A stretch of DNA of 36,567 bases, from the NCBI GenBank assembly GCA_028817975.1, contig JAPPOJ010000160.1, forward strand, positions 1-36,567, written 5' to 3'. Position 1 is the first letter of the stretch; each line of letters begins with the position of its first letter. The translations under genes were made by a program, and so were the position numbers. This DNA comes from Zetaproteobacteria bacterium. GTDB taxonomy: Bacteria; Bdellovibrionota_B; Oligoflexia; Oligoflexales; Bog-1112. The notes under the pieces are model-generated. The model saw nothing but the letters and a program-made list of their open reading frames with translations, was not told where the DNA came from and did not search any database. This document shows, in pieces, positions 1 through 36,567 of this stretch.

Positions 1-1
1 G

Positions 2-838
2 AATAACCCTGCATTCAGACCCGCAGCTGCGCACTTAGCGGCGCAAGAGGATTTTAAAGATGATCCAGCTGGGTACCAGGAAATGATTTTGGGAGTTCGG
101 CAGCAGCCGGAAACCATTGATGCGGTGGCTAAAGCGATGGTCGAGGATGAAAACCCTTCAGATAAAGCAGCTCTTGAGCAGTATGTAAGAGGAGAATTGC
201 AAACCGAAGCGTTGACACGTCAGTATGTATTGCTGATCGATAAAAGCGGGAGCATGACGATCCCTGATCCAGATGGTGGACGTTACGGCAACCGTTGGGG
301 AGCCGCAGAGCTTGCCACTCAGAAAATTATCCATACGGCATTTAAGTTCGATATGGATAACAAAGTACCGACTTATTTGTTTGGCCATAAGGTGGATGAA
401 ATAGGTGAAATCAGTGACCCTCAGCATGTCATGTCTTTGTTTTCCGAGTATCGCCCCGATGGATGTTCTACCAATCTTGCTGCTGCTCTGGATATGGCGA
501 TGGCGACTCATTTGGGTGCTGCGCGCAATAACTACGGAGTGGTGCCAGGAACTACCTTTATTATTCTCACCGATGGTCGGCCGAATAGTGAGTCAGCTGT
601 GGAAGCTGTGGTGCAAAAATACGCGAATCCAGCCAACGGTTATGTCAAAGACGACCAAGAGTTGGCCTTGTTGTTTATTCAACTGGGAGACGATAAAGGA
701 GCCTCCGACTTCTTGCAAAAAATCAATCACGGTTGGACCTTTCCTACAGGAAAGTGTGACGTGGCGCATTGCCTCAAAGACAATGATCTTGCCTCGATCG
801 GACCTGAAGCAGCGTTTCGCAAAGCGATTTTTGAATAA
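2..838 (+). CDS. VWA (von Willebrand factor A) domain protein, 5' end truncated by window edge
   Basis: Frame is open from base 2 (NNPAFRPAAAHLAAQEDFKDDPAGYQEMILG...), so the ATG at 83 is probably internal. MIDAS-type motif 'VLLIDKSGSM' and later 'TFIILTDGRPNS'. Confidence 0.85.
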   Translation, partial: NNPAFRPAAAHLAAQEDFKDDPAGYQEMILGVRQQPETIDAVAKAMVEDENPSDKAALEQYVRGELQTEALTRQYVLLIDKSGSMTIPDPDGGRYGNRWGAAELATQKIIHTAFKFDMDNKVPTYLFGHKVDEIGEISDPQHVMSLFSEYRPDGCSTNLAAALDMAMATHLGAARNNYGVVPGTTFIILTDGRPNSESAVEAVVQKYANPANGYVKDDQELALLFIQLGDDKGASDFLQKINHGWTFPTGKCDVAHCLKDNDLASIGPEAAFRKAIFE

Positions 839-869
839 AAATACTTTGTCCTGTGAGTGATGGTCTGGA

Positions 870-2351
870 TTATTTGTTCCGTAGGCGGTACTCATGGGGC
901 ATAGCTTCATAAGCAGACACAAACTTTTTGTAAGGGGAATAAAAGCGTAAGTTAGACACGCGTGAAGAGTAGAGACAGGCGTAAGAAGAGACTTGATCGG
1001 CAAAACGTGAGCGCTCCATGCCTACTTTCATAAGTTCTCCCCATTGAGGATGAAAGCAGTTGGCTCTTTCGTTGACGATTTGCTGGATCTCTTGCTCAAG
1101 TTGGTTCAACAGCTCTTTGTACTCTTCGAGCTTGCTTTGTTGTTTGGTGAGAGCTTTCTGAATGGTGGCAAGTCTTTTTGTATCCCCTTCTTGCTGTGCC
1201 ATGCTTGCTTGGCGGGCGTTGGATGTGATGAGTGAGCGTGTTTCCTGCATTTTTTGGTCGAGTTCTTCCTTCGTGTGCAGGTTCTCTTTAATGCGGATGA
1301 CATATGGGTCGGTACGTTGTTCGCAAGTGATTTGTTCTTCAAGTTCTTTGAGGATAAGCATGGTGCGCCAGTTGAGGCTGTCCTTAGACTGAATAATATC
1401 TCCATAGATATGATCGCCGACATAGAGAATCTCGTCTCCCTGGTGACCTGTCAATCGTTCAAATTCCTTGGCGTTACCGCCAAAGTAAGCACATCTTTTT
1501 TTGAGACTCCCTTGGTGGAGTTTCAGGAGACCCTCAGTATTTTCGACGACTTCGAAAAAAGGTTGACTACCGGTAAAGAATCCAGGTTTTCCAGCGCCTA
1601 CAATAATATAATCCATAAAGTCTTTCCACTTGGTATAACACTCGGCTCCTCCTTCGAGAATGTATTCCATAACCGCATTGGTGTACGGATAGTTGGAATT
1701 GGTGAGTAGAAACAGTTGGCGCCCTGCGTCTTTAAGGTGTGCTAATGCCAGAGGTAAATGCTTATCGCGATTAATATATTTTTCGGGATCGGCTAAAACT
1801 TTGTTTTTGATCGATCCGTCTTGGTGACACATGTCGATATAGGTGCGTACATCGGTGTAAATTTCGCGAAAAGACTTGTGAATCTTACCCGGATTTTTGC
1901 TCATGTAATCGACAATCTCAGCGAAGAGTTGGACTTCGGAAAGCGCGAATAATGTGTCTAGAGACAGAAACTCTTGTGCCTTGTAGCTTTGCCGATTATA
2001 GAGCTTGTGCCTTTCTTCTTTGCTCAACCTTTGGTAGCCATGATAGGCATCTTTAACGTACTTATGACTGTCGACTTTAAGGATGTTGCCACGGTCGCGG
2101 TCTACCAGGAGCCCACGGATGACAAAATCATGTTTATACGAAAGGTTTTTCAGTTCTTCTGGGTAACCTGCTGCGATAAATTTTTTTAAGGTTTCGCTAA
2201 AGGCTAAGGTTTCAAAGGCCAAGCGATCATAGGGGGCTAGGGTATAGTCCATGTCGAAGCCAAATAGTTTCACTTTACCTAGGCTAACGCTGCGATTGAC
2301 GAATATTCTTTTATGGTCTGGAATTCCTCGATGAGGAGCGTTTTTGGGCAT
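870..2351 (-). CDS. HAD-IG family 5'-nucleotidase (cN-II-like)
   Basis: 'VKLFGFDMDYTLAPYDR' HAD motif I; 'LFLLTNSNYPYTNAVM' motif II; 'ILYVGDHIYGDI' motif IV; 493 aa. Confidence 0.85.
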   Translation of the reverse strand: MPKNAPHRGIPDHKRIFVNRSVSLGKVKLFGFDMDYTLAPYDRLAFETLAFSETLKKFIAAGYPEELKNLSYKHDFVIRGLLVDRDRGNILKVDSHKYVKDAYHGYQRLSKEERHKLYNRQSYKAQEFLSLDTLFALSEVQLFAEIVDYMSKNPGKIHKSFREIYTDVRTYIDMCHQDGSIKNKVLADPEKYINRDKHLPLALAHLKDAGRQLFLLTNSNYPYTNAVMEYILEGGAECYTKWKDFMDYIIVGAGKPGFFTGSQPFFEVVENTEGLLKLHQGSLKKRCAYFGGNAKEFERLTGHQGDEILYVGDHIYGDIIQSKDSLNWRTMLILKELEEQITCEQRTDPYVIRIKENLHTKEELDQKMQETRSLITSNARQASMAQQEGDTKRLATIQKALTKQQSKLEEYKELLNQLEQEIQQIVNERANCFHPQWGELMKVGMERSRFADQVSSYACLYSSRVSNLRFYSPYKKFVSAYEAMPHEYRLRNK

Positions 2352-2359
2352 GCGAGGGC

Positions 2360-2956
2360 CTATTTTTCAAATTTGATGCCGACCTGGATGGATTCTACTT
2401 TGTTGCGTTCAAGAAGATTGCGGCAGTACATGATTTTACCTCTGGCTTGTACATGAGGCTCTTGTTGAATAAAGACATCTATCTTAGGCAAGATAAGGCC
2501 TGGATAGAATGCGATGGAGAAAAGTCCGCTGCGGAAAGATAGTCCAGAATTTGACAGATCCAGTATGGGCTTTTTGAGTACGGTTACCTGATCATGTGGG
2601 TTGAGTAGATTGCAGTAAACTTCGGTTCCATTCTTAAAATTGAGGCGCTCTTCTCCACGGAACTCCTCCATGTCTTCAGCCTTTTGTATAGGAAAAAGAA
2701 TGTCGACCCCGTCGGTATCGAGGTGTGAGGAAGTCAGGCGGATATCTCCCAGTTGCAGGTAGAATTCTGTTTGGCTGCAGACTTCAGAAATTTTGCTGAA
2801 AGGAATCACATTTGAAATACGCAGATGGCTGTTTGATGTATCGATAACCCAAGATTGAAAAGTCATACCGACATTGCGTGCCGATAAGTACACGAGTTCC
2901 CTGACTTTGGCCGCTTCTTCGAACCGTTGGGTATACTCCGACTTCATTCTACCCAC
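2360..2956 (-). CDS. PilZ-like domain protein
   Basis: C-terminal half has an RxxxR-like element ('EFRGEERLNF') followed by 'DLSNSGLSFRSG', typical of PilZ/YcgR-type proteins. ORF start is GTG; ATG at 2947 is an alternative. Confidence 0.6.
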   Translation of the reverse strand: MGRMKSEYTQRFEEAAKVRELVYLSARNVGMTFQSWVIDTSNSHLRISNVIPFSKISEVCSQTEFYLQLGDIRLTSSHLDTDGVDILFPIQKAEDMEEFRGEERLNFKNGTEVYCNLLNPHDQVTVLKKPILDLSNSGLSFRSGLFSIAFYPGLILPKIDVFIQQEPHVQARGKIMYCRNLLERNKVESIQVGIKFEK

Positions 2957-3102
2957 TTTTGAGTGATCACAGTGTCTGAATATCTAGGGCCATCATAGCA
3001 TAAGCCGTGATGTTTTTTGTATAGGTAGCAATGGGATTCTCTACCAAGCACTCTTTTTATAGGCAAATATGATGCTTGTGTTTGTGAAGGGTGTTGGCTG
3101 CC

Positions 3103-3705
3103 TTATGGCTTGGCTAGATGGGTATGATAGCGTTGGAGGACTTTTTTTTGTCCATTCCAGGTGAGCCAAGCCAAGCAAGCGCCGAGTGCGAAGCCAGCCA
3201 CGACATCTCCCGGGTAGTGGACCCCAAGGTAGATACGAGAAAAACCGACGAGTGTGGCGACTCCTAAGGCGCCCAAACGGAACCAGCGACATAAAGGTGA
3301 GGTATGCTCGGTGCGAGCAGCCATCCAGATGATAACCGCGATGGCCATAGAGTTCGCCGCATGGTTGGAAGGCATGCCGTATTCGCTGCCACAGCTGGTT
3401 GCTAAGAGCTGCACATCTGGAGTCAGTGCGTAGCATGGACGAAGGCGCTGTAAAGATGTTTTTAAAATACGGAAAGCAATGCTATCGGCAAGTGCGATGG
3501 TGATCAGTGTCGCCGACACAAAGTGTATTGTTTGAGTTTTGTTTAAATATCGATACGCAAGCACGCTGAATAGAGGGATGCACCCGACCCACATCCAAGG
3601 AGAGGAAAGTAAGAGCATGCACTGATCGAGGAGCCAGAACTTCGGGCCATGGTTCAGCCAAATAAACAAACGTTGATCTATTTGGTCGAGTGTTTCGAGA
3701 CTCAT
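3103..3705 (-). CDS. PAP2 superfamily phosphatase
   Basis: Three PAP2 motifs: 'KTSLQRLRP', 'MPSNHAANS', 'SRIYLGVHYPGD'; several hydrophobic segments. Confidence 0.85.
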   Translation of the reverse strand: MSLETLDQIDQRLFIWLNHGPKFWLLDQCMLLLSSPWMWVGCIPLFSVLAYRYLNKTQTIHFVSATLITIALADSIAFRILKTSLQRLRPCYALTPDVQLLATSCGSEYGMPSNHAANSMAIAVIIWMAARTEHTSPLCRWFRLGALGVATLVGFSRIYLGVHYPGDVVAGFALGACLAWLTWNGQKKVLQRYHTHLAKP

Positions 3706-3726
3706 AGGTCAAAATCCTCTATGCAT

Positions 3727-5022
3727 TTAATCTCTGCGTCTTGCTGTTAAGCCTTCGCTCGGAGAGACTCTTGTCGCTGCGTATGCTGGATACATTCCGG
3801 AGATAAGCGCAATGGCTAGCCCTGAAAGTGCCACGGTAAGATAAGTAATAGGGTCATAACTGACAGGTAAGCGATGAATTAAGTATATTTCAGGGAGTTC
3901 TCCGAGCGAAGTGTTTTCGATCACTTTGCCAATGAGTGCAGCCAGGAAGATCCCGCTTAGGCCGCCAATGAAGCCCATCAAAGCAGACTGTTTGAGAAAT
4001 AGGCTGAGTATGACCGATCGACGTGCCCCTAAGGCTTTGAGTAGTGCAATTTCTTTTTCTCTTTGAGTGACGGAGACAAATAAGGTGGTTAAGATATTGA
4101 AGCCAGCGACAAATGCGACGAGTGCGACAATAATCGAAATAATTGCTTTTTCGGTGCGAATGGCTTCGAACAACCCATTGTTGTACGTTTTCCAGTCTTT
4201 CACCGTAATGCGGTAATTATACTTTTGGCTGATAGCACGTACCAGGGGGCCACTCTGGTCAGGTTTATGCAAGCCTATTTCCAGTCCGGTGACGATTTCT
4301 CCCATTGAAAACAGTTCCTGGGCGCTGGGTAAAGACATAATCCCTAACTTGTTGTCGTAGTGAGAGAGTCCTGAGTCGTAGATGCCTACCACCTGAAAAG
4401 CTTTTAGCCGTGTTTCGGGAAGGCCTTCGGTGGTTTCCAGGGCAGGGTGTTGGGAGTCGGGTAGATCGGGCCAGACGAGCTCGATGGTATCTCCGACCTT
4501 GGCTTCGAGGAGAGACGCAAAGCCTTTGCCGATAACGATGGCCGGGGTGTGGATGATTGCCTCAGGCTGTTCTCTGCGTAGTCTAACTTCGTCGGCTATC
4601 TTCTGCAGGGCGTCAGGCGGGTAGATGATTTGTTTGAGGGGTTGCACGTTTTCCCGTGCTGCGGGGTCGATCCCTCTCACAGTCATCCCATGAATGAGTG
4701 AGTTATGGCGTGCCATCGTGTCAAAATGGACGAAGGGGGATACACCTGAGAGTTGTGAGCCAAAATGACTTAAGATATCCTCTTGCCACTTGTGCCAGTT
4801 ACTGAGCCCTGCGGGATATCTATAGATGAGTATGTGTGCGTTTGCAGCTAAAAATCTTTCGCGGAGTTGACTTTCAAAGCCATCAATGACCGACAATACG
4901 GAGATAAGTGCCGCCACACCTATGGCGATTCCGCATATGGAGAGGGTGGAGATCCACGAAAAAAAACGTTCTCTGCGGCCTGCTTTGAGGAGACGTAGGG
5001 CCATGAAAGATGAAAAACTCAA
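3727..5022 (-). CDS. lolE: Lipoprotein-releasing ABC transporter permease, LolC/LolE family
   Basis: N-terminal 'ALRLLKAGRRERFFSWISTLSICGIAIGVAALISVLSVIDGFESQLRERFL'; FtsX-like C-terminal permease domain 'EKEIALLKALGARRSVI'. Confidence 0.8.
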   Translation of the reverse strand: MSFSSFMALRLLKAGRRERFFSWISTLSICGIAIGVAALISVLSVIDGFESQLRERFLAANAHILIYRYPAGLSNWHKWQEDILSHFGSQLSGVSPFVHFDTMARHNSLIHGMTVRGIDPAARENVQPLKQIIYPPDALQKIADEVRLRREQPEAIIHTPAIVIGKGFASLLEAKVGDTIELVWPDLPDSQHPALETTEGLPETRLKAFQVVGIYDSGLSHYDNKLGIMSLPSAQELFSMGEIVTGLEIGLHKPDQSGPLVRAISQKYNYRITVKDWKTYNNGLFEAIRTEKAIISIIVALVAFVAGFNILTTLFVSVTQREKEIALLKALGARRSVILSLFLKQSALMGFIGGLSGIFLAALIGKVIENTSLGELPEIYLIHRLPVSYDPITYLTVALSGLAIALISGMYPAYAATRVSPSEGLTARRRD

Positions 5023-5054
5023 CAGTTCTTCTCCGTTTGCTTCAAGGTGAGTAT

Positions 5055-6104
5055 TCAGCTTAACATTTTTGCGACATCGAGAGCGAAGTAGGTAAAGATG
5101 GCATCAGCACCTGCACGTTTGATGGAGAGCAAAGACTCTAAGATCGCTTGGTCGCGGTCGATGTATCCTTGGTTTGCGGTAAGTTCCAGCATGGTGTATT
5201 CCCCACTGACTTGGTAGGCAAAAGTTGGGAATGCAAACTGCTGTTTAACCCGTTGAATGATGTCCAGGTAAAAGCTCGCTGGCTTGATCATAACGATGTC
5301 AGCCCCTTCGGCAATATCTAGGGAGACCTCCCGCAGTGCTTCATCTGAATTGGCTATATGCATTTGATAACTATTTTTGTCTGCTTGACCCAGGTTGCTG
5401 GCAGAGCCTACGGCATCACGGAAGGGGCCATATAGACCTGAAGCATACTTGGCGCTGTAAGCGATGATTTGCACATTCGTGTGATCTTCGCGTTCGAGGG
5501 CTTGTCTGATCTGTCCAATGCGTCCATCCATCATATCTGAAGGGGCCACCACGTCTGCTCCAGCACGAGCATGGCATAATGCCTGTTCGACAAGTACCTG
5601 AACAGTGGCATCATTGACGATTTCTCCATGGGGGTTGAGTAATCCGTCTTGGCCATGGGAAGTATAGGGATCTAGAGCGACATCGGTGATGACCGCAATC
5701 TCTGGTGCGTGCTGTTTGATGTATTGGATGGTTCGGGGTACCAGTCCATTGGGGTCGTAACAAGCTTTGGCGTCTTCTGTTTTGTACGCAGTATTGATAA
5801 CAGGGAAAAGGGCAATAGCTGGTATTTTGTACGCCTGAGCTTGTTCTAAAATAGAAAGGAGAGAACGTTCTCCATGTCGATACTGACCCGGAAGAGATGG
5901 GATGGCTGCTTTCTCCTTTTCTTCATGGATGAAAATGGGGTATACCAGGTCATTACAAGTAAGTGTATGTTCTTGAGTTAAACGGCGAAACATGGCGCTT
6001 TGTCGCACCCGTCTGGGGCGATGGAGAGGGTACTGAATGTTGGGTTGTGCGTGCATGGGTAGTATTTCCTTACTTTGTCGTCGATGTGACTCTTTTATTT
6101 GCAA
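5055..6104 (-). CDS. hemB: Delta-aminolevulinic acid dehydratase (porphobilinogen synthase)
   Basis: 'RPRRVRQSAMFRRL', 'GADVVAPSDMMDGRIG', 'YSAKYASGLYGPFRDAVGSA', 'IVMIKPASFYLDII', 'AYQVSGEYTML'. ATG at about 6056 (MHAQPNIQ...) is an alternative start. Confidence 0.95.
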   Translation of the reverse strand: MQIKESHRRQSKEILPMHAQPNIQYPLHRPRRVRQSAMFRRLTQEHTLTCNDLVYPIFIHEEKEKAAIPSLPGQYRHGERSLLSILEQAQAYKIPAIALFPVINTAYKTEDAKACYDPNGLVPRTIQYIKQHAPEIAVITDVALDPYTSHGQDGLLNPHGEIVNDATVQVLVEQALCHARAGADVVAPSDMMDGRIGQIRQALEREDHTNVQIIAYSAKYASGLYGPFRDAVGSASNLGQADKNSYQMHIANSDEALREVSLDIAEGADIVMIKPASFYLDIIQRVKQQFAFPTFAYQVSGEYTMLELTANQGYIDRDQAILESLLSIKRAGADAIFTYFALDVAKMLS

Positions 6105-6174
6105 GGTGGTGTAGGAGGTGACCTATTGTGACCCAAATTAGCATGATTGTGAATTTGAAAAAAGTTATAAGCGT

Positions 6175-6789
6175 ATGCAGCAACAGATGAAGAGTTCACA
6201 TTCGCTGGGTGTAGCCCAGCTGTCTAGTGAGACTCGTCGTGTAACGGCAGCTCCGTTAAAGATATTTGCGATAGATCCGGGATCACGAAAAGTTGGCTTT
6301 GGTCTCTTAACCGTGCCACGTCATAAGCTCCTTTCGGCGCGTGCGTATCGTGTACATGAGGCCGGTTTGATTGAGGCGCGTGCTGAAGTTGAGATTTGGG
6401 AACGTATCGGACTCATTCATCAGGCAGCTTTCGAATTGATCTCGGAGTTTAAACCCGATATTTGTGTACTTGAAAGTGCGTTTATGGGGCAATTTGCGGC
6501 CTCTGCACTTAAGTTAGGTCAGGCTCGTGGAGCGTTGATTGTTGCAGCTACCCGAGCGAAGGTGAAGGTTGGGGAGATTAGTCCGGCAAAAGTGAAAGAG
6601 CTCGTGGCAGGTCATGGGCGAGCTTCAAAAAGTGAGGTTTCTTTAGCGGTAAAAGAGTGGACGGGCTTTGATGGGGGAACACACCCATATGACGTGACGG
6701 ATGCGATCGCCATAGGTCTTGCTTTTGGTGTCTTGCACGCGTCGCACGGAGTCGCTGCACCGTCGCTCCAGAATCATGAAAGGCGGTAA
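6175..6789 (+). CDS. ruvC: Crossover junction endodeoxyribonuclease RuvC
   Basis: 'IFAIDPGSRKVGFGLL', 'VLESAFMGQFAASALKLGQARGALI', 'HPYDVTDAIAIGL' carry the expected acidic residues. Confidence 0.9.
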   Translation: MQQQMKSSHSLGVAQLSSETRRVTAAPLKIFAIDPGSRKVGFGLLTVPRHKLLSARAYRVHEAGLIEARAEVEIWERIGLIHQAAFELISEFKPDICVLESAFMGQFAASALKLGQARGALIVAATRAKVKVGEISPAKVKELVAGHGRASKSEVSLAVKEWTGFDGGTHPYDVTDAIAIGLAFGVLHASHGVAAPSLQNHERR

Positions 6790-6829
6790 GATAAAAGTAC
6801 TCTGAATTGCTTTGGGGAGGATCGGGTGT

Positions 6830-8416
6830 ATGTGTGGTTTATTGAGCTACTGGGGGCAAGACCCAGCCCTGTTTGCGGTACTTCCTGAACAATTGCAACT
6901 CTTGCGTCACCGGGGACCTGACCAGTGTCAAGAGCTTGTCTTAAAAAAGGGCTATCTTGGTTTTCAGCGTTTGAGTTTGATGGACACCTCGTTGCGCGGG
7001 CAGCAGCCGATGCAGTCGCAGGATGGGTGCCTCTATTTGGTTTGCAATGGTGAAATTTATAACTTTCGCGAGCTACGTGCACAAATCACTTACCCTTTTG
7101 TGTCTCATTCGGATAGTGAAGTGTTACTTGCACTCCTCCAGGGGGACGGCTTAAGGCAGACCCTGCGTCAGATTGTGGGTGAATTTGCGTTTGTTTGTTT
7201 CGATATGCAGCAACAGAAGTGTTATGCGGCCCGAGACCCTTTGGGTATTCGTCCGCTCTTTATGGGCAAGACCGAACGGGGAGAGATTCTCTTCGCTTCG
7301 GAAGCCAAGGCTTTGCACACACTGTGTGTGGTCGTGCAGCCATTTCCTCCAGGCTGTTACTTTGATGGGAGTCAGGTGGTACGTTATGATCACTCCGTCC
7401 GTGCCCGACAGCAGGCTCCCGCCAACATGGAAGAAGTCTTGTCGGGGGTGCGTGTGCGTTTGGAGCGCGCAGTACAATCCCGTTTGTTTGCGGATGTCCC
7501 TTTAGGATTTCTGTTGAGTGGTGGTTTGGATTCGAGCTTGGTCTGCTCTATTGCGCAACGTGCGTCTTCCCAACCTATCTGTACCTATGCAATTGGGATG
7601 CAGGCAGATGCGATTGATTTAAAATACGCTCGGGAAGTTGCTGACTTTTTGCAAACCTCCCATACAGAAGTTGTGGTGTCGAGTCAGCAGGTTCTGCAAG
7701 TGCTGCACCAGACGATCTGGCACTTGGAGACATGGGATGTCACGACGATCCGTGCATCTTTGGGTATGTTTCTTGTCGGTGAGTACATTCACCACCATTC
7801 CGAGATTAAAGGCGTTTTGACAGGGGAGGTTAGCGACGAGCTGTTTGGTTACAAATACACCGATTATGCACCGGATGCAGAGGCGTTTCAGCAAGAGGCT
7901 GTTAAACGGGTCGAACAACTTTATATGTATGATGTGTTGCGTGCGGATAGGTGTCTTGCAGCCCACTCTTTGGAAGCACGTGTTCCCTTTGCAGATATTG
8001 ACTTCGTGCGTTATGTGATGCAAATTCCTGCGCACATGAAAATGAATCGTTACAATATGGGTAAATATCTCTTGCGCATGGCGTTTGCTGGGGGTGATTA
8101 TCTACCGCAGTCTATTCTGTTTCGAGAGAAGGCAGCTTTTTCCGATGCTATCGGTCATAGCCTTGTAGATGATATCCAAGTTTATGCAGCTCGTAAGTAT
8201 ACGCCACGTTGTTTACAACACGCCCAAAGGTTGTATACCCACGCGAAGCCCTATAGTTATGAATCTCTACTCTACCGTGAAATTTTTGAGTCTTTTTACC
8301 CAGGGCGAGCTGAGCTGGTGAAAGGTTTTTGGATGCCCAATCCTCAGTGGCATCACTGTGATGTGCAGGACCCTTCGGCGAGGTATTTGCCGAACTATGG
8401 TGCAAGTGGGGTCTGA
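6830..8416 (+). CDS. asnB: Asparagine synthase (glutamine-hydrolysing)
   Basis: Start set at ATG 6830 so that Cys2 (MCGLLSYWG) is the class II amidotransferase nucleophile; GGGGAGG Shine-Dalgarno at 6814-6820. 'RHRGPDQ', 'CNGEIYNFRELR', PP-loop 'LLSGGLDSSL'. Confidence 0.93.
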   Translation: MCGLLSYWGQDPALFAVLPEQLQLLRHRGPDQCQELVLKKGYLGFQRLSLMDTSLRGQQPMQSQDGCLYLVCNGEIYNFRELRAQITYPFVSHSDSEVLLALLQGDGLRQTLRQIVGEFAFVCFDMQQQKCYAARDPLGIRPLFMGKTERGEILFASEAKALHTLCVVVQPFPPGCYFDGSQVVRYDHSVRARQQAPANMEEVLSGVRVRLERAVQSRLFADVPLGFLLSGGLDSSLVCSIAQRASSQPICTYAIGMQADAIDLKYAREVADFLQTSHTEVVVSSQQVLQVLHQTIWHLETWDVTTIRASLGMFLVGEYIHHHSEIKGVLTGEVSDELFGYKYTDYAPDAEAFQQEAVKRVEQLYMYDVLRADRCLAAHSLEARVPFADIDFVRYVMQIPAHMKMNRYNMGKYLLRMAFAGGDYLPQSILFREKAAFSDAIGHSLVDDIQVYAARKYTPRCLQHAQRLYTHAKPYSYESLLYREIFESFYPGRAELVKGFWMPNPQWHHCDVQDPSARYLPNYGASGV

Positions 8417-8446
8417 ATGGGTGTGGGAGGTACGGAGGGGCTACAG

Positions 8447-8917
8447 ATGAGAACCGCCTTGCGTAAGAATCGTGGGCTGACTTTGGTGGAGGTCATGGTG
8501 GTGGTGGCCGTGTTGGCCATTTTGGCATCCCTCTCCGTGCGTAATTTCCGCTCTTATCATCACCGTCTGAAGCGTGCAGAAGTGCGCCGTGTTTTTGATT
8601 ATATTCATGAAGTGCAAGAGGCCAGGTATTTTGAAACAGACGCGTATATGGAGATTGCTCCCCAAGGGTACAAGAAAGGTGGTCATCAGTGTCATGGAGA
8701 GCAGGATGGTTTCCAACTCCAAGATTGTCATCGTTTGCACTACAACTACCGCGTGGAGGTGAGTGCGGATCAGGCCAGTTACCTGGTGACTGCTACAGGT
8801 GGGGCTGGCAAGTACAACAAAGAAAAGGATGGATGTTACCGAGAAAAATGGACCATGACGCCGGACAAAGAGGTCACCTTGATTCATGAAGTCAAAAAGA
8901 GTAACTGTGGCCAATGA
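8447..8917 (+). CDS. Type IV pilin-like / pseudopilin protein (prepilin N-methylation signal)
   Basis: Start set at ATG 8447: 'MRTALRKNRG|LTLVEVMVVVAVLAILASLSVRNFRSY' class III signal; PilE-like C-terminus with Cys residues. Confidence 0.8.
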   Translation: MRTALRKNRGLTLVEVMVVVAVLAILASLSVRNFRSYHHRLKRAEVRRVFDYIHEVQEARYFETDAYMEIAPQGYKKGGHQCHGEQDGFQLQDCHRLHYNYRVEVSADQASYLVTATGGAGKYNKEKDGCYREKWTMTPDKEVTLIHEVKKSNCGQ

Positions 8918-9025
8918 TGAAGCGTTGTAACACGGCATTTTTTGACCTCCATCAGCCCGTATGGTTTGCCGTTAATGGGGTGTGGTGTGATTCCAATCTA
9001 TCTGAACTTGGGCACGTGCAATCCT

Positions 9026-10168
9026 ATGAAGCTCCGTCGTAAATTCTGGTGTGTTGTACTGTGGCTGATAAGTGTGCATGGGGTTGGGTTACTGTTGGTA
9101 TTGACCTCTACAGGTGTGGTCGAAGGGGCTGCTTCCTGGCATCAAGGTTTAGATCTAGGGTGGCCAAGCTATGCTTGGCTCGTTCTATTCTGCCTTGTGA
9201 GTTCTGTGGTGATTTGTGGCACCCTCTTATCGCGATTGTGGTTGCGTGTGATCCAGCCCTTATGCCAATTAAAAGCCGCAGCGGCTGAGCTTGTGGAGGG
9301 TAACCTGAAGGTCGAAATTCCGGAGTGGGGCCGGGACGACGAGTTAGACGAGTTGTCGAGGGCGTTGGTCAAACTCCAGGATAGGCTGTGTGAGCAAAGA
9401 AGTCGAGGAGCTGATGCACTGGTAGATTCAGGCGCACAAGCATTGCGCCCTCTTCACCAGGATTTATCAGGTGAAAGGAACAAAAGTAGCCGTCTTGTTC
9501 GTGTGCTTTGTCATGACTTAGCCCATGCGGTGAGTCTTGTCAGCTCCTCTATGTATATGTTGAGGCAGACACTGGGTAAACAAGATCCAGAGAGATACTA
9601 TCAGAAGATTGATCTCGCGGTTCAAAGCCAGATGGATTTGATTGATCAGGTCAAAGCTATGGAAGCGAATACCAGTGGTAAAGTTAAATTAGAAGTTGGT
9701 CCTGTGGATGTGCTCGATATTTTGAGCCAATCTCAGCAGCTTATGGCGACAAAGCTGGAGCAAAAAAGTATTTCTGTAAAAGTAAGGTGTGATTTGCCTA
9801 CATTTGTGGTCCAAGCAGAACCCGTCTCTTTGTTGAATAATGTTATCAACAACTTCATTTCCAATGCGATCAAGTTTTCATTTGAGCACAGCAATATTTG
9901 TGTGCGTTTATATGTGTCTCAGGGGCGTAAGGTCATTGAGGTGCAGGACCATGGTGTTGGTATGTCGGCTGAGGTGATGCAGCACCTTTTTGATAGTTCT
10001 CAAGTAACTTCTTGTCGTGGAACGCAGGGAGAGCGAGGGGTGGGCTTTGGGATGCCTTTGGCGAAGTCTTACATGGATCTTTATGGAGCGACGATTGCGG
10101 TGGCAAGTCAAGAAAAGGTGGAAGGGGTGGAGGAACACGGTACTACTTTTACTTTGACTTTTGCGTGA
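9026..10168 (+). CDS. Sensor histidine kinase with TM helices, HAMP and HATPase domains
   Basis: 'MKLRRKFWCVVLWLISVHGVGLLLVL' TM; HAMP-like 'RVIQPLCQLKAAAAELVEGNLKVEIPEWGRDDELDELSRAL'; H-box 'LCHDLAHAVSLV'; N-box 'NNVINNFISNAIKFS'; G-box 'VQDHGVGM' and 'GVGFGMPLAKSYM'. ORF track starts at TTG 8942. Confidence 0.85.
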   Translation: MKLRRKFWCVVLWLISVHGVGLLLVLTSTGVVEGAASWHQGLDLGWPSYAWLVLFCLVSSVVICGTLLSRLWLRVIQPLCQLKAAAAELVEGNLKVEIPEWGRDDELDELSRALVKLQDRLCEQRSRGADALVDSGAQALRPLHQDLSGERNKSSRLVRVLCHDLAHAVSLVSSSMYMLRQTLGKQDPERYYQKIDLAVQSQMDLIDQVKAMEANTSGKVKLEVGPVDVLDILSQSQQLMATKLEQKSISVKVRCDLPTFVVQAEPVSLLNNVINNFISNAIKFSFEHSNICVRLYVSQGRKVIEVQDHGVGMSAEVMQHLFDSSQVTSCRGTQGERGVGFGMPLAKSYMDLYGATIAVASQEKVEGVEEHGTTFTLTFA

Positions 10169-10186
10169 GATGAGCGTGATTTCTTT

Positions 10187-10771
10187 TTATCCTTGCCGAG
10201 GTGCACCACGCATTTCGGCGAGATATTTTTCGAGCAGCTCGGGGGTGAGGGGACCTGCATATTTGTCCAAGATGGTGCCATCTTTACGAATGAAATAGGT
10301 TTCGGGGACGCCCGTGACTCCATAGTGGATAGGGGTGGAGCCTGCTTCATCCACAGCGAGGATATATGTTTTGCCGAAGTGCTTGGCAAAAGCCTGAGCT
10401 GCGCTGGCTTCATCTTGGATCGCGATCCCGACGACGACGACCCCTTCGCTCCGGTGCTGTTTCCAAAAGTTCTCCAGAATGAGTGCCTCTTCGCGGCAGC
10501 TGACACACCAGCTGGCCCAAAAATTGAGAACCAGCTCGCGTCCCCGCAGCTGCGAGAGATTCAAGTACTCTCCTGTTTGCGCGGTGGAGATGCCGAAGTC
10601 TTGGTCCCCTTGCAAGAGTAAGGCTTCAAACTCGGGCGCTTGCCTGCCCACGAGTGCATTCGGAGCTTTATTAGGATTGATGGTCAGTCCCCAACCTAAG
10701 AGTGCCAGCACGATGCCAGCGCCCAAAGTCGCCAATAAAACGGTAAGTTTGTGCTGAGAGATGCTACGCAT
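10187..10771 (-). CDS. ccmG: CcmG/DsbE-type thiol:disulfide interchange protein (TlpA family)
   Basis: 'LVLNFWASWCVSCREEALIL' thioredoxin-like CxxC, N-terminal TM anchor, 'YGVTGVPETYFIRKDG'; adjacent to ccmE. Confidence 0.88.
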   Translation of the reverse strand: MRSISQHKLTVLLATLGAGIVLALLGWGLTINPNKAPNALVGRQAPEFEALLLQGDQDFGISTAQTGEYLNLSQLRGRELVLNFWASWCVSCREEALILENFWKQHRSEGVVVVGIAIQDEASAAQAFAKHFGKTYILAVDEAGSTPIHYGVTGVPETYFIRKDGTILDKYAGPLTPELLEKYLAEMRGAPRQG

Positions 10772-10780
10772 GGGTGATGC

Positions 10781-11230
10781 CTATTCTTTTTCGAGGATAG
10801 ATTTTTTCAGTAAGTCGGTATTCATGCTTTTGCCTTCCGAGGGGATTTGGTACTCCTCAGAATGTTTCACCATGAGTGTCTCTGCCATAAAAGTGCTCCC
10901 ATCTGTATTAAATCTGCCATCGACCACGACACCTTGTCCTTCTTTAAACATATCTGGTGGAGTTCCTGTGTGTTCGATGGGAATGTGGGTGTCCTCTGTA
11001 TCTGTCACGACGAAACGTAGTGAGAGAGCTGGAGCTTGCCAGTCCACAGAGCCTTTTTGGATGATGCCACCTATCTTGATCTTCTTATGACTCAAGCTGC
11101 TTTTTTGCGCCATGGCTTCACTGGGGGTGTAAAAGTACACGGTATTTTGCTGTAAGCTGAGTACGGACATCAGTAAAATGGTGGCGATAATGATGATGCC
11201 ACCCGCAAGTAGCTTGGTCTTTTTATGCAT
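10781..11230 (-). CDS. ccmE: Cytochrome c-type biogenesis haem chaperone CcmE
   Basis: N-terminal TM, 'VYFYTPSEA', 'KIKIGGIIQKGSV', 'VVVDGRF', and 'LMVKHSEEYQIP' with the HxxxY haem-binding motif. Confidence 0.93.
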   Translation of the reverse strand: MHKKTKLLAGGIIIIATILLMSVLSLQQNTVYFYTPSEAMAQKSSLSHKKIKIGGIIQKGSVDWQAPALSLRFVVTDTEDTHIPIEHTGTPPDMFKEGQGVVVDGRFNTDGSTFMAETLMVKHSEEYQIPSEGKSMNTDLLKKSILEKE

Positions 11231-11242
11231 GGCATATCTTCC

Positions 11243-11386
11243 TTATGATTGCGTCGTTTGGGTACGAAGGTGACTTTGCTGCATTTCGACGAGCTGGATG
11301 CGTTGTCGGATGGAGCGCACCCAAAACAGTACCAATGCACACAACGTTGTACCGTATGCAGCCGCAATGTAAGCTGTAGCATTCAT
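11243..11386 (-). CDS. ccmD: Haem exporter protein CcmD (47 aa; not in supplied ORF track)
   Basis: Reverse-strand reading gives MNATAYIAAAYGTTLCALVLFWVRSIRQRIQLVEMQQSHLRTQTTQS: single TM followed by a basic segment, 'AYG' motif. Its ATG overlaps the ccmC stop (ATGA). Confidence 0.85.
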   Translation of the reverse strand: MNATAYIAAAYGTTLCALVLFWVRSIRQRIQLVEMQQSHLRTQTTQS

Positions 11387-12117
11387 AAAGGTTCTCCTTT
11401 TTGTGAGGATTCTAATTCAAACATTTGCTGTTCGAGCTGGCTTTCGAGTTGACGGTTCTGTGCACGGTAGCGAATAAGTGCTGCACTCACGAGTAACGTG
11501 CAGCATAAAACAGCAAGTAGGGTCATGAGCATAGGCGTGGACATGGTGGCTCCACCTGTGCGCAAAATAGAAGGAGGTTGGTGTAGGGTCCGCCACCAGC
11601 TCACACTTTTATAGATAATAGGGACATCGGCGAAAATAAGGATGCCGAGAATTGCGCAAGACTTATTGCGCGTGCTGCTGTTGTCGGCCGCATGCCAAAG
11701 GACCATAAAGCCTGCATACATAAGTGCCAGAATGAAGGTTGTGGTGAGTCGGGCGTCCCATGTCCACCAGACTCCCCAGGTCGGCTTTCCCCAGATAGAC
11801 CCCGTAATGAGTGTGAAAATAGTCCAGAATAACCCTGTCTCGGCGATGGGTAGCCCCCAGTAAGAAAAGTGAGTATTGTTTTTCCACAGGCATTGAACGC
11901 TGCAGACAAACAGTACAGCGGAGATGGCAAAAGCATTGATGGCACATGAAACATGAAGGAATAGAATGCGATATACTTCGCCTTGGTGGATGTCTGTGGG
12001 AACGATAAACAGGCCGTATGCCCAGCTTATGAGAAGAAGTGGTAGCGAACAGATCATCCAAGGATGAGGAGCTATCTTGAAATTAATATCACCATCTTTC
12101 ATTGTTGAGAACTCCAT
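11383..12117 (-). CDS. ccmC: Haem exporter protein CcmC
   Basis: Tryptophan-rich WWD signature 'WGKPTWGVWWTWDARLTTTFIL'; multiple TM segments. Confidence 0.95.
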   Translation of the reverse strand: MEFSTMKDGDINFKIAPHPWMICSLPLLLISWAYGLFIVPTDIHQGEVYRILFLHVSCAINAFAISAVLFVCSVQCLWKNNTHFSYWGLPIAETGLFWTIFTLITGSIWGKPTWGVWWTWDARLTTTFILALMYAGFMVLWHAADNSSTRNKSCAILGILIFADVPIIYKSVSWWRTLHQPPSILRTGGATMSTPMLMTLLAVLCCTLLVSAALIRYRAQNRQLESQLEQQMFELESSQKGEPL

Positions 12118-12788
12118 TGGTCAAAGAGTAGTAAGCCGAGCGTCATGAAAATAACATTAAACCCCGTTAGAAGCCAAAGCCATGTTTGTGCGGTGGTCAG
12201 GTCTTGCTGTACATAAGCGATAGAGCTTTCCATGGAGCATAAAAGTACAGGAATCACCATGGGGAAAAACAAGAAAGGGAACAAAATTTCTCTTACTTTT
12301 GTTGTCATTGTAAGTGCGCTCAGTAAAATGCCTAGAGTGCTGAGGCCTAAGATGGTCAACAAGCCGTTTGCCCAGGGCCACACGGTTCCCAGTTCATATC
12401 CTTGAGGGATAAACCAAGAACTATGGACTAAGATGAGTGGCAACCAAATACGCACGATTTGAATACACGTTACTAAGATTTTACTCACAAATAAGTAGAG
12501 TGGGGAGGGTAGGCCTTGGAGCAGAAAGTTTAGCCCATTGTCTTCGAGGTCAGGAGTAAATGCGGATACAATGCTCAGCTCAGCCGCAAAAAAGAGGGCG
12601 AGATGAAACTCAGAAACCCAGCTGAGATCGCCACTCAACGTTTGTTTGTATTCGTGTCCGAACTGAAAAATAAGCCAGATCGTGAGGGCGAAAAAGATGG
12701 GCGTCCATCTTCGTGCTTCATCAGCCTTCTCGCAAGTGAGCAAGAACCGGGTTAAGGAGACGATACCAAAAGAGTTAGTTTTTTTCAT
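12099..12788 (-). CDS. ccmB: Haem exporter ABC permease CcmB
   Basis: Polytopic; 'VSAFTPDLEDNGLNFLLQGLPSPLYLFVSKI', 'EILFPFLFFPMVIPVLL'; between ccmA and ccmC. Confidence 0.9.
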   Translation of the reverse strand: MKKTNSFGIVSLTRFLLTCEKADEARRWTPIFFALTIWLIFQFGHEYKQTLSGDLSWVSEFHLALFFAAELSIVSAFTPDLEDNGLNFLLQGLPSPLYLFVSKILVTCIQIVRIWLPLILVHSSWFIPQGYELGTVWPWANGLLTILGLSTLGILLSALTMTTKVREILFPFLFFPMVIPVLLCSMESSIAYVQQDLTTAQTWLWLLTGFNVIFMTLGLLLFDQWSSQQ

Positions 12789-13392
12789 GGAGGTATATGG
12801 CCCGTGTTTGTGGGGGAAGGACTTCCGCCATCATTTTTTGATGGCCGGTGACAACAACACATCCTTGTAGCTGAGTGATTTTGTGATTTAGGCTATGCGA
12901 CAAGAGGTCGACCCCATTGCTATCCAGTCCGTTAAGCGGTTCATCTAAAACCCAGACCATTTTTTGCATCTGTTCGAGGCGGCAGAGTGCGAGCCGTCGG
13001 CGCATTCCTGTGGAAAATTTTTTAACGGCCAAAGAATTTTGAATGTAAGGGGTGCGTATGCCCCACTTGGTGAGAGCCTGTCGCTGCTGAGTGTAGGTGT
13101 GGTTTTTGCCTAGTTGCAGGTTTTGGAATGCGCTGAGTTGCAGGTATAAACCGTTGGAGTCGGCATCTAAGTGTGCTGTTTCGGAGCGAGGATGAGGAAT
13201 AGCCCACTGGATCGAGCCTGCTGTGGGCAGCAGAAACCCAGAGATAAGTTTCAGCAAAGTAGACTTCCCACTGCCATTTTCTCCGATGATATGCAGGCAC
13301 TCTCCCCTTTGCATCTGCAAACTGAAGTTGTGGAGAATCGGTTTTAAGGGATAGCCAAAGCTTAAATTGGAAATGTTTAGCATAAGGTTCAC
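12775..13392 (-). CDS. ccmA: Haem exporter ATP-binding protein CcmA
   Basis: Walker A 'GENGSGKSTLLKLISG', signature 'KKFSTGMRRRLALCRLEQM', Walker B 'MVWVLDEPLNGLD'. GTG start overlaps the upstream HAD stop (GTGA). Confidence 0.92.
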   Translation of the reverse strand: MNLMLNISNLSFGYPLKPILHNFSLQMQRGECLHIIGENGSGKSTLLKLISGFLLPTAGSIQWAIPHPRSETAHLDADSNGLYLQLSAFQNLQLGKNHTYTQQRQALTKWGIRTPYIQNSLAVKKFSTGMRRRLALCRLEQMQKMVWVLDEPLNGLDSNGVDLLSHSLNHKITQLQGCVVVTGHQKMMAEVLPPQTRAIYLHEKN

Positions 13393-14276
13393 ATTAGGTT
13401 ACGCAGTAGGTAGGTTGCCGCAATATTTGAGTTTGCCCAGACCTGGGGGTTTGCGTAGTCTGCAATTCCCGTGCCTATGAGAGCTGTATCACACCCCGAG
13501 GCTTTGCCTCCTTGAATGTCCGTGTCGATTTGGTCTCCAATCATAACCGCTTTTTCTGGGCTTCCTGTTAACTCTGCCCGTTCTAATGCGAGGTTAAACA
13601 TACATGACTCGGGCTTCCCAAATAGTTTAAATTTGGGTGCATCTTGTTGGTAACGGAGCTTGAGTGCGGCTTCGAGCATGTTTGCTATCATCCCGCTAGT
13701 TATACCATAGCTTTTGTTCCCTGCAGGGTAAATGAGATCAGGGTTGGGGAGTACCAGCAGGGGGGGGTGACCCGCGTCAATCATACGGTAGAGAGACGAA
13801 ATGGCTTGATTTATGGTTTGTAAGATCTCATAGCCATCTTGATTGCCGATAACAAGAATGTCGAAGTCTTTGTGAGCAGCCGTTTTCTGTTGGCTGGGTG
13901 CGAGCATAAACTCACAGGAAGATGGCCCTAGCAGGCAAACGCGGGCAGACTGATATTCTGGAGCCGTTAGCCATTGGCGTGTGACCTCTCCGCTCGAAAT
14001 ATAGTTTTGGAGGGGTACTTCAAGTCCCAGGTGTTTGAGATAGTCGACGCTTTTTTGGATAGGCTTTACCGATCCGTTTGTCACAATGAAATAGGGAAAA
14101 TTTTCATGGTTGAGTTGCTGAAGCACATGGGCGGCACCTGGGAGTACTCCATCTGCGTTGAGCAGTACCCCGTAAGCATCGAAAAGAATCAGTTGATAGC
14201 GGCTTTTGAGTTCACGAAAAGAAATATGAGGGGGAACACTTACCATAGCCCGTCCATTGTCTAGAGTCATCGTCAT
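13389..14276 (-). CDS. HAD-superfamily hydrolase, class IIA (NagD/PGP-like)
   Basis: 'LILFDAYGVLLNADGVLPGAAHVLQQL', 'YFIVTNGS', 'KLFGKPESCMFNLAL', 'VMIGDQIDTDIQGG'. Confidence 0.85.
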   Translation of the reverse strand: MTMTLDNGRAMVSVPPHISFRELKSRYQLILFDAYGVLLNADGVLPGAAHVLQQLNHENFPYFIVTNGSVKPIQKSVDYLKHLGLEVPLQNYISSGEVTRQWLTAPEYQSARVCLLGPSSCEFMLAPSQQKTAAHKDFDILVIGNQDGYEILQTINQAISSLYRMIDAGHPPLLVLPNPDLIYPAGNKSYGITSGMIANMLEAALKLRYQQDAPKFKLFGKPESCMFNLALERAELTGSPEKAVMIGDQIDTDIQGGKASGCDTALIGTGIADYANPQVWANSNIAATYLLRNLM

Positions 14277-14371
14277 TTGTAATGTGAGCTAGCTGCGGCC
14301 TCACTGGAGAGGGCAGCATATCACATTCTACACGATATGGATAGAAAACGAGAGTCAGGCTGAGGAGAGGG

Positions 14372-14953
14372 TTAGCCAAAGTATGCGTCAAGTCCAGCTT
14401 GTGTTGGCTTCATCGATTTTTCGCCTTTCATCCAGTTTGCTGGGCAGACTTCACCATGTTCTTCGGTGAACTGTAGTGCTTCTACCAAACGGAGAAACTC
14501 GTCTACGTTGCGACCTAGAGGGAGGTCATTGATGGTTTGGTGACGTACGATGCCTTGCTTATCGATGAGAAATGCACCGCGTAGAGCAATGCCGGCGTCA
14601 TTGAGAAGCACGTCATAGTCACGGGCGATCGTTTTATTGATGTCGGCAACGAGAGGGTATTTTACACCTTCAATCCCGCCTTTTTTCTTAGGAGTATTTA
14701 ACCATGCGTTGTGGCTGAAGTGAGAGTCTACGGAGCATCCGATGACTTCACAATTCAGCTTCGTAAATTGCTCAAGCTTTTCTTGAAATGCATGTAGCTC
14801 TGTAGGGCATACAAATGTGAAATCAAGAGGGTAGAAAAACAGCATGACATACTTGCCTTGTCTATCGCTGAGTTTGAAGTCTTCAATAAATTCGCCATTG
14901 ACGACAGCAGTGGCTGTGAAATCAGGGGCTTTTTTTCCGACGAGTACTGACAT
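14372..14953 (-). CDS. 2-Cys peroxiredoxin (AhpC/Prx family)
   Basis: Start set at ATG 14953 ([12 protein letters not shown]), preceded by a GGAGG-type SD. '[14 protein letters not shown]' peroxidatic Cys and 'GEVCPANW' resolving Cys. Confidence 0.93.
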
Positions 14954-15035
14954 AAGGTGGACCTCCGAAGTGAGCTTGCTTGAGCAACTTTTGTGTCTGC
15001 TGCAAGCCGGGTTCATTGTGGTAAATAGCGTGACC

Positions 15036-15064
15036 ATTTAATCACTCAAGACGGTTTTTGTCAA
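15036..15064 (-). promoter_or_regulatory. Putative sigma70-type promoter for the peroxiredoxin gene
   Basis: Minus strand reads TTGACA-(17 nt AAAACCGTCTTGAGTGA)-TTAAAT, upstream of the ATG at 14953. Confidence 0.55.
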
Positions 15065-15134
15065 TTTCAGACAGCCTTTTTGTATGATTCCACCTACGGA
15101 ACGCCCTGCCCAACTTGGATCGAGTCTGGGTTGG

Positions 15135-16910
15135 CTAGCTTACTTTACCTAAGAAAGATAAGACTTCTGTGGCGAGGGTTGTGTGATTTAACTGTGCACG
15201 CTCCATGTCTTTAGAGATGGGGGTGCTCGCGGAAGGTTGGGTGACGGAGGTGAGGTAAAGCTTAATCTTAGGCTCGGTACCGGAAGGCCGGATGCTGAGC
15301 CGTGTTCCTCCTTCAAAGTAGAATTGCAAAACGTTTTCGGAAGGGAGGGTTCGCGGATCTTGGAGCCAACGGCTGGTGCCTTGCTCGGGGTCAAGGTGGT
15401 CTTGTACAGCCGTTAGTTTGTTGCCACCGAGCGTTGCAGGGGGGGATTGCCGCAGCGTAGCCATAAGACGACTGATTTTGTCAGCCCCTGCTTTGCCTTC
15501 ATGGGTAAAGGTATGGAGACTGTCGGAGTAAATCCCAAACTTTTGGTAAAGTTGGTGGAGTCGGTCCATAAGGTCTTGCCCTTGAGTTTTATAGGACTCC
15601 ACCATATCCGCCAGGATAGCGCAGGTTAGAATAGCGTCTTTATCACGTACGAATTCACCCCATAAAAAGCCGAAACTTTCTTCTCCTCCACATAAGAACT
15701 TAAGCGCAGGTTCGATACGACCTTCTTCAAAGGCTTCAATCAGGTGACAAATCCACTTAAAGCCGGTGAGCGTTTCAAAGTAATGGCAGCCATAAGACTT
15801 GGTGATTTTGTTTAACATTGGGGAAGTGACGATAGTTGAAATGACACATTGTTGACTAAGGTCGTGATTTTTTTCTTGCTGCTGGTGGAGTAGGTAGTCT
15901 GTGAGTAAGCAAATGATTTGATTGCCGCTCAGGGTGTAGTAACTCCCATCGCGTAGTTTGACAATACAGGCAGCCCGGTCTGCGTCGGGGTCTGTTCCAA
16001 GAATGAGGTCAGCTTGATGCTCGCGTGCCATTTGTAGTGCAGCATCTAATGCTTCGGGATCTTCTGGATTGGGGCTTGCAACCGTAGGAAAATTGCCATC
16101 AGGTATCGCTTGTGCTGGAGGAGTGGCAATATCGTGGAAGCCGAAGCACTTCAGGGCATCCGGAATGACATGGATACCTGTTCCGTGAAGTGGGGTATAG
16201 ATAATTTTTAGGTTACGTGCGGTGTAACTTTGAGGTGCAAGGTCACGTAACTTGTTAAAGTAAGACAGGTCAAGTTGCTCACCGACCTCTTCGATTTTAC
16301 CTTGTTGACATGCTGCGCTATAGCTGAGGTAAGGAATTTGAGAAAGATCATTGCGCTTGCGATAAAACTCGGTCACTGCCCGGTCATGCGGGGGGACGAG
16401 TTGTCCACCATCCTTCCAGTAGACCTTGAAGCCATTATATTCTTTGGGGTTATGGCTTGCCGTAATGCAGACCCCTGCATGGCATTGAAAATAACGCACC
16501 ATGAATGAAAGCATGGGGACTGGGCGCATTTCTGCGGTGAGGTAGACTTTATATCCGTAAGCTGCGAACACACCAGCACACTCCCGAGCATATTCTTTAG
16601 AATTATGCCGCGAGTCGTAAGCGATGGCTATTTTTTTGGCACCTTCCATGCGGCAAGTGGTGAGGTACTCCGCCAGAGCACTGGTCGCGCGTCGGATATT
16701 ATAGCGGTTTACTCTTGCAGTACCGGCGCCCATTTTACCCCGCATTCCACCTGTACCAAACTGCAGGTCTCGGTAGAAGCGGTCCACTATCTCTGTATAT
16801 TGGCTAGAATCGACCAGTGTTTTAACTTCTGAGCGTGTATCCCGATCAAATGATTGATCTTCTGCCCAAAACATTGCACGCCGACGGATCTCCTCTGGCA
16901 GTGTCTCCAA
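15135..16910 (-). CDS. Phospho-sugar mutase (phosphoglucomutase/phosphomannomutase, alpha-D-phosphohexomutase family)
   Basis: 'GVCITASHNPKEYNGFKVYWKDGGQL', 'LGTDPDADRAACIV', 'GGEESFGFLWGEFVRDKDA', 'IRPSGTEPKIKLYL'. Confidence 0.93.
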   Translation of the reverse strand: METLPEEIRRRAMFWAEDQSFDRDTRSEVKTLVDSSQYTEIVDRFYRDLQFGTGGMRGKMGAGTARVNRYNIRRATSALAEYLTTCRMEGAKKIAIAYDSRHNSKEYARECAGVFAAYGYKVYLTAEMRPVPMLSFMVRYFQCHAGVCITASHNPKEYNGFKVYWKDGGQLVPPHDRAVTEFYRKRNDLSQIPYLSYSAACQQGKIEEVGEQLDLSYFNKLRDLAPQSYTARNLKIIYTPLHGTGIHVIPDALKCFGFHDIATPPAQAIPDGNFPTVASPNPEDPEALDAALQMAREHQADLILGTDPDADRAACIVKLRDGSYYTLSGNQIICLLTDYLLHQQQEKNHDLSQQCVISTIVTSPMLNKITKSYGCHYFETLTGFKWICHLIEAFEEGRIEPALKFLCGGEESFGFLWGEFVRDKDAILTCAILADMVESYKTQGQDLMDRLHQLYQKFGIYSDSLHTFTHEGKAGADKISRLMATLRQSPPATLGGNKLTAVQDHLDPEQGTSRWLQDPRTLPSENVLQFYFEGGTRLSIRPSGTEPKIKLYLTSVTQPSASTPISKDMERAQLNHTTLATEVLSFLGKVS

Positions 16911-17388
16911 GGCAAAATCTCCTTTTATGACGAAGCGTATAAGGTAAAAAGGACCTTTTCAAGAGTCTATGTCAGGAAGAGTGGAATTGCAAGAATACAG
17001 CTAGGATGAGAAGCCATGTTTACCTTTCGTTGCTTGTCTTTCGATGAAAGAAAGCCAGAGGTAATCCCCCCTGAAAAGGGCCTGTTGTTGCCGTCAGAAT
17101 GTTCTTTGTTTTTAATATTTGGAATATTTTTTTAATATATTGACATGTTAAATGAAAATACGATAGCCCCTTTTGTCTAAACGACCTACGATGGGTCACC
17201 GTGTGTAATGTGTTTCTGTATGCTTGGAGTCTGTCGTGGGTGCTGATTTGCAGTATGCAAAAAAAATCGTGGTTTGGGCCATTTGCATCTTGAAACCTTA
17301 GCGAGTTTTGGGGATAAAGTTTGCTGTTCGTAAGGGCTATGGTAAACATCCAATGTGTGTGATGCACAAAAAATTTTAATGGGAGTAA

Positions 17389-19002
17389 TTGGTTGTGGGT
17401 TTTGAGTTTTCTTATGAGTTCGTCCTAGCCGTTTTGTCTTTTGGGATGCTTATTTCTGCGTGTATCGAAGTAGGTAGTAACGATGCTGCGAACCTTGTAA
17501 ATGCTGTATTTGGGGCTAGAATTTTAAAGCGAAATCGAGCTGTTCTACTTGCGGGTATTTTTGTGGTTTTTGGAGCTTCTTTTGCTAGCCCTGTGATGAA
17601 TACAGTGCGCAAAGGACTCTTTGATCCAGAGGAGTTATCGGTTGCAGGTGCCATGGCTGTTTTTTTAACCACATACTTAGTGAATACCGTTCTTTTGTAT
17701 GGTTATTCAGGATATGGCTTGCCGATTTCTACGACAGCCACGCTCATTTTTTCTTTGGCAGGTGCTGCTGTGGGGGTGTCTGGCGGCTTAGATATTTTGC
17801 ATATGGCAACTATGTACAAGGTGATCGGGGCTATTTTTATTTCTGTTGTCATGAGTGGAGTGGCTGCTTTTTTGGCTCAACGTATTTTTAGAGGGGCTAT
17901 GGGTAAAAATGTTCAGGATCATGGTCTTGTGCTCCTTCATGGCCCTTGGATCTCTGGCCTCATTCTTGTCTCACTTTCGTGGTTCATGATTGTAAAAGGA
18001 ATGAAAGCGATTCCTCTTGTTAAAGAGTTGCGTGGCCAACTGTTTGACATGTTTGGTGTGGGAGGTTTCCTCATATTGTTATGGGCCTCATTTGCTTTTG
18101 TGATCTATATGGTCCTTTTAACTTTAGGCAAACGTGCAAGTTCCCACTTATTTCACTTTACGGCAGTGTTAGGAATGATTTGTATGGCCTTTGCTTTTGG
18201 CCAAAATGACTTGGCAAATTGTGCTTCTCCAGGGTTAGCGATTTGGATGCTTTTTTCGCAGGGGTTAGAAGGAAGTCACATGGACATTCCTGTGTGGACC
18301 TTGGTAGCTTGTGGCATTTTGTTATTTTTAGGTATGAATACGAAAAGAGCACAAAGGGTGACTCGTGCAGAAATTAATACGGCTTCGCAGCATTCGAAGG
18401 TGAAACTGTATGCTCCACAGTGGTGTATCCGGCTGGCAGAAATTCTTCTGTATAGAAAAGCAAGAGGCAGCCTTTCGCAGGCAAAGCAAACGCGTTTGCA
18501 AACTCCTAAACAGGAACGTGATGAAGAAGGAAAGAAAGTACATTACGATACTTTACGTGCTTCAGTTATTTTGGCTGTAAGTGCGAGTGTTATTGCTTTG
18601 GCTTCGGGTTTGGGTCTTCCCGTTTCAACGACTTATGTTTGTTTTGCTTCGGTTATTGCCACGGGGTGGGGAGACCGTGTTTTTGACCGTGGCCGCGCAG
18701 AGCTTAAGGTGGGCCGTGCTTTGTGGGTGCTGACGAGCTGGTTTATGGGTGCTGCTATTGCGACTGCAGCTTCTGCCGTCGTAGCGTGTATCCTTTTCCA
18801 ATGGAAGTGGTTTGGTTTACTCGTTGGACTTGCACTTAATTTATGGTTACGTCTCTATTTTAAAAAGAATGGAGACGCTCATGAGGCTCAATACCATTCT
18901 AAGAAAAAGAGGGTACGTAAGTATAGGCAACAGCTGGCTGCTACGGGATATCCCAGAGAAAGTGAAGTGTCCCCTCCTGCGCTCCTTGCGGATGGATCTT
19001 AG
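17389..19002 (+). CDS. Inorganic phosphate transporter, Pit family
   Basis: PiT signatures 'GSNDAANLVNAVFGARIL' and 'FGQNDLANCASPGLAIW'; 'GYGLPISTTATL' and 'GLGLPVSTTYV'; polytopic. Start codon TTG, uncertain. Confidence 0.88.
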   Translation: MVVGFEFSYEFVLAVLSFGMLISACIEVGSNDAANLVNAVFGARILKRNRAVLLAGIFVVFGASFASPVMNTVRKGLFDPEELSVAGAMAVFLTTYLVNTVLLYGYSGYGLPISTTATLIFSLAGAAVGVSGGLDILHMATMYKVIGAIFISVVMSGVAAFLAQRIFRGAMGKNVQDHGLVLLHGPWISGLILVSLSWFMIVKGMKAIPLVKELRGQLFDMFGVGGFLILLWASFAFVIYMVLLTLGKRASSHLFHFTAVLGMICMAFAFGQNDLANCASPGLAIWMLFSQGLEGSHMDIPVWTLVACGILLFLGMNTKRAQRVTRAEINTASQHSKVKLYAPQWCIRLAEILLYRKARGSLSQAKQTRLQTPKQERDEEGKKVHYDTLRASVILAVSASVIALASGLGLPVSTTYVCFASVIATGWGDRVFDRGRAELKVGRALWVLTSWFMGAAIATAASAVVACILFQWKWFGLLVGLALNLWLRLYFKKNGDAHEAQYHSKKKRVRKYRQQLAATGYPRESEVSPPALLADGS

Positions 19003-19014
19003 GAGTTACACATT

Positions 19015-19224
19015 TTAAAAACAGCGCAGCACGCTGTTAATTTTGACGATCCGTGTGCCGCCGGTCTTGTGGCAACGGATAAGTGCTTGTTTATAAGCGA
19101 TGCTCTCTTTTTTATTAACGGGTTTTGAACTAGCTGCTTCTGAGCGATATTGCTGCGTATTTTGACAACTCGTTGTTAGGGTTAAGCCCAACAATACAAG
19201 ATATCCGGCGATTGCATGTTTCAT
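19015..19224 (-). CDS. Small putative lipoprotein (69 aa)
   Basis: 'MKHAIAGYLVLLGLTLTTSCQN': signal-peptide-like N-terminus with a possible lipobox; short downstream domain ending 'GGTRIVKINSVLRCF'. Follows motA on the same strand. Confidence 0.5.
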   Translation of the reverse strand: MKHAIAGYLVLLGLTLTTSCQNTQQYRSEAASSKPVNKKESIAYKQALIRCHKTGGTRIVKINSVLRCF

Positions 19225-19254
19225 GAAAACACCCTCCTTTTATATAATATGTGG

Positions 19255-20001
19255 TTATTCAGCATCTTTTTCTCCTAGGAATGAACCTAGCTTAGCGCGG
19301 ATGACTTTAGGGTTTTCTCCTCCTAACAAGCCTTTGACCCCTTCACGAATGATATCTACGTTAATACATTCTTGTTTTGAGGTGAATTTTAATTTTCCCC
19401 CAATAGGCATGGAAAAAAGGTTAGCGAAGAGAGAACCGTATAACGTTGTAATCAGTGCAACCGCTAGACCAGGGCCGATTGCATTGGGGTCACTTAAGTT
19501 GGCCATGATAACGACCAGCCCGATAACGGTACCGATCATACCGAAAGCGGGAAGTCCATCACTTAATTCATCGTAGACAGAGTGGCCATAGCCATGACGT
19601 AGTTTCAGGTTTGCTTTTTCGAGTAAAAGAATATTATCTATGATTTCAGGGTCATAACCGTCTACCATGCACCGAATAGCCTTGTTTAAGAAAGGGTTAG
19701 AGGCTACATGTTTTTCTAGACTTAGCACAGAACCTTTACGTGCAATATTGGCACATTCCACAATCTCTTCGACGAGCTCCGTGCTGTCTTGAGCTTTACC
19801 GGTAAATGCGAGTAATCCGGCTTTCAAGCCTGATAAGAAAACAGGTAGAGTAAATCGGATCATAACTGCTGAGAGCGCGCCACCCACGACAATCACTAAG
19901 CTCGCTAAGTCCCAGTAGAGGCCCAAACCGCCTGTTGTAAGCATAATACCTAGAATCACAATACAGCCAGCTGCTAATCCACCTACGCTTGCGATGTCCA
20001 T
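19255..20001 (-). CDS. motA: Flagellar stator protein MotA (PomA-like short form)
   Basis: 'MDIASVGGLAAGCIVILGIMLTTGGLGLYWDLASLVIVVGGALSAVMIRFTL', 'ARKGSVLSLE' with R and E eight residues apart, 'LPAFGMIGTVIGLV', 'GSLFANLFSMPIGGKL'. Confidence 0.93.
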   Translation of the reverse strand: MDIASVGGLAAGCIVILGIMLTTGGLGLYWDLASLVIVVGGALSAVMIRFTLPVFLSGLKAGLLAFTGKAQDSTELVEEIVECANIARKGSVLSLEKHVASNPFLNKAIRCMVDGYDPEIIDNILLLEKANLKLRHGYGHSVYDELSDGLPAFGMIGTVIGLVVIMANLSDPNAIGPGLAVALITTLYGSLFANLFSMPIGGKLKFTSKQECINVDIIREGVKGLLGGENPKVIRAKLGSFLGEKDAE

Positions 20002-20034
20002 ACCAGGGTGCTCCCTATTCGTTCTTTGCTGAGG

Positions 20035-20334
20035 TCACTCTTTTTTGGCTCCACATATCTCATATGAGCGTATTTTTCTGGGGAAGCCTTTCACGTCAAA
20101 CTTGAGGCTGCTATACGTGATGGGTTTCTGGTAGTCTCTCTCGGCATCTTGGAGCTTCATCTCAAGGAAACATTTTTGCTTATTCAGTTTGTGGTTGCGC
20201 ACACAAATGGCGACGTACCCTTTAGAAGCAATGTCAGGGTTTTCAAAGTCGGGTTCTAGAAACCACTCGCACTTTTGGTGGTGATAGAGGTCACACCCCG
20301 ACCCTAGAAGGAGCAGCAGGATGAGCCGAGCCAT
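20035..20334 (-). CDS. Cys-rich putative lipoprotein between motB and motA
   Basis: Start set at ATG 20334: 'MARLILLLLLGSGC' lipobox; further Cys residues in the mature part; ends shortly before motA. Confidence 0.6.
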   Translation of the reverse strand: MARLILLLLLGSGCDLYHHQKCEWFLEPDFENPDIASKGYVAICVRNHKLNKQKCFLEMKLQDAERDYQKPITYSSLKFDVKGFPRKIRSYEICGAKKE

Positions 20335-20383
20335 GGGCAGGTAAACTTTTTGACGATGAGTTGCTTTCAAAACCTGCGAGCCC

Positions 20384-21205
20384 TTATTCCTCTTGAGGTA
20401 AGTCGTCATACTTCACCATAATTTCCACTCTTCTATTCCCATCTCGGCCTTGTTGAGTTTCGTTGGAAAAGATGGGCTTGGTGTCGGCGTACCCTCCTGC
20501 TGAAATGCGCTGAGGAGGAAAGTCGTAGTAATCAATAAAGTATCTCGCCATAAAGGAAGCTCGTAGAGCCGAAAGCTCCCAGTTGGAAAAATCTCCATTG
20601 CTGGGGATGTTGTCTGTGTGCCCTGCAATATGAATCTTTCTTTCTGTGTTGATCAATGTTTCCACAAGGGGTGCTAATTCACGAATGGCTTTCCTTTTCA
20701 GCCGGTAAGCTCCTGGTTGATAGAAGACGGAGCTCATCAGTCGAATGGAGAGAAAGTCACCACTTTTAATCACTGTAATGGGACTGGTGGTGGTTGCTTT
20801 ACTGCCATCGGAGCCGGTATCCATCTTTTTACGCACTGAGTCGACAACATTGCGTACGGTGTCAAAGTCCTTGTTAATGATATTCAAAGCGTATTCGGTA
20901 CGGTTATACTTTTTTACAATGGGCTTGTGGTCTGCATCCCCTCGCCAGAACTTGAAGATATCTTTGCCTTTTACACTGGGCCCATATTTGGAAACTAGTG
21001 GAATGTCGTCTGGGACTTCCATAAAGGCCTCACGTATTGAGGAAGCTACCCCTAAGAATGCTTTTGTTTCCCCTTCGGGTTTGAGTCCATAAAGAACCAC
21101 GAAGGTCGCAAAGAGCAGTGTCATGAGATCGGCGTAACTTACAATCCACCCGGCACCGCTATTTTCTTCTTCATCATCATCCACGCTCAACCCTCCGAGA
21201 CTCAC
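20384..21205 (-). CDS. motB: Flagellar stator protein MotB (OmpA/MotB C-terminal domain)
   Basis: 'GWIVSYADLMTLLFATFVVLYG' with the conserved Asp; OmpA-like 'IHIAGHTDNIPSNGDFSNWELSALRA', 'RISAGGYADTKP', 'GRDGNRRVEIMV'. Confidence 0.93.
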   Translation of the reverse strand: MSLGGLSVDDDEEENSGAGWIVSYADLMTLLFATFVVLYGLKPEGETKAFLGVASSIREAFMEVPDDIPLVSKYGPSVKGKDIFKFWRGDADHKPIVKKYNRTEYALNIINKDFDTVRNVVDSVRKKMDTGSDGSKATTTSPITVIKSGDFLSIRLMSSVFYQPGAYRLKRKAIRELAPLVETLINTERKIHIAGHTDNIPSNGDFSNWELSALRASFMARYFIDYYDFPPQRISAGGYADTKPIFSNETQQGRDGNRRVEIMVKYDDLPQEE

Positions 21206-21269
21206 GCCTTCTTTTTCTCGGTGGATTGTTGGAGTGTCTTGATCAAGGCCTGGGGAGGATTTTTCCTAG

Positions 21270-22316
21270 CTATATGGACATAGAAGTACATGATTTTTTG
21301 ATGCATACATATGGCTTATGCAGCTTGAAGTGTGCCTCTAGGGTGCGTAGAGCGGGCATTTCACTTAATAAAAGTACCCCATTGGCGTGCAGTAGTCGGT
21401 TGACTCGTGTGAGAAGCCGTGAACCTATTTCGACTTCTTTCTTTTTAAGCAAGATGCAGTCAAAAAGTGAGTTAGGAGTATTGAGGAGGTCCGGGTCTTG
21501 GTGCCAGCAAAATTGGATGTGTTGTGTTAGTAAGGGGTCCATCTTGTAGTTTCCTGTATGGGAGCCGCGTGCGCGGACAGAATACTTTGCTAAAACGGAC
21601 GGAGGTACATAGTGGTTGAGGAGTTTTTGAGGGAACATTCCAGAAGGAGGTTGTTGATCTTTGTTGGTTTCGTGTCCGCTGGTGATGATCTGGTAACTCA
21701 CTTGCTGTGGCTGGTGATGGTTCCACTCTTCGATGAGGATAGCAATTGCATAGGCTTCGACAGGCAGGGCATTGCCGCTCAACCATAGTGTCATTGCTGT
21801 TCCCTGGTGTTTGGGCAACACTTCATGTTGGAGGGCATGCAAATAATGTGGCTGTTGAGTGTAAGACGGAGCGCTTTGACGTAATAGTTCCTGATGGACG
21901 GCCCTTGATTCCTCCCCTCCTTTGTCCTGATCGAGAATGGAGATGTAATCCACCCAACGGTGTATTCGCCGTCTTGCCAAACGTTTGCGTAGTGAAATTT
22001 CTAAATCAAACTTTTGTTCGGGGAGAATTTCAATCTGGTGCTTGCGATGCAAAAATTTGCGGAAGAATTCAAACTCTTCTGCAGGCAGAGGAGGGAGTGT
22101 TGTGCTTACCTTGTCACCGAGGAAGCAAATGTGTTGTTGAGCCTGAGAACGTGCCGCTGTGCGCAAGGAATAGGGTTTGGTTGGGCGAGAAAAAGGCACG
22201 ATAAATGTATCCTCGTGATGAGGTATGACCAAGAAGCCATTCCAAAAGCTCTTATTGACGACAACAGCTCGTCCGTCGGTTGGATGAGGGCTGAGCTTGA
22301 TGTGTTTGTTTTGCAC
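21270..22316 (-). CDS. CheR-family methyltransferase homologue, apparently catalytically degenerate
   Basis: CheR N-domain-like 'EFEFFRKFLHRKHQIEILPEQKFDLEISLRKRLARRRIHRWVDYISIL'. CheR C-domain order preserved: 'TLWLSGNALPVEAYAIAILIEEW' ... 'GMFPQKLLNHYVPPSVLAKYSVRARGSHTGNYKMDPLLTQHIQF' ... 'SLFDCILLKKKEVEIGSRLLTRVNRLLHANGVLLLSEM'. Confidence 0.7.
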   Translation of the reverse strand: MQNKHIKLSPHPTDGRAVVVNKSFWNGFLVIPHHEDTFIVPFSRPTKPYSLRTAARSQAQQHICFLGDKVSTTLPPLPAEEFEFFRKFLHRKHQIEILPEQKFDLEISLRKRLARRRIHRWVDYISILDQDKGGEESRAVHQELLRQSAPSYTQQPHYLHALQHEVLPKHQGTAMTLWLSGNALPVEAYAIAILIEEWNHHQPQQVSYQIITSGHETNKDQQPPSGMFPQKLLNHYVPPSVLAKYSVRARGSHTGNYKMDPLLTQHIQFCWHQDPDLLNTPNSLFDCILLKKKEVEIGSRLLTRVNRLLHANGVLLLSEMPALRTLEAHFKLHKPYVCIKKSCTSMSI

Positions 22317-22336
22317 GGCAAAGTGCGCATGAGTAT

Positions 22337-24382
22337 TTATTGAAAGGGGGCTGTGCTTGTATCGACTTCGTGTTTTTTTAAGTAGCGGATGAGGTCTTGT
22401 TCATCCCAGATCTGGCAGGTCTCAGATGCACGAGCTTTTTTGGCTTTGGATGACTGGCTCGATTTGTCTGAGATTAACAGCAGGTTTGTAGATTGGGTCA
22501 TACTGGAGCTGATGGTGGCACCTAAAGATTGCAAATACTTGGTCATAAGGTTGCGCGAACATGAGAATGTTCCGCTGATGACTAAAGTGAACTCGGTCAT
22601 GGGTGATATTGTTGAAAGTGTCTGAGCAGGTGGAATATATTTGGGTTTTATCAGGTTTTCCAGAGCTAAAAAATCATTGCGCTTTTGTTTTAGGGTGTTG
22701 AGTATGGTTTGTGCTCGCTTTGCTCCTACCGTCCGTCCTGGGGCAAGTTCCACTTGACTGAGTGCTTCTTGTTGGGTTGACGCTAAATGGAGAAACTTGT
22801 GGGTTCCTTGGTAGTGATGTTGGATGCCTACGGCGAGTTCTTTACCGAGCCCCGGAATGCCAAGTGCTGCGAGAAATAAAGCTGTAGAGCAGCCTTTCGA
22901 AGCTTGTATATTGGTCACAATTTTGTGAGCAATGGTCATCTGGTATCCTTCTAGGCGGGCAATCTGTTCCGACTCTAGTTGATATAGGTCACCCGTGCAA
23001 CGTACAAGCCCAGCGCGAATGAAGTGCTCAAGGCGCTGCTCCCCCAAATCGGCAATATCGAGTGTGCTACACCAATGGCGTAGTGTTTTGAGGAGTTGGT
23101 TGGGGCAGCTCGATGAATTAGGACAATAAAGCTGTAGAAAAGAGTTTCCTTCAGACTTGCGCCCCGTTTGCCCTTCTTCTTGAAAAAGAAGGTCTGTCTG
23201 ACAGCTGGGGCAACGCGTAGGAATTTGCGGAGGGCCAAATGTGGTGTGTAGATTCTCCTGGAGGTGGGGGATGATGTCTCCCGCACGTACGATTTTGACT
23301 TGAGAGCCTGGTTTGAGGTTCTTTTTGACCACGACTCCTGCATTGTGCAAGGATAGCCGTGATATTTTGGCGTTGCCAGGGGGCATATGGACGGGAGTGA
23401 GAATGCCAACTGGAATGACAAGCCCAGATCTAGAGGTATTCCATTCGATAGATTTAAGTTGTGTGGATGTAGCATAGGATTGCCACTTGAATGCAAGTCT
23501 GTATCTGGGATGGTGGCTGGTGGCGCCCATTTCGGTGTGGAGCTGAGTATGATTGATGGTCATGACGGCCCCGTCAATTTCGTATTCACGCTTGGGATTT
23601 TCTTTGAATGCTTGTGCTTCTTCAATAAAAGATTTGCATGCTTCAGGTGATTTTAGGAGGCGGCTGGGGGGTGGAGTGAATCCAGCTTCTGTGAGCCAGT
23701 TTACTTTGTCCTCTTCGGTCGCGATATTTAGCTCTTGGCTCAGCACATCGAAGCTGAAAAAATCAAAAAACCGTGCGAGGCTCGCATGGGATTTGCGGGT
23801 GAGCACTCCTGCGACGATGTTTCTCTCACTTGTAGGTGGATCAAGATTTAGGCGCTGCATTTCAGTGCTAAGTAGTTTGAATCCGTTCTTCGTGCAGTAA
23901 AGCTCACCTCTTATTTCTGTATAAGGCGCCTCCTGGAGCATGGGAAGTTTGAGGAGGTTTTTGCGTGCCAATACCCAGTGTAGTTTGCTCGTGACATCTT
24001 CGCCGGTTTTGCCGTCGCCCCGTGTTTTTGCGATTGTAAACGTTCCATAGCTATAGATCAGGCTCATAGAGTTACCGTCAATTTTGTATGCGCCCACAAC
24101 GGCGAGGTTTTTGCGCCATGCTTCCATTTCTTGCAGGTTATACACCTTTTTGAGACTCAGCATGGGGGTGGTGTGCTCGACTTTCTCAAGCCCAGAAGAT
24201 GGCTTGGAGCCTACCTGCTGCAAAATGGGGTGTTCCGGAGAGAGTGTCCGTAGCTGATCTTCAAGCTGGTCATAGTCTGCATCGGATAAAGTCGCGTTCC
24301 CGTGGGTGTATTGCTCTCTATGATAGATAATTTCTTGGACCAGGTAGTCGATTTGGTCGATGGAGGTTGATTTTGAATTCAA
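22337..24382 (-). CDS. ligA: NAD-dependent DNA ligase LigA (divergent)
   Basis: 'YKIDGNSMSLIY' (KxDG), 'TRGDGKTGEDVT', 'EIRGEL', 'AFKWQS', 'RAGDIIPHL', four-Cys zinc finger 'CPSC...CPNSSSCPNQ', HhH region, C-terminal BRCT-like domain. Confidence 0.88.
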   Translation of the reverse strand: MNSKSTSIDQIDYLVQEIIYHREQYTHGNATLSDADYDQLEDQLRTLSPEHPILQQVGSKPSSGLEKVEHTTPMLSLKKVYNLQEMEAWRKNLAVVGAYKIDGNSMSLIYSYGTFTIAKTRGDGKTGEDVTSKLHWVLARKNLLKLPMLQEAPYTEIRGELYCTKNGFKLLSTEMQRLNLDPPTSERNIVAGVLTRKSHASLARFFDFFSFDVLSQELNIATEEDKVNWLTEAGFTPPPSRLLKSPEACKSFIEEAQAFKENPKREYEIDGAVMTINHTQLHTEMGATSHHPRYRLAFKWQSYATSTQLKSIEWNTSRSGLVIPVGILTPVHMPPGNAKISRLSLHNAGVVVKKNLKPGSQVKIVRAGDIIPHLQENLHTTFGPPQIPTRCPSCQTDLLFQEEGQTGRKSEGNSFLQLYCPNSSSCPNQLLKTLRHWCSTLDIADLGEQRLEHFIRAGLVRCTGDLYQLESEQIARLEGYQMTIAHKIVTNIQASKGCSTALFLAALGIPGLGKELAVGIQHHYQGTHKFLHLASTQQEALSQVELAPGRTVGAKRAQTILNTLKQKRNDFLALENLIKPKYIPPAQTLSTISPMTEFTLVISGTFSCSRNLMTKYLQSLGATISSSMTQSTNLLLISDKSSQSSKAKKARASETCQIWDEQDLIRYLKKHEVDTSTAPFQ

Positions 24383-24541
24383 AGGAACGTTCTCCGATTT
24401 GTTGATGCTAAAACTTGGAATTACAATAAGAATATGCTACTTGTCAATGTCAGGAATACTACTTTAGTAAACTTAATACCACGAGAGCATAACAAAGTCC
24501 CTCCACAGAGTGTTTACATGGGGAATTGGGGAGAATTTAAG

Positions 24542-25765
24542 ATGGCATGGTTTTATCGGGGGAGGTCTGATGTGTGTGTTATGCGGATATATTTAAGTAT
24601 CCTCTCGCTAGCGTGGGTGCCGATGTTGGCTTGGAGTGTTGTATTTGGATGGGTAAGCCATGACCAGGCATCGGCAGCTTCTCATCAGGCTCAAGGTATG
24701 GCGGTAGGGCGTTTGCGGGTAGGGGTGGTGTTGCCTTTTACTGGATCGCAAGCAGATTACGGTCAGGAAGTCTATACGGGTATGCAGATTGCAATGACTC
24801 AAATACGTGCAAAGGACGCAGACATGGGGCATAAGATCGAGCTTGTAAAGGCAAATGATCGTTCTTCCGTGTCAGGTGTCGATCTTGCGGTGAGTGAATT
24901 GGATAAACGTCGTGTGCAGATATACGTTGGTTCCGTTACGGAAATCAACTCCCAACAGTTGGTTAAATTGGCGGCTGAAAAGCAGAAGCCTGTGATTGTC
25001 CCTGTGGCGACCACAGTGTCTCTCAAAGATGTTTATACGAACGCTTTTATGGCGAACTATCCGCGAGCGTGGCAAGGGCGACTGCTCGCGAAGTGGGTGT
25101 CTACATCTCGACCCCAGAGTCGTGTAGGGGTGATCTATGATGCTCAGTCTCCTTTTGCTTCCCGTCTTGTGGAACAATTTGTACAAGGCTTGGGAGTGTC
25201 GGCTGCTCAGTTGGTCTTCAAAGAAGATGTCCCCGTGAAAGAACGTAAGTATGGGGAGTTAGCGAGTCTTTTGGTAGAGCGTCAGGCTGGAGTGTTACTT
25301 TATCCGAGTGAAGATGTCGATGATGTGCGGCGTATGCTTGCGGAGATAGATAAGAAAAAAGCCTCTGTACAGCTGTTGGGGGTAGATGCTTGGGGAGAGC
25401 CAGCTTTTGCACAGAAAGTGGGGGGGCGAACTCAACAGATGTCCTACTTGCTACCCTTTTCCTATCGCAATGAAGCGGACCCTGAGGTGCGCTGGTTTAC
25501 CTCTGAGTTTGTGGCGCGTCTTAAAAGATATCCTAGTGCGATAGCATACTTGGGATACGACAGTATGATGATGGCGTATTCAGCCTTTAAGCAAGCAAAT
25601 TCCGAACGTAGTTCGGAATTAAAAAGGGTTTTGCACACTTTGAGGGAAGTCCCTGGTCTTTTGGGGGCTTTTACAGTGGGTGTGCGCAGCCCCTTTCCAG
25701 AGAAAGCTGCAATGGTGGTTTCTTTGGGACCTCGTGGAGTAAGTTGGAATAAAGTGACCCCCTAG
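24542..25765 (+). CDS. Periplasmic ligand-binding protein-like (Peripla_BP_6 / branched-chain amino acid-binding type)
   Basis: Start set at ATG 24542 with GGGGAG SD. Signal-like N-terminus; 'LRVGVVLPFTGSQADYGQEVYTGMQIAM', 'IYVGSVTEINSQQLVKLAAEKQKPVIVPVAT', 'AIAYLGYDSMMMAYSAF'. Confidence 0.78.
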   Translation: MAWFYRGRSDVCVMRIYLSILSLAWVPMLAWSVVFGWVSHDQASAASHQAQGMAVGRLRVGVVLPFTGSQADYGQEVYTGMQIAMTQIRAKDADMGHKIELVKANDRSSVSGVDLAVSELDKRRVQIYVGSVTEINSQQLVKLAAEKQKPVIVPVATTVSLKDVYTNAFMANYPRAWQGRLLAKWVSTSRPQSRVGVIYDAQSPFASRLVEQFVQGLGVSAAQLVFKEDVPVKERKYGELASLLVERQAGVLLYPSEDVDDVRRMLAEIDKKKASVQLLGVDAWGEPAFAQKVGGRTQQMSYLLPFSYRNEADPEVRWFTSEFVARLKRYPSAIAYLGYDSMMMAYSAFKQANSERSSELKRVLHTLREVPGLLGAFTVGVRSPFPEKAAMVVSLGPRGVSWNKVTP

Positions 25766-25774
25766 AACTTAGGA

Positions 25775-26551
25775 GTGAAGTTGCTCGTGGGCCGTGCGAA
25801 TCAAGAGTCTGTCCTCCAAACTTTTTATGATATGCATCCCTATCCTTCTTACCCTTTTGCTGCCCGTCCACGGTTTCAAGAGGGGATTTGGGCTAATCCT
25901 CGTTTTCATCTTCACCGGGCTGGTCTTAAAGCTGGAAGTCGGCCTTTAAAAGTACTCATAGGCGGAGCAGGGGCGATTCTTCCTGCAGTCATAGGTAGTT
26001 GGTTGTGTCCGAATGACGTGCTGATTGTAAATGATCTCTCGGCGAGAAGTCTGAGGCGTGCAAAATTTGCGATGCGATGGCGCCATTTGTTTCAGAATAG
26101 GTGGTTTGTGGAACCATTACAGGCGACCTTACAACGCTTTCCGCATAATTTTTTGGACCATGCGGACTTGTTCGGAGTTTTACACCACATGTCACATCCT
26201 GAAGATGTATTGGTTCCTTTGTTTGATTGCTTAAAGCCAGGCGCTACCGTTCGTGTCATGGTTTATCATCATCATGGCCGTGAGCTGGTGCGGCGTGTGC
26301 GTGACCGTGTGGCTCCTTTCTCACCTTTTGAACCGAGAGACATCATGAAGGCAAGGGCGCGTGTTAGGGCCTTGGCCGATGATAAGGACTGGCAATCTTT
26401 TTTTGCAGCGATAGGTCCGGCATGGAAAGTCTCCGATGCTGACTTTGTCGACCGTTTTATGCACCCTCTGGAACGTTACTTTTCTATTGTACAGTGGCTG
26501 GGAATCTTTCGTGAGGTTGGTTTTCACTTGACTGCGGTGATGGATCGCTAG
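25775..26551 (+). CDS. SAM-dependent methyltransferase, N-terminal portion up to an in-frame TAG
   Basis: 'LKVLIGGAGAILPAVIGSWLCPNDVLIVNDLSARSLRRAK', 'ADLFGVLHHMSHPEDVLVPLFDCLKPGATVRVMVYH', typical class I MTase layout. Confidence 0.7.
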   Translation: MKLLVGRANQESVLQTFYDMHPYPSYPFAARPRFQEGIWANPRFHLHRAGLKAGSRPLKVLIGGAGAILPAVIGSWLCPNDVLIVNDLSARSLRRAKFAMRWRHLFQNRWFVEPLQATLQRFPHNFLDHADLFGVLHHMSHPEDVLVPLFDCLKPGATVRVMVYHHHGRELVRRVRDRVAPFSPFEPRDIMKARARVRALADDKDWQSFFAAIGPAWKVSDADFVDRFMHPLERYFSIVQWLGIFREVGFHLTAVMDR

Positions 26552-26566
26552 GCCGAATTAGATGAT

Positions 26567-26935
26567 TTGGTGAATCCTTTGTATGCTCCACCTCATGGGG
26601 AACAGCTCGACAAATATGCAGCTTTGCAGCGATTCCATGGGAATTATGAGTGCACCTTAACCAAACCGATGTCTTCTGATGAGGAGGGGAGTGTTGCTCC
26701 CGTAGAAAATTACCGAGCGGGTGATCTGCTTTATATTGCCTCTCTCAAGGTACACACGCCACCCCGTATATGGTTTGAGTTTCCTGAGACAGCCTCTCTT
26801 TCTTGTTCGGTACGTTGGAGAATTTGGTGGCAACATCTTGCGCAGGTATTTATGGGACTTCCACGCAGCGACTTGCCCCCTCTTGCGCAATCTGCAACGG
26901 ACCGTTTGTTGCGGTTGGGTGCAATTACTGTTTAG
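26567..26935 (+). pseudogene. In-frame downstream continuation of the methyltransferase ORF after TAG at 26549-26551
   Basis: 26567 is in the same frame as 25775; between TAG and 26567 the frame reads AELDD, then LVNPLYAPPHGEQLDKYAALQRF..., open to TAG at 26933-26935. Confidence 0.55.
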
Positions 26936-27993
26936 GTGTACCACCGAAAACGTATCTTAGCGATGCAGGTAAAGATGGCCGTGTATGCAAGAAGGAGGAG
27001 CAAAGTGGGTGCTACAGCGACCCAGTTTGCCGATTCTAACGCGATGAGGCGTGCACAGTCCACTCCGAGGGTGAGAGGAAGGTAGCTTGCGACCATATTG
27101 ATCCACTCAGGTAAATGGTCTCTTGAAAACCACACCCCGGCAAAAATCATCATAGGCAGTGTGAGAAAGTTGATGGTCCCATTGTAGGTTGCTGTATTGG
27201 AGTTACGTGCCGCGAGCAGCACTGCAATAGATGTAAAACACGCTGTTGAGATAAGCGCGCAAGTGAGGAACAGTGGGAGAGACCCTTGGATTCGAAATCC
27301 AAATATCGCCATGCCTGTAAGCAAAACGACGAAGACTTCTATCGCAAAGATAAAGATACGTCCAATGATATGTGACAGAATGTATGAGTAAGGGTTCATC
27401 GGAGTCGCAAGATAGCGCTTGAGTAGGTTTTCTCTGCGGTTGGAGACAATCGTCATGCCTGTGCCAAACATGCTTGTGGTGAACAAGCTAAAAATGAGTA
27501 GCCCTGGTATGAGAAAGTCTACATACCTTGCACCTGGAACTTCAAGCGAACGAGTCTGTGTCTTCACCGGATCTGTCCGGCCAAAGCTTGACTGGATGAC
27601 ATCGTTCACAGTTTGAAAAGCGCGGCTTCCTTCACTGAGTTCAGGGTCATAGACATAGTCGATAGAGTCCTTGTCAGTGTCTGGAACAACAAGTAGCCAG
27701 ATGTTGCCCCGTTTGAGCTGTGTATACCCTTCTTCCTGAGCGACTTCTTTGACTTTTATCCGGTTTGGGTATTCACCCAATGCATGACGGATGTTTTCGT
27801 AGAAACCATGCCGGCTGTCATTTTGGTTGATCAACCCAACAAAAACGGGCTTTTCTTGAGTGTCCGAAAGTGCAAGTCCCAGGACGCAAATCCAAATGAC
27901 AGGCATACAAACTACAAAAATCAACGCCGAAGGCTCACGACAAAATTCACGGATGCGACCTTTAACCAGCTCTATTAAACTTCGATTAATCAT
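26932..27993 (-). CDS. ABC-2 type transporter permease
   Basis: 'GRIREFCREPSALIFVVCMPVIWICVLGLAL', large extracytoplasmic loop, 'FLIPGLLIFSLFTTSMFGTGMTIVSNRRENLLKRYLATPMNPYSYI'. Confidence 0.88.
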   Translation of the reverse strand: MINRSLIELVKGRIREFCREPSALIFVVCMPVIWICVLGLALSDTQEKPVFVGLINQNDSRHGFYENIRHALGEYPNRIKVKEVAQEEGYTQLKRGNIWLLVVPDTDKDSIDYVYDPELSEGSRAFQTVNDVIQSSFGRTDPVKTQTRSLEVPGARYVDFLIPGLLIFSLFTTSMFGTGMTIVSNRRENLLKRYLATPMNPYSYILSHIIGRIFIFAIEVFVVLLTGMAIFGFRIQGSLPLFLTCALISTACFTSIAVLLAARNSNTATYNGTINFLTLPMMIFAGVWFSRDHLPEWINMVASYLPLTLGVDCARLIALESANWVAVAPTLLLLLAYTAIFTCIAKIRFRWYT

Positions 27994-28921
27994 CGCGTAA
28001 GCTTCTCCCTGTGAGGTTTAAAAAAACGTCTTCGAGTGTAAGTGATCTTAGACTTAGTTCTTCAATTTGGCAGTTATTTTTGCTGGCGCACTGCATTAAT
28101 GTTTGGATCGCTTCACTCGGCTCAATAACTCCGACTTGAATTTTTTGAAAGCCATCGGTGACTTGGGCGCTGCGGAGCCAGCTAATCTGTTCCGAGAGAA
28201 GTTGAAAATTGGTACGTGAAGTTTGGAAGGTTAGAATTGCCCTTGCATGACAGTGATTTTGGATAAGTTCTCGTACAGTACCTGCAGCAATGACTTTTCC
28301 TTGATCCATAATTACAACCCGATCTGCAAGTTTGTCCGCTTCTTCCATATAATGAGTCGTGAGAATGACAGCTACATTTTGTTTTTTTTGAGCCTCAATA
28401 CTTTGCCACAAATGCATACGAGCTTGGGGGTCGAGTCCAGTTGTCGGCTCATCTAGAAATAGGACTTTGGGAGAGTGAACTAAAGCACATGCCAGATATA
28501 CGCGTTGCTTCTGTCCTCCGGACAGGTGTTCGAGTCGAGTATGCTGTTTGCGTTGCAGTTGCATGTCCTGGATGAGCTGCTCGGTATTTGATTTTTCGGG
28601 ATAGAAGCTTGCGAAGAGTTCGATGGTCTCTCGTACCGTATATTTTTTATAGAGGTGAGTTTCTTGTAGTTGCACCCCGACATGAGCATATATCGCCCTT
28701 CTTTGGCTGCGATACTGCATGCCTAGAACTTCGATATTCCCTTGGTCAGGCTCGATAAGCCCTTCTAAGAGTTCGCAAGTCGTTGTTTTTCCAGCGCCAT
28801 TGGGTCCGAGGATCGCCACACACTCTCCGGGCATAAGCTCTAAGTCTATGTGGTCCACAGCAAGAGCGCTATTAAATTTTTTGCAGAGTCCATTTACCTT
28901 CAGAACTGGCTGAGTGCTCAT
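27986..28921 (-). CDS. ABC transporter ATP-binding protein (DrrA/CcmA-like exporter type)
   Basis: Walker A 'GPNGAGKTTTCELLEGL', signature 'LSGGQKQRVYLA', Walker B 'VLFLDEPTTGLDPQAR'; overlaps the permease start. Confidence 0.93.
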   Translation of the reverse strand: MSTQPVLKVNGLCKKFNSALAVDHIDLELMPGECVAILGPNGAGKTTTCELLEGLIEPDQGNIEVLGMQYRSQRRAIYAHVGVQLQETHLYKKYTVRETIELFASFYPEKSNTEQLIQDMQLQRKQHTRLEHLSGGQKQRVYLACALVHSPKVLFLDEPTTGLDPQARMHLWQSIEAQKKQNVAVILTTHYMEEADKLADRVVIMDQGKVIAAGTVRELIQNHCHARAILTFQTSRTNFQLLSEQISWLRSAQVTDGFQKIQVGVIEPSEAIQTLMQCASKNNCQIEELSLRSLTLEDVFLNLTGRSLRDD

Positions 28922-29196
28922 AAGCGTTCCTGTACATTCTCATTTAAAATCCCTTTGTAGGGAATGGGGCCAAAATCAAGTATAACTGCTCTAGCACATC
29001 AATCTATCTGTGGATGACTCGAAAGGTGCTTCAAAAAAAGGCAACGCATGTCTCCTTGAAGGATGTTGAACTTTTTCTGAATTAAGGCGTAGATAAAAGC
29101 CCTGGTGAGGTATATACCATAAAAACAAACCATCTTCATGTTAAAAGCTGTGTTTGGGTTAAATACAGGGTGATTTCTTTGGGAGTGGGTATTTGA

Positions 29197-30543
29197 ATGG
29201 ATAAAGTGGATCAATTATCTCAGGTAGACGTCTGCGTTGTCGGGGCTGGTCTCGCCGGCGTACTCACAGCATTGCGGCTCGCGGAGGCTTGTCCTCAGCA
29301 AAAAGTAGTGATCTGGGAACAGTCTTCGAGGGTAGGGGGGCGCGCTCGTACAACACATGGCAAGGACGATTTGTCGGGAGTGGGTTTCTCCTTAGTTACG
29401 GAGGAAATGTTCGCTTTTTTAAGGCGTACTTTTCAGCCCCTTTTGGGAACAGAGGGCTTAACGGCTTCTCTGGCGGTACCGGTGAAATCTGCGATGGTGC
29501 TCCACCAGCAGAAGTTTAAGTCACTTTCGTGGTCAACTTACTTTTCGGATGTTGGCTTGCGTACGGTGAGTAGCGGTGAAGTTGCAACGATATGGCGACG
29601 GCTCGAGCAGCAAATGATGGCCTTGGAGGTTCCTCAAAGAGACGTACCGCTTGCCAAAATATGGAGTGAAAGTAAAAAACATCCTGCTTTGCGTGCTATA
29701 GAACAGTGGCTTCATCCTCTAGGCTTTAGTGGGGAGCTGCTTACTTGGAGCGTACGTGCACTTTTAGAACGGTTGGAATATAGCCGTGCTTTGAGCTGGG
29801 AGCTGAGTTGGGATCACTTGGACGTAATGCTCTCTGATCTGGAGGGAAGTATGGCAAATCTTCAGATCCTGCGTGGCACAAAGTTGATGAAGGCCATACC
29901 TGCCCAGACGTTGGGGTGGAAACTTGTAGGACCTGAACTGCAAATGGACGCACGTTATTTGGTGAATGCGACTCCCCCGGCATTGATGAGTGATTGGCTC
30001 GAAATGGAATGGCTACCTCGCCCGGTTATGCAGCAAGCGATTAAAGTGTTACCGGTCTCACTTGTTAAGCTATCGTTAGACTTACCACAGTTAGATGAAA
30101 GTTGGTCTGCAGAAGCGCCAAACTTTTGTCCGGCCACCTGGATTTTAGTGGAAAATGTTACCTTTCAGCTTGAGGGAGAAGGCAAAGTTTCGTTTAAAAC
30201 TTGGATTGACTTCGAACAAAGCTTAGATGCGCCAAGTGTTGTGAAAGCTGTGCGACGCTTGCGACGCGCGAAGGAAAAGTTGTTGCGTTCTTTAGGTCTT
30301 GTGGATCAGGGTAGTTCCGCACAAGGTCGTGAGCGTATTGCTTTAGTTCCTGTGGGTCCTGGACATCCCGCAACGTCTCTGGCCGCGAGGCTAGGGGCTT
30401 ATTTGGAGTTAGAGCAGTCTTTGCATGGCAAATATATTTCTTTTTGTGGAGATATGCTTGGGTCTTCCTTTTCTCCAGACAAAAATCTTATGACATCTGT
30501 CGTAAGGGTGTGCGATAAAGTGGGTCAGTTTTTGCGCTCGTAG
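29197..30543 (+). CDS. FAD-dependent oxidoreductase (flavin amine oxidase / protoporphyrinogen oxidase-like)
   Basis: Rossmann 'VCVVGAGLAGVLTALRLAEACPQQKVVIWEQSSRVGGRARTTHG'. Confidence 0.75.
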   Translation: MDKVDQLSQVDVCVVGAGLAGVLTALRLAEACPQQKVVIWEQSSRVGGRARTTHGKDDLSGVGFSLVTEEMFAFLRRTFQPLLGTEGLTASLAVPVKSAMVLHQQKFKSLSWSTYFSDVGLRTVSSGEVATIWRRLEQQMMALEVPQRDVPLAKIWSESKKHPALRAIEQWLHPLGFSGELLTWSVRALLERLEYSRALSWELSWDHLDVMLSDLEGSMANLQILRGTKLMKAIPAQTLGWKLVGPELQMDARYLVNATPPALMSDWLEMEWLPRPVMQQAIKVLPVSLVKLSLDLPQLDESWSAEAPNFCPATWILVENVTFQLEGEGKVSFKTWIDFEQSLDAPSVVKAVRRLRRAKEKLLRSLGLVDQGSSAQGRERIALVPVGPGHPATSLAARLGAYLELEQSLHGKYISFCGDMLGSSFSPDKNLMTSVVRVCDKVGQFLRS

Positions 30544-30591
30544 AAACGTGCCATCTGATGTCGTTCTAACTCTGAAGGTGAAGGGGGATGT

Positions 30592-31446
30592 GTGGGAATT
30601 TTGATTCAAGGCAAAGAAATTGCGGCTAAGCTGACGGTGCAGTTGGCTCAACGGGTTGAAAATTACATTCTAGAAGGGAGAAAACGTCCCTCTCTGCATG
30701 TTATTTTGGTAGGAGATGACCCTGCTAGCCAGGTTTATGTAGGGCATAAGGAGAAGGCGTGCGCGCGTGTGGGGATTACCTCTTACACGCATCGTCTGGC
30801 AGCGGAAACTTCTCAGCAGGAGCTGGAAAACTTGGTGGAAAAGCTACGTTTGGACACTGATGTGGATGGTATTCTCATTCAGCTTCCCTTGCCTCAAGGT
30901 CTTGACTCTTCAAGTGCTATTGACAAGATAGGTCCTGATAAGGATGTGGATGGCCTTACCATATATAATCAAGGTGCGCTGGCTTTGGGTTCACCTTATC
31001 GTGTGCCGTGTACGCCTAAGGGTATACTTTGCTTGTTGCGTGAAGCCTGTGTCTCTTTAGAGGGCAAGCATGCTGTGGTTGTGGGGCGTAGTAAACTGGT
31101 GGGACTCCCCGTTGCACGGCTGTTATCTTTAGCCAATGCAACGGTCACTTTAGTACATTCGAAAACCAAGTGTCCACAGGAAATATGCTGTCAAGCAGAT
31201 GTCTTAGTGGTTGCAGCGGGGCAGCCAGAAATGGTGCGGTGTGATTGGATCAAAGAGGGTGCTGTTGTTATCGATGTGGGGATTCATCGTAAGGCGGATG
31301 GCTCGCTCACCGGAGATGTCGACCCTCAAGCTGCACAAAATGTGGCGCATATGTACACCCCGGTACCAGGAGGGGTGGGCCCGATGACTATTTTTTCTCT
31401 TTTGGAAAATACTGTAGAAGCCGCATATGGAGTCTCTTTTGGCTAA
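30592..31446 (+). CDS. folD: Bifunctional methylenetetrahydrofolate dehydrogenase/cyclohydrolase
   Basis: 'VGDDPASQVYVGHKEKACARVGI', 'DGILIQLPLPQGLD', 'PDKDVDGLT', 'VVVGRSKLVGLPVARLL', 'TPVPGGVGPMTI'. GTG start after AGGGGG SD. Confidence 0.95.
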   Translation: MGILIQGKEIAAKLTVQLAQRVENYILEGRKRPSLHVILVGDDPASQVYVGHKEKACARVGITSYTHRLAAETSQQELENLVEKLRLDTDVDGILIQLPLPQGLDSSSAIDKIGPDKDVDGLTIYNQGALALGSPYRVPCTPKGILCLLREACVSLEGKHAVVVGRSKLVGLPVARLLSLANATVTLVHSKTKCPQEICCQADVLVVAAGQPEMVRCDWIKEGAVVIDVGIHRKADGSLTGDVDPQAAQNVAHMYTPVPGGVGPMTIFSLLENTVEAAYGVSFG

Positions 31447-32825
31447 GACTCGCTTTGGCGAATATAGTTGGCAATATATGTTGTTCCAAGTAGCAAGCCG
31501 ATCAGGTTAGGAATAGCCATCAAAGCATTAGCCAGGTCTGCGATGGCCCAAACCAAATGTAATTCCATCAGTGCAGCTGGAACCATAATGGCGACATATA
31601 GGGTGCGATAGGGAAGTACTCCTTTTGTCCCCACTAAATACTCCACGCACTTCTCGCCATAGTATGCCCACCCTAATATGGTTGAGTATGCAAAGAAAAT
31701 GAGACTCATGCTAACAAATCCAGCACCTCCAGAAAAACCTTTTTCGAACGCCGCCATTGCAAGGGGAGCGCCATTGAGGGGAAGCCCTGAGGAAGGATTT
31801 ATTTCTCCCTGCACTTGAGTAATGCAGATGACGATCCCTGTGACCATGCATACAACGAATGTGGAAAGAAAGGCTCCTGTCATGGAAATAAGCGCTTGGT
31901 CGTAGCTGGAGTTCGACTTAGCGGTTGCTGCGGCAATCGAGGACGTTCCTAGTCCAGCCTCATTCGAAAAGATCCCCCGAGAAACCCCAGCCTGTAAAGC
32001 TTGTCCGAGGGTAAAGCCTGCGGCTCCACCCGCAGCTGAACGGAGTGTAAACGCTGCATCGACAATTTGATACAGTACGGTAGGAAGCATGTCTAAATGA
32101 ACGTAAATGACCCAGCATCCGCCTACTAAGTAAGCTGCTCCCATAACGGGTACAAATACTTCGGCAATACGTCCGATAGATCGAATCCCTCCAAAGAGCA
32201 CAGCAGCTGTGAGGAGGCTTAGTAAGATGCCGCTCCAAAGTTTAGGGATGCCCATAAAAGAGAGCGCTGCATCTGTTACGGAGTGTACCTGTACCATGTT
32301 TCCTGTACCGACGGTTGCAAGCGTACCAAACAATGCGAAGGCAAAACTCAAGTAGGTTGCTCCACTCACTTTTTCCAGGTAGTACATGGGGCCACCAATG
32401 GATTCTCCTTTCTCATTTTTTTGGCGGTAATGATGGGCAAGAAAGCTTTCAGCAAACTTAATGATCATACCGATGGAGGCGATTATGCACATCCACAAGA
32501 GTGATCCTGGCCCTCCGCTTACAAGTGCGGTTGCAACCCCAGCTATGTTACCGGTGCCAATGGCAGCAGCGAGAGAAGTCATGAGCGCTTGAAAGTGGGT
32601 AAGTTCTCCGGGTCCCTGGTTTTCGGCATCACTTCGACTACGTAAGACGAGTGAGAAGGCTTTGGGGAGGAGAGTGAACTGTAGGCCCTTTAGGCACCAT
32701 GTTAGCCAAAGTCCTGTGGCAACCATGAGTAATGACAAGGGTGCTGACCATAAATAGTCTCTTAACAGCTCAATTTGTAGAGTAAGATATTCCACAGTTT
32801 TTCTTTCAAATGGTGATGCATGCAT
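31443..32825 (-). CDS. Sodium:alanine/glycine symporter (AGCS family)
   Basis: 'FQALMTSLAAAIGTGNIAGVATALVSGGPGSLLWM', 'GGPMYYLEK', 'GIFSNEAGLGTSSIAAA'. Start uncertain (ORF track 32876; ATG at 32825 used). Confidence 0.9.
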   Translation of the reverse strand: MHASPFERKTVEYLTLQIELLRDYLWSAPLSLLMVATGLWLTWCLKGLQFTLLPKAFSLVLRSRSDAENQGPGELTHFQALMTSLAAAIGTGNIAGVATALVSGGPGSLLWMCIIASIGMIIKFAESFLAHHYRQKNEKGESIGGPMYYLEKVSGATYLSFAFALFGTLATVGTGNMVQVHSVTDAALSFMGIPKLWSGILLSLLTAAVLFGGIRSIGRIAEVFVPVMGAAYLVGGCWVIYVHLDMLPTVLYQIVDAAFTLRSAAGGAAGFTLGQALQAGVSRGIFSNEAGLGTSSIAAATAKSNSSYDQALISMTGAFLSTFVVCMVTGIVICITQVQGEINPSSGLPLNGAPLAMAAFEKGFSGGAGFVSMSLIFFAYSTILGWAYYGEKCVEYLVGTKGVLPYRTLYVAIMVPAALMELHLVWAIADLANALMAIPNLIGLLLGTTYIANYIRQSES

Positions 32826-32879
32826 GAAGTCACAAGAATGTCTTCTACCAAAAGAACTTTTTTTTTGCAAGGTCAAAAC

Positions 32880-32908
32880 TTGACTTTGCCTAAACTTTTA
32901 GGTATGTT
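32880..32908 (+). promoter_or_regulatory. Putative sigma70-type promoter upstream of the monothiol glutaredoxin gene
   Basis: TTGACT-(17 nt)-TATGTT, about 65 nt upstream of ATG 32975. Confidence 0.45.
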
Positions 32909-32974
32909 GGCCAACTGGCAGATTTCGTATTTTCCTTGTAAATAAAGAAAATACTGCAAGTTAAAGGAGTGCGT

Positions 32975-33286
32975 ATGTTATCTGAAGAAGTCAAAGCAAA
33001 AATTGAATCTTGTATTCAAGACAACCGTGTGATGTTGTTTATGAAAGGTGAAAAGACGGAGCCTATGTGTGGTTTTTCCGCACAAGTCGTACAGATTTTG
33101 AACCAAGCGGGTGTAGAGTATCATACGGAGAACGTGCTTGCAGACTGGGATTTACGTGAGGGAATTAAAGAATTCTCGAACTGGCCAACGATCCCTCAAC
33201 TTTATGTTAATGGTAAGTTTTTGGGTGGATGTGACATTGTAATGGAGTTACACCGTAAGGGGGAACTGTCGGCGATGCTACCGTAG
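32975..33286 (+). CDS. grxD: Monothiol glutaredoxin (Grx4/GrxD family)
   Basis: 'VMLFMKGEKTEPMCGFSAQVVQIL' with CGFS active site; 'WPTIPQLYVNGKFLGGCDI'. AAAGGAG SD at 32963-32969 favours ATG 32975. Confidence 0.93.
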   Translation: MLSEEVKAKIESCIQDNRVMLFMKGEKTEPMCGFSAQVVQILNQAGVEYHTENVLADWDLREGIKEFSNWPTIPQLYVNGKFLGGCDIVMELHRKGELSAMLP

Positions 33287-33361
33287 CTCGGATGATGCTT
33301 GCAATGTTACGGCTTCATGCTTGAAGGCTCTTTCTTCTTGTGATAGAGTGGACTGCCTTTT

Positions 33362-33436
33362 GGTCCCATAGTTTAATGGATAGAACGAGGCATTCCTAAT
33401 GCCTAGGTAGAGGTTCGATTCCTCTTGGGACCGCCA
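33362..33436 (+). tRNA. tRNA-Arg (anticodon CCT), CCA encoded
   Basis: Acceptor GGTCCCA/TGGGACC, anticodon stem-loop AGGCA-TTCCTAA-TGCCT, T arm AGAGG-TTCGATT-CCTCT, G discriminator followed by CCA. Confidence 0.93.
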
Positions 33437-33449
33437 TTTAAAATTTTGT

Positions 33450-33485
33450 AACCTTCAGTGTGTCCTCATATTGAAGGTTTTTTTT
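33450..33485 (+). terminator. Rho-independent terminator after tRNA-Arg
   Basis: Perfect 8-bp stem AACCTTCA (33450-33457) / TGAAGGTT (33472-33479), with a T tract at 33478-33485. Confidence 0.75.
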
Positions 33486-33503
33486 AATTTTGAGAAGTTG
33501 AAC

Positions 33504-34331
33504 ATGCAGTTTTATCAAGATTTGTTGAGAGATGTACTAGAAAATGGTGAGGATCGCCAAGATCGAACGGGGATAGGGGTGCGCTCTGTTTTTGGGCGTC
33601 AATTGCGTTTTGATCTGCGTGAGGGGTTTCCCCTGGTTACGACAAAGAAAATTCATTTGAGTAGTGTCGTACATGAGCTGTTGTGGTTTTTGCGTGGTGA
33701 CACCAATGTTCAATATTTAAAAGAACATAAGGTGCGGATTTGGGATGAGTGGGCGGATGAAAAAGGAGACTTAGGCCCTGTATATGGGCAGCAGTGGCGC
33801 CACTGGGCTGGAGTGGATCAAATTCAGCAGTTAGTGGTGAACTTAGTTAAGCACCCTTTTTCTAGACGTCATGTTGTTTCTGCGTGGAATGTTGCTGATT
33901 TGCCAGATGAAGCACACTCGCCGCAGCAGAACGTCCGTTTGGGGAAAATGGCACTTGCTCCATGTCACTGTTTGTTTCAGTTTTATGTGTCAAAAGATGG
34001 TGAGCTTTCCTGTCAGCTCTATCAGAGAAGTGCAGACCTTTTCCTTGGAGTACCCTTTAATATAGCCTCCTATGCTCTCTTGACGCACATGCTTGCAGCA
34101 CAGACGGGCTTGCGAGTAGGGGATTTTGTCCATACTTTTGGTGATGTGCATTTGTATCATAATCACCTTACGGACGATATTGTCTATGAACAGTTGCGAC
34201 GCCAACCTCGTGCTTTGCCACAGCTGCATATTAAGCGTCAGCCTGAGAGTATTGTAGACTATCAGTTTGATGATTTTGAGTGGCGGGGCTATGATCCCTA
34301 TCCTGCGATTCGTGCTCCCATTGCGATTTAG
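33504..34331 (+). CDS. thyA: Thymidylate synthase
   Basis: Start set at ATG 33504 ([38 protein letters not shown]). '[14 protein letters not shown]', '[24 protein letters not shown]'. Confidence 0.96.
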
Positions 34332-34345
34332 AAAAGGTCCTTAAA

Positions 34346-34858
34346 GTGGATATTCATTTGATTGCAGCTGTTGGCCAAGGTGGCGAGTTAGGTAAGCGCG
34401 GAGCCTTATGCTGGAGAATTAAAGAAGACTTAGCCATGTTTAAGTCTCTAACCATGGGGTTTCCCATTGTTATGGGGCGGAAAACATTTGCCTCCTTACC
34501 TAAGGTTTTGCCTGGTCGCAAGCATTATGTCTTGACCCGAAGTGCAACCCCGTTGCAACATCCGCGTGCGGAGTCTTCAGGCCAGGTCTTTTACTTTCGT
34601 GATTTTGAAGCAATGTTGGCTTACGCGCATACTGCTGGAGATTCGAAATTATTTGTCATTGGGGGAGGTGCTTTGTATCAGTCGGTCTTACCTCAGGTCC
34701 ATCAGATGTTTTTAACGCGCATTGCTGCGAGTGACCCTGAGGCAGACACATTTTTTCCTGACTGGGATGTGGATGCTTGGGAGTTAAAGCGAACAAGTAT
34801 GTTAGCGGCGGCGCCGGTAGCTGCTTGTATGGAGCACTGGTCACGCAAGTGCGACTAG
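34346..34858 (+). CDS. folA: Dihydrofolate reductase
   Basis: 'IHLIAAVGQGGELGKRGALCWRIKEDLAMFKSLTMGFPIVMGRKTFASLPKVLPGRKHYVLTR', 'FVIGGGALYQSVLPQ'. GTG start. Confidence 0.93.
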   Translation: MDIHLIAAVGQGGELGKRGALCWRIKEDLAMFKSLTMGFPIVMGRKTFASLPKVLPGRKHYVLTRSATPLQHPRAESSGQVFYFRDFEAMLAYAHTAGDSKLFVIGGGALYQSVLPQVHQMFLTRIAASDPEADTFFPDWDVDAWELKRTSMLAAAPVAACMEHWSRKCD

Positions 34859-34870
34859 GAGTGCATAGAG

Positions 34871-35611
34871 ATGAGAGCATGGTACTTTGTGGGCACAGCT
34901 CTGTTAGGTGTATTGTGGGGAACTCCTTTTTTAGCTAGTGGAGCTGTGGAGAGCCGACTTACATATGCCATGCACCGAGGAGTGCTTCAAAATCCTTATG
35001 CAGATCTGCATGCGACTGAGGCCCTTGAGACTCTCCACAATCAAACCCAAGTAAATGGACGTTATATTCGTAGTTCTTTTGCCTTTGATATTGTTGGTCT
35101 TAATAAGCGCTCTTATGATCGCCAGTTGCATGTGTCCATTGAAGCTCGGACGGGGATAGATGTCCCCTGGCTGCGAGACAGGGTGGAGCGCCCTTTGCCG
35201 AGCTGGAGCCTTGTAGCACGTATGGATCAGTTGAATAGCTTTGCCCCTGTTTATCTGGTTGGATTGAGCTGGCAGCCAGACTTGGGTGGAGATATGGTTA
35301 TTCAGGCTGATGTATTGTTGCGTAATGACTTAGCACTTGTTGGAGAAACCCTGCAAGGGGAGTTATGGTGGCAAAAAAGTCTGTGGAAAAATGGGTTTCG
35401 TTTGTCGCAGTCGATGACGTATATCGGGCCTCAAGGGGATTCAAAGCAATACGGTGGCGCTCGAGCAGCACAGGCGTTGTTTAAGCAGAGGTGTGCGGTC
35501 GTGATTGCAAACTGGGATGTTGGTTGGCAGTTGTCCCATGCACGTCACAAGTTGGGTGTGTTGCATGCTCATGAAACGGCAATGGCATTTTTTGCTCAAG
35601 TTCTTTTGTAG
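34871..35611 (+). CDS. Exported protein of unknown function, possible outer-membrane beta-barrel
   Basis: Signal-peptide-like N-terminus 'MRAWYFVGTALLGVLWGTPFLASGA'; alternating hydrophobic strands in the rest. No family recognised. Confidence 0.6.
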   Translation: MRAWYFVGTALLGVLWGTPFLASGAVESRLTYAMHRGVLQNPYADLHATEALETLHNQTQVNGRYIRSSFAFDIVGLNKRSYDRQLHVSIEARTGIDVPWLRDRVERPLPSWSLVARMDQLNSFAPVYLVGLSWQPDLGGDMVIQADVLLRNDLALVGETLQGELWWQKSLWKNGFRLSQSMTYIGPQGDSKQYGGARAAQALFKQRCAVVIANWDVGWQLSHARHKLGVLHAHETAMAFFAQVLL

Positions 35612-35645
35612 AATTTGGGCTGGGTGCGACTGTCCGGGGTAAGGT

Positions 35646-36482
35646 ATGGAAAAAAAATATGATCGGGGAAGGTTGTTACAAGCCTCTCAGGGGCTTTACG
35701 AAGCCCTGCCTTTAATGCCGGCGCGTCGGTTTTTATTTCAGTTGATTCAAGAGATTGAGAACTGTTGGAGAGATGAAAAGCTGCGCTTGGCCCTACTTCA
35801 TGAACTTGTGTGGTGCCTAGGTCACCCGTTTGGGAAGAAAGTTTTACCTGAGGTTGTTGGCCGCTATATAACCCCTGCGCTGGGGAAGTTTAAGGCGTTA
35901 GAGGATTTTTTAGCCTTTGCGGTACCTTTGGAACGTGCGTTAGATTTATATCTTCACGAACATGAGTATGTCGTATGTGCCAAGGATCGCACGTCTTCTA
36001 TACACATGGCTGAATCAGCTCCTCTCTTTGTGGTTGCGGAGAACATTCGCTCTGCATTTAATGTAGGGTCTATTCTGCGTACGAGTGACTGTGTGGGGGC
36101 TAGGCATGTGTACCTGTGTGGGTACTCAGCAGGTCCGGATAACTTAAGAACCCAAAAAGCTGCTATGGGTGCAGATAAATATGTCTCGTGGAGTTGGCAT
36201 GCAAGTGTGGGCGATGTCTTAACACGTTTGGAACAAATGAATATTCCTATTTTGGCCTTAGAAACTGTAGAAGGTGCTCCTCCTGTATATGAATTCCGCT
36301 TTCCACGTCCATGTGCTATTTTGCTGGGGAATGAGCGCCATGGTTTAGGAGCCATGGCTTTGCAGCGCTGTAACCAAGTGCTTCGCATTCCTATGTACGG
36401 TTGTAAGAATTCTTTGAATGTTGCGACGGCTTATGCCGTTGTGGCTTATGAGATTCGTCGCCAGTGGGAAGCAGTCGTTTGA
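35646..36482 (+). CDS. SpoU/TrmH-family RNA 2'-O-methyltransferase
   Basis: 'VVAENIRSAFNVGSILRTSDCVG', 'AILLGNERHGLG', 'IPMYGCKNSLNVATAYAVVAYE' are the SPOUT TrmH motifs. Confidence 0.92.
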   Translation: MEKKYDRGRLLQASQGLYEALPLMPARRFLFQLIQEIENCWRDEKLRLALLHELVWCLGHPFGKKVLPEVVGRYITPALGKFKALEDFLAFAVPLERALDLYLHEHEYVVCAKDRTSSIHMAESAPLFVVAENIRSAFNVGSILRTSDCVGARHVYLCGYSAGPDNLRTQKAAMGADKYVSWSWHASVGDVLTRLEQMNIPILALETVEGAPPVYEFRFPRPCAILLGNERHGLGAMALQRCNQVLRIPMYGCKNSLNVATAYAVVAYEIRRQWEAVV

Positions 36483-36567
36483 TTTTTACCGATAATTTCT
36501 TGCACTACTTTATGGAAATGTTGCGGCTTCTTCTGTTTGCGAGGCATAGTTGTGAGCAGAGTTAGGT

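Follow-up and report, generated by a model that had tools for sequence, protein, structure and literature searches.

A probable non-catalytic CheR-family protein encoded beside stator genes, sister to the intact CheR of its own genome

Non-catalytic CheR proteins have barely been described. A CheR-like domain of this kind is already known from the spirochaete Treponema denticola, where it forms part of the CheW-CheRlike protein (TDE1492), the only such case that we found in the literature searched. Its CheR-derived domain, about 20% identical to normal CheR, is fused to CheW and lacks the residues of the receptor-binding subdomain as well as the catalytic Arg and Tyr, which in CheR are essential for methylation (PMC7666581). 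It nevertheless still binds SAM, with a Kd of 8.8 uM, occurs in all the Spirochaetia genomes that its authors examined, and has a non-enzymatic role in array integrity (PMC7666581). Thus a CheR domain without its catalytic residues can serve the structure of the array. In Salmonella CheR, the beta-subdomain binds the receptor tail, with contacts to the pentapeptide made by Q182, R187, G188, G190, G194 and R197 in Salmonella numbering (PMC2577667).

Here we describe a CheR-family protein, labelled CheR*, encoded on the minus strand of contig JAPPOJ010000160.1 (assembly GCA_028817975.1, order Oligoflexales), whose whole analysed stretch of 36,567 nucleotides is called the window (Table 1). The reading frame is continuous from a GTG at 22316 to the stop at 21270. 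The original prediction had seen the CheR layout throughout, and this was borne out by the Pfam CheR SAM-domain model, which matches residues 155-332 with 34.3 bits (cut-off 27, E 2e-8), and by hhalign against an alignment of seven CheRs, which covers residues 74-340 with a probability of 99.3 (E 1.5e-20). The match to the NCBIfam CheR equivalog model is weak (35.9 bits, cut-off 435), and that to Pfam CheR_N, with 6.4 bits, lies below its cut-off of 27. A sequence search of solved structures gave Salmonella CheR (PDB 1af7, 1bc5) and 5y4r, at E-values of 0.0008-0.0016, and a Pfam scan found no CheW domain. The AlphaFold model, made with one relative (a Mariprofundaceae CheR) as input, is of low confidence (pLDDT 41, pTM 0.31) and has helices in residues 78-147. 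The original prediction had also pointed to about 75 extra N-terminal residues that it could not assign. These do stand without relatives, as searches with the first 80 residues gave no match beyond chance and no Pfam domain, but their translation is not established, because three later codons, at residues 29, 40 and 51, could also start the frame, and residues 1-75 have a borderline codon score. None of these later codons has a convincing ribosome-binding site, and the listed start at GTG 22316 is itself uncertain.

Table 1. Features of the CheR* locus, with positions in the window; residue numbers are those of CheR*.
Feature	Position	Strand	Basis or remark
CheR*, CheR-family pseudo-methyltransferase (putative), 348 aa	21270..22316	-	ORF; Pfam CheR over cut-off; hhalign; sister of C96 CheR
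N-terminal extension, residues 1-75, maybe partly untranslated	22092..22316	-	no relatives, no Pfam, borderline codon score
Equivalent of CheR N-terminal alpha-domain, residues 78-147	21876..22085	-	of 68 positions aligned with C96 CheR, 19 identical, 31 positive; CheR_N sub-threshold
SYTQQP in place of FFRE catalytic segment, residues 151-156	21849..21866	-	Arg (59/59 others) is Gln154
ALPVEAYA in place of STGEEPYS SAM motif, residues 183-190	21747..21770	-	Gly (59/59) is Pro185; Glu187 kept
SGHET in place of TDIDT, residues 213-217	21666..21680	-	Asp (59/59) is Gly214
Beta-subdomain loop VLAKYSVRARGSHTGNYK, residues 241-258	21543..21596	-	alignment; loop length equal to C96 CheR; contact residues per PMC2577667
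DCILLKKKEVE in place of DxIFCRNVxIYF, residues 286-296	21429..21461	-	Asn (59/59) is Lys292; catalytic Tyr deleted
ligA (NAD-dependent DNA ligase), next gene upstream of CheR*, gap of 20 bases	22337..24382	-	Pfam DNA_ligase_aden, DNA_ligase_OB
motB (stator protein like MotD), next gene downstream of CheR*, gap of 64 bases	20384..21205	-	Pfam MotB_plug and OmpA; NCBIfam MotD
Lipoprotein-like protein after motB, 124 aa	20035..20409	-	homologues in 35/54 genomes; no Pfam
motA, PomA-like stator protein	19255..20001	-	Pfam MotA_ExbB; NCBIfam PomA

The departures from CheR include the residues that make it an enzyme. They were counted in an alignment of CheR* with 59 other CheR sequences and with the CheR encoded on contig C96 of the same genome (C96 CheR, G000:C96:19003-19842). 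An Arg, a Gly, an Asp and an Asn that are invariant in all 59 others and in C96 CheR read Q154, P185, G214 and K292 in CheR*, and the invariant Tyr of the IYF segment falls in a four-residue deletion. All the motif changes quoted in the original prediction were confirmed column by column: FFRE reads YTQQ, STGxE reads ALPVE, TDID reads GHE after the S, and CRNVxIYF reads LKKK. Thirty-two columns reach 80% conservation or more in the CheR family; CheR* retains 8 of them and each other CheR at least 24, a retention for CheR* that is no better than its overall identity of 23-24%. Since CheR* has lost both the catalytic pair and these residues of the SAM site, it is very unlikely to methylate. Nucleotide binding, one of the roles that had been suggested for it, looks unlikely too, at least for SAM, because, of five invariant pocket or catalytic residues, four have been exchanged and one is missing. 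The earlier reading is supported in so far as CheR* is a protein of CheR fold, kept intact and very probably not a methyltransferase; the suggested adaptor for receptors or flagella is a candidate role.

The segment LAKYSVRARGSHTGNYKM, previously considered as fold-stabilising, aligns instead with the beta-subdomain, the part that binds the receptor tail in Salmonella CheR (PMC2577667). At the six positions of pentapeptide contact CheR* reads A, R, A, G, G and K, and so keeps three of the six, with a Lys for the second Arg; this is not beyond chance at 23-24% identity (binomial P about 0.15). C96 CheR, read from the alignments, has all six. The product of the receptor gene directly before it ends in GWEKL, a tail that looks like the CheR-tethering pentapeptides described for other receptors (PMC2577667).

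Besides CheR*, the genome encodes four CheR domains that match at normal strength. One of them is C96 CheR, whose gene is clustered with those for CheA, CheW, a receptor (MCP) and a receiver-CheB. By BLASTP it aligns with CheR* at 121 bits, with 27% identical and 54% positive positions over 249 residues, while the C-terminal tail of CheR* (320-348) has zero identity with it. In a maximum-likelihood tree of 61 CheRs the two are sisters, with a support of 99/96 and end branches of 3.25 changes per site for CheR* and 0.16 for C96 CheR. Long branches are treacherous in trees, but here the placement agrees with the scores: in a search of 188 genomes C96 CheR scores 113 bits against CheR*, and the next relative only 52. 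The computations thus show a common origin of CheR* with C96 CheR. Orthologues of CheR* were found neither among the other 44 of the 45 genomes searched in the order, nor among the 188 genomes, nor in the named genome collection, and the hits from these searches whose family was checked were ordinary CheRs. Judged from the tree and the scores, CheR* is a local duplicate of the genome's own CheR, with extreme divergence on one side, seen in one genome. Because the case comes from a single genome bin and has no orthologue, the degenerate state can be described for CheR* but not as a conserved one.

The genome holds further CheR-related genes. Two CheR-receiver-CheB fusions are encoded at L143:4208-6034 and L142:1636-3891, besides the stand-alone CheRs. 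L144:7822-9189 encodes a protein of 455 aa whose C-terminal part resembles methyltransferases, with weak matches to CheR and Methyltransf_20; next to it are encoded a histidine kinase and a protein that begins like a response regulator. The weak matches to the CheR model on contigs C159 and C205 are other methyltransferases, not degenerate CheRs.

In the window, ligA, CheR*, motB, the gene of the lipoprotein-like protein and motA form a same-strand run. Scans for promoters and terminators around this putative operon were no richer than shuffles, so that membership of CheR* in it is read from spacing and strand. Another motA/motB pair lies on contig C191 of the genome, which also has 9 flagellin and 10 receptor matches. 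The MotB of the window has relatives with as much as 51% identity, and thus the locus itself is not decaying. This MotB is closer, at 47-51%, to those from two other families of the order than to any in its own family (at most 41%), which suggests that it belongs to a second, distinct type of stator or has been transferred. Homologues of the 124-aa protein all fall within the order, with none in nine same-class genomes of another family, and in many genomes the gene lies directly beside motB. It is a candidate for an order-specific stator lipoprotein.

Whether CheR* is a relic can be judged from simulated decay. The C96 gene was taken as ancestor-like, an assumption backed by its short branch, and subjected to neutral mutation, without insertions or deletions, in 500 runs to the observed nucleotide identity of 42%. 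The simulated copies had a mean of 11.8 stops and a minimum of 4, against none in CheR*, and even at 70% nucleotide identity none of the 500 runs kept the frame open. Positives reach 51% (140/273) in CheR* against a simulated maximum of 36%, and identity at the second codon position is 0.54 against at most 0.49. An order-level CheR profile from which CheR* and C96 CheR had been left out gives CheR* 85 bits, against no more than 2.8 for neutral copies and at least 223 for normal members. Its hydropathy tracks the family mean (rho 0.49; at least 0.54 in the other members). Codon usage is typical of the window's genes over residues 76-250, and the codon score is atypical over residues 251-348. 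These computations show an intact CheR-like protein that was retained under purifying constraint, and the balance favours one kept for its fold and released from enzymatic constraint.

Several other explanations must be weighed against such a selected, non-catalytic derivative, which we regard as quite probable whatever its role. The protein may be losing its function: an active duplicate would have diverged under some constraint, become dispensable, and would now be drifting with its frame still open. The very long end branch of 3.25, functional columns (8/32) no better kept than overall identity, the poor codon score at residues 251-348 and the lack of orthologues in relatives all speak for this. 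The failure of every neutral run to stay open, together with a second-position identity and a profile score above neutral expectation, makes it rather improbable, and recent loss after long constraint is the sole form of decay left as possible. Conversely, CheR* could still be active as a methyltransferase, its pocket rebuilt and its substrate a new one. Trp178, Glu187 (beside the lost Gly of motif I), Tyr189, Phe285 and Asp286 are indeed retained, but the changes from Gly to Pro, Asp to Gly, Arg to Gln and Asn to Lys and the deletion of Tyr remove residues of SAM binding and catalysis (for Arg and Tyr, PMC7666581), leaving this reading only a very slim chance. We give just as little credit to an artefact of assembly or binning, by which the gene would be chimeric or the contig foreign. 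The assembly is a draft bin of 314 contigs and CheR* was found once; against this, its sister is the C96 CheR of the same genome, which makes a foreign origin unlikely, the frame is single and continuous, with typical codon usage over residues 76-250, and MotB and the lipoprotein have their relatives within the order.

There remains the question of what a selected, non-catalytic CheR* would do. The best explanation, held tentatively, is a binding-only pseudoenzyme derived from a duplicated C96 CheR. The receptor methyltransferase of the genome would have been duplicated, and one copy, unable to bind SAM usefully or to methylate, would act by protein-protein contact through the docking surfaces of CheR, namely the alpha N-domain and the beta-subdomain. 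A binding-only role, at receptors or at the enzymes of their adaptation, is favoured because the N-domain, the scaffold and the beta-subdomain stay collinear with CheR, where these parts meet receptors. Its partner might perhaps be the tail or methylation region of a chemoreceptor, where CheR* would compete with active CheR or scaffold it; the stator encoded beside it ranks second and is a less likely partner. That a dead, stand-alone CheR derivative physically links the receptor adaptation machinery to the adjacent stator, and so couples motor drive and adaptation, seems distinctly improbable. The scaffold could also have been recruited to the MotA/MotB/lipoprotein complex as an accessory that adjusts how this complex assembles or performs, without any part at the receptors. 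This is in keeping with the same-strand run from CheR* through motB and the lipoprotein to motA, with its 64-base gap to motB, and the second motA/motB pair means that the set in the window may have a regulator of its own. However, the flanks available for the three closest motB-lipoprotein loci (G026, G014, G013) hold that pair and no CheR, and the unrelated ligA, on the other side, is nearer to CheR* at 20 bases. The link of CheR* to the stator is drawn from same-strand adjacency in one genome, which is weak evidence, and we consider such an accessory unlikely. The location of CheR* nevertheless suggests the stator as an early partner to test.

The weight of the case is limited by its occurrence in one genome, without orthologues. 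Salmonella CheR (1af7, 1bc5) and chemotaxis protein methyltransferase 1 (5y4r) are similar over most of CheR*, but they are ordinary enzymes with their motifs present. The closest protein is C96 CheR, a sister collinear over 249 residues, with a beta-subdomain loop of equal length; unlike CheR*, it has the FRE, STGAE, STDID and RNVFIYF motifs and the full set of pentapeptide contacts. Like the CheW-CheRlike protein of Treponema, CheR* is derived from CheR and has lost the catalytic Arg and Tyr. It differs from it in standing alone beside stator genes, in the further loss of SAM-site residues, and in its presence in one genome. Since the Treponema domain is fused to CheW and binds SAM, CheR* is not a member of the CheW-CheRlike group. 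What is new here, going by the tree and the alignments, is the sister relation to the genome's own intact C96 CheR, with divergence on one side: an active parent and its apparently non-catalytic offspring sit in one genome, and the change from enzyme to binder can be tested pairwise.
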